A stretch of 64,000 nucleotides of DNA from an uncultured Pelagibacteraceae bacterium. Its GTDB lineage: Bacteria > Pseudomonadota > Alphaproteobacteria > Pelagibacterales > Pelagibacteraceae. The stretch spans positions 1-64,000 of the forward strand of contig CACIOP010000005.1 in the NCBI GenBank assembly GCA_902588315.1, given 5' to 3'. Below are positions 1 through 64,000 of this stretch, piece after piece (position 1 is the stretch's first letter; each line of letters starts with the position of its first letter). A model generated the notes under the pieces. The model saw only the letters and a program-made list of their open reading frames with translations. It was not told where the DNA came from and did not search any database. The position numbers were made by a program, and so were the translations under genes.

Positions 1-2
1 CT

Positions 3-254
3 TCAATAGCTGCAAGTGCAATAACCATTTATAAAGGAAAAGAATTTGATGAGTGGAATGGCGAAGCGCTCATTACTTCTTTAAAAGATAAATCATTAAG
101 AAAATTAAACTTTCAAAATTCATCTAACATTCAAGAAACAATTATTTTCAAAGATAAAATTGGAAGAATAAGAGATATACAAGTTCATCCTGTTAATGGA
201 AAAATATATTTTCTTGCGGGAAATAGCTTATGGTTAATGGAGAAAAAAAAATAA
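3..254 (+). CDS. C-terminal fragment of PQQ-dependent sugar (glucose/sorbosone) dehydrogenase-like protein, truncated by window edge
   Basis: Open frame from the window start ending ...GRIRDIQVHPVNGKIYFLAGNSLWLMEKKK*, resembling the C-terminus of the YliI-like beta-propeller family. Confidence 0.6.
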   Translation, partial: SIAASAITIYKGKEFDEWNGEALITSLKDKSLRKLNFQNSSNIQETIIFKDKIGRIRDIQVHPVNGKIYFLAGNSLWLMEKKK

Positions 255-255
255 T

Positions 256-1239
256 ATGAAAGAAAGACCTTATCATCATTTGCCTGATGGTACTTTCAGG
301 AATCCAAAAGGATCCCCGGTAATAATATCTAGGTCAGGAAAATTTTCTTATAGAATTTTCAGTAAATTGAGAAAAAAAGTTGATTTAACTTATCCAAAAG
401 AACATGTTATTGAAAAACAAAAAGTATTAGCTGATTTAGAAAAATATAAAGACAATGATTATATTGCTTGGATAGGTCATGCAACATATCTTATAAAATT
501 AGGTGCAACTACAATTATAACAGATCCTGTATTTTCAAAGAATGCTGGACCACTAATCTTTGGTCCAAAAAGATTTACTAATCCTGCAATAAAATTAAAT
601 GAGATACCTAAAACGGATATATTTTTACTCACTCATAATCATTACGATCATCAGGACATGTCAACAATTAGAAATTTTCCTTTTAAAAGTGCTAAAGTAT
701 TAGCACCACTAAATCTTGGTAAATATTTTAAAGGATATAAAGATGTAAATGAAATGGATTGGTATGATCAAATAATTATAAATGAGGATTTGAAAATTTC
801 TTTACTTCCTGCAGTTCATTGGTCAAAGAGAAGTTTAACAGACACTAATAAAACTTTGTGGGGTAATTTTTTAATAGAACATAAAAATAAAAAAATTTTA
901 TTTGCATGTGACACTGGATATGGGAAAGTCTACAAAGAACTAGGTGAAAAATATGGTCCTATAGATCTGACAATGATTAATATTGGGGCTTATAATTTCA
1001 AACCAATGTTTGATAAAACTATTTATCATACTACACCAGAAGAAGCCCTGAATGTTGCACAAGACCTAAAAAGTAAAAAAGTGTTAGGGATGCATTGGGG
1101 AACGTTTGTTTTGTCATTAGAACCGATTATGGAACCCCCAATTAGATTTAAAAATAGTGCTGAAAAATATGGTTTTAATAGAGAAGATGCAATTATTTTT
1201 AAAATTGGAGAAGTTAGTCCTCTAGATAAATTATTATAG
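256..1239 (+). CDS. MBL-fold metal-dependent hydrolase (NAPE-PLD / RomA-like)
   Basis: WIGHATYLIKLGATTIITDPVFS and LTHNHYDHQD (HxHxDH) motifs. Confidence 0.85.
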   Translation: MKERPYHHLPDGTFRNPKGSPVIISRSGKFSYRIFSKLRKKVDLTYPKEHVIEKQKVLADLEKYKDNDYIAWIGHATYLIKLGATTIITDPVFSKNAGPLIFGPKRFTNPAIKLNEIPKTDIFLLTHNHYDHQDMSTIRNFPFKSAKVLAPLNLGKYFKGYKDVNEMDWYDQIIINEDLKISLLPAVHWSKRSLTDTNKTLWGNFLIEHKNKKILFACDTGYGKVYKELGEKYGPIDLTMINIGAYNFKPMFDKTIYHTTPEEALNVAQDLKSKKVLGMHWGTFVLSLEPIMEPPIRFKNSAEKYGFNREDAIIFKIGEVSPLDKLL

Positions 1240-2160
1240 AGTTAAATACTTAATAGCAAAAAATATAGTCCCTATAGAAGCAATAGTAGAGACAAAAATT
1301 GCTTTAATTATATTTTCGGGACTTACATTATAAGCGGCACATAAAACTATAGAAGTAACTCCACAAGGCGCAACACTCACAAAGAAAGCACCTGGTATTT
1401 CAGCTGGCAATCCTGCATTAAAAAACACTAATCCAATTAACAATAAAATTATTGGGGAAATAACTAATTTTAAAACTGAAATAGATACGGATAATTTGTT
1501 AATTACATTTTTAGTATAAAATGAAAGAGTTATGCCAATTGCAAACAATCCAACTGGAGAAACACATGCTGCAAGTTTAGACAAAGTGTATTCAATCGGT
1601 GTTTGATCAATATTAAAATTTAATAATAAAAATAATAGACCTATAATTATTGAAAGTATAAATGGGTTTAAAAATAAATTTTTAATAAAATTAAATAAAT
1701 TTACATTTTTTTTTGTAGAAAATTCGAGAAAAAAAGCAATTACAGATAATAAAATTATCCCATCCATTAATATGATACTTGCAACTTGTGTAATTACATT
1801 TTGTTGAAAATAAATTTCTGTTATTGGTAAGAGCAAAGTTACATGGTTTGATAATGCAACTGTTAAAGCCCAAATAATTGACTCTGGGATTGATCTTTTA
1901 AAATATTTTGAAGTAATTAAGTAGGCGATAATTCCACATATCGACTGCATAATTAAATAAGAGAAAATTTGTTTGAAATCTACTTGTCCAATTTCATTTT
2001 GTGCTATTAGCTTAATTATCAATGCCGGAACTGCAATATAGAACAAGAAAAGATTTAAAATTTTAGCATGACTAAGGTCTAAGACCTTCAACTTACCAAA
2101 AACAAAACCTAAAAAAGTAATAAATATAAATGGAGTTAGTCCTAAAAAAATTGTGAACAT
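1234..2160 (-). CDS. AEC-family (auxin efflux carrier-type) transporter
   Basis: About 10 hydrophobic segments, malonate/auxin carrier-like pattern, FFVSVAPCGVTSIVLCAAY C-terminal region. Confidence 0.8.
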   Translation of the reverse strand: MFTIFLGLTPFIFITFLGFVFGKLKVLDLSHAKILNLFLFYIAVPALIIKLIAQNEIGQVDFKQIFSYLIMQSICGIIAYLITSKYFKRSIPESIIWALTVALSNHVTLLLPITEIYFQQNVITQVASIILMDGIILLSVIAFFLEFSTKKNVNLFNFIKNLFLNPFILSIIIGLLFLLLNFNIDQTPIEYTLSKLAACVSPVGLFAIGITLSFYTKNVINKLSVSISVLKLVISPIILLLIGLVFFNAGLPAEIPGAFFVSVAPCGVTSIVLCAAYNVSPENIIKAIFVSTIASIGTIFFAIKYLTL

Positions 2161-2163
2161 AAA

Positions 2164-2955
2164 TTATTTGATTGTTATTCTATGCATTATTCTATTTCCT
2201 TTGAAAGCTGTTGCTTGATGAAGCATAGATCTATTATCCCATATAGCCAATTGATTTTTTTCCCAAGGCAATGAAAATTGAAACTTCTTCTTAATTTGAT
2301 GGTTAAATAAAAATTTTTTTAACTTTTCTTGATTTTTTATCTTTGAGCTAAAACCAACAAAATGTCCTGGACTGCAATAAATAGAATAATTTGTGCTGAT
2401 TTTCCTAATTATTTTATGTGAAGATTTAAGCTCTTTAATTTTTTTTCCTTTTTCTTTTACTCTTTCTTTTGTTGTAACCGAGATTGGACCCTCAGAGGAA
2501 TATTTACCTTTAATATTTTTAAATTTTCTTTTTATTGGACTTGGTAATTCTTTATAAGCAAGATATTGAGAACAAAATTCTGTATTAGCTTTTCCTTTTT
2601 TAGGCACAAGTTTAGAAAGTAACATTGTGTATCTTGGAGGATTTTTTGTATAAATCGAGTCAGTATGAAATTGTTCACCAAAACTTGGTCCTTTGTCAGT
2701 TAATTTTCTTTGCACCACTGTAATTTGAGGAAATTTTTTATTTAAACCTTTCAATCTTGGATAGTTGGCTAAATTTCCAAAATATTTTGCAAACTTAATG
2801 AAAAGTTTAGAAGTTAATTTTTGTCTCTTAAAATATAACATTCCATATTTATTCAGTGCTTTTTTGATTTTTGAAATATCTTTATTTGAAATATCTTTTA
2901 AATTTACAATTATTTCTGCTCCAATATTTTTTTTATTTGGAATTATTTTAAACAT
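2164..2955 (-). CDS. TauD/TfdA family Fe(II)/2-oxoglutarate dioxygenase
   Basis: FHTDSIYTKNPPRYTMLLS (HxD) and IWDNRSMLHQAT motifs. Confidence 0.8.
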   Translation of the reverse strand: MFKIIPNKKNIGAEIIVNLKDISNKDISKIKKALNKYGMLYFKRQKLTSKLFIKFAKYFGNLANYPRLKGLNKKFPQITVVQRKLTDKGPSFGEQFHTDSIYTKNPPRYTMLLSKLVPKKGKANTEFCSQYLAYKELPSPIKRKFKNIKGKYSSEGPISVTTKERVKEKGKKIKELKSSHKIIRKISTNYSIYCSPGHFVGFSSKIKNQEKLKKFLFNHQIKKKFQFSLPWEKNQLAIWDNRSMLHQATAFKGNRIMHRITIK

Positions 2956-3820
2956 TCTTTAGAAAAAACTTTTTTAGGTGATTTATAGTTTGTTTAGGAC
3001 TTTCCTCAGGAATGAAATGATCTGAATTAATTTCTGCACCATAGATTTTTTTATTTGTATATTTTTGCCAAATTTTAATCGAATTAAATTGCTTTCCAAC
3101 TACTCCTTTTTTTCCCCACAAAACTTGGATAGGAATATTTAATTTTTTATTTCTATCTTTTTTATCGTGCTCTAAGTCTATAGTCGCCGAAGCTCTATAA
3201 TCTTCACATGTTGCATGAATTCTTTTATTTTGTTTAAATGCTCTAAAATATTCATCTTCAACTCTTCCAATCGCACGTTTAGATGACCTATTAAACCGAC
3301 TATGTAGCCATCTTTTAGGGTCTGCCATTATCATTTTCTCCGGCAAAGGTGCAGGCTGTATTAAATAAAACCAATGAAAATATCCTTTTGCAAATTTCAT
3401 ATCTGTATGTTCGTACATATCAAGAGTTGGACAAATATCTAATACACTTAAAGCCATAATTTTATTTCTATAATCTCTTGCCATTCTGTGTGCAACTCTT
3501 CCGCCCCTGTCATGTCCAGCAACAAAAAATTTTTTAAAATTTAATTTATTCATCAACTGAACCATATCTTTTGCCATTTCTCTTTTAGAATAATTTTTAT
3601 GATTATTTCCACCAGGCAAAACCAAACTGTCCCCATATCCTCTTAGATCTGCAACTATTACTGTGAAATATTTACTAAGTTCAGGGGCAGTCTTGTGCCA
3701 CATTACATGTGATTGTGGATATCCGTGAAGTAGCAATAATGGAGGACCATTACCTTTAAATCGACAAAATATTTTACCCTTGTCTACCTTAACAAATTTT
3801 TTTTTAAAACCATTAAACAT
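2948..3820 (-). CDS. alpha/beta hydrolase, haloacetate (fluoroacetate) dehalogenase-like
   Basis: LLLHGYPQSHVMWH, AGHDRGGRVAHRMA nucleophile motif, YFHWFYLIQPAPLPE, CEDYRASATIDLEHD, SDHFIPEESP. Confidence 0.8.
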   Translation of the reverse strand: MFNGFKKKFVKVDKGKIFCRFKGNGPPLLLLHGYPQSHVMWHKTAPELSKYFTVIVADLRGYGDSLVLPGGNNHKNYSKREMAKDMVQLMNKLNFKKFFVAGHDRGGRVAHRMARDYRNKIMALSVLDICPTLDMYEHTDMKFAKGYFHWFYLIQPAPLPEKMIMADPKRWLHSRFNRSSKRAIGRVEDEYFRAFKQNKRIHATCEDYRASATIDLEHDKKDRNKKLNIPIQVLWGKKGVVGKQFNSIKIWQKYTNKKIYGAEINSDHFIPEESPKQTINHLKKFFLKNV

Positions 3821-3831
3821 GATTAAACTAT

Positions 3832-4107
3832 TTAGTTATTTAATAGTTTATTTTTTGCCTTTTCAAATTCCTCTTGAGAAATAATTCCTTTTTCTTTTAA
3901 ATCATTCAATTTAGTAAGTTCATCACTTAAATTGCTACTTTGTTCACCAGAAGTCTCGCTTGTCTCTCCGCCCTCACTTTCTGCTTCCTCTTTCTCAGCT
4001 CTATTAGCTTCCTTAGACTTAAAACCATTCATAATTGCCATTCCACCTAAGTATAAAACATAAGCCATAATAGGAATAACCAATCCAAAAAAAATTATTT
4101 TTTCCAT
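3832..4107 (-). CDS. Small membrane protein with C-terminal SHOCT-like domain
   Basis: N-terminal TM segment, LTKLNDLKEKGIISQEEFEKAKNKLL at C-terminus. Confidence 0.75.
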   Translation of the reverse strand: MEKIIFFGLVIPIMAYVLYLGGMAIMNGFKSKEANRAEKEEAESEGGETSETSGEQSSNLSDELTKLNDLKEKGIISQEEFEKAKNKLLNN

Positions 4108-4110
4108 AAT

Positions 4111-4314
4111 TTAATCTTCATCTTCTTCACGCCAGTTTTTTTCATACATTAAATATGCAGCGTATATTACTGATACAGTACCTACAATCATACCATAATC
4201 AAAACCAGTTTGCTTGTCATGCAAATACCAACCTAATTGTGTTGCCCCAATAGGTGGAACTGTAAGAAGCAAAAAAATTATACCAAATCTGTATGGTCGT
4301 TTAGGTTTTTTCAT
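4111..4314 (-). CDS. Small hypothetical membrane protein
   Basis: 67-aa ORF with two hydrophobic segments, in series with neighbours. Confidence 0.5.
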   Translation of the reverse strand: MKKPKRPYRFGIIFLLLTVPPIGATQLGWYLHDKQTGFDYGMIVGTVSVIYAAYLMYEKNWREEDED

Positions 4315-4352
4315 CCTAATAAATTAACAGATTACAGCTTATGGTTTAATTA

Positions 4353-5198
4353 TTAAATTTGCGATCTTTTGAAACAGTCGATCGTATTTTTAAGCAAACA
4401 AGCAATGGTCATTGGACCTACACCGCCTGGAACTGGTGTAAGTGCTTTTGCATTTTTTGAAACTTCATCAAAATGAACATCACCAACTATACCGTTATCA
4501 GTTTTATTTATACCAACATCAATAACAATAGCATCTTTCTTAACCCAATCTCCTTTAACAAGTTCGGGTATACCTACAGCTGCAACAATTATATCTGCCT
4601 CTAAACATTCAGCTTTTAAATCTTTAGTTTTTGAATGTGTTATAGTTACGGTACAATTTTCTTTCAAAAGAAGTTGTGTCATTGGTTTACCATTTAAATT
4701 TGATCTACCCACAACTACAGCTTTTTTACCACTTAAATTAGGTTCAATTTTTTTTATCAACAAATAACATCCAAGCGGAGTACAAGGTATCGAACTTTCA
4801 TAACCAGATGAAAGATTACCTACATTCATTGGATGAAATCCATCTACGTCTTTTGAGGGATCAATAGCTTCTATGACCTTCTGCTTGTCAATATGCTTAG
4901 GTAAAGGAAGTTGAACTAAAATTCCCGAAACAGTTTCATCACTGTTTAGTTCTTGAATTTTTTCTAGAACAGTCTTCTCTTCAACTGAATCTGGATATTT
5001 AATTACTTCAGATTTTAATCCCACCTCATTTGCTGACTTCTCTTTATTTCTTACATAAATCTGACTAGGTGTTAAATCACCAATCAGTATTACTGTTAAA
5101 CCTGGTACTTTATTATGTTTTGATTTTAGCTCTGCAACTTCTTCCTTTAACTTTGCTCTTAATTCTGCCGCTGCTTTTTTTCCATCAATTAAAATCAT
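4353..5198 (-). CDS. folD: Bifunctional methylenetetrahydrofolate dehydrogenase/cyclohydrolase
   Basis: VGRSNLNGKPMTQLLL, DVDGFHPMNVG, TPVPGGVGPMTIACLL. Confidence 0.95.
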   Translation of the reverse strand: MILIDGKKAAAELRAKLKEEVAELKSKHNKVPGLTVILIGDLTPSQIYVRNKEKSANEVGLKSEVIKYPDSVEEKTVLEKIQELNSDETVSGILVQLPLPKHIDKQKVIEAIDPSKDVDGFHPMNVGNLSSGYESSIPCTPLGCYLLIKKIEPNLSGKKAVVVGRSNLNGKPMTQLLLKENCTVTITHSKTKDLKAECLEADIIVAAVGIPELVKGDWVKKDAIVIDVGINKTDNGIVGDVHFDEVSKNAKALTPVPGGVGPMTIACLLKNTIDCFKRSQI

Positions 5199-5207
5199 AT
5201 TTCTCTC

Positions 5208-5498
5208 TTAAAAAATCATTGGTGCAATGTACAGCTTCATACACATTTCGATAAACCAAATCAATAAAAGAAGAATAATTGGAGAAATATCTAGTGAACC
5301 TAAATTTGGTAAAAAACGTCTAATTTTATTCAGAAAAGGCTCAGTTAATTTGTAACTTAACTCTAAAATTGCATACACAAACCTATTTTGAGTATTAAGA
5401 ACGTTAAAAGCTATTAACCAACTTACAATAACATTGGCGATTACAACATAAGAGTACAATTTTAAAATTTGTAAAACTAAATAAAAAATAGCTATCAT
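5208..5498 (-). CDS. YggT family membrane protein
   Basis: Short hydrophobic protein, NRFVYAILELSYKLTEPFLNKIRRFLPNLGSLDISPIILLLLI. Confidence 0.85.
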   Translation of the reverse strand: MIAIFYLVLQILKLYSYVVIANVIVSWLIAFNVLNTQNRFVYAILELSYKLTEPFLNKIRRFLPNLGSLDISPIILLLLIWFIEMCMKLYIAPMIF

Positions 5499-6580
5499 TT
5501 TTTCTCAACATAAATCGACTGACTTGGGAAAGCAAATGAAGCACCGTTTTTTTCAACAATTTCTTTGATCGCAATTGCTAATTTTTCTTTAACATCTAAC
5601 CAATTATTCCAACTTCCTGTTTTTGTAAAGCATCTTACATACATATCTATTGAACTATCAGAAAATTTATCAACTCTTACCGCAACACCAATTGAGGTAT
5701 TATAATCTTCGCTTGAATTAATATGACTTTCGATTTCATCTCTAATTTTTTTTAACTGATCTACCGTAGTGTCATATTGAAGTGTAATAATCCAACTGAT
5801 TAACCAATTTGAAGTTTCACTTACATTTACAACTGCGTTTTCGGCAAATTGAAAATTTGGAATAATAGCAAGAGATTTATCAAACTTTCTAATTGTTGTT
5901 GATCTAAATCCAATCTTTTCTACTACACCTTCAATAATACCCTCGACAGCTATCCAGTCTCCAATTTTAAATCTCTTTTCAACTAAAACTAAAATTCCCG
6001 ATATTAAATTTTTGAATAAATCTTGTGCCCCTAATGCTACAGCAACACCAAACAATCCAAGACCTGCAATGATTGGACCTATTTTAATTCCCCACAATTC
6101 TAAAACTGCTGCTAAACCTAAAATAAAAATTAATATTTTTAACGATTTAATTATCCAGCCAATAAGTTCTCTTGTTAACAATTTGTCTAAACCACTAAGT
6201 ATGTATGAGATTGGTTCTATGATTTGGTGAATTACCCAAAAAATTAAAATAGTGATCAACGTTCTGTTAATTGTATCTACCACTTCCCTTCCTTCTAGTG
6301 AGAAGGTCATGTAGTAACTTGCAATAAAAAATCCTAATACAATTGGTAAAAATCTTGCTGGACCTACAAGTGATTGAACAAAAGTATCATCTAATTTATT
6401 CGTTGTTCTTTTCGAGATAATTTCTAATTTTTTAATAACTAATTTACTTATTAGACCTCTAAAAATTAAAAATAGTAAAAATATTCCAATACCAATTAAG
6501 ATTTGAAAGATATCAACACCAAGAATTCCTTTATTCCATACTGACAAAAATATCTCCGAAAAATTATTAATTAATTCCAT
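5495..6580 (-). CDS. MscS-family mechanosensitive ion channel
   Basis: GLGLFGVAVALGAQDLFKNLISGILVLVEKRFKIGDWI. Confidence 0.9.
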   Translation of the reverse strand: MELINNFSEIFLSVWNKGILGVDIFQILIGIGIFLLFLIFRGLISKLVIKKLEIISKRTTNKLDDTFVQSLVGPARFLPIVLGFFIASYYMTFSLEGREVVDTINRTLITILIFWVIHQIIEPISYILSGLDKLLTRELIGWIIKSLKILIFILGLAAVLELWGIKIGPIIAGLGLFGVAVALGAQDLFKNLISGILVLVEKRFKIGDWIAVEGIIEGVVEKIGFRSTTIRKFDKSLAIIPNFQFAENAVVNVSETSNWLISWIITLQYDTTVDQLKKIRDEIESHINSSEDYNTSIGVAVRVDKFSDSSIDMYVRCFTKTGSWNNWLDVKEKLAIAIKEIVEKNGASFAFPSQSIYVEKK

Positions 6581-6582
6581 TT

Positions 6583-7281
6583 CTAAATTTTATATAACAA
6601 AAACTCTTCTTCTCCAGGATTAAAAAGAAAAATCTTTTTCCATTTGATTTCGTTCAGTATTGACGAGGTTTTTTCGCCTATACACATCAAATTTGTATTC
6701 ATCCATAAATTTTCGGTTTGGTAAATCTTTATGAAATTTAAGAAACTTGACGCACTATTTTGAGAGTAAACATAGACTATATCAGGCATATTTAATTTTA
6801 ATTCATTAACAAATTTCTCATCAAATTTTTGATTATGATCTACTCTGTAATTAATAATTCTTTTTATGTTAAAACCTTCGCTTAATAACTGTTGATCTAA
6901 ATCAACCGATATTGTTTCACCACTAACGTAAAGTAGTTCTTTATTTTTGGATTCATAACTTTGTATAATTAACTCCTTTAAGTTCGTAACATTTCCTTCA
7001 GCCGCAATTGTATTTTGAAAACCAACACTTCTTGCTTTATTTTCTGTAGCATTTCCAACACAAAAGCATTTAATATTTTTATCTAATTTTACTGTATTTA
7101 AAAATTTTACTGCATTTGCACTAGTAAAAACAATTCCACCATATTCAGAAAAGTTAATTTCTTCATAATTAACCTTTTCAATTCTTATTAATGGAAGATG
7201 AGAAACTTGATGTCCTAATGATTGAAATTTTAATATCATTTCAGAACAATCCTGCAGTGGTCTAGTTAATAAAATATGCAT
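6583..7281 (-). CDS. hemD: Uroporphyrinogen-III synthase
   Basis: TRPLQDC start, GIVFTSANAVKF, adjacent to hemC. Confidence 0.85.
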   Translation of the reverse strand: MHILLTRPLQDCSEMILKFQSLGHQVSHLPLIRIEKVNYEEINFSEYGGIVFTSANAVKFLNTVKLDKNIKCFCVGNATENKARSVGFQNTIAAEGNVTNLKELIIQSYESKNKELLYVSGETISVDLDQQLLSEGFNIKRIINYRVDHNQKFDEKFVNELKLNMPDIVYVYSQNSASSFLNFIKIYQTENLWMNTNLMCIGEKTSSILNEIKWKKIFLFNPGEEEFLLYKI

Positions 7282-7282
7282 A

Positions 7283-8200
7283 TTATCTTTTATATGAATT
7301 ATTTGATTTTGTTTTTAAAAGTATTCCAATCTCTTTACCAATTTCTTTAAACTCACTCAAATTACCAACTTTTTTTTCATAAAACCTTTGTTTACCATCT
7401 AAAGAAAAAAGTTCAGCCTCTACCGTAATTTTGTCTCCATCAACCACTGAATGAGCACCAATTGCTGTTTCACAATCTCCATCTAAAACTTTTAAAATAT
7501 TTCTCTCAAGGTGAGCTCTTTTGTGTGTTTCCTCATGATTAATTTTGTTTAAAATAGAAATTGTCTCATCATCATTCTCCCTGCACTGAAGAGCAATTAC
7601 GCCTTGTCCTACACTAGGAATTATTTTTTCAGCTGAAAAAATTTCTGAGATTTCATTTTCAAATTTTAAAAATTTGATACCAGCATAAGACAAAATAATT
7701 GCATCATACATCCCTTCATTCAATTTTCTAATTCTAGTATCTACATTTCCTCTAATTAGTTTACAGTTCAAATCTTGTCTGATTTTTTTTATTTGAAATT
7801 CTCTTCTGTATGATGAGGTACCAACAATTGAGTTTTGATCTAAATCTTTAAGTTTTTTTTTGTTCTTTGTAATTAAAATTTCTCTAGGGTCATTTCTTTT
7901 AAGAAAAGAATCTGTCCTTAATCCTTCTGTTTCATTAGCAGGCATATCTTTCAGTGCATGGACTGCAATATCAATATTTTTTAATTGAAGTTCTTTTTCA
8001 ATATTGCTTGAAAACAAACCTTTGCCACCAAGCTCAGATAATCTTATATCCTGTACTTCGTCACCTTTAGTTGTAATTGATTTAATTAAGATATCTTCAT
8101 TACTAAGATCCGTATTTTCAATAATCTTATCTTTAGCTTGTTGAGCGTAAAGTAAGGCAAGCTTGCTACCCCTAGATCCAATTATTATTTTTTTTCTCAT
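7283..8200 (-). CDS. hemC: Hydroxymethylbilane synthase
   Basis: IIGSRGSKLALLYAQ, HALKDMP, GDCETAIGAH. Confidence 0.95.
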   Translation of the reverse strand: MRKKIIIGSRGSKLALLYAQQAKDKIIENTDLSNEDILIKSITTKGDEVQDIRLSELGGKGLFSSNIEKELQLKNIDIAVHALKDMPANETEGLRTDSFLKRNDPREILITKNKKKLKDLDQNSIVGTSSYRREFQIKKIRQDLNCKLIRGNVDTRIRKLNEGMYDAIILSYAGIKFLKFENEISEIFSAEKIIPSVGQGVIALQCRENDDETISILNKINHEETHKRAHLERNILKVLDGDCETAIGAHSVVDGDKITVEAELFSLDGKQRFYEKKVGNLSEFKEIGKEIGILLKTKSNNSYKR

Positions 8201-8253
8201 AAAAATTATTTCTTACTTGTATAAAGATTGTACAATTATTAAAAACTATTTGA

Positions 8254-9327
8254 ATGAGCAAAAAACCCTTAATTCTTGGAATAGAATCTAGTTGTGATGA
8301 AACAGCAGCTTCTTTAATAACTGAAAATGAAGAGGGATTCCCATTAGTTTTATCCAACATTGTTTCAAGTCAAGTGGAGGTTCATAAGGAGTTTGGCGGT
8401 ATAGTTCCTGAACTAGCAGCACGTTCACACATTGAAAAAATTGATTGGATTGTCAAAAAAGCTATTGACGAAAGTGGAAGAAAAATTGATGATATAGATG
8501 CGGTTGCTTCTACCGCTGGTCCTGGATTAATTGTTTGTTTATCAGTTGGATTAAGTTTTGGTAAAGCTTTCGCAACAGCAATGAATAAACCTTTTATTGC
8601 TGTTAATCATTTAGAAGGACATGCTTTAAGTCCAAAACTAAATACAAATTTAAATTATCCATATTTACTTCTTTTAATTTCAGGTGGACACTCACAATAT
8701 TTAAGCGTTCATAACCTTGGTAAATATAAAAGATTAGGAACAACTATTGATGATGCATTAGGTGAGGCATTTGACAAAACGGCAAAGCTTTTAGGAATAG
8801 AATTTCCAGGAGGACCTCAAATAGAAATTTTAGCTAAAAAAGGTGATCCAGAAAAATATGATTTACCAAAACCAATTTTCAGCAAAGGAGGATGCAATCT
8901 TTCTTTTGCAGGTCTAAAAACTGCTGTATTGAAGATAAGCAAAACAATTAAATCAGAACAAGATAAATATGATCTTGCAGCATCATTTCAAAAAACAATA
9001 GAAGAAATTTTATATAAAAAAACGAAAAATGCTTTTACTGAATTTGAAAAAATAAATGAATTAAATGAAAAAATTTTCGTTACTGCTGGAGGGGTAGCGG
9101 CAAATAAGAAAATTAGGTCTATGTTAATTAATCTATGTGAAGAAAACAATTATAAAAGTATTTTTCCACCTATAGAGTTTTGTGGCGATAATGCAGCAAT
9201 GATTGCAATGGTTGGTTTGGAAAAATTTAAACTAAATAAATTTGATAATTTAGATTATCCAGCAAAACCAAGATGGCCTTTAGATGAAGATGCAGCTTTT
9301 CTAAAAGGTGCTGGAGTTCAATTGTAA
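8254..9327 (+). CDS. tsaD: tRNA N6-threonylcarbamoyladenosine biosynthesis protein TsaD
   Basis: LGIESSCDETAASL, AVNHLEGHALSP, LISGGHSQ. Confidence 0.95.
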   Translation: MSKKPLILGIESSCDETAASLITENEEGFPLVLSNIVSSQVEVHKEFGGIVPELAARSHIEKIDWIVKKAIDESGRKIDDIDAVASTAGPGLIVCLSVGLSFGKAFATAMNKPFIAVNHLEGHALSPKLNTNLNYPYLLLLISGGHSQYLSVHNLGKYKRLGTTIDDALGEAFDKTAKLLGIEFPGGPQIEILAKKGDPEKYDLPKPIFSKGGCNLSFAGLKTAVLKISKTIKSEQDKYDLAASFQKTIEEILYKKTKNAFTEFEKINELNEKIFVTAGGVAANKKIRSMLINLCEENNYKSIFPPIEFCGDNAAMIAMVGLEKFKLNKFDNLDYPAKPRWPLDEDAAFLKGAGVQL

Positions 9328-9740
9328 TGCAATATTGGTTGATGAAATCTGAACCAGATGTTTGGTCAATTGACCAGCAAAAAAAAGCTGGAATTAAAGG
9401 AGCACCTTGGGACGGTGTCAGAAACTATCAAGCTGCAAAAAATTTAAAAAGTATGAGAAAAGGAGATTTATGTTTTTTTTATCATTCAAATATTGGAAAA
9501 GAGATAGTTGGAATAGTAAAAGTTATTAAAGAGTCTTATATTGATAAAACTGACAAAACAGGAAGGTTTGTTGCCGTTACTGTTCAATTTAAGTCTAAAT
9601 TTTTAAAGCCTATAACACTCGAAAGTATAAAAAAAAATAAGGATTTAAGCCATTTAGCTCTTATAAAGCAAAGTAGGCTTTCTGTAATGCCTGTTGATTA
9701 TAAAAGCTGGAAAATTATAAATAACATGAGTAGAATTTAA
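9327..9740 (+). CDS. EVE domain-containing protein
   Basis: MQYWLMKSEPDVWSIDQ, WDGVRNYQAAKNLKSMRKGDLCFFYHSN. Confidence 0.9.
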   Translation: MQYWLMKSEPDVWSIDQQKKAGIKGAPWDGVRNYQAAKNLKSMRKGDLCFFYHSNIGKEIVGIVKVIKESYIDKTDKTGRFVAVTVQFKSKFLKPITLESIKKNKDLSHLALIKQSRLSVMPVDYKSWKIINNMSRI

Positions 9741-9755
9741 ATAAAAAATTAACCT

Positions 9756-11852
9756 ATGCCAAAAAAAAAGAAAAAGAAAAGCAAGGTAAGAAAAAAGAAG
9801 TCTAAAGTTAGAAAAAAAACTTCGAAAAAGATTAAGAGAGGATCTAAAGTTAGAAAAAAAACTTCAAAAAAAATAAAGAAAAAAATTAAAGAAAAAATAG
9901 AAAATGGAAATACGCCTCCTGAAGTAATTATTAAAACAAAACCTGAATGGATTAAAAGTAGTTTAGCAAATAAAAGCAAGTACCAACAAAAATATTCTCA
10001 GTCTATAAAAAGTAACGATGAATTTTGGAGAAAAGAAGGAAAAAGAATTACCTGGATAAAACCATATAAAAAAATCAAAGATGTAAAATACAGTACACAA
10101 GAAGTAAAAATTAAATGGTTTGAAGATGGAACTTTAAATGCTTCTGCAAATTGTATTGATAGACATTTAAAAGATAAAAAAGATAAAACTGCTATTATTT
10201 GGATAGGAGATGATCCAAAAGACAGTCAAAAAATTTCTTATAAACAACTCCATCAAAAAGTTTCTAAAGCTGCGAATGGTTTAAAAAAATTAGGAATTAA
10301 AAAAGGTGATCGTGTGACAATTTATTTAACAATGATACCAGAGTTAGCAATTTTGATGTTAGCTTGTGCAAGAATTGGTGCAGTTCACTCAATTATTTTT
10401 GGAGGTTTTTCAGCAGACTCTATCTCTGGAAGAGTAAATGATTGCGAATCTGAATATATAATCACTGCTGATGAAGGAGTACGAGGTGGAAAAACTATAC
10501 CACTGAAATATACAGTCGATGAAGCTCTAATGAGTTGTCCAGATGTTAAGAAATGTATTGTTGTTAAACGAACGGGAAATTATATCAACTGGGATCAAAG
10601 TAGAGATGTTTGGTACCATGATTTAATTAAGGATGTTCCTAATCATTGCGAACCTGAAGAAATGAATGCTGAGGATCCTTTGTTTATTTTATATACTTCG
10701 GGTTCAACAGGGAAACCTAAAGGAGTTCTTCATACTACTGGTGGTTATATGGTTTATGCTTCAATGACACATCAATATATTTTTAACTACAAACCAAAAG
10801 ATATTTATTGGTGTACTGCTGATATTGGTTGGGTAACTGGACATAGTTATATTATTTATGGACCACTTTCGAATGGTGCAACAACTATAATGTTTGAAGG
10901 AATTCCAAATTATCCTGATAGTTCAAGGTGGTGGCAAATAGTTGATAAATATAAAGTAAATACTTTTTATACAGCACCAACTGCAATTAGAGCATTAATG
11001 CGAGAGGGAGATAAACCAGTTAAAAAAACCTCTAGAAAATCCCTTAAACTTTTGGGAACAGTAGGAGAACCAATAAATCCAGAGGCTTGGATGTGGTACT
11101 ATAAAACTGTAGGTAATTCTAAATGCCCAATAGTAGATACTTGGTGGCAAACAGAAACCGGAGGTATAATGATTGCTCCACAAACGGGAGCTATTCCTCT
11201 TAAACCTGGGTCTGCAACAAAACCATTCTATGGAATTAAACCCATCCTTGTTGATAAAAATGGTAAAGAGATAAAAGGTGCTGGTGAAGGAAGATTATGT
11301 ATAGCTCAATCATGGCCTGGCCAAATGAGAACAGTATATGGAGATCATCAAAGATTTATTGATACTTATTTCTCTCAGTTTAATGGTAAATATTTTACTG
11401 GTGATGGATGCAGAAGAGATAAAGATGGTTATTATTGGATCACTGGTCGTGTAGATGATGTAATTATTGTTTCGGGACATAATCTTGGAACAGCTGAAAT
11501 TGAAAGTGCATTTGTTGCACACCCAAAAGTAGCTGAGGCCGCTGTAGTTGGTTACCCTCATGATATTAAAGGTAATGGTTTATATTGTTATGTAACCTTG
11601 AATGCAGGAGAAAGCGAAACTGGTGAACTAGAAAGAGATCTAAAACTTTGGGTTAGAAAACAAATTGGTCCTTTAGCAACTCCAGATCTAATTCATTTTA
11701 CTCCAGGTCTTCCTAAAACAAGATCAGGAAAAATAATGAGAAGAATTTTAAGAAAAATTGCTGCTAACGAGCATGGTCAATTAGGAGACACCACTACTCT
11801 AGCAGATCCAAGTGTTGTTGATAGTTTAGTAGATAATAGAAAAAATATTTAA
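9756..11852 (+). CDS. acs: Acetate--CoA ligase with lysine-rich repetitive N-terminal extension
   Basis: [49 protein letters not shown]; first ~50 aa nearly all K/R/S/T. Confidence 0.95.
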
Positions 11853-12493
11853 AACTGAATTAAATCTTTAAACTCTTGTTTAACAACATCCCATTTTAAA
11901 ATCATAGAATTTAAAACGATCTTTCGATCTAAAGTTTTTAATTCATCTGCAATTGGAGCCCATTTATATAAAGAGAGTGCGCTAGGATTAAAAGGTAAGT
12001 CTTGGTAATAAACATCCCAATTTATTTTCTCTAATCGTTCATCAAAACTTTTCCTAGCTTCATCAATAATATCTAATGGCATTTTATTAGAAATTTCATC
12101 ATCTAAAATTTTGTTAAAGATTTCGTTTGCTTTATCAATATCCTGATAATTGAAATTAACTTTCAAATATGAAAAAGTAAAAAAAGTTAAATCTTGTAAT
12201 GCAACCGAATAAATATTCCATTTAGCAAGATTTACTGATGACATAAATTCATCATTATCAAAATGAAGAACGTATCTTGTTCCCATTCTAGTTTTTAGAT
12301 AATTATATAAAGTAACTTGAGTAGCCCAGGCAGATTTTGTTTGAATAAACTGCTCTAAGTCATCCAAGGTTTTTATTTTTTTCTTTGGAATAAACGCCTT
12401 AAACATGGCGAATAAATATGTTTTGAAATCCTCAAGTTTTATGTCTCTCCAAGTTAATTTGTATTTTCCCATGTTAATTTGTAAGTGCGCCAA
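11849..12493 (-). CDS. Conserved-looking hypothetical protein; alternative start at MGKYKLTW
   Basis: 214-aa ORF between acs and the acetate-type symporter; family not recognised. Confidence 0.6.
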
Positions 12494-12607
12494 TTATATC
12501 TTAAAAAAGCAAGTAAATAAGTACCTTATATGGTGAATTTTAGGTCTTTTCAAAACCTTCATAATGGTTATGGTTTCAACCAGTTATAACTAAATAGAGA
12601 GGTATAA

Positions 12608-12868
12608 ATGTCAAATCAACAAAAACACTGGGAAAAAACCAGGGGATTGTTATTTATAACACTGGCAATCTGGTTTGTTTTCTCAATTGGCATCTTTCTC
12701 TTTGGAGCTGAAATGAACGAGGTCACAGGACCTTTCGGTTATCCGTGGACATACTGGTTTACATGTCAGGGATCTCTTGGTGCATTTGTAATCCTAATTT
12801 TCTGGTTTGCGAATAGACAAGAAAAAATCGATGAAGAGTTCGGCTTTAGCGAAAGAGAGGACGAATAA
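12608..12868 (+). CDS. DUF4212 small subunit of sodium:solute symporter
   Basis: HWEKTRGLLFITLAIWFVFSIGIFLFG..., immediately upstream of the symporter large subunit. Confidence 0.9.
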   Translation: MSNQQKHWEKTRGLLFITLAIWFVFSIGIFLFGAEMNEVTGPFGYPWTYWFTCQGSLGAFVILIFWFANRQEKIDEEFGFSEREDE

Positions 12869-14679
12869 TGAAAGGTAATTTCATAGATAATTTGCCTAAG
12901 ATTTACGGAATCTATACAGGAGGATTTGTAGGTTTCATAATCATTATGGCAATTGCTGAACAGATGGGTATGACAGCTAAAACGATAGGTATCGCTTTTG
13001 TTGCATTTACTGTATTCATCTATGCATTAATCGGTTATCTATCAAGAACAGCCCAAGCAGATGCATATTATGTAGCTGGAAGGCAAGTACCAACAGTCTT
13101 CAACGGAATGGCGACTGCAGCAGACTGGATGTCTGGTGCATCATTCGTTGCTATGGCAGGTGGTATTTACTTTAAAGGTTACGGTTATATGGCACTACTT
13201 GTAGGTTGGACTGGTGGTTACGTGCTTGTTGCATCTTTATTAGCACCATACCTAAGAAAATTTGGCTGTTATACAGTTCCAGATTTTATAGGTACGAGAT
13301 ACGGTGGTAATTTAGCTAGATTTAGCGCAGTTGTAGTTTTAACTGTTGCTTCATTTACTTATGTGACTGCACAAATTAACGCTACAGGTACTATTGCATC
13401 TGTTGCACTTGATATCCCATTCCAATACGCAGTTTATGTTGGACTAATAAGTATTTTATTATGTTCAATGTTAGGTGGTATGAGAGGGGTAACTTGGACT
13501 CAGGTTGCACAATATATCGTACTAATTATAGCTTACCTGCTTCCAGTATTCTGGATCAGTAACAAAATGGGTGCGGGTTTCTTCCCTCACTTTATGTTAG
13601 CTGATGAGGTAGCTAGAATTGGTGAGTTAGAACAACAGTTCGGTTTTGTTAAAAACGCAGCTGCTGATCTAAAATCAGTACCTAAAGGCTTAGCAGGAAT
13701 AACCAAAGCTCACTCTGCAGTGAACGCTACACCTTGGGCATTTATTTCATTAGCATTAGCGATGATGATGGGAACAGCTTCATTACCGCATGTGATGATG
13801 AGATACTTTACTACTCCAAGTGTAAAAGCAGCTAGAAAATCAGTAGGTTGGTCATTATTCTTTATCTTCTTACTTTACTCTTCTGCACCAATGTTAGCTA
13901 CATTATCTAAGTTATCATTGATCGACCCGAATTTACCAACTGGTATTATCGGTAAGACATTTGCAGAAGTAGAAGCAATAGATTGGTACCAAAACTGGAA
14001 CCAAGCAAACCTAATGTTTATCAGCGACTTTAACGGAAATGGAACTCTAGAATTAAATGAGTTCTTCATGGGTGGTAAAGCCGTTGTATTAGCAACACCA
14101 GAGATAGCTGGATTACCTTATGTAATTTCAGGTCTTGTTGCTGCAGGAGGTATGGCAGCTGCCATGTCTACTGCTGATGGTTTGATTCTAGCGATTGCAA
14201 ACGCTATATCACATGATGTTTACTATAAGATCATTGATCCAAAAGCGGAAACTGCAAAACGACTACTTGTTGCAAGGGTATTACTTGTAATAATTGGTTT
14301 TGCTGGAGCAACTATTGCAGCAATGGAGATTCAAGGAATCTTAGGTTCAGTTATCTGGGCTTTTGATTTTGCGATGTCTGGATTGTTCTTCCCACTTGTA
14401 CTTGGTGTATGGTGGAAGAGAGCTAATAGACAAGGTGCGATTGCTGGTATGCTAGGTGGTCTAATCGCCGGTGCATGGTACTTAGTTTGGGTACGAACTG
14501 GTGGAAGTGGATTCCTAGGAATTACACAGTTAACATTTGGTATCTTCGGATCAGCTGTTAGTTTAGTTTTAATGGTAGTAGTAAGTTTAATGACTGCAGA
14601 ACCAGATAAAGCTACTCAAAAAATGGTTGATGATGTACGTGTACCGAGTGGTAAATCAATTCTTGGTAAATCACACTAA
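12868..14679 (+). CDS. Sodium:solute symporter, acetate-permease (ActP/VC_2705-like) type, large subunit
   Basis: SSS family motifs (ADAYYVAGRQVPTVFNGMATAADWMSGASF, STADGLILAIANAISHD). Confidence 0.9.
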   Translation: MKGNFIDNLPKIYGIYTGGFVGFIIIMAIAEQMGMTAKTIGIAFVAFTVFIYALIGYLSRTAQADAYYVAGRQVPTVFNGMATAADWMSGASFVAMAGGIYFKGYGYMALLVGWTGGYVLVASLLAPYLRKFGCYTVPDFIGTRYGGNLARFSAVVVLTVASFTYVTAQINATGTIASVALDIPFQYAVYVGLISILLCSMLGGMRGVTWTQVAQYIVLIIAYLLPVFWISNKMGAGFFPHFMLADEVARIGELEQQFGFVKNAAADLKSVPKGLAGITKAHSAVNATPWAFISLALAMMMGTASLPHVMMRYFTTPSVKAARKSVGWSLFFIFLLYSSAPMLATLSKLSLIDPNLPTGIIGKTFAEVEAIDWYQNWNQANLMFISDFNGNGTLELNEFFMGGKAVVLATPEIAGLPYVISGLVAAGGMAAAMSTADGLILAIANAISHDVYYKIIDPKAETAKRLLVARVLLVIIGFAGATIAAMEIQGILGSVIWAFDFAMSGLFFPLVLGVWWKRANRQGAIAGMLGGLIAGAWYLVWVRTGGSGFLGITQLTFGIFGSAVSLVLMVVVSLMTAEPDKATQKMVDDVRVPSGKSILGKSH

Positions 14680-14690
14680 ATAAATCTTTT

Positions 14691-14720
14691 AAAGGGGCGA
14701 TTAATTTCGCCCCTTTTATT
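14691..14720 (+). terminator. Intrinsic terminator downstream of the symporter
   Basis: AAAGGGGCGA-TTAATT-TCGCCCCTTTTATTT stem-loop with T tract. Confidence 0.85.
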
Positions 14721-14748
14721 TCAGTACTTTTTCCAATATAAATTTTGA

Positions 14749-15099
14749 ATGTCGGCAAATTTTCATCCTTTAATATATTTTATTGATTATTTGCTTGGAA
14801 TTATCATGTGGACTTTAATTGGAAGAGTGGCAATGAATATTTTCCAAAGGGAAGACTCTCAATTTTTTTTTATGAGAGTATTTGTGAAATATACCAATCC
14901 TCTAATAAAATTATTTAAACCAATCACACCTTCTTTTATTATTGGGCCATTAGTGCCTTTATATGTTGCTTGGTTTTTCTACATGATTAGATTTTATCTA
15001 ATGCCTTGGATCTTAGGCTATTCAGTCATGGGAATGTTGTCATTTCCTTTGGAGAGTGAAATTTCTAGACAAATTTATCAATTTTTTAATTCATTTTAA
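14749..15099 (+). CDS. Hypothetical membrane protein (possibly YggT-like)
   Basis: 116-aa hydrophobic protein with MRVFVKYTNPLIKLFKPITPSF segment. Confidence 0.55.
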   Translation: MSANFHPLIYFIDYLLGIIMWTLIGRVAMNIFQREDSQFFFMRVFVKYTNPLIKLFKPITPSFIIGPLVPLYVAWFFYMIRFYLMPWILGYSVMGMLSFPLESEISRQIYQFFNSF

Positions 15100-15133
15100 T
15101 TTTTAAAATTGATACTAGTTAATCTAGTAATCA

Positions 15134-15793
15134 ATGAAAAATATACAAATCTCACCATCAATACTATCGGCTGATTTTAGTCAGTTAGGTACAGAGATAA
15201 AAAGACTTGAAGAAGGTGGGGCTGATATGATTCATGTAGATGTGATGGATGGTCATTTTGTTCCTAATTTAACAATAGGACCTCCGGTAATTAAAGCTCT
15301 TAGAAAGCATTGTTCATTAAAATTCGATGTTCATTTGATGATATCACCAGTGCATAAATATATAGATGCTTACGCTGATGCGGGAGCAGATATTATTACT
15401 ATTCATCCTGAGGCAACTGATAATTTAGAAAATTCAATTAAAAAAATAAAAGAAAAAAATAAAAATGTTGGAGTTTCGCTTAATCCTGAAACTAAAATTG
15501 ATTTAATAATAGATTTATTAGATCAAATAGATTTAGTCCTAATTATGAGTGTAAATCCTGGATTTGGAGGGCAAAAATTTATGCCAGAGGTTTTAGATAA
15601 AATTAAAGAATTAAAAAAAATAAGAGAGCAAAAAAAATTTGATTTTGACATAGAAATTGATGGTGGAATAAATTTTGATAACTGTAAAAGTGCAATTGAT
15701 GCTGGTGCAAACATTCTTGTTTCCGGTACTACAGTGTTCAAAAGTAATGATGGAGATATAAAGAAAAATATTAATTTATTAAAATTAAAATAA
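15134..15793 (+). CDS. rpe: Ribulose-phosphate 3-epimerase
   Basis: ISPSILSADFSQLG, HVDVMDGHFVPNLTIGP, MSVNPGFGGQKF. Confidence 0.95.
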   Translation: MKNIQISPSILSADFSQLGTEIKRLEEGGADMIHVDVMDGHFVPNLTIGPPVIKALRKHCSLKFDVHLMISPVHKYIDAYADAGADIITIHPEATDNLENSIKKIKEKNKNVGVSLNPETKIDLIIDLLDQIDLVLIMSVNPGFGGQKFMPEVLDKIKELKKIREQKKFDFDIEIDGGINFDNCKSAIDAGANILVSGTTVFKSNDGDIKKNINLLKLK

Positions 15794-15797
15794 GTTA

Positions 15798-17426
15798 ATG
15801 ATTAATACAAATCCCTTAAGCATTTTAGGTCAATTTTATTTTAATATAAGAGATAGTTTTAAATCGATTTATCAAAATTCAAATTTTTACGAAAAAAAAA
15901 TATCAAAAACTTTTGATAATAGTTTTGAATATAAACCAAGTCCTCACTTACTATCATGCATAGTTAAATACCAAAATAAGAAATATAAAATTGAAGATTT
16001 TGCTATTGAGTCAATTTGGCAGAAAAATTTAAGCTCAAAAGATTATGAAAAATTAAATAATTTTTTTTGGTTTTTTAGCTTAGATTTAAAATCTTCAAAA
16101 AAAACAACACAAACAGTTATTAAAAACTGGATTTCAAATAATAATAAATATCAAAAAAAAAGCTGGGAATTTGATTTAACAGCAAAAAGAATTATTTCAT
16201 GGTTATCAAATCATCAACTCAGTTATGAAGATAGTGACCAAGAATACAGATCTACTTTTGATCATATGATTCAAAAACAAACTAATCATTTGTTAAATGA
16301 AATCAAAAACTCAAAAGAAGTTGAAAATAAAATGATTGGATGCGCTGCAATAATATTAACTGGATTGGCTTACAAAAATGAAAAACAATATCTTGTAAAT
16401 GGATTGAATTTATTAAAAAATATCATTAAAGCGTCAATTGATAATCAAGGCTTTCCAAAATCAAGAAATATTCGACAACTTATATTTTATTTAAAATACT
16501 TTATAATTATTAGGGAGTGGTTTAAAGAGTCTCAGAGCTTAATTCCTGAATATATTGATGAGACTATTTATTATTTAGGTTCGAGTTATGCTTTTATTTG
16601 GCAAAATATAAAACAAGATATTTTTTTTAATGGTAATTATTCTTCTGAAAATAAAGAATTTGATCAATATTTAAAAAGGTTTGGTTATACTTTCAAAAAC
16701 CAAATTAATGAACTTGGTGGATATGCAATTCTTAAAAATAAAAAAATAATTCTTGCTGCTGATATAGGTTCTAGTCCTAACAAAACTTCTTCCAGAGACT
16801 ATCAAGCAGGTGCCTTATCTTTTGAAATATTTTCAAATGAAAAAAAATTAATTTCAAATGCTGGTTATTACTCAGATATAAATAATAAATTTAATAGATT
16901 ATCAAAAAGCACCTCTCTTCATTGCACTTTAACAATTGAAGATTATTCTTCTTGTAATTTTATCAAACATCAACAAAATTTGATTACAGATAAAGGACTG
17001 AAAATATCAAAAAAAAATGTAGTTTTTGAAAATAATTATTGGAAAATATCAGGTGCACATGATGGATATTTAATTAAATTTGGAACCATTTATGAAAGAG
17101 AAATTGAATTCTACCCAGAACAAATGAAATTTATTGGCTATGATAAGTTATTTAGAAAAACTTCAAATAAAGAAATTAAATTTGATATTAGATTTCATCT
17201 TGATCCGAACTCAAAAGTAATGAAAACACAAGATAACAAATCTATACTAATTGAATTAGATGAGGAAGGTTGGAAATTTAGTTGTGATAACTTTGATATT
17301 AATATTGATAATGGTTTATATTTCGGTAATAAAAATTCATATAAGGAAAACCAAAATATTTTTATCTCAGGTATAAATAATGAAAAGGAACAGGTAATAA
17401 AGTGGGAGATAAGTAAATTACAATGA
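15798..17426 (+). CDS. Heparinase II/III family protein
   Basis: GGYAILKNKKIILAADIGSSPN...DYQAGALSFEIF, RLSKSTSLHCTLTIEDYSS. Confidence 0.8.
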   Translation: MINTNPLSILGQFYFNIRDSFKSIYQNSNFYEKKISKTFDNSFEYKPSPHLLSCIVKYQNKKYKIEDFAIESIWQKNLSSKDYEKLNNFFWFFSLDLKSSKKTTQTVIKNWISNNNKYQKKSWEFDLTAKRIISWLSNHQLSYEDSDQEYRSTFDHMIQKQTNHLLNEIKNSKEVENKMIGCAAIILTGLAYKNEKQYLVNGLNLLKNIIKASIDNQGFPKSRNIRQLIFYLKYFIIIREWFKESQSLIPEYIDETIYYLGSSYAFIWQNIKQDIFFNGNYSSENKEFDQYLKRFGYTFKNQINELGGYAILKNKKIILAADIGSSPNKTSSRDYQAGALSFEIFSNEKKLISNAGYYSDINNKFNRLSKSTSLHCTLTIEDYSSCNFIKHQQNLITDKGLKISKKNVVFENNYWKISGAHDGYLIKFGTIYEREIEFYPEQMKFIGYDKLFRKTSNKEIKFDIRFHLDPNSKVMKTQDNKSILIELDEEGWKFSCDNFDINIDNGLYFGNKNSYKENQNIFISGINNEKEQVIKWEISKLQ

Positions 17427-18961
17427 AGAAAAAAATCAAAACAGCTCTCATCTCTGTATCCGATAAAAGTAATTTAAAACCATTGTTGAATATTTTAAAA
17501 AAGAACAAAATTAAAATAATTAGCTCGGGTGGTACTTATAAAGAAATTAAAAGATTAAAATTTAACTGTTTAGAAGTATCTGATTTTACCAATTCACCTG
17601 AGATTTTGGAGGGTAGAGTAAAAACTCTTCATCCAAAAATCCATGCAGGAATTTTAAATAAAAGAAAAAAAAAATCTCACTTAAAAGATCTTAAAGATAA
17701 TAATTTTGAGAATATTGATTTAGTCATAGTTAATTTTTATCCATTTGAGAACACTATAAAAAAAACAAATAATCATAAAAAAATTATTGAAAATATAGAT
17801 ATAGGTGGTCCTACTATGGTCAGATCTGCAGCAAAAAACTATTATGATGTAGCTGTAATAACTTCATCAGATCAGTATACGGAATTAATTCAAGAATTAA
17901 AAAAATTAAAAGGATCTACTTCTTTAGATTTTAGAGAAAAACTATCAAGAATAGCTTTTGCTGAAACTGCATATTATGACTCTGTAATTTCAAATTATTT
18001 TAACAAAAAAACAAATACTAATTTCCCTAGTAAAAAAATTTTTCATGGAAATCTAATTGAACAACTTAGATACGGAGAAAATCCTCATCAACAAAGTGCA
18101 ATTTATTCAAGTAATACTGATACTAAATTAAAACAAGTTCATGGAAAGCAATTAAGCTACAACAATTATAATGACATATTCAGTGCTCTAACTATTTCAA
18201 GATCTTTACCAAAAGAAAAAGGAACAGTCATAGTTAAACACGCAAATCCATGTGGTGTTTCTACTAAAAAAAATCACTTAGAAAGTTATAAATCTGCTCT
18301 TTCTTGTGACCCTGTAAGTGCTTTTGGTGGAATAGTATCATGTAATTTCAAAATTACTAAAAATTTAGCCTTAGAATTAAATAAATTGTTCTTAGAAGTA
18401 ATAATTGCAAATGGATTTGTTAATAGTGCTCTTAAGATATTAAAGACTAAAAAAAACTTAAGATTAATTGATAGATCTAATTATAATTCAGAAGAACTTC
18501 TTAAATTTGTATCATTTAACCAAAATATAATGCTACAATCTGAGGACTTAAGTGTATTTACAAAAAAAAATTTTAAAATTGTATCAAAACGGAAACCAAC
18601 ATCAAAACAACTTAAAGATCTAATTTTTGCTTTCAATGTATGTAGGTATGTCAAATCAAACGCAATAGTTTTAGCATCAAACGAAACCACTGTTGGTATT
18701 GGTTCTGGTCAACCAAGCAGATTAGATAGTTGTCAAATAGCAATAAATAAAATGAAAAAATTTAATCTTCAGAATGATAATTTAGTTGCTGCATCAGATG
18801 CATTCTTTCCTTTTGTAGATGGTATTGAAAAATTAGTCCAATCTGGTGTTAGAGCAGTAGTTCAGCCATCTGGATCAATAAGGGATAAAGAAATAATTAA
18901 CTTTGCAAATGAAACTGATACCGTGCTTGTTTTTTCAAATACAAGACACTTTAAGCATTAG
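17423..18961 (+). CDS. purH: Bifunctional AICAR formyltransferase/IMP cyclohydrolase
   Basis: ALISVSDKSNL, GRVKTLHPKIHAGIL, RYGENPHQQ, VKHANPCGVS. Confidence 0.95.
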   Translation: MKKKIKTALISVSDKSNLKPLLNILKKNKIKIISSGGTYKEIKRLKFNCLEVSDFTNSPEILEGRVKTLHPKIHAGILNKRKKKSHLKDLKDNNFENIDLVIVNFYPFENTIKKTNNHKKIIENIDIGGPTMVRSAAKNYYDVAVITSSDQYTELIQELKKLKGSTSLDFREKLSRIAFAETAYYDSVISNYFNKKTNTNFPSKKIFHGNLIEQLRYGENPHQQSAIYSSNTDTKLKQVHGKQLSYNNYNDIFSALTISRSLPKEKGTVIVKHANPCGVSTKKNHLESYKSALSCDPVSAFGGIVSCNFKITKNLALELNKLFLEVIIANGFVNSALKILKTKKNLRLIDRSNYNSEELLKFVSFNQNIMLQSEDLSVFTKKNFKIVSKRKPTSKQLKDLIFAFNVCRYVKSNAIVLASNETTVGIGSGQPSRLDSCQIAINKMKKFNLQNDNLVAASDAFFPFVDGIEKLVQSGVRAVVQPSGSIRDKEIINFANETDTVLVFSNTRHFKH

Positions 18962-19295
18962 ATATTTGATCTATTTTTGCGGCAAGAATAAAATCGCTCT
19001 CTGCTAAACCTTTTATCGCATGCGTAAATATTTTAATTCTTGCATAACCCCATCCAAACCATAGATCAGGATGATGACCTTCGGCTTCAGCTATTTGTCC
19101 AACTTTATTCACAAATTCTTGACTTTCTAAAAAGTTATCAAATTTAAAATTCTTGATTAAATGAAAGCCGTCAATTTTATCTTCTAAAACTTCCCAACCA
19201 TCAACTTTTTTTAGATATTTATGTATCTCCTCTGCATCAAATGGAGGAATATTTCCTTCACAAGGAACACACTTTTTATTTGCTAGATCACTCAT
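18951..19295 (-). CDS. phhB: 4a-hydroxytetrahydrobiopterin dehydratase
   Basis: EGHHPDLWFGWGYARIKIFTHAIKGL. Confidence 0.9.
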   Translation of the reverse strand: MSDLANKKCVPCEGNIPPFDAEEIHKYLKKVDGWEVLEDKIDGFHLIKNFKFDNFLESQEFVNKVGQIAEAEGHHPDLWFGWGYARIKIFTHAIKGLAESDFILAAKIDQISNA

Positions 19296-19305
19296 AATTT
19301 TTTTT

Positions 19306-19380
19306 TGGAGCGGGCAAAGGGGGTCGAACCCTCGACCTTCTCGTTGGCAACGAGACGCTCTACCACTGAGCTATGCCCGC
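19306..19380 (-). tRNA. tRNA-Gly(GCC)
   Basis: Reverse complement GCGGGCATAGCTCAGTGGTAGAGCGTCTCGTTGCCAACGAGAAGGTCGAGGGTTCGACCCCCTTTGCCCGCTCCA folds as a cloverleaf; anticodon GCC; CCA encoded. Confidence 0.95.
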
Positions 19381-19439
19381 TTATTCTATTACTGTTGAAA
19401 ATAGAAGCTTTTTAAAAATTTAGCAAGAGGCTATTTTAG
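19343..19439. repeat. 97-bp direct repeat, copy 1: tRNA-Gly 5' half plus upstream region
   Basis: Matches 20172-20268 with 2 mismatches; first 83 bp identical. Confidence 0.95.
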
Positions 19440-19451
19440 TAAAATTTGGAC

Positions 19452-19476
19452 CCAACTGTGTCCCACAGTGGATCCG
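19452..19476. repeat. 25-bp direct repeat with internal dyad, copy 1
   Basis: CCAACTGTGTCCCACAGTGGATCCG; one mismatch to 20087-20111; perfect dyad ACTGTG-TCC-CACAGT. Confidence 0.9.
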
Positions 19477-19536
19477 CATTAAAATAATCTGATTAAGGTT
19501 ATTGGACTCATTCTCAAGATTTAGTAATCTTGGATC

Positions 19537-20043
19537 GTGAAAAATAAAGGCTTCACTTTAATAGAACTTTTAGTCGTAGTAGCAATTATAGGTATTCTCG
19601 CTGCAGTAGGTGTAGTTGCTTATAGTGGGTATACGAGTGGCGCTAAAAAGGCAGCAACTAAGTCTCAACACAAAACTGTTGTAAAGTTTATGCAATCAGA
19701 AATAATGAAATGTTCACTTGGAGAAACCAATTTGACATTAAAAAACTCCCAAGGATCTAGTGTTTCTATTTCCTGCAATAAATCTTCTGTTAACACAATC
19801 ACTTTAGGAAGTAGATTTGTTGATCATTTTAAAGGAGACGGTTTTAAGAATCCATTTAACAATCCAGATAATAATGGTTCACTACACGCAACTACGGGCA
19901 ACAGTCCAGTTCTTGGACAAACAAGAATTGTTAATGCTGGTGGGAATAAAATACAAATAGTAACAAAATTTGATGGTAGTAGTGGACAGTGGTCAGGAAA
20001 TCAAAACGAGGTATTGATCACAGAAATTTTAGATGAAAGATAA
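19537..20043 (+). CDS. Type IV pilin/pseudopilin-like protein (GTG start)
   Basis: (V)KNKGFTLIELLVVVAIIGILAAVGVVAYSGY class III signal peptide and N-terminal helix. Confidence 0.9.
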   Translation: MKNKGFTLIELLVVVAIIGILAAVGVVAYSGYTSGAKKAATKSQHKTVVKFMQSEIMKCSLGETNLTLKNSQGSSVSISCNKSSVNTITLGSRFVDHFKGDGFKNPFNNPDNNGSLHATTGNSPVLGQTRIVNAGGNKIQIVTKFDGSSGQWSGNQNEVLITEILDER

Positions 20044-20082
20044 AGGCTTCACCCTAGTTACACAGCTACACAGCAAGTTTTA
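20032..20082 (+). pseudogene. Vestigial second pilin start (MKDKGFTLVTQLHSKF*)
   Basis: ATGAAAGATAAAGGCTTCACCCTAGTT encodes a GFTLV prepilin-type motif, diverges and stops after 16 codons; overlaps the 3' end of the intact pilin gene. Confidence 0.6.
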
Positions 20083-20086
20083 GTCA

Positions 20087-20111
20087 CCAACTGTGTCCCA
20101 TAGTGGATCCG
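20087..20111. repeat. 25-bp direct repeat, copy 2
   Basis: CCAACTGTGTCCCATAGTGGATCCG. Confidence 0.9.
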
Positions 20112-20171
20112 AAACATGTGATGATGAAAATTAACTAGGCTTTGCAATGAAAAGAAATCGTGGACTACCTT

Positions 20172-20268
20172 GTTGGCAACGAGACGCTCTACCACTGAGC
20201 TATGCCCGCTTATTCTATTACTGTTGAAAATAGAAGCTTTTTAAAAATTTAGCAGGAGGTTATTTTAG
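20172..20268. repeat. 97-bp direct repeat, copy 2 (contains truncated tRNA-Gly 5' half, minus strand, 20172-20209)
   Basis: Identical to 19343-19425, then 2 mismatches; lacks the tRNA 3' half. Confidence 0.95.
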
Positions 20269-20322
20269 GTTTGTGACAAACTTCAATATTATTAAAAAAA
20301 ATTAATATGTTATATTTTGAAT

Positions 20323-20967
20323 ATGAAAAAAGAAGATCTTCCAAATAAAATCCCAGTGTTTCCTCTGAGCAATTTTATAATATTTCCAAATACCACTGTA
20401 CCATTAAATATATTCGAACCACGTTATATAGATATGATAAACGATAGTATGAAATCGAATAAATTAATTGGAATGATTCAACCAAAAACTTCAAATATTG
20501 ACCAAATTAAACCTGAATTACATGAAGTTGGTTGTCTTGGAAAAATCACCAGTTTTAAAGAAACTGAAGATGGCAGGTTCTTAATTGAAGTTAAAGGTTT
20601 AATTAGGTTTAGAAAAATTACAGAGTTGAGTACAGAAAATAAATATAGAATCTTGGAAGTAAACTTTAAAGATTTCTATCAAGACCTAGAAGATAAAAAA
20701 GAGAATTTGAAGTTTTCTGATCTTGAGTTGATTTTTAAAGATTTGAAATCATTGTTTGAAAAAAGAGGATTTATAATTAATTGGAAAGCTCTAGAGAAAC
20801 AAAGTCTTGATGAAACAATTAATGCACTTGCAATGGCATCTCCATTTTCTTTGGAAGAAAAACAAGTTTTGTTAGAAGCAAAAAATTTAAATAATAGAAA
20901 AGAAAAAATTTCTCAGATTTTAAGTACTTATACTTTCGATAATTTTGATAACACAACAATTCAATAA
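20323..20967 (+). CDS. LON peptidase substrate-binding (N-terminal) domain protein
   Basis: IPVFPLSNFIIFPNTTVPLNIFEPRYIDMINDSM. Confidence 0.9.
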   Translation: MKKEDLPNKIPVFPLSNFIIFPNTTVPLNIFEPRYIDMINDSMKSNKLIGMIQPKTSNIDQIKPELHEVGCLGKITSFKETEDGRFLIEVKGLIRFRKITELSTENKYRILEVNFKDFYQDLEDKKENLKFSDLELIFKDLKSLFEKRGFIINWKALEKQSLDETINALAMASPFSLEEKQVLLEAKNLNNRKEKISQILSTYTFDNFDNTTIQ

Positions 20968-20968
20968 C

Positions 20969-22045
20969 TTAAAAGTTTATTCCCTTATCAGCAACTTTGG
21001 TAAATAATTTATTTATAAATTGGTTTTTACCTAAATATTTCACATATTTGCTTAAAATATTATTATTAAATTTTCTCTCGAAGTCAAAAAATTCTTGAAC
21101 CAAATCAATACTATTTGAAAAAATATAATTTTTATGTTTTGAATTTTTTTCAAATTCATAATTTACACAACTGTCAATAGGCAAACCCAAATCTATTTTA
21201 TTTTTAATAATGTTAATAAAAAGTTTTACATCTCTAATTGTCATATTAAACCCCTGACCAGCAAGCGGGTGAATTCTATGCAGCAAATCACCAAAAGCTA
21301 AAATATTATTATGATAATAGGATCTTAAATTAAAAGATTTTAATTTAAAATTTTCAATTTTCTCAATTTTTTTTATTTTATATTTAATATTATGTTGATT
21401 GATGAGATGGATTATTTTTTTTTTATCAAAATCTTTTGAATTATAAATTGAATAAACAATTGAAGTTTTATCTTTTGATAATGGTAAAAAAGCAAGTGGG
21501 CCAATTGTAGTGAATATTTGAACAGCAATTTGGTTTGAAATTTTTTCATGATTAATTACAGTTGTATAGGCTGAACTATTGTAAGATTTTTCGATTTTTT
21601 TACTAAAGTATTTTTTTGTGAAAGCATTATTGCAATCAGTGTTTAATATTAAATTATATTTTTCTTGTTTTATTATTTTTTTTTTTGATTTTATTTTATT
21701 AAAATATTTATTTTTTAATAAATTTTTATTTAAAACTTCATATAACTGGTGGTTTTTTATTATTGAAAAAAGTTGTTTACCACTATTTTCAAAATTTAAT
21801 ATTTTTTCATTTTTATTTTTATCTGTATAAATCTCGATTTTTTTTAATTTCCAACTAATTTTTTCTATATTTACTATATTTCTATTAAAATAATCAAAAT
21901 TGCTTTTTGAAATACCAATCGTTCTAGAACGATTAATTTTATGATTTTTATTTAATGAAAATAAATCAACAAAAATATTTTGATTAACTAAAGCTTTTGC
22001 CAAAGTTAAAGCAGTTAAACCTGAACCAAGTATACAAACTCTCAT
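20969..22045 (-). CDS. FAD-dependent monooxygenase, UbiH/UbiF-type (start taken at MRVCILG)
   Basis: MRVCILGSGLTALTLAKAL FAD-binding motif, LAFGDLLHRIHPLAGQGFNMTIRD. Confidence 0.85.
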   Translation of the reverse strand: MRVCILGSGLTALTLAKALVNQNIFVDLFSLNKNHKINRSRTIGISKSNFDYFNRNIVNIEKISWKLKKIEIYTDKNKNEKILNFENSGKQLFSIIKNHQLYEVLNKNLLKNKYFNKIKSKKKIIKQEKYNLILNTDCNNAFTKKYFSKKIEKSYNSSAYTTVINHEKISNQIAVQIFTTIGPLAFLPLSKDKTSIVYSIYNSKDFDKKKIIHLINQHNIKYKIKKIEKIENFKLKSFNLRSYYHNNILAFGDLLHRIHPLAGQGFNMTIRDVKLFINIIKNKIDLGLPIDSCVNYEFEKNSKHKNYIFSNSIDLVQEFFDFERKFNNNILSKYVKYLGKNQFINKLFTKVADKGINF

Positions 22046-22107
22046 ATTATTTTTAATTTTAACAAGAAAAATTAGATGATACAAAGTGGTAAAATTGATT
22101 CATAAAT

Positions 22108-24192
22108 ATGGACATAAAAAAAACAGCTAATTCATTTGTGAATTTTACTATTAAAAGAATAGCAGAAATTTTCGGGATAACTGCTTTCTGTGCTGGGGTT
22201 TTATTATTATTGGCACTGATAACCTATTCACCAGAAGACCCTAATTTCATTTTTCCAGAAAATACGAAAATTGAAAATATTTTGGGTTTTCAAGGAGGTT
22301 TTGTTTCAGATGTATTTTTTCAATCAATAGGCCTAGTTTCGTATCTCTTCTCATTTACTTTGATTGTAACTGGTATCAACATTATTAGAAGTAAAGAATT
22401 TTTTTTAATAATTGAAAATATATTCTTTGCAATAATTTATTGTATTTTTGGAACTTTATTTTTTGCACATTATTATTCAGAAGCGTTTACTCTGTATATA
22501 AATGGCAATGGTGGCTTTATAGGTGCTTATTTAAATCAAACATTTTTAAATTCAATAATTTTAATTAATGAGTTAACATTTTATTACTTATTAATTTTTT
22601 TAATTATTTTTTTATTTTTGATCAGTATTAATTTTCATCCAAAAAAATTTTATGAATTAATTAAAAATATAAATCAAGTTTTTACAAAAAAAGAAAAGAG
22701 AAATTATACTGATAAAAGTGAAGTAATCAGTGAATACATCCCTCAAGAAGAAATAAAAAATCTTATTCAAGAGGATTTGCCTTTTATAAAGGCTGAGACT
22801 AAAAGTAAAAATATAAATAAATTTAAATTACCAGACTTAGATTTATTGAAAATACCTTCTAAAAAAGAGAGGGAAAATCTTGAAAAAAGTGAAACACAAG
22901 ATCCTGAATTTTTAGAAAAAATTCTAAAAGATTTTGGTGTTAATGGCAATATCAAGAAAGTAAGCCATGGACCTGTAGTAACTTTAAATGAATTTGAACC
23001 AGCTGCAGGTGTTAAGGTATCAAAAGTAATTAATTTATCTGATGACATTGCAAGAAATACCAGTTCAGAGTCTGCAAGAATAGCTACAATACCTGGAAGC
23101 AATACTGTCGGCATTGAACTGCCAAACAATGTTAGAGAAAATGTTTATTTAAGTGAAATTTTAAACAACCCTGATTTCAAAAAAAGAGACATCAAATTGC
23201 CGATCGCATTAGGAAAAAGTATTTCAGGGAAACCTATAGTCGGGGACTTATCCTCAATGCCCCATTTACTTATTGCTGGTACAACAGGGTCAGGTAAATC
23301 AGTCTGCATCAATACAATTATTTTGTCTCTTCTCTACCGACATGCTCCAGAAAAATGTAAATTTATTTTGATAGATCCAAAAATGCTTGAACTTTCAACA
23401 TATGAAGGAATTCCACATTTGTTGTGCCCTGTAATAACAGAAGCGAAGAAAGCTGCTTCCGTTCTTGGTTGGGTGGTTAAGGAAATGGAGAGCAGATATA
23501 GACTTATGACTAAAGAAGGAGTTAGAAACATCGATAGCTATAATACAAAACACAAACTTCCAATGCCCTATATAGTTGTTGTTGTTGATGAAATGTCAGA
23601 TTTAATGTTGGTAGCGGGTAAAGAAATTGAAAACTATATCCAAAAATTATCACAAATGGCAAGAGCGGCAGGAATTCATATCATTATGGCTACTCAAAGA
23701 CCTAGTGTTGATGTAATTACTGGAACAATTAAAGCAAATTTTCCAACAAGGATATCATTTCAAGTTACCTCAAAAATAGATAGTAGAACAATTTTGGGTG
23801 AGCAAGGAGCAGAACAATTATTAGGAAAAGGAGATATGTTATATATGTCTTCTGCTAATCGTATAGTAAGAATTCATGCTCCTTTCGTTTCAGATGGTGA
23901 AATTGAACAAATTAATAATTTTTTAAGATCACAGTCTGAGCCTGATTATGTTGATGAAATTTTAAACTTTGCAGATGAAAAGGAGATGAGTGATAACCAA
24001 GATCTAGGTGATAAAGACGAACTCTATCAACAAGCTTTAGAAATTGTAAGATCAGAAGGAAAGGCTTCCACCTCTTTTTTACAAAGAAAACTCCAAATTG
24101 GTTACAACAGAGCTGCAAGAATAATTGATATGATGGAAGCAGATGGAATTGTTAGCAAGGCCAATCACGTTGGTAAAAGAGATGTTCTGTGA
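22108..24192 (+). CDS. ftsK: DNA translocase FtsK
   Basis: LIAGTTGSGKSVCINTII Walker A, IVVVVDEMSDLM Walker B, C-terminal gamma wHTH. Confidence 0.95.
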   Translation: MDIKKTANSFVNFTIKRIAEIFGITAFCAGVLLLLALITYSPEDPNFIFPENTKIENILGFQGGFVSDVFFQSIGLVSYLFSFTLIVTGINIIRSKEFFLIIENIFFAIIYCIFGTLFFAHYYSEAFTLYINGNGGFIGAYLNQTFLNSIILINELTFYYLLIFLIIFLFLISINFHPKKFYELIKNINQVFTKKEKRNYTDKSEVISEYIPQEEIKNLIQEDLPFIKAETKSKNINKFKLPDLDLLKIPSKKERENLEKSETQDPEFLEKILKDFGVNGNIKKVSHGPVVTLNEFEPAAGVKVSKVINLSDDIARNTSSESARIATIPGSNTVGIELPNNVRENVYLSEILNNPDFKKRDIKLPIALGKSISGKPIVGDLSSMPHLLIAGTTGSGKSVCINTIILSLLYRHAPEKCKFILIDPKMLELSTYEGIPHLLCPVITEAKKAASVLGWVVKEMESRYRLMTKEGVRNIDSYNTKHKLPMPYIVVVVDEMSDLMLVAGKEIENYIQKLSQMARAAGIHIIMATQRPSVDVITGTIKANFPTRISFQVTSKIDSRTILGEQGAEQLLGKGDMLYMSSANRIVRIHAPFVSDGEIEQINNFLRSQSEPDYVDEILNFADEKEMSDNQDLGDKDELYQQALEIVRSEGKASTSFLQRKLQIGYNRAARIIDMMEADGIVSKANHVGKRDVL

Positions 24193-24740
24193 TGTTAAAA
24201 TTATATTTAGTAATAATCTTCTTTGTTTTAACGTTTAATTCAAATGCAGAAATAAAAGAGAAAATTATTCAAAACCTTAAGAATATAAAAAATTTAGATT
24301 TTAAATTTGAACAAAATGTTAATGGTAAAATAGAGAATGGTAATTGTACGATAGAATATCCAAAAAAAATATTTTGTGAATATGCGAGAAGTAACAATAA
24401 AATTTTAGTTTCGAATGGAAAATCTTTAGTTGTTAAAACTATTTCTAGTTATTATCGGTATCCTTTAAAAAAAACCCCGTTGAATGTTATTTTGGATAAA
24501 AATATTCTAATCAAAAAAATTGAATCTTTAAAAGAAATAAAAATAGATAATAATCTTATTAAATTTACAATTTTAGAAAATAATAACGAAATAAATATAT
24601 TTTTTGATAAACAAACGTATGATTTAATTGGTTGGCAAAATACAGACATGTATCAAAATTTTAATATTACCTTCCTTTCATCTATTAGAAAAAATAGGGT
24701 GCTGTCTAAGAATTTATTTAATATACCTGCTCAAAATTAA
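24189..24740 (+). CDS. lolA: Outer-membrane lipoprotein carrier protein LolA family
   Basis: Signal peptide, KNLDFKFEQNVNGKIENGNCTIEYPKKIFCEY pattern, adjacent to ftsK. Confidence 0.8.
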   Translation: MMLKLYLVIIFFVLTFNSNAEIKEKIIQNLKNIKNLDFKFEQNVNGKIENGNCTIEYPKKIFCEYARSNNKILVSNGKSLVVKTISSYYRYPLKKTPLNVILDKNILIKKIESLKEIKIDNNLIKFTILENNNEINIFFDKQTYDLIGWQNTDMYQNFNITFLSSIRKNRVLSKNLFNIPAQN

Positions 24741-25240
24741 ATATTTAATATTTCAGTTTTAAATATTTTCATGCCTCTTGAAATATAATTACTTAAAGCA
24801 TTTTTATGATCTAAAGAACAAGTATGTACCCAAACTCGTTTGGTATTGTTTACAAAAGATTTTTTAATGGCTTCTGACAATAAAAAGGATCCTAATTTTT
24901 TATTTTGATATTCTTCTAAAATTCCAAAATATGCAATTTCTGTTTCACTATTTTCTGAATGAAAAATTAATTCAAAAAATCCTACTAATTCATCCTTATT
25001 TTTTAAAACATAGGAATTAACATTTTTAGAGGAAACATAATTAATCCATTTTTCTTCTGACCAAGTAAGTCTATCTACCCACTTATGTTTTTTACCAATA
25101 TTTTTATAAAAAAATTTATTTAGTTGAAAATTAATTGGATTTATTAAACTTAAAGAATAATCTTCAGAGGGTTTGTTTCCTTCGTTAAGATCTTGAAGTG
25201 AGTTAATTTCTAAGTAATTTCTTTTAACTTCTTCTGTCAC
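24737..25240 (-). CDS. GNAT family N-acetyltransferase
   Basis: EIAYFGILEEYQNKKLGSFLLSEAIKKSF. Confidence 0.85.
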   Translation of the reverse strand: MTEEVKRNYLEINSLQDLNEGNKPSEDYSLSLINPINFQLNKFFYKNIGKKHKWVDRLTWSEEKWINYVSSKNVNSYVLKNKDELVGFFELIFHSENSETEIAYFGILEEYQNKKLGSFLLSEAIKKSFVNNTKRVWVHTCSLDHKNALSNYISRGMKIFKTEILNI

Positions 25241-25602
25241 TCCACCATTTTCCCCACTCGTTCACCTCCAAATAAATGAAAATGTAAATGAGGCACTTCT
25301 TGACCACCGTGATCACTAATGTTTGCTAAAGCTCTATAGCCTTTGCCTACCTCTGTTGAAATACCTAGCGTTTTAGCAACTATATTAATACCTTTTAACA
25401 AACCAACCATTTCCTCAGAAGAAGCATTTAAACTAAAATCATCTAGATCAACATATTTTCCTTTAGGGATTACTAGTGCATGAATTTTTTTCTGAGGATT
25501 AATGTCATGAAATGATAAAACAAAATCGTCCTCATATATTTTATTACAAGGGATCTCTCCGCGTAAAATTTTTGCAAAAATGTTATTATCGTCGTAACTC
25601 AT
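25237..25602 (-). CDS. HIT family protein (HinT-like)
   Basis: IFAKILRGEIPCNKIYEDD, HGGQEVPHLHFHLFGG. Confidence 0.95.
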   Translation of the reverse strand: MSYDDNNIFAKILRGEIPCNKIYEDDFVLSFHDINPQKKIHALVIPKGKYVDLDDFSLNASSEEMVGLLKGINIVAKTLGISTEVGKGYRALANISDHGGQEVPHLHFHLFGGERVGKMVE

Positions 25603-25871
25603 TTTTTTCTTTTTTCTAGCTCTGACATGACCTCTTCAATTTTTACATCATTAGCCTCTAAATACATTAGCAAATGGTAAAATACATCTGCAGCTTCATG
25701 AATTTTATTAGAATTTTTTTCTACAGCTTCAATTAATTCATCAACTTCTTCTAAAACTTTTGCTTTACTTAATGATTTATCTGTAAGCAACTTATTAGTA
25801 TAAGAACCTTCAACAGGCAAAGATTTTCTCTCTCGTGCAAGTTTAATTAAGTTTTCTAATGTGTTAAGCAT
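25599..25871 (-). CDS. hisE: Phosphoribosyl-ATP diphosphatase
   Basis: KVLEEVDELIEAVE, HEAADVFYHLLMYLE, next to hisF. Confidence 0.92.
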   Translation of the reverse strand: MLNTLENLIKLARERKSLPVEGSYTNKLLTDKSLSKAKVLEEVDELIEAVEKNSNKIHEAADVFYHLLMYLEANDVKIEEVMSELEKRKK

Positions 25872-25872
25872 A

Positions 25873-26628
25873 TTAAATTCTAACAGGAATTCCTTTTGAA
25901 TCCAAATACTCCTTAGCTTCTTTTACAGAATGTTTGCCATAGTGAAATATTGATGCTGCTAAAACTGCGCTTGCATTTCCTAATTTGATTCCATCTACTA
26001 AATGATCTAGATTTCCTACTCCGCCTGAAGCAATAACTGGAATATTTACCGTAGAAGATATCTTAGACATAAGTTCTATATCATAACCAACTTGAGTACC
26101 ATCCCGATCCATAGAAGTAACTAGAAGCTCGCCTGCTCCACTATCTTCCATTTTTTTTGCAAATTCTATGACATCAATTCCAGTATTATTTCTTCCACCA
26201 TGAGTAAATATTTCCCATTTGTCCACATTTTTTTTAGCATCTATCGCAACCACAATGCATTGTGACCCAAATTTTTTTGAACTTTGTTCAACTACTTCCG
26301 GATTTTGAACTGCAGCAGTATTGATTGATACTTTGTCTGCACCACAGTTCAGTAGTTTGCTGATGTCATCAACACTTCTAACACCACCTCCAACTGTCAG
26401 AGGAACAAAACATTTCTTCGATGTTTTCTCTACTACATCGTAAATAGTATCTCTATTTTCATTTGATGCAGTTATGTCTAAAAAACAAATTTCGTCTGCA
26501 CCGCCGTCTGAGTAAATTTCAGCTTGTTCAACAGGATCACCTGCATCCTGCAGATCAACAAAGTTAATTCCTTTTACAACACGGCCGTTTTTCACGTCTA
26601 AACAAGGTATTATTCTATTTTTAAGCAT
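25873..26628 (-). CDS. hisF: Imidazole glycerol phosphate synthase subunit HisF
   Basis: [29 protein letters not shown]. Confidence 0.95.
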
Positions 26629-27346
26629 CTAATTCCTTAGCTAATTCATCTAATTTGATATCACCATCATAGATGGCTTTCCCTACTATGATACCTTCGA
26701 TATTCTTATTATTAAATTCTTTAGCTTTTTTAATATCATCTATTGATGAAACTCCACCCGATATAATTACTGGGCAATTGGATGTATTAGCAATCTTTGC
26801 TGTCTCTTCAAAATTAGGACTTTGCTTCATTCCATCTCTATTAATATCGGTATAAATCAACCTACTTGCACCATAATCATTAACTTCTTTCAAATAATCT
26901 AGAGTTAATTGGTTTGAATTTTCTTTCCAACCAGAAACAGACAAATAACCATCTTTAGCATCTAAACCTAAGGCAATTTGATTTGGAAATTTTTCACAAG
27001 CTGCTTTTAAAAAATTTTTATCTTTAATAGCCGCACTACCCAAAATAACTTTTTCAACACCAGCATCAGTATACTTTTGTATACTTTCAAAATTTCTTAC
27101 TCCTCCACCAATTTCTATTTTAAGATCAAATTTAGTAACTATTTCTCCAATAATGTCCAAATTTACTGTTTTACCAGTTAATGCTCCATCCAAATCAACT
27201 ATGTGCAAGTTTTTAAAACCATGATCTTTGTATTTATCTGCTTGTTCAATTGGGGACATTTCATATTCAGTTTTATTGTCAAAGTCTCCTTTAACTAACC
27301 TCACACATTTTTTATCTTTAATATCTATAGCTGGGAATATTTTCAT
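26621..27346 (-). CDS. hisA: ProFAR isomerase HisA
   Basis: [31 protein letters not shown]. Confidence 0.95.
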
Positions 27347-27973
27347 TTACAAATTTATAAAATTATCAATTATTTTAAGTCCAATTTTATCACTTTTCTC
27401 AGGGTGAAATTGTGTTCCAAAAATATTTTCTTTTTCAATAGAGCAAACAATATTTGATGAATAATCAGTCGTTGCTGATATTACATTTTTATCTTCTGGT
27501 AAAAATTCATAACTGTGAACAAAATACATGTGAGAATTATTTTCTATACCTTTAAAAATTTTACTGTCCTTAACAATACTAATTTCATTCCAACCAATGT
27601 GAGGGAGTTTATATTTTCCATTTTGATTATCTATTTTTGATACTTTTCCAGAAATCCAACCAAGACCCTTGGTTTCTATTTCCTCATAGCCGACGTCCGC
27701 AAACATTTGAAGTCCTACGCAAATTCCAAGAAGTGGTTTTTTTTTGTTAATTGCAAATTCACTTAATGTATCAACTAAACCACTGATATTGTTAAGTGCA
27801 TCGATACAACTCTTAAACGAACCCTGCCCTGGTAATACAACTTTATCTGAAGATTTAATCTTATTTAAATCTGAAGTTACCTCTATATTTACCTTATCTT
27901 TAGCAACCTCTTTAAAAGAATTTATCACCGAGCTTATATTGCCCGAATTATAATCAACAATTGTGACTTTCAT
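27347..27973 (-). CDS. hisH: Imidazole glycerol phosphate synthase subunit HisH
   Basis: DYNSGNISSV, LLGICVGLQMFAD, FGTQFHPEKS. Confidence 0.95.
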   Translation of the reverse strand: MKVTIVDYNSGNISSVINSFKEVAKDKVNIEVTSDLNKIKSSDKVVLPGQGSFKSCIDALNNISGLVDTLSEFAINKKKPLLGICVGLQMFADVGYEEIETKGLGWISGKVSKIDNQNGKYKLPHIGWNEISIVKDSKIFKGIENNSHMYFVHSYEFLPEDKNVISATTDYSSNIVCSIEKENIFGTQFHPEKSDKIGLKIIDNFINL

Positions 27974-27978
27974 TAAAC

Positions 27979-28569
27979 TTATAATGAGCCTTTAGTGGAT
28001 GGAATGCTCTTTTTGTTTCTTGGATCCATCTCTAATGCAGCTCTTAATGATCTTGCTAAAGCTTTATAACAAGACTCAATAATGTGGTGGCTATTGTCCC
28101 CATAAATATTTTCTATGTGCATTGTAATGCCTGCAGATTGAGAAAATGCTTGGAACCATTCTTTAAATAACTCTGTGTCCATCTCCCCAAGTTTTTCAAC
28201 TTTCAATTTTACTTTCCAAATCAGATAAGGTCTGTTTGAAACATCGATAGCGACCCTTGTTAATGTTTCATCCATTGGAATAACTGTGTGAGCATATCTT
28301 TTTATTCCCACAAATTTTTTAGCAGCTTTTTTTAAAGCTTCACCAATGGCAATTCCTGTATCTTCAGTTGTATGATGAAGATCAATGTGAGTATCTCCTT
28401 TTGCTTTAACTTTTAAATCAATTAGTGAATGCTTTGATAATTGTTCAAGCATGTGGTCTAGAAAACCTATGCCAGTGTCAATTTGGTATTTACCTTTGCC
28501 GTCAATATTAACTTCAACATTGATGCTGGTTTCTTTTGTTTTTCGAGATACTTTTCCTTTTCTAGCCAT
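27979..28569 (-). CDS. hisB: Imidazoleglycerol-phosphate dehydratase
   Basis: [33 protein letters not shown]. Confidence 0.95.
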
Positions 28570-28658
28570 ATATTTTTAATGGTATACATACATAATCCAA
28601 CTATATCAATATCAGTCTAAACACTTGAAGTATCAAAAATAGTTACCATTTATTAGGT

Positions 28659-29174
28659 ATGACAACAATTGTACTAGTTAGAAAAAATAATGAAGTCGTA
28701 GTTGCTGGTGATGGACAAGTCAGTATGGGAAATACTGTTGTCAAAAGTACAGCTTCAAAGGTCAGAAAGATTGAAAAAAGAGATGTGGTTGCTGGATTTG
28801 CAGGATCAACTGCTGATGCATTAACTTTATTTGAGAGATTAGAAGGTAAATTGGAAAAACATGCGGGAAATTTATCCAGAGCTGCTGTTGAATTAGCAAA
28901 AGATTGGAGAACAGATAAATACTTAAGAAGATTAGAGGCATTGATGGCTGTTGGAGATAAAAATAATAGTTATATTATTTCTGGAACTGGGGATGTCTTA
29001 GAGCCTGAAGGAGATGTGATTGGAATAGGCTCAGGTGGTAATTACGCTTTAGCTGCAGGAAAAGTTTTAATTGAAGGTAATATGTCTGCTGAGGAAGTCG
29101 CCAAAAAAGCAATTAAGGTAGCAGCTGATATCTGTGTTTTCACAAATGATAATGTAAGAATAGAAAAAATTTAA
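28659..29174 (+). CDS. hslV: ATP-dependent protease subunit HslV
   Basis: [28 protein letters not shown]. Confidence 0.95.
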
Positions 29175-30548
29175 ATGGATAAATCAAACGTAACGCAACT
29201 GCACCCAAAGGATAAAAGTGAAAAAGAAGAAGCTTCTTTAGTAAGTTCTCTATCTCCAAGAGAAATAGTTTCAGAATTAGATAGATTCGTTGTTGGACAA
29301 AACAAAGCTAAGAGAGCTGTTGCTGTTGCATTAAGAAATAGATGGAGAAGACAAGCTCTTAAGGGTGAAATGAGAAATGAAGTTTTACCAAAAAATATTT
29401 TAATGATTGGGCCGACAGGAGTTGGTAAAACAGAAATTTCAAGAAGATTATCAAAATTAGCTGAAGCACCTTTTGTTAAAGTCGAAGCAACAAGATTTAC
29501 TGAAGTTGGTTATGTAGGAAGAGATGTTGAGCAAATTGTAAGGGACCTGATTGAGATTGCGATTTCAATGGAGAAAGTAAAAAAACGAAAAGAAGTTTTT
29601 GCACAAGCCCAAAAGGCAGCTGAGGAAAAAGTTTTAGACGCTTTGGTTGGAAAAAAAGCAAGTTTGGCAACTAGAGAAAGTTTTAGGAAAAGATTAAGAA
29701 ACGGTGATTTAGATGATAATGAAATCGAAATAGCCGTAAGTGACACTGGTTCTGGTGGTGCTTCTTTTGAAATCCCAGGTATGCCAGGTGCAAATGTTGG
29801 CATGATCAACATTGGTGAAATGATTGGCAAATCAATGGGAAATAAAGAAAAAAAGAAAAAAATGACAGTAAAAGAATCTCATGAAATTTTAATTAATGAT
29901 GAATCTGACAAACTAATTGAACAAGATAAAATTATTAAAGCTGCAAAACTTTCAACTGAAAATAATGGAATAGTGTTCTTAGATGAAATTGATAAAATTT
30001 CAGCAAGAACTGATAGGGTTGGAGGTGATGTTTCAAGAGAAGGTGTTCAAAGAGATTTATTACCTTTAATTGAAGGAACGACTGTCAATACAAAACATGG
30101 TCCAATTAAGACTGATCATATCTTATTTATTGCCTCTGGAGCATTTCAGCTTGCAAAACCATCTGATTTACTTCCTGAGTTACAAGGAAGATTGCCAATT
30201 AGGGTTGAGCTTGAGGCTTTAACTAGTGAAGATTTTAAAAGAATATTAAGAGAACCTGATTTTAGTTTAATCAAACAGTATGTGGCTCTTTTAAAAACTG
30301 AGAATGTTGATCTCGAATTTTCAGATGATGGTATAGATGCGATTGCAAATATTGCATCAGAAGTAAATGCTACAATAGAAAACATTGGAGCAAGAAGATT
30401 ACATACAATAATAGAAAAAATTTTAGATGATATTAGCTTTACAGCTACGGATCGTTCAGGTGAGAAAATTATAATTGATAAGGAATATATTAATAAAAAT
30501 TTAGACACTCTGGTAAAAGATACAGATCTCTCTAAGTTTATACTTTAA
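29175..30548 (+). CDS. hslU: ATP-dependent protease ATPase subunit HslU
   Basis: [43 protein letters not shown]. Confidence 0.95.
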
Positions 30549-31402
30549 ATATAGTTCAATTCTATCATTTCTTTTTTAAAAGCACTTTCTAATTTATTCT
30601 TAATTTCGTATGGCAAAGTATTTTTCCAATCTCTTTTTTTTCCATATTTAAAAAAAGTTATTTTTTTTTGATCTTTATTGTTGATTGCCTCTGGGAAGCC
30701 CTTTTCTTTCTCAAGTTTTTGTAAATTATTAAAATTAGTAGTCAACAACACATTTTCTAATTTTTTGTGATCAATTTTTATTTTTGAGTTCATAATCTTA
30801 CTTAAAAACTCCAATACACTCAAAAAAATTTTTTCTGGGTTAAGCACCAAATCTTCATATTTTATTAATAAATATCTATTGAATTTTTTAAACTCTTTCC
30901 AAGAATTATAATTATCTGACCATGATCCCATATGTGTAAGAACGTTTGTTTCAAATTTATTATAATCTTTAATTCCTTTTAGATATTTAAAAGAAACCAA
31001 GTCTTCAGCTGATTGTTTAAGTGTTGTTTCATAATGATTAGAATAAGATGTAACAACATTTCTGGGGTCTCTCACAATATATATGACACCTAGAGTGTTG
31101 TCTAAATTCGTAAAATGATGTCCATTTATAGAACTAAGAGTGCTGTGGGTTTTTATAAATAATAATGATTTTTTATAGTTTTTATTTATAGACTCCTGAG
31201 CTTTAATATAATTTTTAACTACCTCTTTTTCATCTGTAATATCAATACCTAAATTTTTGAATAAATTTATATGAGGAAAAAATTTAACATATTTTAATTT
31301 ATCAAAATCAAATAAACCATCTTTTGTAAAAAAATAAGCTGTTAACATTGACCTTAAATAAGTATTTCCACTTTTTGGATATGATGCTAGCCATAAAATC
31401 AT
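30545..31402 (-). CDS. Sulfotransferase domain-containing protein
   Basis: [16 protein letters not shown] (5' PAPS loop), [19 protein letters not shown] (3' phosphate motif), C-terminal YGKKRDWKN. Confidence 0.85.
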
Positions 31403-31420
31403 AATTTTAAATATAATAAA

Positions 31421-31843
31421 TTATTTTTTTTTATTTTTTTTTTTTACATATATATAAAAAGCACCTGAACCACCATCTTCTTTGTTCGCATCTGATATCT
31501 TGTTTATAAATTTCATTAAATTTTTGTTATTCATGATAAATTCGGGAACTGAATATTTTAATATTCCTAATTCTTTCGAGACATATGGATCTTTTTCATT
31601 ATCAGAATGAAGGCCTTTGCCAGTTACAACAATTAATTTACTAATATTTTCTGAATACGCTTTATTTATTAATTCTTCTATTGCTCTGTTAGCATCATCT
31701 AAAGTATAACCATGAAGATCGATTGATTTAGTTCTAAATAATTTCTTTTCTTGATTTTTAAAATCTTTATCTAAAATTTTTTCTTTACTGTTAATAAATT
31801 TGTTCCAATCTTTTCTATCTTTATCTGAAATATTATTGGTCAA
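31421..31843 (-). CDS. Smr/MutS2-domain protein
   Basis: SIDLHGYTLDDANRAIEELI, LIVVTGKGLHS. Confidence 0.9.
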   Translation of the reverse strand: MTNNISDKDRKDWNKFINSKEKILDKDFKNQEKKLFRTKSIDLHGYTLDDANRAIEELINKAYSENISKLIVVTGKGLHSDNEKDPYVSKELGILKYSVPEFIMNNKNLMKFINKISDANKEDGGSGAFYIYVKKKNKKK

Positions 31844-32440
31844 TTATGTTAATATATTAACTAACTTCCAGTTTGGATTAGTTGATGTAATGTCTCTTGA
31901 AAATACCCAAGTATCATAAATTTTTTTTGTTTTTTCTGGATCACCTGATATAATTTTTTTATCTTTATCTCTAATACATGTTATAACCTCAGCAATAAAA
32001 TCTACTGTAACATTTAAAATTTTACCAATATACTTGTGCTCTTTTATTGTTGCCGAATTTACTCCAATGAAAGTAATTTCTGCAAAATGTCCTCTGGAGG
32101 TTCTATCTTTGAGAGCTTGATTAAATTGATTATAGATCTCATCATTTAAAAGCGGTCTACTTGTTGTGATTTTGTTATCGTTATCACTAAAATCAGTGAT
32201 AACTGTCTCATAAGCAATTTTTGCGCCTTTAATAAATTCTTTTTGCGCCTCTTCGTTAAAATTTTCATTTATTTTTTTGGACTTGTCTTGATTTACAGTT
32301 TTTAAAACTTCCTTAAGTTGAGATGATGTTTTACCTTCAAAACCGGTTCGTTTACCCAATATTCCTCTTAGTCTAAGAAAAATAAACCCTGCAATCATAG
32401 CTAATAAAATTATATCTATGTATTCGAAACTATAATTCAT
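31844..32440 (-). CDS. Tim44/TimA domain protein
   Basis: N-terminal TM then Tim44-like domain; next to fxsA/secB as in other alphaproteobacteria. Confidence 0.85.
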   Translation of the reverse strand: MNYSFEYIDIILLAMIAGFIFLRLRGILGKRTGFEGKTSSQLKEVLKTVNQDKSKKINENFNEEAQKEFIKGAKIAYETVITDFSDNDNKITTSRPLLNDEIYNQFNQALKDRTSRGHFAEITFIGVNSATIKEHKYIGKILNVTVDFIAEVITCIRDKDKKIISGDPEKTKKIYDTWVFSRDITSTNPNWKLVNILT

Positions 32441-32498
32441 TAGTTAATAGTAATTACAATGTTGATTAATTTCAACCAGCAATTTAGATTAGAGACAA

Positions 32499-32927
32499 AT
32501 GAACTCAATTTTGTTATTTATAATTTTAGTTCCAATTATAGAGATTTACCTTTTAATTAAAGTTGGCGCTCAAATTGGAGCGATAACAACTATAATTCTA
32601 ATTTTTATAACAGCAATTATTGGTGTTTATTATGCTAAATATGAGGGACTTAATACTCTCAAATCAGCTTTTGTAGAATTAAGTAAAAATATAACACCTG
32701 CATATGAAGTTGTATCTGCTGCAGCTATTGCATTTGGAGCGTTGTTACTAATCGTTCCAGGATTTTTTACTGACTTTTTGGGTTTTACTATAATTCTTCC
32801 AATAACTAGAAAATTTTTATTCAGAAAAATCTTAAAAAACTTCAAATACGACAAACCAAAAAAAAATAATTTTATTGATGGAGAATTTGAAGATATAGAA
32901 GACGAAAATAATGACAGAAAAATATAA
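32499..32927 (+). CDS. fxsA: FxsA family membrane protein
   Basis: VPIIEIYLLIKVGAQIGAITTIILIFITAIIG, LLIVPGFFTDFLGF. Confidence 0.9.
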   Translation: MNSILLFIILVPIIEIYLLIKVGAQIGAITTIILIFITAIIGVYYAKYEGLNTLKSAFVELSKNITPAYEVVSAAAIAFGALLLIVPGFFTDFLGFTIILPITRKFLFRKILKNFKYDKPKKNNFIDGEFEDIEDENNDRKI

Positions 32928-33333
32928 AATAATAGCTAAGTATATTAAAGATATGTCAAGCGAAACTAGAAATTTAGAAACCTATTTATTTGTTAAAGAA
33001 CGTATTAGAGATTATTCACTAACTATAGATATTCAATCTAAAGCATTAAAAAATAAACATGTGGAGGTGGATACCACTCTTAAATTTGAAGACAAATCCG
33101 AAAATGAAAAAAAATCTTATTTTGAAATGACTTTTTCATCAATAGTTAAAATAAATGAAAATATAAACGAAAAAAAAGAAATACAGAAAATAATTTTAAG
33201 TGATGTTCAGGTTGAAATTTATCCAGATTTAGAAAATGCATTTGAAAGTATGCTCAATAATTCTGGCTACCCTGATATGAAAATAGAAAAAAAAATAGAT
33301 TTTGAAAAATTATATAATAATAGATTTAACTAA
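32911..33333 (+). CDS. secB: Protein-export chaperone SecB
   Basis: YIKDMSSE N-terminal motif, SecB-like length and neighbourhood. Confidence 0.75.
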   Translation: MTEKYKIIAKYIKDMSSETRNLETYLFVKERIRDYSLTIDIQSKALKNKHVEVDTTLKFEDKSENEKKSYFEMTFSSIVKINENINEKKEIQKIILSDVQVEIYPDLENAFESMLNNSGYPDMKIEKKIDFEKLYNNRFN

Positions 33334-33991
33334 AATAATTTTTTTTAAGAAATTTACTCAAATATTGTTTATGTTTTTTAAACTCTACTGATGAGGGAGT
33401 TATAATTTTTTTGAAATAAGAAACACTAATATTATCACTAATTCTGCTATTGCTTTCATTTTCTTGAAAATCTAAACTTGGTTCCTTTTGGTCTATTAAA
33501 TTTATGTAAACTTTTGAAAGTAAATCGCAATCGATTAAAGCTGTATGATTAATTCTTTTTGAATTATCAATTCTATATCGTTTACAAAGGGCATCTAAAC
33601 TAACCTGAGAGCCTGGAAATTTTTCTCTTGCGATAACCAAAGTGTCAATAATTTCATTTTTAATTCTACCTTTTCCGGAAAGTAATAACTCATTGTTCAA
33701 ATGCGCAAGATCAAATTCTGCATTATGGATAATTAATCTTTTGTCTTTTATAAACTCTAAAAACTCATCTTCTACTTCTTTAAATTTTTTTTGATTTAAC
33801 AAAAACTCATCTGAATACCCATGAACCTTAAATGCTTTTTCAGAAACCTTCCTTTCAGGATTTAAGTAACAATGAAATTTGTTTTTAGTGGGTATTAAAT
33901 TTTCTAGTTCAATACATCCAATTTCGACAATTCTATGTCCTTCTTTAACCGAAATACCCGTGGTTTCTGTATCTAATACTATCTCTTTCAT
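33326..33991 (-). CDS. dnaQ: DNA polymerase III epsilon subunit
   Basis: EIVLDTETTGISVKEGHRIVEIGCIEL. Confidence 0.95.
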   Translation of the reverse strand: MKEIVLDTETTGISVKEGHRIVEIGCIELENLIPTKNKFHCYLNPERKVSEKAFKVHGYSDEFLLNQKKFKEVEDEFLEFIKDKRLIIHNAEFDLAHLNNELLLSGKGRIKNEIIDTLVIAREKFPGSQVSLDALCKRYRIDNSKRINHTALIDCDLLSKVYINLIDQKEPSLDFQENESNSRISDNISVSYFKKIITPSSVEFKKHKQYLSKFLKKNYFS

Positions 33992-34561
33992 TTATAAAAT
34001 TTCATTTAATATTTTCTTTATACTCTTTTTCAAAGATTTTTTCTTGAAATTATTCTTAATGATAAAATTTGATTTTCTCCTCTTGTATAGAGAAGAAAAC
34101 TGAATCATTTTAAATTTTTTTATAAGTTTATGATTGAAATTTTGTCTTTTTTTCAATCTTTTTTCTATCTCTAATCTATTTGAATCTATAAAAATTAATA
34201 TGTCATTTTTATTGTTAATTTTATTTTCTAATAACAAAGGTATATCTAATATTACTATTTTCTTATTTTTATTCTTTTTTAAAAATAGTTTTAATGACTT
34301 TTTGATCTCTAAGTGAACTACAGTAATTATTTTTTTTAAATTCACTTTATTGCTTAATATTGCTTTTGTAATTTCATTTTTATTTATTGGAAACGATGTG
34401 ATATATTTGGGTAATTTTTTTTTTAATTTTTTGAAAATTTTTTTATCTTTTTTATAAAGTATAGATACTTCATGATCTGCATTAAAGACCGGATATCCAA
34501 ATTTACTAGCAACATAACTTTTGCCTGAACCAATATCTCCTAAAATTCCTATTCTAATCAT
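33992..34561 (-). CDS. coaE: Dephospho-CoA kinase
   Basis: IGILGDIGSGKSYVASKFGYPVFNADHEV, VILDIPLLLE. Confidence 0.9.
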   Translation of the reverse strand: MIRIGILGDIGSGKSYVASKFGYPVFNADHEVSILYKKDKKIFKKLKKKLPKYITSFPINKNEITKAILSNKVNLKKIITVVHLEIKKSLKLFLKKNKNKKIVILDIPLLLENKINNKNDILIFIDSNRLEIEKRLKKRQNFNHKLIKKFKMIQFSSLYKRRKSNFIIKNNFKKKSLKKSIKKILNEIL

Positions 34562-35348
34562 TGTTTAAAATTTCAAGCACCTCACTATTAATCTTTGGCT
34601 CTATTCCATGCCAAATTTTAAAAGCTTCAAATGCTTGGTAAACAAACATCAATTTGCCATTTTCTGTTTTGCTTCCAAGTTTTTTTGCCTCTTTTAAAAA
34701 ATTAGTTTCTACAGGATTATAAATTACATCATAAAATAATTTATTATTTATAGATTTTGAAAAATTTAAATTAATTGTTTCCCCGTTTAAGCCCAGGCTG
34801 GTAGCATTTATAATAACATCAAAATCAGTTATTTCTCCCCAATCTACTATTTTTAAACTGTGAAATTGCGATTTTAAATCTTCTGCTTTTTTTTTAGTTC
34901 TGTTGCTAATAATTATTTCAGACACATTCATTTTTTTTAAAGCAAAAATTATTGATGGCACAACTCCACCTGCGCCTAAAATAAATATTTTTTTACCTTG
35001 AATATTAAAATTCAATTCTTCTATAGCCTTGGTAAACCCAGCAATATCTGTATTATGTCCAACTAAATTGTCATTACTTAAAATTATCGTATTTACCGAC
35101 TGAGTTTGCTCTGCTTCTGGACTTAATTGATCTAAATAAGGAATTACTGCTTTTTTAAATGGAACAGTGACGTTTATACCATTTATTTTTTTTTCTTTAA
35201 CCTGAGAGATTACGGATTGTATATCGCCTTTATTAATTTTTTTTCTATCATAAACAGCCTTAATGTTATTTTTTGTGAGCCAATAATTGTGAAGTTTGGG
35301 TGATAAAGAATGATCAATAGGATTTCCAATAACAAAATATTTTTTCAT
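34554..35348 (-). CDS. aroE: Shikimate dehydrogenase
   Basis: VIGNPIDHSLSPKLHN, GINVTVPFKKAV. Confidence 0.95.
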   Translation of the reverse strand: MKKYFVIGNPIDHSLSPKLHNYWLTKNNIKAVYDRKKINKGDIQSVISQVKEKKINGINVTVPFKKAVIPYLDQLSPEAEQTQSVNTIILSNDNLVGHNTDIAGFTKAIEELNFNIQGKKIFILGAGGVVPSIIFALKKMNVSEIIISNRTKKKAEDLKSQFHSLKIVDWGEITDFDVIINATSLGLNGETINLNFSKSINNKLFYDVIYNPVETNFLKEAKKLGSKTENGKLMFVYQAFEAFKIWHGIEPKINSEVLEILNND

Positions 35349-35932
35349 TATAATAAACTAATATATTCTTTTATTTTTTTTACAGGCAATCCCATAATTG
35401 TATCTTCGTCCCCTTCTATGCTTGAAAACAAATTCCTGCCTTCACCTTCAATCTGATAAACATTATATGCATATAAGGCTTTATCTGTTATTTTTGATAA
35501 ATAATTTCTTAGCTCATCCTCTGAAAAACTTTTCATAGTAAGTTTTGCTTTGTCAGTATAATTCCAAATCATAGAACCATTTTTTGATAAACATACAGAG
35601 CTGATTAAAAAATGTGATTTACCATTAAGTTTTCTTAATATTTTTAATGCTTCTTCTCTATTTTTTGGTTTAGATATTATTTCCCCCTCTAAATCTATTA
35701 CACTATCTGCACCTAAAACTATATCTTCAGTTTTTTTCATACTCACCTTGTTTGCTTTTAATTCGGCTAAATTTTTGGAAATTATCTCTGGACTAGCTTT
35801 TTCCTTAATTAGACTTATCTTAATAACATCTTCATCTACATTTGATGGCTCGACAATACTTCTGATATTGTTTTTGTCTAAAATTTCTTTTCTAACTTTA
35901 CTTTTAGACGCAAGAATAATTTTACTTAGCAT
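35348..35932 (-). CDS. Maf-like nucleotide pyrophosphatase
   Basis: KIILASKSKVRKEIL, VLGADSVIDLEGEIISKP. Confidence 0.92.
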   Translation of the reverse strand: MLSKIILASKSKVRKEILDKNNIRSIVEPSNVDEDVIKISLIKEKASPEIISKNLAELKANKVSMKKTEDIVLGADSVIDLEGEIISKPKNREEALKILRKLNGKSHFLISSVCLSKNGSMIWNYTDKAKLTMKSFSEDELRNYLSKITDKALYAYNVYQIEGEGRNLFSSIEGDEDTIMGLPVKKIKEYISLL

Positions 35933-36749
35933 TATTTAAATATATTTCATGAATTTTTATAATCGATGCCGCAGTTTCTTCAACAGATTTTCTTGTTACA
36001 TCAATTTGTGGCCATTTATATTTCTGAAATGTTTTTTTTGCCTCCAAGACCTCTTTTCTTATATTTTCTAAATCCGTGTATTGTATGTTTTCAGTTTCTT
36101 TTAAAGAATTCATTCTGTTTTTTCTTAAATCAGCCAACCTTTCAGGCTCAGTGCTTAAACCTACTACGCAAGTCATTTTAGGGTTTTTCTTAAGTGTTTC
36201 TGGCAGCGAGTTTTCATTTACTAATGGAATATTAGATGTTTTGAATCCTTTGTTAGCCAGATAAATAGATGTTGGCGTTTTACTTGTTCTGCTGACACCA
36301 ACAAGAATAATATCTGATTTATCTATATCATTTATTAAATTACCATCATCATGGTTCATCGTAAATTGAATGGCTTCAATTCTGTCATAGTATTCCTCAT
36401 TTAGTATATGTTGCCCGCTTGGTTCGTGTGTTGCCTTCTGGTTTAAAATTTTTGAGAAATTTAAAATTAAATTTCCTAATACACCAAAACATGGAATTTT
36501 TTTGTCTTCACTTACGTTTGCTAAATATTTAGCTAAATTATTATCCACAATAGTATATAAAATTATTGCATTGGAATTTTTTTCTGCATCTTCTAAAATT
36601 TTTAAAATTTGGTTCTCCGTTCTTGTAAAAGAATAAGAATGAACCTTGTATTCTATATTTAAGAATTGAGCTTTCAGAGCTAAAAATATCCTATCTAAAG
36701 TTTCACCTGTTGAATCAGAAATTAAATATATTTGATATGTATTACTCAT
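35922..36749 (-). CDS. Pyruvate, phosphate dikinase regulatory protein (kinase/pyrophosphorylase)
   Basis: YLISDSTGETLDRI, ILVGVSRTSKTPTSIYLANKGFKTSNIPLV. Confidence 0.93.
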   Translation of the reverse strand: MSNTYQIYLISDSTGETLDRIFLALKAQFLNIEYKVHSYSFTRTENQILKILEDAEKNSNAIILYTIVDNNLAKYLANVSEDKKIPCFGVLGNLILNFSKILNQKATHEPSGQHILNEEYYDRIEAIQFTMNHDDGNLINDIDKSDIILVGVSRTSKTPTSIYLANKGFKTSNIPLVNENSLPETLKKNPKMTCVVGLSTEPERLADLRKNRMNSLKETENIQYTDLENIRKEVLEAKKTFQKYKWPQIDVTRKSVEETAASIIKIHEIYLNNAK

Positions 36750-37016
36750 GAATAAATAGTTAATAAATTTGTATTATTTTAATTAAATTCCACAATTTAA
36801 AATTTTCTAAATTATCCTTGTAAAAACTGCTTTTTATTAACATTAATAATAAATAGGGTAAAACAATCCACAAAAATTAATATGATGAAAAAAGCTTCAT
36901 TTTAAACAATTTTATTCCCACAACATGTTGGTAAATTGTTAATATAATGTTTATAAAAATTAATCACCTTTATTCACAAGATATACTACAACTACAATAA
37001 TAAATAATACTCTTTT
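36750..37016. promoter_or_regulatory. Putative chromosomal replication origin (oriC)
   Basis: 267-bp AT-rich gap between the PPDK-regulator gene and hemE with DnaA-box-like sites TTATTCACA (36970-36978) and TTATTCCCA (36912-36920); mostly minus-strand genes to the left, plus-strand to the right. Confidence 0.7.
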
Positions 37017-38021
37017 ATGAAACCATTAAACAAAATAATAATTAACAAAGATACTTCATTTAATCCCATCTGGATAATGAGACAAGCAGGAAGATATTTA
37101 CCAGAATTTAGAGAAATAAGAAAAAAAAATCCCAATTTTATTAATTTGTGCCTAAATGATGATTTATCTTCAGAAATAACCCTGCAACCTTTAAAAAGAT
37201 TTAATTTAGATGCTGCAATAATATTTTCAGATATCTTAATGCTTCCGTATGGTTTGGGTCAAAAAGTAGAGTTTCAGAAAAATTTTGGACCAAAGTTAGG
37301 AGTATTAAATTTAAATGAAATTGCCAAGATTGACGAAATTGATTTTGTAGAAAAAATACATCGTGTATATAAGGCAATAAAAAAAGTTAGCTCGGACAAC
37401 AGTTTAACAAATAAAAATACTATTGGTTTTGTTGGTGCTCCATGGACACTATTGGTTTACATGATTAATCAACAATCTCCTAAAAAAAACTTGAAAAAAG
37501 ATTTTTTTAAAGATGATTTTTTAATAAATAGAATTTTACTAATTATTGAAAAATTTTTAAAGACCCATATAAAAAATCAAATTGAAAATGGTGCAAATAT
37601 AATTCAGATCTTTGATAGTTGGGCAGGTTTGTTGGAAGAAAAAGATTTGCCCAATTATGTATATTCTCCAACTTTAAATTTGGTAAATTATGTAAAATCT
37701 TTAAATGTGCCAGTGATATGTTTTCCCAGAGAAATAAAAAATTATAAAGAGTTTTGTGATATTGTTAGACCCGATGCTGTAAGTATTGATTATAACGCAG
37801 ATCCAAAAAAAATACTTAAAGATATAAAAATACCTATTCAAGGTGGCTTAGACCCGAAAATTTTATTAACAGACAAAGAAACTTTAAAAAAGGAAGCTTG
37901 TAAATATTTAGAAATTTTTCAAGATCACCCATATATATTTAATCTTGGGCATGGTATTCTTCCTGAAACAAATCCAGAAATGGTTGAAAATTTAATTAAA
38001 ATTGTAAAAGATTTTAAATGA
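37017..38021 (+). CDS. hemE: Uroporphyrinogen decarboxylase
   Basis: PIWIMRQAGRYLPEFREIR, GFVGAPWTLLVYM. Confidence 0.95.
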   Translation: MKPLNKIIINKDTSFNPIWIMRQAGRYLPEFREIRKKNPNFINLCLNDDLSSEITLQPLKRFNLDAAIIFSDILMLPYGLGQKVEFQKNFGPKLGVLNLNEIAKIDEIDFVEKIHRVYKAIKKVSSDNSLTNKNTIGFVGAPWTLLVYMINQQSPKKNLKKDFFKDDFLINRILLIIEKFLKTHIKNQIENGANIIQIFDSWAGLLEEKDLPNYVYSPTLNLVNYVKSLNVPVICFPREIKNYKEFCDIVRPDAVSIDYNADPKKILKDIKIPIQGGLDPKILLTDKETLKKEACKYLEIFQDHPYIFNLGHGILPETNPEMVENLIKIVKDFK

Positions 38022-39013
38022 TTGAAAAAAATCACCCACTTATAAAATATGGCAAAACAGGTGTTCTTATAATTAATTTAGGCACACCGGACTCTACTAA
38101 TTGGTTTGATATAAGAAAATATTTAAGAGAGTTCCTTTCTGATAGACGGGTTATAGAGGTAAATCCATTAGTTTGGCAAATTATTTTGAATTTGTTTATT
38201 TTAAATTTCAGACCCTCAAAAACTGCTAAAGCTTATAAAGAAATTTGGATGAAAGATGAAAATATGTCACCACTTCTTTATTACACGAAAAAACAAAAAG
38301 AGAAAATTTCGAAAGTATTATCAAAAGAAAACATTGTTCTAGATTTTGCGATGAGATATGGAAATCCCAGCATTAAGAGTAAGATTCATACACTACATGA
38401 AATGGGTTGTGAAAAGTTAGTGATACTTCCTCTTTACCCACAATATGCTGCAGCAACAACAGCAACAGTTTGTGATGAAGTATACAGAACTTTAATGAAA
38501 ATGAGGTGGCAACCGTCCTTAAAAATAATTCCTCATTACGAATCTGATCCTCTTTATATTGATGCGCTTGTTAATTCGATTGATAAAAAAATAAAAGAAA
38601 TTAATTGGAAACCAGACCTTATTATAGCTTCTTATCATGGGATACCAAAAAAATATTTTGACAAAGGTGATCCTTATCATTGTTATTGTCATAAAACGAC
38701 AAGGCTTATTTCAGAAAAATTTAGTTCAATTAAAATCAAAACTACATTTCAGTCAAGATTTGGTCCACAAGAATGGCTTCAACCATATACTGACAAGACT
38801 TTAGAAAATTTGCCTAAAGAGGGTGTTAAGAATGTCCTTACAATTTGCCCAGGGTTCGCATCTGATTGTGTAGAGACTTTAGAGGAAATACAAATTCAAG
38901 CTAAAGAAAGTTTTTTAAATTCAGGAGGAGAAAATTTTGATATGGTTCCCTGTTTAAATGATAATAGTGATCATATAATTTTATTAAAATCCCTAATTGA
39001 AAGAAATATCTAA
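38018..39013 (+). CDS. hemH: Ferrochelatase
   Basis: VLIINLGTPDS, LPLYPQYAAATTATV, SYHGIPKKY. Confidence 0.95.
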   Translation: MIEKNHPLIKYGKTGVLIINLGTPDSTNWFDIRKYLREFLSDRRVIEVNPLVWQIILNLFILNFRPSKTAKAYKEIWMKDENMSPLLYYTKKQKEKISKVLSKENIVLDFAMRYGNPSIKSKIHTLHEMGCEKLVILPLYPQYAAATTATVCDEVYRTLMKMRWQPSLKIIPHYESDPLYIDALVNSIDKKIKEINWKPDLIIASYHGIPKKYFDKGDPYHCYCHKTTRLISEKFSSIKIKTTFQSRFGPQEWLQPYTDKTLENLPKEGVKNVLTICPGFASDCVETLEEIQIQAKESFLNSGGENFDMVPCLNDNSDHIILLKSLIERNI

Positions 39014-39016
39014 TAT

Positions 39017-39451
39017 ATGAATTCGTATTTATTATTTAAATCTTTACATTTAATCGCTGTTGTTTCTTGGATGGCTGGCCTTTTGTATCTTCCTAGAATT
39101 TTTGTTTACCATGTTGAAAATAAAGAAAAAAAAGAAACAACTGATGTTTTTGAGGTGATGGAAAAAAAATTATTTTTTTACATTATGCGGCCAGCAATGA
39201 TTTTTACTTGGGTTTTTGGATTAGTATTAATCTATCTAAACGGAATAGACATATTCTCTCAATTATGGTTTCAAATAAAGATTGTCTTAGTAATATTATT
39301 ATCAGCATATAATGATTATTTAGGAAAATGTCTTGTTGCTCTAAAAAATTCTACAAATACAAGATCTGCAAAATTTTTTAGAATAATTAACGAAATACCG
39401 ACGGTTATCTTAATAATTGTTGTATTTTTAGCTATTTTTAAGCCAATCTAG
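39017..39451 (+). CDS. hemJ: Protoporphyrinogen oxidase HemJ
   Basis: SLHLIAVVSWMAGLLYLPRIFVYH. Confidence 0.92.
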   Translation: MNSYLLFKSLHLIAVVSWMAGLLYLPRIFVYHVENKEKKETTDVFEVMEKKLFFYIMRPAMIFTWVFGLVLIYLNGIDIFSQLWFQIKIVLVILLSAYNDYLGKCLVALKNSTNTRSAKFFRIINEIPTVILIIVVFLAIFKPI

Positions 39452-39517
39452 GGTTGAAATAATAAGACCAGTATATATATTATTGATATCTGATAAGTCC
39501 TTATCAAAAAATTAATC

Positions 39518-40786
39518 ATGAATATTCAAGAACTAAAACTAAAATCATCTGAACAGCTTATTACACAAGCAGAGGAGCTTGGTATAGAAAATGCCAGCAC
39601 ATTAAGAAAGCAAGAGATACTTTTTGCTATTCTTAAGAAAGTTGCTGAAAAAGAGGAAATTACTGGCGTAGGTGTTTTGCAATTATTACAAGACGGTTTT
39701 GGTTTTCTTAGAGCAATGGAATCAAATTATTTACCGGGACCTGATGATATATATGTGAGCCCAAGTCAAATTAGAAAATTTGGTTTAAGAACCGGAGATA
39801 CAGTTGAAGGACCAGTAAGAGCTCCTAAAGAAGGAGAAAGATATTTTGCATTATTACAGGTTAGTAAAATAAATTTTGAGGAACCAGAAAAAGCTAGACA
39901 CAAAATTGCATTTGATAACTTGACGCCACTATATCCAGATAAACAATTAGTCATGGAAGTTGAAACTACAAAAGTTGAAAAAAAACAAGATTTAACGCCA
40001 AGACTTATTGATCTGGTCAGCCCAATCGGAAAGGGACAAAGATCTATAATTATTTCTCCACCTAAAGCTGGTAAGACAATGATTTTGCAAAGTATTGCAA
40101 ACTCAATAGCTAAAAATTATCCAGAGTGTTACTTGATGGTATTGCTGATTGATGAGCGTCCAGAAGAAGTAACTGACATGCAAAGAACCGTAAAAGGTGA
40201 AGTAATTAGCTCTACTTTTGACGAACCAGCTCAGAGGCACGTAGCAGTGGCTGAAATGGTTATTGAAAAAGCTAAAAGACTAACCGAACATAAAAAAGAT
40301 GTTATTATTTTGTTAGATTCTATAACACGATTAGGAAGAGCTTATAACGCTGTAATACCAAGTTCAGGTAAAGTTTTAACAGGAGGTGTTGATGCAAATG
40401 CACTTCAGAGACCTAAAAGGTTTTTTGGAGCAGCTAGAAATATTGAAGAAGGTGGTTCATTAACGATTATTTCTACAGCTTTAATTGATACTGGAAGTAG
40501 AATGGATGAAGTTATTTTTGAAGAATTTAAAGGAACAGGTAATAGCGAAACAATACTAGATAGAAAAATTGCAGATAAAAGAATTTACCCAGCAATTGAC
40601 ATAACAAAATCAGGCACAAGAAGAGAAGAATTATTATTTGACAAAAATGATTTACAAAAAATGAACGTGCTTAGAAGAATAATTGCTCCAATGGGAACCA
40701 TGGATGCTATAGAGTTTATTAACTCAAAACTAAAAGACACAAAAAATAATGCTGAGTTTTTTAACTCAATGAATAAACCCGCTTAA
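39518..40786 (+). CDS. rho: Transcription termination factor Rho
   Basis: [47 protein letters not shown]. Confidence 0.97.
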
Positions 40787-40849
40787 AGAAAATCTTTCAT
40801 TTCAATTTTAAGTTTTACAGAGACGTAAATTTGAAGATATAATCTTATA

Positions 40850-42217
40850 ATGACAATTTATGCTTTATCGAGTGGTCCTGGTATATCAGGTGTAGCTGTA
40901 ATAAGACTTTCAGGACAAGACACCTCAAAAGTAATTCAACTTTTAACTGGTAAGGAGCCACCAAAGCCGAGAGTAGCAACATTAAGAAAAATCAATAAAA
41001 TCAACACTTCTGAGCTGATTGATGAGGGACTAATCCTTTGGTTTCCTGGCCCTGAGAGCTACACAGGCGAAGATATGGCTGAAATTCAAGTACATGGCAG
41101 CAAAGCTGTTGTGGATGCTCTGCACTCCTCTCTTTCAGATATAGAAAATTGTAGATTAGCTGAGCCAGGTGAATTTACAAAACTAGCATTTCAAAATGGA
41201 AAAATAAATTTACTTAAAGCAGAAAGCATCGCTGATTTAATTTCGTCAGAAACAGAAATTCAAAGACAACAAGCAATTAAAATCATGAATGGAAAATCAG
41301 CAGACCAATTTAATTTTTTAAGAGAAAAACTTTTGAAAATTTTATCGCATGTTGAAGCTAAAATAGATTTTCCAGATGAGGATTTACCAAATAATATTTT
41401 AGATGAAATCAAAAACAGTTCAGATGAAGTAATAAATAAAATTAAAAAAATATTAAATGATCAAAAAGTTGGAGAAAGAATTAGAGAAGGTTTTAAGATT
41501 GCAATAGTTGGCCCCACTAATGCTGGAAAATCTAGTTTGATGAATTATTTATCAAATCGTGATGTGGCAATTGTTTCTGAAATAGCTGGAACTACTAGAG
41601 ATGTAATTGAAACTCATCTTAATATAAATGGTTATCCTGTCATCATCTCCGATACGGCTGGAATAAGGGATTCAAAAGATGAGATCGAAAAAAAAGGTAT
41701 TAAATTAGCGCTTCAAAAAGCGGAGGAGTCAGACCTAAAAATAGTAGTTTTACACCCAGAAAATCTAGATTTTAAACCATTTCTAGAGGACTCTAACTCT
41801 GAAAATACAATAGTAGTACTGAATAAATCAGATATTAAATTAGGCAAACCTCCCGGTATAGGAAATTATTTTAGGTTTAATAATTTAGGAAAAAATCTTA
41901 AAGATATAAATATTATTCATACGTCTATTAAAGAAGAAGAAAATTTAGTTGATATAATAAATGCAATCAAAGAAAAATTAAAAAACAAGTTTATATCAAG
42001 CGATGATATTTTAATTACAAGAGAGAGACATAGGCAACATCTGCAACAGTGTTTGGATCATCTAAATAACTTTAATCAAAAAAAAGAAATCGAAGATTAC
42101 GATAAAGCTGCAGAAGATTTAAGATTAGCTACAAGACATTTAGGTATGATAGTCGGAAAAGTTGATGTAGAGGAGATATTAGGTAGTATTTTCAACGACT
42201 TTTGTATCGGCAAGTAA
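40850..42217 (+). CDS. mnmE: tRNA modification GTPase MnmE
   Basis: GPTNAGKSSLMNYLSNRDVAIVSEIAGTTRD, C-terminal CIGK. Confidence 0.96.
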   Translation: MTIYALSSGPGISGVAVIRLSGQDTSKVIQLLTGKEPPKPRVATLRKINKINTSELIDEGLILWFPGPESYTGEDMAEIQVHGSKAVVDALHSSLSDIENCRLAEPGEFTKLAFQNGKINLLKAESIADLISSETEIQRQQAIKIMNGKSADQFNFLREKLLKILSHVEAKIDFPDEDLPNNILDEIKNSSDEVINKIKKILNDQKVGERIREGFKIAIVGPTNAGKSSLMNYLSNRDVAIVSEIAGTTRDVIETHLNINGYPVIISDTAGIRDSKDEIEKKGIKLALQKAEESDLKIVVLHPENLDFKPFLEDSNSENTIVVLNKSDIKLGKPPGIGNYFRFNNLGKNLKDINIIHTSIKEEENLVDIINAIKEKLKNKFISSDDILITRERHRQHLQQCLDHLNNFNQKKEIEDYDKAAEDLRLATRHLGMIVGKVDVEEILGSIFNDFCIGK

Positions 42218-42334
42218 TACCCTATTTTGCTTGTTTTTTGCACTTTTTTTATCAAAAAACGTTGATAAATATGGCTTATTTAGAAAAAATTAAGCCTATC
42301 TTGTAAATTATATAATCACATATAGATTTGGTTT

Positions 42335-44206
42335 ATGAAAAATGATTTGTCATTTGATGTTGTTGTAATTGGAGGTGGTCATGCTGGATGTGAAGCTGCA
42401 GCAGCATCTGCTCGTCTTGGAGTGAACACTGCCCTATTTACCCATAAAATAGAAACTATCGGTGAGATGTCCTGCAACCCGGCAATAGGAGGTTTGGGTA
42501 AAGGTCATTTGGTTAGAGAAATAGATGCCCTTGATGGTGTTATGGGAGATGTAGCAGACAAATCAGGTATACAATTTAGATTGTTAAATAGAAGTAGAGG
42601 GCCAGCAGTCAGAGGACCTCGAACTCAATCTGATAGATCACTTTATCGTAAATATATGCAAGAAATGTTGTTAAACTATTGTAATTTAAGCGTTTTTTCT
42701 GATCCTGTAACTAAATTTATTTTCGATAAAAATTCGATAAGTGGATTTGAAACTAAAGAAGGTAAGAAAGTTCTATCTAACAAGATAATACTCACAACGG
42801 GGACTTTTTTAAATGGTTTGATACATATAGGTGATGAAAGAACTCCTGCTGGAAGATATGATGAAAAACCTTCTACAGGTTTGAGTGAACAATTAGCAAA
42901 ATATAATTTTAAAATTGGAAGACTAAAAACCGGAACACCACCAAGGTTAGATTCAAGGACAATTAATTTTGAAAACTTAGAAGAACAATACGCAGATGAC
43001 AATCCTTATTTTTTTTCATTCTTAACAAAAAAAAATTTGAACAAACAAGTGTCTTGCCGGATGACATATACAAATGAGAAGGTTCATAAAATTATAGAAA
43101 AGAATTTATCAAAGAGCGCTATGTACTCGGGTAGTATAAAAGGGGTAGGCCCAAGATATTGTCCTTCTATAGAAGATAAGATAGTAAAATTCGCAGATAA
43201 AGTTCGTCACCAGATATTTTTAGAGCCAGAAGGTCTAAATGATTACACAATTTACCCAAATGGTATATCAACATCACTTCCAGCTGAGGTACAACAAGAA
43301 ATATGTAACAATATCAATGGTTTAGAGAATGTTACCATATTAAGACCAGGATACGCAATAGAATATGATTATATAGATCCACGTGAACTATTCCTAACTC
43401 TTGAAACTAAGAAGATAAACAATCTTTATCTTGCTGGTCAAATTAACGGAACAACAGGATATGAGGAAGCTGCTGCACAAGGCCTTATAGCTGGAATAAA
43501 TGCTGCCTTGTCTGTTAAAAAATTGGAACCATTCATACTTGATAGATCTGATGCCTATATTGGAGTAATGATCGATGATTTGGTGACTAAAGGAGTAGCT
43601 GAGCCATACCGTATGTTTACATCAAGAGCAGAATATCGATTAAGTTTGAGATCTGATAATGCTGATCAAAGATTAACCGCAAAGGGAATAGAAATTGGTC
43701 TTATAAGTAATGAGAGAAAAGCAATATATTTGAGTAAATTTGAACAAATTAGTCAAATAAATTTAAAAATGAGAAATTCTAAGATTTCACCCTCTAAAGC
43801 TGAGAAATTTGGAATAAAAATAGCAAAAGACGGAATATTGAGATCATCTAGCGAAGTTTTAACTCAAAAAGGCGTTAATATGAGAAAAATAAGGGAAATA
43901 TGGTCCGATATACCCTTTTTTAGCAAAGAAATTGATGAACAGGTAGAAATAAATGCTCATTATAGGGGATATCTAAAGAAGCAAAAAGCTGATATATTAG
44001 CATTTAAGAGGGATGAAAACCTAATTATTCCGGATAAAATTAATTATGATGGACTATCAGGTTTATCTAATGAGGTAAAAGCAAAATTTAAAGAAATAAA
44101 GCCCAAAACAATGGGTCAAGCTCTAAGAATTGATGGAATAACTCCTGCGGCTGTGTATATTTTGTTGTCACATGTTAAAAGAAAGTCTATTAAGCATATA
44201 GCTTAA
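42335..44206 (+). CDS. mnmG: tRNA uridine-5-carboxymethylaminomethyl modification enzyme MnmG
   Basis: [43 protein letters not shown]. Confidence 0.97.
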
Positions 44207-44850
44207 TGGATCAAGAAATTTTAAATTTTTATTCTAGAATCAATCACTTGAATGTTTCACGTGAAACATTTATGGACTTTGAAAACTATATATCCCTGAT
44301 TCTTGAGAAAAATAAAAAAATCAACATAATTAGCCAAAATACAGCATCAAAAAAGGCTATAATTGACCGTCATATTATTGATTCAGCACAAATAATTGAT
44401 TTTGTTGATTTAAATAGCAATACAACCACAGATATAGGTTCAGGAGGGGGTATGCCAGGCATAATTGTGGCAATTATACTAAAAAATATGAAAAATAATA
44501 TGAATGTGCACCTTTATGAAAAAAGTTATCATAAAAGCCATTTTTTAAAAGAAGTTTCAAAAAAATTAAATTTAAACACAAAGGTTTTTCAAAAAAATAT
44601 TTTTGAAATAAAAAATTTAGAAACAGGAACGATAATGTCCAGAGCATTTAAACCAATGCCAGTAGTTTTAGAATTAGTATATGAAAATTTTTCAAAATAT
44701 AAAAATTTAATTTTCTTTATGGGTAAGAGTGGGAAAAAAATTTTTGAAAATTCCAAAAAAAATTGGGAGATGGAATATATAGAAAAGAAAAGTTTAACAA
44801 GTGAAGACTCATTTTTAATTAATATTAAAAAAATTAAAAAAAAAAATTAA
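44206..44850 (+). CDS. rsmG: 16S rRNA (guanine527-N7)-methyltransferase
   Basis: LNVSRETF, TDIGSGGGMPGIIVAI. Confidence 0.92.
   Translation: MDQEILNFYSRINHLNVSRETFMDFENYISLILEKNKKINIISQNTASKKAIIDRHIIDSAQIIDFVDLNSNTTTDIGSGGGMPGIIVAIILKNMKNNMNVHLYEKSYHKSHFLKEVSKKLNLNTKVFQKNIFEIKNLETGTIMSRAFKPMPVVLELVYENFSKYKNLIFFMGKSGKKIFENSKKNWEMEYIEKKSLTSEDSFLINIKKIKKKN
44253..44268. promoter_or_regulatory. parS centromere site
   Basis: Exact palindrome TGTTTCACGTGAAACA within rsmG, about 0.6 kb upstream of parA-parB. Confidence 0.95.
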
Positions 44851-45651
44851 ATGCAAATTATTTCAGTAATAAATCAAAAGGGTGGGGTTGGAAAAACTAC
44901 TACGGTGATAAATCTTGCAGCTGGATTATCTCAAATAGGTAAAAAAATTTTAGTAATTGACCTAGATCCACAAGGGAACGCAACAACCGGCCTGGGATTA
45001 TCCAACACTGATAGTTCAACTGATACAATTTATGGAGTATTAAATGGAACAAGAGAAATTAGTGAAGTTATTAAAAAAACACAGTTTGAAAATTTAGATA
45101 TTATAACATCTAATGTAGATTTATCGGGCCTAGAAGTAGAGACGGCTGATGATAGTAACAGGGCTTTTATACTTAAGACTAAATTAGCCGCATATTTAAA
45201 CGATTCTAGTGGTTTATATGATTATGTCTTAATCGATTGCCCACCATCTTTGAGCTTATTGACAGTAATGGCACTTGTAAGCTCAAATTCACTATTGGTA
45301 CCACTTCAGACAGAATTTTTTGCTTTAGAGGGTTTAACTCAACTAATGAAGACAATTGAAAGGATAAAAGTAAGTTTAAATCCAGATCTGAAAATAAGGG
45401 GTATACTTTTAACGATGTATGACAAAAGAAATAAGCTTTCCTCACAAGTTGAAAAAGAAGCAAGAGACTATTTTACTGAAAAAGTTTATTCAACCGTGAT
45501 ACCAAGAAATGTTAGATTGTCAGAAGCTCCTTCACACGGAATGCCAGTTTTGATTTATGACAAATCTTGTCCTGGCAGTAAATCATATTTTAGTTTTACT
45601 GATGAGTTTATAAACCAAGAGTCAACAATAGGAGCGCTGCTTAATGGATAA
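44851..45651 (+). CDS. parA: Chromosome partitioning ATPase ParA
   Basis: VINQKGGVGKTTTVINLAAGL deviant Walker A. Confidence 0.96.
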   Translation: MQIISVINQKGGVGKTTTVINLAAGLSQIGKKILVIDLDPQGNATTGLGLSNTDSSTDTIYGVLNGTREISEVIKKTQFENLDIITSNVDLSGLEVETADDSNRAFILKTKLAAYLNDSSGLYDYVLIDCPPSLSLLTVMALVSSNSLLVPLQTEFFALEGLTQLMKTIERIKVSLNPDLKIRGILLTMYDKRNKLSSQVEKEARDYFTEKVYSTVIPRNVRLSEAPSHGMPVLIYDKSCPGSKSYFSFTDEFINQESTIGALLNG

Positions 45652-46486
45652 GATTAAAAAAGGATTAGGTCGGGGATTATCATCGTTGATAGGAGAAACA
45701 AAAGTAGAGTCTCAAAGAAATCAACTATCGATAAGTGATCTAGTTCCCAATAAATATCAACCAAGAAAATTTTTTGATGAATCTAGTTTAGAAGATTTAA
45801 CTAATTCAATTAAAGAGAGAGGTTTAATTCAGCCCATTGTAGTAAGAAAATCTAATGATGATGCATCTAAATTTGAAATTATTGCAGGAGAGAGAAGATG
45901 GCTTGCAGCTCAAAGAGCTGGACTTCATAATGTTCCTGTCGTTGTTACAGAGGCAGATGACCTGAAGTCTTTAGAATTTGCAATTGTAGAAAATGTTCAA
46001 AGACACGATTTGAATCCACTTGAGGAAGCACAAGGATACAAAAGATTAATTGACGAATTTTCTTATGATCAAGAAAAAGTCTCAAAATTTATTGGAAAAA
46101 GCAGAAGTCATATTTCAAATATTTTGAGACTTTTAACGTTACCTAATGATGTAATTAAATTAGTTGAAACACAAAAATTAACTGCTGGACACGCTAAAGC
46201 TCTGGTTGGTCTTGATAATTCTAGTTTTGTAGCTGCCAAAATTATAGATAAAAAACTTTCTGTCAGACAAGCTGAAAACTTAGTTAAAATTTTCAAAAAT
46301 AAAAAACCAAAATCTCAAAAATCAAAAGATACGAATATTATTGCTCTTGAATTATCTGTTTCAAACAAAATAGGATTAAATGTTAATATACAGAATAATA
46401 AGAGAAATAAGGGTAAAATAAGTTTTGAATACAAAGACTTAGACCAATTAAATAAAATTATAGATATAATAAAAAAAAATTATTAA
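45644..46486 (+). CDS. parB: Chromosome partitioning protein ParB
   Basis: GLGRGLSSLIG, YQPRKFFDESSLEDLTNSIKERGLIQPIVVR, AGERRWLAAQRAG. Confidence 0.96.
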   Translation: MDKIKKGLGRGLSSLIGETKVESQRNQLSISDLVPNKYQPRKFFDESSLEDLTNSIKERGLIQPIVVRKSNDDASKFEIIAGERRWLAAQRAGLHNVPVVVTEADDLKSLEFAIVENVQRHDLNPLEEAQGYKRLIDEFSYDQEKVSKFIGKSRSHISNILRLLTLPNDVIKLVETQKLTAGHAKALVGLDNSSFVAAKIIDKKLSVRQAENLVKIFKNKKPKSQKSKDTNIIALELSVSNKIGLNVNIQNNKRNKGKISFEYKDLDQLNKIIDIIKKNY

Positions 46487-47469
46487 ATTTTTGAAGTAGA
46501 TTTTTCTAAGATAAAATTATTTAGCAGATTCACTGAATTTTTAAAATTTTTTTTAATAATTAACTCAATATCATTTATTTCATAAGTAAGTTTACGAATA
46601 TTTTCCGGGGTCCATTTTAAAAGTTGTTGTTTTGTAATTTCTTTATCCTTCCAAAAAATTGGTGGTCTTGCGGCTAATATTGTTTGATCAATATTTTTAT
46701 TTTTTTTAAAATCTTCAGAGAGTTTAAGTAAAACTTTTAATTTTTTTAAAAAAGTTCTTAAAATAATCATACTATCATCATCATTGAAATTATTTTCATT
46801 AAGAATATTAATAATTTTCTTATTATTTCTTGCTAAACAGTTATTTATTAGATCATTAATACTGTGGTTTTCTGATAAATTAACAAGTTTTGTTATAGTT
46901 TCAGTATCTAGTTTTTTATTCTTTAAAGTAAAATTATTTATTTTTTCTAGTTCATTGAAAAGCATTTCTCTATTTCCACTACACTTGTTTACAATTATGT
47001 TGATATTATAAGAGGATATGATTATTTTTTTTTCTCTAAAATAGTCTATAGCCAACCTAGTTAGAGATTTTTCTTCATCAGGATAAAAAGCTACAGAAAT
47101 ATGTTTTTTACTTTTTTCAAAAAAAGTCCTAAGTTTTGACTTTTTTTCTAAATTTTCAGAGCTAATAATTATATTAATATCTTTAATATTTTTATTATCA
47201 ATTTCTTCTATAATTTTTAAAATTTTATCAGTTGCTCTTTTGATTATAATGTTTTTTGTATTCCCAAAAAGTGATCCAGAAAGAACACTTTCCAAAAAAT
47301 TCTCTGAGTCGGTTAAAATTTCTTTTTCATCGTAATTCAAAATTTCGTCTTTATTTTTAAAAATTTTTTTAATTATTTCTTTCTTTAAACCTTCATTTTG
47401 TCCATAAAATAAAAGTAAACTATCTGGAATAAGTTTTTTTTTTTCTATTTCAAAAAATTTTACAATCAT
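46483..47469 (-). CDS. holA: DNA polymerase III delta subunit
   Basis: LLFYGQNEGLKKEIIKKI, position next to lptE-leuS. Confidence 0.85.
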   Translation of the reverse strand: MIVKFFEIEKKKLIPDSLLLFYGQNEGLKKEIIKKIFKNKDEILNYDEKEILTDSENFLESVLSGSLFGNTKNIIIKRATDKILKIIEEIDNKNIKDINIIISSENLEKKSKLRTFFEKSKKHISVAFYPDEEKSLTRLAIDYFREKKIIISSYNINIIVNKCSGNREMLFNELEKINNFTLKNKKLDTETITKLVNLSENHSINDLINNCLARNNKKIINILNENNFNDDDSMIILRTFLKKLKVLLKLSEDFKKNKNIDQTILAARPPIFWKDKEITKQQLLKWTPENIRKLTYEINDIELIIKKNFKNSVNLLNNFILEKSTSKI

Positions 47470-47921
47470 TAAAAATTAATCAAATTATACTCTATTTTCT
47501 CAAGTAGTATTTTCGATAAGTTTCCTTTGATTTCTCTCTCATATTTTGATTGTTCAAAGTTATCATTATTGTTATCAATTTTAATACTTTCGGTTATTGA
47601 AACAATTTCTGATTTATCTATACTTTTTATTTCTAGATTTATATTTGCAGTTATGCTGAATTTTGTAATTTTCCCAGTCTTATCTTTTGCTATAGGAATT
47701 TTATTATAAGATGAATTTATTATTAATTTATAATTTATATTAGTTTTATTTTTTTGGTATTTTGAAAGACGTGATTTAATGTAATTATTTATTTTTTTGT
47801 CACCATTAATTTCAATTGATGAAATTGTAAAATTTGTCTGCTTATTTTTAGAATAAATAGAGTTATAACCACATCCGAACAGGGAAAGTATCAAAATTAT
47901 TAAGAAAGTATTTCTTATCAT
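47469..47921 (-). CDS. lptE: LPS-assembly lipoprotein LptE-like
   Basis: Lipoprotein signal [15 protein letters not shown], between leuS and holA. Confidence 0.75.
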
Positions 47922-50461
47922 TCTTTTATTATAATGTTGATCAGCTTATTTGGAATAAATATTTTTTTCTTTATCTTCTGATTCGTTAAATATTTTGAAA
48001 TATTTTTTTCTTTTTTTATCATTTCTTCAACTTCTTCTTGTTTTGTATTTCTTTCTGATTTTAATAAGCCTCTTTTTTTTCCATTTATTTGAACAACTAT
48101 ATTGACATATTGTTCTACTAAGAATTTTTTATCATATCTTGGCCAACTGATGTTCTTATTTATATTTAACAATTTTAGACACTCGTTTGATAAATGAGGA
48201 ATAATTGGCATCATAACAATCAGTATTTTTTCGTAGTTTAGCAAAAGAGTCTTTTTGGTATATTTTTCATTTATTTCATTGAACAAAAATGAATATAATT
48301 CATGAAGATTAGCAATAATGACATTATAACTAAAATTATTTAATGAATCTGTCACTTTTTTTATGAATTGGTTTGTAAATTTTGAAATTTTATCTTCCGT
48401 ATCTTGTTTGTGATCTTTATTAATTTCATTTGTAATTTTTGTATTTAAATTCCAAAGTTTTTGAATAAATTTATGAGCAGATGCAATCCCTTCTTCTGAC
48501 CATTGCACATCTTTTTCTGGTGGACTGTCCGATAAAATAAATAAGCGTACTGCATCAGCGCCGTAATTATCTATTATTAGTTGTGGATCAATGGTATTTT
48601 TTTTCGATTTTGACATTGATTCTGTTGGTCCAACTTTAATTTTTACTGAATGATTTTTCTTTAGAACTTTCTTACCATCTATAATATCAATTTCATCAGG
48701 GCTCACCCATTTTCCGTTTTCATCTTTATAAGTTTCATGACAAACCATCCCTTGGGTAAATAAACCTTTAAACGGCTCATCTAATTTAAAATTTTGATTT
48801 TTATAACTTATGGCTTTAACAAAAAATCTTGAATAAAGGAGATGAAGTATAGCATGCTCTACACCACCAATATATTGATCTACTGGCATCCAATAATTTG
48901 AATCATCAAAATTAAATCCATAGTTTTCATTTTTTGGTGAGCAGAAGCGTAAAAAATACCAAGAGGAGTCTACAAAAGTGTCTAATGTATCAGTTTCTCT
49001 TGTATAATTTTCATTATTAATTGAAATATTTTTCCATTCAGTTTCTTGATCTAGAGGATTACCTGTTGCTTTTAGTTTTTTAATTTTTGGAAGTTCTACA
49101 GGTAGCATTTCATTGGGAACTTTTTTTGGTTTACCATTTTTGTCATAAATTATTGGGATCGGACATCCCCAATATCTTTGTCTTGAAATTCCCCAATCTT
49201 TTAAACGAAAATTTATTTTTTTTTTCCCAAGTTTATTTTTTTCCAAGTGTTCAATTGTTTTTGTGATGGATTCATCTGGGCATTTTAAGTTATTTAGGAA
49301 AGAAGAATTTGTTAAATATCCACTTCCCGTATACGCTTTATCATCTACTTTTAAAGGAACACCATTAATTTCGTTTGATATTACAGATTTAACTTCTAAT
49401 TTATATTTTCTAGCAAAATCCAAATCTCTTTGATCATGAGCCGGACATCCAAAAACAGCTCCTAATCCATAATCCATTAAAACAAAATTTGCGAAATACA
49501 CTGGTACTTTATGTTGATTATTTAGTGGATTAATTGCTAATAATTCTGTTTTAAATCCAATTTTTTCAGCATTAGCTATTGCTTCTTCTGTAGTACCAGT
49601 TTTTGAACAATTTTTTTTAAACTCATTAAATTCTTTATTATTTTCATAAAATTTTGAAATTGGATGATCAATTGAAACTGCTAAAAAAGACATACCAAAT
49701 AATGTATCTGGTCTAGTAGTAAAACATTCGATTTCATTTATTTTATTAGAATTATCAATTTTAAATTTTACTTCGCAACCAATAGACTTTCCTAGCCAGT
49801 TTTTTTGCATGATTTTAACTTTATTTGGCCAATTATCTAAATCTTCAAGGCTTTCTAGTAATTCATTAGAAAATTTTGAGATATTAAAGAACCATTGATT
49901 CAGTTTTCTTCTTTCAACTTGAGCCCCAGATCTCCAACCCTTGCCATCTATGACCTGTTCATTAGCTAGAACTGTTTCATCAACTGGATCCCAATTAACA
50001 TACTGTTCTTTTCTATAAACCAAACCCTTATCATAAAGTTCTAAAAAAAATTTTTGTTGATGCTTATAGTACTCTGGGGTACATGTAGATATTTCTCTAT
50101 CCCAATCAATTGATAACCCAAGTTGTTTTAATTGCTTTTTCATTATAGCTATATTTGTTTCTGTCCAAGTTTTTGGATCTAAATTATTTTGTCTTGCTGC
50201 ATTTTCAGCAGGCATTCCGAATGAATCCCAACCCATTGGATGTAATACGTTATAACCGTCCAAAATTTTATACCTGGCTAATACATCGCCAATCGTATAA
50301 TTTCTTACGTGACCCATGTGTATCTTTCCAGATGGATAAGGGAACATCTCTAAACAATAAAATTTTTTCTTATTTTGATCTATTTTAGTTTTAAATATTT
50401 TTTTATCAGCCCAGAAGGTCTGCCAATTTTTTTCAACTTCCTTAAAATTATATCTGTTCAC
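47918..50461 (-). CDS. leuS: Leucyl-tRNA synthetase
   Basis: [29 protein letters not shown]. Confidence 0.97.
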
Positions 50462-50474
50462 TTAAATTATAGTA

Positions 50475-51035
50475 TTATGGTTTTGTAGTATCTACACTAG
50501 GATCATTATAAGGTTTAAAATTTTTATCTTTATTTTGTTTTTCATAAATTGCAGCTTTTTTGAGAATTTCTTTCATTAATTCTTTTTTTAAACCTCCTTC
50601 TTTCTCAGAAACTGCACAATTAAAATTCTTATCACAAATTTTATAGTAAATTTTTATTGATAAAGAGTCCGATCTTATTTCATTAGATAAAAATCTTATA
50701 TTTATTTTTATAGACTCATTACTTTGGTTTTCCGAATACCAATCTGTAATAATTATTCCTCCACTGTAATTAGCAGAAGATAGAGGCATAAAATCAATTA
50801 TATCTAATGAAGCTCTCCATAATTCATTTGAACTAGCAAAATCGAAGGTTCCACCTTTACTGCTTCCTATATCGCTTATTCTGAAACCCCTGCCTTCTTC
50901 TAAGTTTCTTTTAACTCTTTCTCTTGGATCGGGAGGAAATTTTTTAGCATCAGCACCTGGCAATTTCCCACCGCATGAATTTAAAAAAAGGAGAAACATT
51001 ATTAAAAAACAAGAGTTTTTATAAAATTTGACCAT
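50475..51035 (-). CDS. DUF3576 family lipoprotein
   Basis: Lipobox FLNSCGG, ELWRASLDIIDFMPLSSANYSGGIIITDWY, upstream of leuS. Confidence 0.8.
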   Translation of the reverse strand: MVKFYKNSCFLIMFLLFLNSCGGKLPGADAKKFPPDPRERVKRNLEEGRGFRISDIGSSKGGTFDFASSNELWRASLDIIDFMPLSSANYSGGIIITDWYSENQSNESIKINIRFLSNEIRSDSLSIKIYYKICDKNFNCAVSEKEGGLKKELMKEILKKAAIYEKQNKDKNFKPYNDPSVDTTKP

Positions 51036-51100
51036 AATTAAAGTTATTAAATTTAAATATTTAATATTTTATATCTTATTTTCGTTAAATAGCTAAAATT

Positions 51101-51142
51101 TGTTGTAAATACTAGCTTTTTTGATGTTGCATATTTACAACA
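51101..51142. repeat. Perfect 11-bp inverted repeat upstream of the porin gene
   Basis: TGTTGTAAATA (51101-51111) / TATTTACAACA (51132-51142), 20-nt spacer. Confidence 0.9.
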
Positions 51143-51255
51143 GTTTGAGAGTAATTTGCTAAAAAAACTTAGATCTAACAATAAAAAATAAAAAAAAATG
51201 ATAAATAAGCACTGTTTATTATTAATAATTAACAATAATTAAAGGAGTAATTAAT

Positions 51256-52191
51256 ATGAACAACATTAAAAAAGTTGGATTATCAGCTCTAGCTGGTTCT
51301 CTAGTTGCAATGTCAGTAAATGCTGCAGAAATGACAGTTACTGGTGGCGCATCAATTACTTTCGCTGATTATGGTGCAGATATTACAAACAACGCTTGGT
51401 CTTCAGGTGATGGTTTAACATTTGCAGCATCAGGTGAACTTGATAACGGTTTAACTGTATCTTCGTCATACACATTAGACAGAGGTGTTTTAGATGACTA
51501 CTCTGTATCTATCGCGACTGAAGGAATGGGAACAATTACATTCCATGGTTTAGATGGATCTTCAGCTTTAGGTGCTGTTGACGATGTTATGCCAACTGCT
51601 TATGAAGAGCCATGGTTTGGTGTAACTTCACCTTCAAAAGTTGATGGTAAAGCATACGACGATATGTTCCAGTATGTATCTCCAACAGTTGCAGGTGCTA
51701 CAGTAACATTAACTTACAATCAAGCTGACACAACTAATTCAGATGATTCATTAACTTCAATGGCGATTGCATTATCTCCAGAAGCTATTGATGGATTAAC
51801 AATTGGTTATGCTACTCAGGACGATGATTCTGGTGCAGCAACGGCTCACGTAAGTGACACTACTATGTATGTTAAATATGTATATGGTGCAGCTACATTA
51901 GGTTACCAAATGTCAGATGCTGACAGTGCTACTGATTCTTCAGATGGTGAGTCTGTAGGTTATGGTATTTCTTATGCAGTATCAGATGAATTATCTATTT
52001 CATATGGTGCGCATACTTACGAAACACCAAATGACTCTACTGATAAAGATCAAGAAGCTTCTGCGATTTCAGCTTCATACACTTCAGGTGGTATGACAAT
52101 TTCTGCAGCTGCAGGTAGCGTTGATAACGTAGGTGGAACAGATGCTACTGACAGAGATACTTACGAGATCTCTATGTCATTTGCATTCTAA
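51256..52191 (+). CDS. Gram-negative porin
   Basis: Signal peptide MNNIKKVGLSALAGSLVAMSVNAAEMTVTGGASITF, beta-rich, C-terminal ISMSFAF; SD-like AAAGGAG upstream. Confidence 0.88.
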   Translation: MNNIKKVGLSALAGSLVAMSVNAAEMTVTGGASITFADYGADITNNAWSSGDGLTFAASGELDNGLTVSSSYTLDRGVLDDYSVSIATEGMGTITFHGLDGSSALGAVDDVMPTAYEEPWFGVTSPSKVDGKAYDDMFQYVSPTVAGATVTLTYNQADTTNSDDSLTSMAIALSPEAIDGLTIGYATQDDDSGAATAHVSDTTMYVKYVYGAATLGYQMSDADSATDSSDGESVGYGISYAVSDELSISYGAHTYETPNDSTDKDQEASAISASYTSGGMTISAAAGSVDNVGGTDATDRDTYEISMSFAF

Positions 52192-52213
52192 TTCATTTTA
52201 GAAGTACAAATTT

Positions 52214-52246
52214 AAAAAGGGCCCCTTCTGTAGGGGCCTTTTTTTT
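52214..52246 (+). terminator. Intrinsic terminator downstream of porin
   Basis: GGCCCCT-TCTGT-AGGGGCC followed by a T tract. Confidence 0.92.
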
Positions 52247-52775
52247 ACTCAAAGTAAGAAATCCCAGCAAACTCAAATTTATTAATAAGCTTAAGCTTTT
52301 TTATATTATCTTTTGAAACACCACCTAAAACAATTATGTTTTTTTTAGTTAGCCTAGAAAGCAATTTGAATTTATTTATTCCTAAATAATTTTTATTTCT
52401 TTTGAATAATGAAGATAAAACAATTTTTTCAACATTTTGGCTTTCCTTTCTTCTTATTTCCCTTAGATTGTGTGCTGATCCTATTATTTTGAATTGTTTT
52501 TTAAAAGAATAGCTTAGGTGTTTAAAACTTTTGTTAAATGCTGGTATATAAACACCATCTAAATCAAGTTTTATTGCTAATTTTATATTGTTAGATAAAA
52601 AAAACTTTAATTTTTTTTTTTTACAGAGTTTCTTAATTTTTATAACCACACTTTCATCTATTTTTTTTGAAGAATAATTTCTATAAATTATAGTAGTTTG
52701 TTTATCTTGTTTATTGATATTGTTTGTATCAAATTTATTTATAAAGTAATATTTTCTAATCATATTTATATGCAT
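52245..52775 (-). CDS. Thiamine phosphate synthase/TenI-like protein
   Basis: TIM-barrel pattern KLDLDGVYIPA, GSAHNLREI, NIIVLGGVSKDNIKKL. Confidence 0.7.
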   Translation of the reverse strand: MHINMIRKYYFINKFDTNNINKQDKQTTIIYRNYSSKKIDESVVIKIKKLCKKKKLKFFLSNNIKLAIKLDLDGVYIPAFNKSFKHLSYSFKKQFKIIGSAHNLREIRRKESQNVEKIVLSSLFKRNKNYLGINKFKLLSRLTKKNIIVLGGVSKDNIKKLKLINKFEFAGISYFE

Positions 52776-53429
52776 AGTACTGTTAAAAATTTATTAGACA
52801 TTGAAAATAATATCAAAGATTATTTGGGTAAAACTACTGACGAAAATTTTCCAAAAATAATAGCAGTTTCTAAGACATTCAAAATTGATAAAATTCTGCC
52901 TCTTGTTGACCATGGTCATTGTGATTTTGGTGAAAACAAAGTTCAGGAAGCAGTTGATAAATGGACGGAAATAAAAAAAAAAAATTCTCAAATTAGATTG
53001 CACATGATTGGAAAATTACAAACTAATAAAGTAAAATTTGCAGTAAAATTATTTGACTATATTCATTCAGTAGATAGTGAGAAATTGGCTAAAAAAATTG
53101 CAGATGAACAATTTAAATTAAACAAAAAAATTAAAGTTTTCTTGCAAGTAAATATTGCTGATGAAAATCAGAAATCTGGAATTAGTAAAAATGAATTAAA
53201 TAAGTTGGTTTCATATTGTAAAGAAATTAATTTAGATTTAATTGGCTTAATGTGCATACCTCCTTTCGATGTTAACCCTGAGAGATACTTCGATGAGATG
53301 AAAGAATTAAACAAAAAATATGGCTTTGTAGAGTTAAGTATGGGGATGTCGTCAGATTATTTAAAAGCAGTAGAAAAATCATCTACATATTTAAGAATTG
53401 GTTCTAATATTTTTGGAAAACGTATTTAG
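52770..53429 (+). CDS. YggS family PLP homeostasis protein (start at 52770)
   Basis: IIAVSKTFKIDKI, GENKVQEAVDKW, LHMIGKLQTNKVK, LSMGMSSDYLKAVE. Confidence 0.93.
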   Translation: MHSTVKNLLDIENNIKDYLGKTTDENFPKIIAVSKTFKIDKILPLVDHGHCDFGENKVQEAVDKWTEIKKKNSQIRLHMIGKLQTNKVKFAVKLFDYIHSVDSEKLAKKIADEQFKLNKKIKVFLQVNIADENQKSGISKNELNKLVSYCKEINLDLIGLMCIPPFDVNPERYFDEMKELNKKYGFVELSMGMSSDYLKAVEKSSTYLRIGSNIFGKRI

Positions 53430-53920
53430 AAAATTTTTATTTTAGATTTTTTTTTAAGTATTCTAAGCATTATCAAGAAATCTTTTTCTTTTAAGGCGAC
53501 ACATCCAGCTGTGGGTTTATAATCTCTAGTAAGATGAATAAAAATACAGCTACCTAGGCCAACGATAGGTTTTTTAAAATTGTACTTAATTGGAATTAGT
53601 AAATCATATTTATAATCTTTTCTTTTTAATTTCTCGTGTCTTATTTTATTATTAACTTTAATTAGTTTGTTATATTTTTTTGGAAAATGGATATCATCAC
53701 ACCAACCCATTTCTTTTTTAATTTCTATACATTTTAATAGAGTTAATGGTTTTTCCATGCGATCTTTCCGATAGTATAAATTTCCAATTTCAAAAACTCC
53801 TTTAGGGGTTTTTTTATCTCCCTCCTTTTTGTCGGTTGTTGAACCTTTTTTGCCAATACAGCAGGTAAATTTAAATTCGTCTATTTGAAGAGTGTGTTTA
53901 TTTTTAACAAAAATTGTCAT
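53426..53920 (-). CDS. L,D-transpeptidase (YkuD) family protein; likely start at MTIFVKNK
   Basis: TPKGVFEIG, IFIHLTRDYKPTAGCVAL catalytic His/Cys motif. Confidence 0.88.
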   Translation of the reverse strand: MTIFVKNKHTLQIDEFKFTCCIGKKGSTTDKKEGDKKTPKGVFEIGNLYYRKDRMEKPLTLLKCIEIKKEMGWCDDIHFPKKYNKLIKVNNKIRHEKLKRKDYKYDLLIPIKYNFKKPIVGLGSCIFIHLTRDYKPTAGCVALKEKDFLIMLRILKKKSKIKIF

Positions 53921-53932
53921 ATTCTTTTTTTT

Positions 53933-54496
53933 GTGAGTACTCAAAATTTAATAATATATAAGTTTAATGAATTATATCAAATTCTAGAAGAACTTGGTTT
54001 AGATTTAAATTTTAAGATTATTGTTGCAGAAAACGAAGAGTCTCTAAATGAAAAAATAAAAAAAATTCACAATTACTTAATTATATCTAATAAAAAATAT
54101 TCAGATACTCATAATCAATTTGTTCTAAATTACACGCCAATTAATATTTTTAAATTAATCGAAAAGATAAATATTGAATTTTTGAAATTACAATTTAACA
54201 GCCAGTCTGAAGTAATAATAAAAAATTATAATATTGATTTAAATTCAAGAGAAATGTTTAAAAATAATATTAGACTTAAGTTGACAGAAAAAGAAATAAA
54301 TACAATTAATTATTTATCTAAATCAGAAAAACCAGTTAGTGTTGATGAGCTGCAACAAAAAGTTTGGAGTTATCAGTCTGATATAGAAACCCATACTGTT
54401 GAAACTCATATTTATCGATTAAGAAAAAAAATTTTAAACACATTTAATGATAAAGATTTTATAATTAGTAAAAAAAATGGCTATCAAATCAAATAA
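53933..54496 (+). CDS. Winged-helix (OmpR/PhoB-type) regulator with degenerate receiver-like N-terminus (GTG start)
   Basis: RLKLTEKEINTINYLSKSEKPVSVDELQQKVWSYQSDIETHTVETHIYRLRKKI. Confidence 0.85.
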   Translation: MSTQNLIIYKFNELYQILEELGLDLNFKIIVAENEESLNEKIKKIHNYLIISNKKYSDTHNQFVLNYTPINIFKLIEKINIEFLKLQFNSQSEVIIKNYNIDLNSREMFKNNIRLKLTEKEINTINYLSKSEKPVSVDELQQKVWSYQSDIETHTVETHIYRLRKKILNTFNDKDFIISKKNGYQIK

Positions 54497-54596
54497 AAAA
54501 AACCCTTTAGCTAAAGATTTATTTACTAAAAAGTACAAACAAAAAATAATTAAGCCTAAAAAAGGCAAGGGAAGTTTTAAAAGAAAAAAAATTTAA
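54477..54596 (+). CDS. Small basic protein resembling alternative ribosome-rescue factor ArfA
   Basis: 39-aa ORF MAIKSNKKNPLAKDLFTKKYKQKIIKPKKGKGSFKRKKI; absent from the ORF track; DxLF...KxxKxKKGKGSFxRK pattern. Confidence 0.65.
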   Translation: MAIKSNKKNPLAKDLFTKKYKQKIIKPKKGKGSFKRKKI

Positions 54597-54597
54597 G

Positions 54598-55527
54598 TTA
54601 AAGTCTTGCCCCAATTTGCTGTATTACTTTAGACGACATTTCAGTACCTTTTTCGAGACACTCTTTTATAGATAATTTCTTAATATACCCGTGTAAAAAA
54701 CCAGCAGCAAAAAGATCACCTGCACCTGTAAGATCAATAATTTTTAGATTTTTTTGTATATCACTTTCAATAACTTTATCACCATTAACTGCAACCGCAC
54801 CTTTTTCACCTCTAGTCACAATCGTTAATTTATTAAGTTTTTTTAAAAAATTTATAACCTCATCAAAATTCTTTGCTTCAATTAAAGATGTAATTTCTTG
54901 TTCGTTAGCAAAAGTTATATCAAGTTTATTTTTTACTAAGTTTAAAAAATGCGTTTTGTGTCTATCTACGCAAAATAGATCTGAGAGCGACATAGCAACT
55001 TTGTTTGCGTTATTTATAGCTTTATCAAATGCTTTCTTTGGTTCTCCTTCATCCCATAGGTAACCTTCTAAAAAAATTATCTCACTTTTTTTAATTGCAT
55101 CAGAACTCACATCATTTTCATTAATCTTTCCCGCAGTTCCTAGGAAAGTACACATTGTTCTTTCTGAGTCTGGAGTTACTAAAATTAAGCAAGTTCCCGT
55201 TGGTAATTCTTCTCTCTTTTTTGAATAAAAATATTTAACATTTTCTTTTTTTAGACCTTCCTCGTATTTACTACCAAATTCATCATCAGAAACTTTACCT
55301 ATAAAACCAACTTTATCGCCAAGTTGAGATAATCCAACTATAGAGTTTGCTACCGATCCCCCTGATACAGTTTTTTCAATTTTAAGATTTGTTAATAAAT
55401 TTTTGAACTCATTTTCATCAAAGAATAATTTCATTGTACTCTTTGTAAGATTATTTTCGGTAATAAAATTTTCATCTACTTTACAAATGACATCTACAAT
55501 TGCATTTCCAATTCCTAAAATTTTCAT
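54598..55527 (-). CDS. PfkB-family carbohydrate/adenosine kinase
   Basis: VSGGSVANSIVGLSQLG, DLTGAGDLFAAGFLHGY. Confidence 0.92.
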   Translation of the reverse strand: MKILGIGNAIVDVICKVDENFITENNLTKSTMKLFFDENEFKNLLTNLKIEKTVSGGSVANSIVGLSQLGDKVGFIGKVSDDEFGSKYEEGLKKENVKYFYSKKREELPTGTCLILVTPDSERTMCTFLGTAGKINENDVSSDAIKKSEIIFLEGYLWDEGEPKKAFDKAINNANKVAMSLSDLFCVDRHKTHFLNLVKNKLDITFANEQEITSLIEAKNFDEVINFLKKLNKLTIVTRGEKGAVAVNGDKVIESDIQKNLKIIDLTGAGDLFAAGFLHGYIKKLSIKECLEKGTEMSSKVIQQIGARL

Positions 55528-55528
55528 G

Positions 55529-56182
55529 TTAAGCTTTTTTGGTAATAACAGGTTTTTTTCTATTTGGGTAGCAAGTAGTACATATTTTACAGCTTAAACC
55601 ATAACATTCTCTTGCTTTACAATATTCTCTACCATAAAAAATTATTTGTAAATGAAGCTTGGACCAGGTTTTTTTAGGAAATATTCTTTTTAAATCTTTT
55701 TCAGTTTGAACTACATTTTTTCCATTTGTTAAACCCCATCTTTGTGCAAGTCTATGGATATGTGTATCAACGGCAAAAGCTGGATATCCAAAACCTTGAG
55801 ACATCACAACACTAGCTGTTTTATGTCCTACACCAGGTAGTTTTTCAAGTTCTTCAAAAGTTTTAGGTACTTTACCCTTATGTTTTTCTAACACTTGCTT
55901 AGACATTAAATAAATACTTTTAGCTTTAATTCTAAAAATACCTATTTTCTTAATTAATTTTTCAATTTTTTTCCTTCCTAATTTTACAAAGTGTTCTGGC
56001 TTATAATATTTCGGATATATATCTTGTGTTACATTATTAACATTTAAATCAGTACATTGTGCAGAAAGCAGGACAGAAATTAATAATGTGAAAGTATTTT
56101 TACTTTTTAAAGGAACAGGTGTTTTAGGATAAATTTTATTTAAAGTTTTAATAATTACTTTTGCTTTTTGTTTTTCATTCAT
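55529..56182 (-). CDS. nth: Endonuclease III
   Basis: LLSAQCTDLNVNNVT, LPGVGHKTASVV, C-terminal 4Fe-4S cysteines. Confidence 0.95.
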   Translation of the reverse strand: MNEKQKAKVIIKTLNKIYPKTPVPLKSKNTFTLLISVLLSAQCTDLNVNNVTQDIYPKYYKPEHFVKLGRKKIEKLIKKIGIFRIKAKSIYLMSKQVLEKHKGKVPKTFEELEKLPGVGHKTASVVMSQGFGYPAFAVDTHIHRLAQRWGLTNGKNVVQTEKDLKRIFPKKTWSKLHLQIIFYGREYCKARECYGLSCKICTTCYPNRKKPVITKKA

Positions 56183-56958
56183 TTTGAAAAGTTAAGCAAA
56201 TCTCTCATAGAATATAAACCTGGTTTTTTTTTCATCAACCATTTAGAGGCAGTTAAAGCTCCATCTGAATAAAGCGCTCTATCAAAAGCTTCATGGTTCA
56301 ATGTAATTATTTCTTTTCCACTGGAGAATTTCACTTCGTGTTCACCAATAATTTCACCTTTTCTAATTGAGTTAAAATTAATTTTTTTTCCATAAGGAAA
56401 AGACTTTTTATTTAAGAATTTTTTACCAATTAAATTATATAAATTTTTATTTTTTCCATCAGCAATTCCTTTACCAAGCATCAAGGCAGTACCAGATGGA
56501 TAGTCTTTTTTATGTTTGTGATGTACTTCAAATATTTTACTCAAATATTCATCATTTAGGGATTTTGATGCAATCTCAGTTAAATACATTAATAAATTTA
56601 CACCTAAACTCATGTTACCTGCTTTTAGAATAGGTATTTTTTTTGAATATTTTTTAATTTGATTTTCTTGGCTTCTAGTAAATCCAGTGGTTCCAACTAC
56701 CACTTTTTTCCTCAGTTTTGATGCTATCTTGATAATTTCAAGAGTACAACTTGGTACTGTGAAATCAATAATTACATCAGTTTTTTTAAAAGCTTTGACA
56801 GAATTTAACTCGGGTTTAACTCTGTTAAACGTTTTATTTATTAATCTATTTTCTGTAAGTGTAACTAGTTTAAAGTTTTTATTTTTTTTTGCAGATCTAA
56901 TTAATTGCTGGCCCATCCTACCCATGCAACCAGAAATAGCTAAATTTATTTTTTTCAT
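56179..56958 (-). CDS. dapB: 4-hydroxy-tetrahydrodipicolinate reductase
   Basis: LAISGCMGRMGQQLI, HHKHKKDYPSGTALMLG. Confidence 0.95.
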   Translation of the reverse strand: MKKINLAISGCMGRMGQQLIRSAKKNKNFKLVTLTENRLINKTFNRVKPELNSVKAFKKTDVIIDFTVPSCTLEIIKIASKLRKKVVVGTTGFTRSQENQIKKYSKKIPILKAGNMSLGVNLLMYLTEIASKSLNDEYLSKIFEVHHKHKKDYPSGTALMLGKGIADGKNKNLYNLIGKKFLNKKSFPYGKKINFNSIRKGEIIGEHEVKFSSGKEIITLNHEAFDRALYSDGALTASKWLMKKKPGLYSMRDLLNFSK

Positions 56959-57001
56959 TAGTATTTTTTTATTATAATATACATTACTTACATTAATTGA
57001 A

Positions 57002-58018
57002 ATGAATTATATTATAAAAATTATTTTTTTATTTAGCTTTTGCACTTTTGTTTTTGCTGAAGAAGCGATATTTCACAAAAATTTAAAAATCAAAAAAGAC
57101 GATACTACAGTCAATGTTAAAGGTGGTTTTAAAATTATTAGAGAGCAATTTTATAAAAATTTTAAAAAAGAAAACAATCTTGATTATAATTTTTTAGAAG
57201 TTACCAAAGAGAATCCTAGATATGGTGACACCGCTTTGAAACTCACTTTAGGAACTGGTTGTATTGGCTCAAAAGCAGATTGTAAAAGAGCGAATGCTGA
57301 GTCAAAAAAAAGAGTTGAGATAAGTGGAAGAAAGATTGGAAAAAAAAAGGACGATAATGTATGGATGTCAATGTCACTCTTGATACCCAAAGATTTTAAA
57401 TGGGGAGGAAGACTTACTATACAGCAATGGCATAACGATATAGAAGTTTATGAACCTATGTTAGAAACTGATTTAAAAAATTTTGTTGGATTAACTATGA
57501 AAAATGGGTCTAAAAAGGGATATTTTGTATTGGACAAGCCAAATAAAAATTGCTCAGCTGGCTCTGGAGATGGTTCTACGGGCGCTAATTTTTGTATAAA
57601 AGCCTATCAGGAGTTTAAATTATTGGATTGGGATGAGTTACTAAGTCTTAAGGGAAAATGGATAGATATTATCCATAATATTAACTTTAACTCTAATCCG
57701 GAAAAAGGTTATTTCAAAATTTGGATTAATGGTGATCTTAAAGTTGATCAGAAAGGACAAACAATTTGGAAAACCCACGGTGATGTAGAAAAGTATTTTG
57801 GTAAAAATCGTTGGGATTTTAAGTTTGGAATTTACACAACCTCAAAAATGGCATTTAAGTTATATTTCGACGAAATTTGGATAAAAAAATCTTGTAAAGG
57901 TCTCAAATTAAAGCGACTTGGTTATAATTGTAAAAGTTTATTGAACCAAAAAGGAGGTGCAAAACCTTATGTAATTAAAGATATAAGTGGTAATCCAGCT
58001 TTGGCCGGAACCTTATAA
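57002..58018 (+). CDS. Secreted heparin-lyase-I-like / polysaccharide-lyase-like protein
   Basis: Signal peptide IIFLFSFCTFVFA, QWHNDIEVYEP, KGKWIDIIHNINFNSNPEKGYFKIWINGD, KFGIYTTS. Confidence 0.65.
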   Translation: MNYIIKIIFLFSFCTFVFAEEAIFHKNLKIKKDDTTVNVKGGFKIIREQFYKNFKKENNLDYNFLEVTKENPRYGDTALKLTLGTGCIGSKADCKRANAESKKRVEISGRKIGKKKDDNVWMSMSLLIPKDFKWGGRLTIQQWHNDIEVYEPMLETDLKNFVGLTMKNGSKKGYFVLDKPNKNCSAGSGDGSTGANFCIKAYQEFKLLDWDELLSLKGKWIDIIHNINFNSNPEKGYFKIWINGDLKVDQKGQTIWKTHGDVEKYFGKNRWDFKFGIYTTSKMAFKLYFDEIWIKKSCKGLKLKRLGYNCKSLLNQKGGAKPYVIKDISGNPALAGTL

Positions 58019-58025
58019 TTTGAGG

Positions 58026-59156
58026 TTAATTTTTCCAGAAATCTTTTGCTTTTTGAAAAAATTTTTTAATACTTGGATTTGACTTATCGTTTTCAATGTC
58101 TCTAAATTGCTCTAATAATTCTTTTTGTTTTTTATTTAAATAAACCGGTACTTCTGTTTTTACCTGAACATACAAATCCCCGAAATCACCCCGTCTCATA
58201 AATGGCATTCCTTTACCTTTTAATCTGAATTGTTTTCCATTTTGAGTTCCATCAGGAATTTTTATTTTAGCTTTTCCCCCGTCAATAGTAGGTATTTCAA
58301 TGGTTGTTCCTAAAGCTGCATCAGCTAAAGAAAGAGGGAATTCAAAAAATAAATTTTCGTCTGATCTTTTAAATAAGTTATGTGAATTTACATTGATAAA
58401 CAGATAAAGATCTCCTGTTGCTCCACCTCTAGTTCCAGCTTCACCTTTTCCTGCGAGCCTTATTCTTGTTCCATCATCTACACCTTTTGGAATTGTTACA
58501 GATATTCTTTTAGATGCTTGTTTTTTACCCTGACCATTACAATCATTACAAGGATTAGTAATTTCCTCACCATTTCCATTACATTGAGGACAGGTTTGTT
58601 GAACAGTAAAGAAACCTTGATTAGATCTTATTCTGCCATTCCCACCACAATATGAACATCTATCAGGTGAATAACCAGGCTTAGATCCATTACCTTTACA
58701 AGTCCCACATTGTTCTGATGTTGAAAATTTAATATCTTGTTTTTTTCCATGATAAGCTTCTTCTAGAGAAATAGATAAATCATACCTTAAGTCAGAACCT
58801 CTATTATTTGATTTTCTATTTCTTGAGCGTCCACCTCCTCCAAAATCTCCGAAGAAATCTTCAAAAATATCTGAAAAATCTGCTCCGCTAAATCCACCAA
58901 AACCTCCGCCTGGTCTTCCACCACCATTTTCGAAAGCTGCATGACCAAAGTTATCGTAGTTTTGTTTCTTCTCTTTGTCTGAAAGTATCCCGTAGGCTTC
59001 ACTGGCTTCTTTAAATTTTTCTTCAGCCTTTGTGTCTCCAGGATTTTTATCTGGATGATATTTAACAGCTAATTTTCTGTATGCAGATTTTAATTCGTCA
59101 GGGCTTGCGCTTTTGTTAACGCCTAGGACATCGTAATAGTCTCTTTTAGCCATCAA
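58026..59156 (-). CDS. dnaJ: Molecular chaperone DnaJ
   Basis: J domain with HPD, four CxxCxGxG zinc repeats. Confidence 0.97.
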
Positions 59157-59182
59157 ATTACCCCAGACAATTAAATGTCAGT

Positions 59183-61108
59183 TTAAGCGCTTTTTTCTTT
59201 ATTCTCGTCTTTTACTTCTTCGAAATCAGCATCAACAACATTCTCGTCTTTTTTACCCGCATCATCTCCACCATCATCTTTTCCAGACTCAGGTTTTGCA
59301 CTTTGTTGTGATTTATAGATTGCTTCTCCAAGTTTCATTGAAGCTTGAACTAAGGCCTCAGTTTTTTTCTTAATATCTTCAATATCTTCACCTTTTAAAG
59401 CTTCTTTTACAGCAGTTGATGCATCTTCAATTGCTTTTTTCTCTGCATCAGAAATTTTTGATCCATGCTCTTTTAAATTTTTTTCAGTAGAGTGAATTAG
59501 AGTATCTGCTTGGTTTCTAACATCAACAGACTCTCTTTTCTTTTTATCTGCTTCTTTATTAGCCTCTGCATCTTTCACCATTTTTTCAATTTCTTCATCA
59601 CTTAGTCCACCTGAAGCTTGGATTTGAATTTTTTGTTCTTTACCAGTTCCTTTGTCTTTTGCAGAAACATTCACGATACCATTAGCATCAATATCAAATG
59701 TAACTTCAATTTGAGGCACTCCTCTTGGTGCTGGTGCAATACCCACTAATTCAAAATTTCCTAAAGCTTTATTGTCAGCAGCCATTTCTCTTTCTCCTTG
59801 TAGAACTCTAATAGATACAGCTGGCTGATTGTCTTCAGCAGTTGAGAAAACTTGACTTTTTTTAGTTGGTATTGTTGTGTTTTTATCAATTAGTTTTGTA
59901 GAAACTCCTCCAAGTGTTTCGATACCAAGTGATAATGGAGTTACATCTAATAGAAGTACATCTTTAACATCACCTTGTAAAACACCCGCCTGAATAGCAG
60001 CACCCATTGCAACTACTTCATCCGGGTTTACACTTTTGTTTGGGTCTTTTCCAAAAAAGTTTTTTACTTCTTCAATTACTTTTGGCATTCTAGTCATACC
60101 ACCAACCATAACTACTTCATCAATTTCACTAGCAGTTATTCCAGCATCTTTTAAAGCTGTTTTGCATGGAGGCATCGTTCTAGCAATTAAATCTTCAACT
60201 AAAGCTTCAAGTTTTGCTCTAGTCATTTTTAAATTAATATGTTTTGGACCTGTTTTATCTGCTGTAATGAAAGGTAAATTTATATCTGTTTGTTCAGCAG
60301 ATGATAATTCTATTTTTGCTTTTTCAGCTGCTTCTTTTAATCTTTGTAAAGCAAGTTTATCTGATTTTAAATCAATTCCATTATCTTTTTTAAATTCAGA
60401 AATTAAGTAATCAACAACAGCATTATCAAAATCTTCACCACCTAAAAAAGTATCACCATTAGTTGATTTAACTTCAAATACACCATCACCTAATTCTAAG
60501 ATAGAAACATCAAATGTTCCCCCACCCAAGTCATATACAGCAATTTTTTTATTTTGTTTTTTATCTAAACCATAAGCTAGAGATGCAGCTGTTGGTTCGT
60601 TAATAATTCTTAAAACTTCTAATCCAGCAATCTTTCCAGCATCTTTTGTTGCTTGTCTTTGGGCATCATTAAAGTATGCAGGTACTGTAATTACAGCTTT
60701 TGTTACAGCTTGACCTAAATACTTTTCTGCTGTTTCTTTCATTTTTTGTAAAATGAAAGCAGATATTTGAGAGGGTGAATATTTCTCACCTTTAGCTTCG
60801 ATCCAAGCATCGCCTTTTTCAGAATTAACTATTTTAAAAGGTGCAGCTTCCACATCTTTTTTTACAGTTGGATCATCAAAATTTCTTCCAATTAATCTTT
60901 TAACTGCAAAGATAGTATTTTCTGGATTAGTAACAGCTTGTCTTTTCGCTGGTTGCCCAATTAATTTTTCATTTTCATCTGTAAATGCTACAACAGATGG
61001 AGTAGTTCTTGCTCCTTCAGCATTTTCTAGAACCTTAGCTTGTGTACCTTCCATAATGGCAACACATGAATTTGTCGTTCCTAAGTCTATTCCAATAATT
61101 TTGCTCAT
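59183..61108 (-). CDS. dnaK: Molecular chaperone DnaK
   Basis: [31 protein letters not shown]. Confidence 0.98.
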
Positions 61109-61171
61109 AATACTAATGTCTCTCTTTCGTCATATAGGGTTTAAATGTGAAACTACAAGTTGATCTCATAA

Positions 61172-61825
61172 TTATTTATTTTCAGGATTTTCCTGTTTTT
61201 CCTCAGTTTTTTCCTCATTAATTGTAACTTTTTTTGACACCCCTACTAACGAGGGTCTTAGTAATCTGTCTTTTATGGTAAAGCCCTTTTGAATTTCCTG
61301 GATTATAGTTCCAGGTTCTTTTGTATCATCCTCTATTTCCATCATTGCCTGGTGAAAGTTTGGATCAAGTTTTTTGTTAAGACTATCAATTGGTTTGATG
61401 TTATTTTTTTCGAATATTGAGATTAGATCTTTTTTAATAATATCTAAATGTTCTAGTGTCTTTTTTAATGCTTCAGTTTCCTTTAACTTATCGTCACTTT
61501 CAAGAACATGTTTTGACCGATCCAAGTTATCAATCAAATTTAATGCCTCTTTGGCAAAACTATAACCACCATATTCAAAAGCATCCTCTTTTTCTTTTTC
61601 AAATCTTCTTCTTTGATTTTCCATTTCAGCAAAAGTTCTTGCCACTTTATCTTCAAGTTCAGCAATTTTTTCTTCTGGAGTTTGGTCTTTAACCTCTTCC
61701 TTAGTTTCTTGGTCTGTTTCTTTTTTATTTTCTTCGGCTAAGTTTTCTTCAGGTTTTTCAGTTTCGTTTACTGTATCCTGGTTTTGACTTTTAGAAGGGC
61801 TATTTTGGTTTTCCTCTTTTTCCAT
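61172..61825 (-). CDS. grpE: Nucleotide exchange factor GrpE
   Basis: AEMENQRRRFEKEKEDAFEYGGYSFAKEALNLIDNLDR. Confidence 0.95.
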   Translation of the reverse strand: MEKEENQNSPSKSQNQDTVNETEKPEENLAEENKKETDQETKEEVKDQTPEEKIAELEDKVARTFAEMENQRRRFEKEKEDAFEYGGYSFAKEALNLIDNLDRSKHVLESDDKLKETEALKKTLEHLDIIKKDLISIFEKNNIKPIDSLNKKLDPNFHQAMMEIEDDTKEPGTIIQEIQKGFTIKDRLLRPSLVGVSKKVTINEEKTEEKQENPENK

Positions 61826-61861
61826 AGCCTTTTATATGGTAAGGATTTTAGTAATTTCTAG

Positions 61862-62464
61862 ATGTCTAAACAAAAAATTTATAAATTATTAATAGGTACT
61901 AATAACAAGGGTAAATTAAGTGAAATCAAGAGTTTGTTGCCAAAAAGTATTAAAATTCATTCTACATCTGAGTTTAATCTCAAGAGCCCAGTTGAAAATG
62001 GAAAAACATTTATAGAAAATTCATTAATTAAATCGAAATATTTTTCAAAAAAAACAGGATTAATATGCTTGGCAGATGACTCAGGTTTAGAAATAGATTT
62101 TTTGGATAAAGATCCTGGAATTTACTCCGCAAGGTGGGGAGGAAGGCATGGAGATTTTAATAAAGCTATAAGAAGAGTTTACAGAGAGCTAAATAAAAAA
62201 GATAAATACTGGAAAAATAAAAAAATTAAAGCAAGATTTATTTGTGCACTTTCTATTTCCTACTTAAATAAAAAAATCGTTTGCGTTCTGGGAAAAGTTG
62301 AGGGTCATATTTCAGATAAACCAAGAGGAAAAAATGGATTTGGTTATGATCCAATTTTCATTCCTTTAAAAAAAAGAAAAACTTTTGGAGAGATGAAATC
62401 ATCTCAAAAATATAAGATGGATCATAGATACCAAGCTTTTAAAAAAATTAGAAAATTTCTATAA
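61862..62464 (+). CDS. rdgB: Non-canonical purine NTP pyrophosphatase
   Basis: LIGTNNKGKLSEIKSLL, LADDSGLEIDFLDKDPGIYSARW, GKNGFGYDPIF. Confidence 0.95.
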   Translation: MSKQKIYKLLIGTNNKGKLSEIKSLLPKSIKIHSTSEFNLKSPVENGKTFIENSLIKSKYFSKKTGLICLADDSGLEIDFLDKDPGIYSARWGGRHGDFNKAIRRVYRELNKKDKYWKNKKIKARFICALSISYLNKKIVCVLGKVEGHISDKPRGKNGFGYDPIFIPLKKRKTFGEMKSSQKYKMDHRYQAFKKIRKFL

Positions 62465-63602
62465 GTTTTTTGTCCTCAATTTTATAAAAATTAAGCCTGT
62501 GATTAATTTTATTATTTTTGATATCAAAAATTCCTATTTTTCCTTTGAATGAATTTTTTCTTTTAAAAATTTTACTTAAGTTTTCGGTATTTGAATTTAT
62601 TGATAAATAATAAACTAAGCCTACAAGATCATAACTTAATAAAGATAAATGTGTAGGATCCTCATTAAATGCGTTAAAGTATTTTATTTTATAGTTATCA
62701 AAATTTTCTTTATTTATCGATGGATAATATAATGGCTGGATATCAGTTTCGTTTAATAAACTTTCATCAAACCATTGATTTAAAGTTATAAAATATTTAT
62801 TTTTTGGAAGTACGTCAGTATATAAAAGTGATGTAAATACACTTTTTAGACTTTCATCAAAATCTGAAATTACTACTGCATCAAAGTTTAAACCACCTAG
62901 AGTGTATCTTTTTTCAAGTCTTTTTATTTTCTTTTCTTTATTTGGATCATTTGAATTTTTCACCCGTTTTATTTCATCTTCTAAATTTTGCTTTCTTATT
63001 CTGTAGTTTGTAATCTCTTCTATTTGTTTTGTTAGTTTTGTGGGATCTGTATTATATTCATAATCTTTATAAATTTTAATTTTTGAATTTTTCATTCCTT
63101 TTTTAACTTCAAATTCATAATCTTGTATTGGTGTTAAAAAAATAGTTCTTTGTATTTGATTAGTTTTTAAAAATTTTTTTATTGTATTAAATTGTGATGT
63201 AGAATTAATTCCAGCAGAGATTACATTTTTTGGAAGATTAAGAGTTTTATTTGTTAATGATAAAAATGTTAAATCTTTCATTTCATCTAAATAAGTTAAA
63301 CTTTCATAGAACACGGGACCAATTACAACTTTTATTCCCATTTGACTTAATTCAAATGCTGATTTTAAAGTCTGGTTTGCTTTAGTTGCTGTATCTTTTG
63401 GATAGATTTCTATAAGATTATTATCAATATCTTTGACAGCTAATCCAACCGCTTTAATGATTGACTCTCCAATAGATTTATTTCCTCCTGTCATAGGTAC
63501 CAACAATCCTATCTTAATTTTTTCTTGAGCATTAACTGTTGAAAAAAATAGAAAGTAAAAACTTAAAAAAATAAAATAAATAATTTTAATTAATTTGATC
63601 AT
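62448..63602 (-). CDS. Periplasmic binding fold protein (LpoA / branched-chain amino-acid receptor-like)
   Basis: Signal peptide, KIKIGLLVPMTGGNKSIGESIIKAVGLAVKDI, adjacent to rsmI. Confidence 0.85.
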   Translation of the reverse strand: MIKLIKIIYFIFLSFYFLFFSTVNAQEKIKIGLLVPMTGGNKSIGESIIKAVGLAVKDIDNNLIEIYPKDTATKANQTLKSAFELSQMGIKVVIGPVFYESLTYLDEMKDLTFLSLTNKTLNLPKNVISAGINSTSQFNTIKKFLKTNQIQRTIFLTPIQDYEFEVKKGMKNSKIKIYKDYEYNTDPTKLTKQIEEITNYRIRKQNLEDEIKRVKNSNDPNKEKKIKRLEKRYTLGGLNFDAVVISDFDESLKSVFTSLLYTDVLPKNKYFITLNQWFDESLLNETDIQPLYYPSINKENFDNYKIKYFNAFNEDPTHLSLLSYDLVGLVYYLSINSNTENLSKIFKRKNSFKGKIGIFDIKNNKINHRLNFYKIEDKKLIEIF

Positions 63603-63636
63603 TTTGATGCTAGTATAATATTTTTTGAGCTAAATT

Positions 63637-64000
63637 ATGATCATAAAACCACAATTTAAATTAAAAGAATACGAAAATGGTCTTTATCTGGTATCAACTC
63701 CTTTAGGTAATCTAAAAGATATAACCTTAAGAGCAATTGAAGTTTTACAGCAATCTCATTATATTTTATGCGAAGATACTCGTGTTTCAAAAAATCTTTT
63801 AGATAAATATCAAATAAAATCAAAATTAATTTCAAATCATAAATTTAATGAAAAAAAAAATGTAATAAAAATTATTGAATATTTGAAATCTGGAAAAATA
63901 ATTTCTTTGATATCTGATGCTGGTACACCGAGTATTTCTGATCCAGGTTCAATTTTAGTTAATGAATGCGTCAATAACGATATAAAAATATTTCCCATTC
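63637..64000 (+). CDS. rsmI: 16S rRNA (cytidine1402-2'-O)-methyltransferase, 5' part (truncated by window end)
   Basis: GLYLVSTPLGNLKDITLRAIEVL, CEDTRVSKNLL, SDAGTPSISDPG. Confidence 0.92.
   Translation, partial: MIIKPQFKLKEYENGLYLVSTPLGNLKDITLRAIEVLQQSHYILCEDTRVSKNLLDKYQIKSKLISNHKFNEKKNVIKIIEYLKSGKIISLISDAGTPSISDPGSILVNECVNNDIKIFPI

Follow-up and report, generated by a model that had tools for sequence, protein, structure and literature searches.

A probable chromosomal replication origin between COG1806 and hemE in a SAR11 genome, with a DnaA-trio-like repeat beside its main DnaA box

The origin of the Caulobacter crescentus chromosome (Cori) has been mapped experimentally to the region between hemE and COG1806, and the Rickettsia origin was placed there too (PMC1914354). 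In Bacillus subtilis and other bacteria, a basal unwinding system (BUS) consisting of a DnaA box, a spacer and DnaA-trios has been described (PMC6669920, PMC8287927, PMC10721633). Asn187 of DnaA reads the middle A of the Bacillus code, 3'-GAT-5', while Arg202 and Glu228 read its G (PMC10721633), and deviant trios lacking the middle A have been anticipated (PMC8287927). Reading of single-stranded origin DNA by DnaA is established for the Bacillus code only, and a search of the main text of open-access papers for DnaA-trios in Alphaproteobacteria yielded one paper, which deals with Epsilonproteobacteria.

In this study, we analysed a window of 64,000 nucleotides on contig C5 of a SAR11 (Pelagibacter-like) assembly, which comprises 1.12 Mb in 29 contigs and is 83% complete. 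Its proteins have close relatives in Pelagibacteraceae (SAR11) single cells and MAGs, and 80 such relatives served solely to name the group. An earlier note had proposed that a gap in this window, at positions 36750-37016, is the chromosomal oriC. Our results support this proposal through synteny, constant gap length, conserved box positions, a box-plus-trio module and the skew minimum of a relative, and we regard the gap as very probably the oriC of this genome. The novelty of the location is limited, because other members of the class lead one to expect an origin here and SAR11 origins have probably been predicted in the manner of DoriC; the novel part is a candidate variant of the trio code.

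The COG1806-hemE gap and its surroundings

The putative oriC is a 267-bp intergenic gap (36750-37016) that separates an ORF on the minus strand (35922-36749) from an ORF on the plus strand (37017-38021). The left ORF encodes the pyruvate phosphate dikinase (PPDK) regulator COG1806/DUF299 (PF03618; NF003742, 303 bits), and the right ORF is hemE, encoding uroporphyrinogen decarboxylase (TIGR01464, 315 bits over the cut-off). The GC content of the gap is 18%, compared with about 22-38% in 2-kb windows, which places its AT content above the genome level. The earlier note had correctly delimited this AT-rich gap between a PPDK-regulator gene and hemE, and its remark that the origin also lies beside hemE in Caulobacter and Rickettsia agrees with PMC1914354. 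It overlooked that the PPDK regulator is COG1806, the left neighbour at the proven Caulobacter origin, and it also overlooked the trio repeat described below.

The genes maf, aroE, coaE and dnaQ lie to the left of the gap, and hemH, hemJ, rho, mnmE, mnmG, rsmG, parA and parB lie to the right beyond hemE. Gaps in this compact genome are short, with a median of 0 bp among 30 neighbouring ORFs, and a single other gap, of 270 bp, was as large. The strand switch seen in the earlier note is real: the ORFs at 30.5-36.7 kb are on the minus strand except fxsA and secB (32.5-33.3 kb), and those of at least 100 aa at 37.0-46.5 kb are all on the plus strand, except one spurious ORF nested in mnmG. The parS-parAB locus, said to be 7-9 kb away, was likewise found less than 10 kb from the gap, with a perfect parS (TGTTTCACGTGAAACA) at 44253-44268 (+), 7.2 kb away, and parA and parB at 44851-46486 (+). 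Within the gap, we detected no structured RNA (fold z = 0.13, with no Rfam match nearby), no indication of coding (the longest stop-free stretch was 38 codons) and no GANTC (CcrM) sites. Positions 36796-36846 of the window were 80% identical over 50 bp to G000:C8:10233-10282 (locus L002; E 1.7e-5), a match that may be due to chance in AT-rich DNA.

The earlier note had named a GC-skew minimum and a coverage peak elsewhere in the chromosome as a refutation of the origin. We ran the skew check on a same-genus relative (G012) with a complete 1.34-Mb chromosome and a hemE 76% identical to that of the window, which was sampled at 58% and stood in for the 29-contig host. The cumulative GC skew bottomed out in a plateau at 1.22-1.31 Mb and reached its maximum near 0.60-0.66 Mb, and the plateau covers the orthologous gap at 1.262 Mb. 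With a width of 90 kb, this minimum is not sharply placed, and it partly reflects gene direction. As a correction for gene direction, every candidate origin was scanned for the leading-minus-lagging difference in third-codon-position GC skew. The difference was highest with the origin at 1.27 Mb, whereas leading-strand genes reached their largest share with it at 1.29 Mb.

Origins close to dnaA are common in bacteria, and a plateau leaves some room for an origin elsewhere, either at dnaA or at another cluster of boxes, for example at 1.324 Mb in the relative. The dnaA gene of the relative, at 1.198 Mb, is about 63 kb from the gap and lies off the skew plateau. A comparison of box-like sites, given below, also bears on this explanation.

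DnaA-box positions in the gap

The consensus DnaA box TTATNCACA occurred 37 times in the assembly and 38 times in the reversed control, and 3 times in the window versus 3.6 expected. Since these counts are at chance level genome-wide, little weight can be given to a perfect box by itself, and the gap contains one only. The relaxed site TTATNNACA was found 94 times in 30 orthologous gaps versus 10.4 times in dinucleotide shuffles, an enrichment whose z-score is inflated because the 30 gap sequences are related. We then aligned the 30 gaps and, for each strand, scored all positions as matches to TTATNNACA, allowing no more than 1 mismatch. The results showed seven box positions common to 16-28 of the 30 genomes, while all other positions were shared by at most 7 and the 95th percentile of positions was 2.

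The leftmost of these is a DnaA-box-like site at the gap's left edge, TTATTAACT (36758-36766, -; 25/30), followed by TTATTAACA (36834-36842, +; 26/30) and by a position that is degenerate in the host genome (36853-36861, -; 16/30). Three sites of the same orientation then succeed each other at an 11-bp step: one at 36926-36934 (-; 20/30), also degenerate in the host, ATATTAACA at 36937-36945 (-; 16/30) and TTATAAACA at 36948-36956 (-; 17/30). The seventh is the main DnaA box, TTATTCACA, at 36970-36978 (+; 28/30). It is abutted in tandem by a weak box-like 9-mer, TAATCACCT (36961-36969, +), that was present in 24 of the 30 genomes with at most 2 mismatches to TTATNNACA. The three boxes cited in the earlier note, TTATTCACA, TTATTCCCA (36912-36920) and CAATCCACA (36864-36872), were all present where it had put them, but only TTATTCACA is conserved; the positions of TTATTCCCA and CAATCCACA are not (3/30 and 2/30 with at most 1 mismatch). 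The 30 gaps also contained 3 IHF-like sites and 20 CtrA-like pairs (TTAA-N7-TTAA), the latter being a raw count in AT-rich DNA.

Among 11,240 sampled tiles of the complete relative, two places contained three TTATNNACA sites. One was the gap, and the other was a 280-bp place 62 kb from it (G012:C1:1324201-1324480). This second cluster speaks for an origin elsewhere, but it contains no consensus box, whereas the gap tiles, and only these, include two. In six genomes, the 400 bp upstream of dnaA contained neither TTATNCACA nor TTATNNACA. Together with the position of dnaA outside the plateau, these results make an origin at dnaA or at the 1.324-Mb cluster extremely improbable.

A further explanation is that the gap is merely a shared promoter or regulatory region of the two divergent genes, with TTATTCACA serving mainly as the -35 element of a hemE promoter. 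Divergent pairs need promoters, which are probably also present in the gap, and a promoter-like TTCACA-17-AATAAT (10/12) begins within the box. However, promoter-like matches were not above shuffles (4 versus 4.7), the seven box positions are spread over the whole gap, and the gap sits at the skew minimum in the relative.

The neighbouring genes provided another line of evidence on the promoter explanation. COG1806 and hemE were divergent around a 261-284-bp gap in 30 of 30 same-genus loci, and around a 327-1067-bp gap in 28 of 30 genomes drawn from 30 other alphaproteobacterial families. In a sister family (f2), PF03618/COG1806 was absent from 10 of 10 genomes searched (L161-L170, handles G037-G060), and the order dnaQ-coaE-aroE-maf was kept, followed by a gap with boxes and TAC repeats and then by hemE. 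In G143 (L295:8528-10944), which belongs to the family of the window's genome but to a different genus, COG1806 faces rho and hemE is not adjacent; the COG1806-rho gap contains three TTATNNACA sites, with one more lying across the COG1806 start. The element thus remains beside maf after the loss of COG1806 and beside COG1806 after the departure of hemE, indicating that it is not simply the promoter of either gene. We therefore consider the promoter explanation very unlikely, and we retain the reading of the gap as oriC.

The hemH gene beside the f2 origin was 27-30% identical to that of the window in some genomes and 45-49% in others, with L161, L165, L166 and L168-L170 grouped against L162-L164 and L167. 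This split suggests that hemH was replaced by a different hemH.

The repeat beside the main box and the matching DnaA residues

The main box is followed by the spacer AGATA (36979-36983, +) and, 5 bp past the box, by the DnaA-trio-like repeat TAC TAC AAC TAC (NAC x4; 36984-36995, +). The remaining stretch up to hemE (36996-37016) consists of A and T except for two C, and its position makes it a candidate for strand opening. A box followed within 16 bp by NAC x4 (36970-36995) occurred once in the 1.12-Mb assembly, at the gap, and 0 times in the reversed control. Across the 30 genomes, A was found at +15, +18, +21 and +24 from the box start in 93, 90, 100 and 97%, respectively; these A's were mostly preceded by T, and G was almost absent. 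When the SAR11 gaps were aligned on the box, TA dinucleotides were distributed over the three phases as 98:38:17, while no phase exceeded 75 in 500 shuffles. A period-3 scan over whole SAR11 gaps was weak (TA z = 3.7, AC z = 0.9), and the periodicity was seen only with box alignment.

By its sequence, the segment 36970-36995 resembles an unwinding module of the DnaA-trio type. The BUS is recognised by a DnaA box with at most 2 mismatches lying at most 16 bp from at least three phased trinucleotides, and the gap offers TTATTCACA, a distance of 5 bp and NAC x4. The BUS also has a middle adenine in each trio on the 3'-GAT-5' strand, and the middle bases on the opposite strand of the gap are A, A, T and A. 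The module thus appears BUS-like rather than a canonical BUS. We take the published boxes and trios to be oriented relative to each other as they are in the SAR11 gap.

The strict trio consensus [CT]T[AT] showed no excess in the SAR11 gaps, and we therefore turned to an unbiased period-3 scan of all dinucleotides. Period-3 runs of all single bases and dinucleotides were scored in the 200 bp before hemE in 28 other alphaproteobacterial gaps. The results showed that AC on the box strand was the top pattern in these gaps (z = 11.6) and also in the sister family f2 (z = 12.8), and that it again ranked first in 33 further genomes of the class outside the discovery set (z = 7.6). In 15 class genomes with runs of at least 3, the base before AC on the box strand was T in 18 cases, C in 22, A in 17 and G in 1. 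The repeat of the class is thus (NAC)n on the box strand, which corresponds to 3'-GNT-5' on the opposite strand.

We also aligned the SAR11 DnaA to that of B. subtilis (8btg) and read the same columns in 53 alphaproteobacterial DnaA proteins. The position of Asn187 was occupied by Tyr in 43, Phe in 6, His in 2 and Asn in 2 of these proteins. The position of Arg202 was Lys in all 53, and that of Glu228 was Glu in all 51 that were readable. Of the two genomes with Asn, G165 carries CTACTACTT after the box, which reads as the canonical GAT GAT GAA on the opposite strand, and G115 showed no clear trio run after the box. The link between repeat and residue 187 is a correlation that was found while looking and carries no phylogenetic correction. 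Two further DnaA-family proteins (L293 in G103 and L294 in G063) diverge around the initiator-specific motif and were unreadable with the motif used.

A tentative reading of these results, which we rate somewhat short of probable, is that Alphaproteobacteria use a DnaA-trio code of their own. This code would consist of (NAC)n with a free middle base, accompanied by the change of Asn187 to Tyr, Phe or His and by retention of the guanine-contacting positions (Arg202 as Lys, and Glu228). Under such a code, either the middle base would no longer be read, or DnaA would capture the opposite strand, on which A is constant. In the AT-rich SAR11 genomes, the repeat would have drifted to TA(C/A), with the A held at 90-100%.

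Comparison with known origins

The assignment of the gap as oriC is based on where it lies, on its synteny and conservation, on the skew minimum, and on the box array and the repeat. For the steps that lead from the binding of DnaA through extension of its filament and opening of the DNA to initiation, we infer the following course. DnaA would bind an array of TTATNNACA-type boxes, made up of a box at the left edge, a pair in the middle, three boxes repeated head-to-tail every 11 bp and the strong box at 36970-36978. A DnaA filament would then grow from the strong box onto the NAC repeat at 36984-36995 and capture one strand. It would open the AT-rich DNA next to hemE, the site at which the helicase would be loaded, and replication would proceed both ways, with the genes on either side pointing outward.

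SAR11 bacteria rank among the most abundant marine cells. A pinned oriC would provide a fixed zero point for their genomes and allow their replication rates to be read from origin-to-terminus coverage. The class-wide trio variant and the matching change in DnaA would also allow the reading of single-stranded origin DNA by DnaA to be tested cleanly.

The SAR11 gap resembles Cori and the other alphaproteobacterial COG1806-hemE origins, including that of Rickettsia (PMC1914354), in its two flanking genes, its AT-rich sequence and its cluster of DnaA boxes. It differs from Cori in being shorter (267 bp), in having DnaA sites relaxed to TTATNNACA and in containing hardly any IHF-like site. With the BUS, it shares a box, a short spacer, at least three in-phase trinucleotides and AT-rich DNA beyond them, and the published Clostridioides difficile BUS example, 5'-CACCTACTACTATTACTACTATGA-3' (PMC7561715), resembles CACAACTACTACTACTACC of the sister family f2. 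In the published BUS, however, the constant element is the middle A of 3'-GAT-5', whereas in the alphaproteobacterial repeat it is AC on the box strand and the middle base is free; Asn187 of B. subtilis DnaA is replaced by Tyr, Phe or His in 51 of the 53 alphaproteobacterial DnaA proteins.
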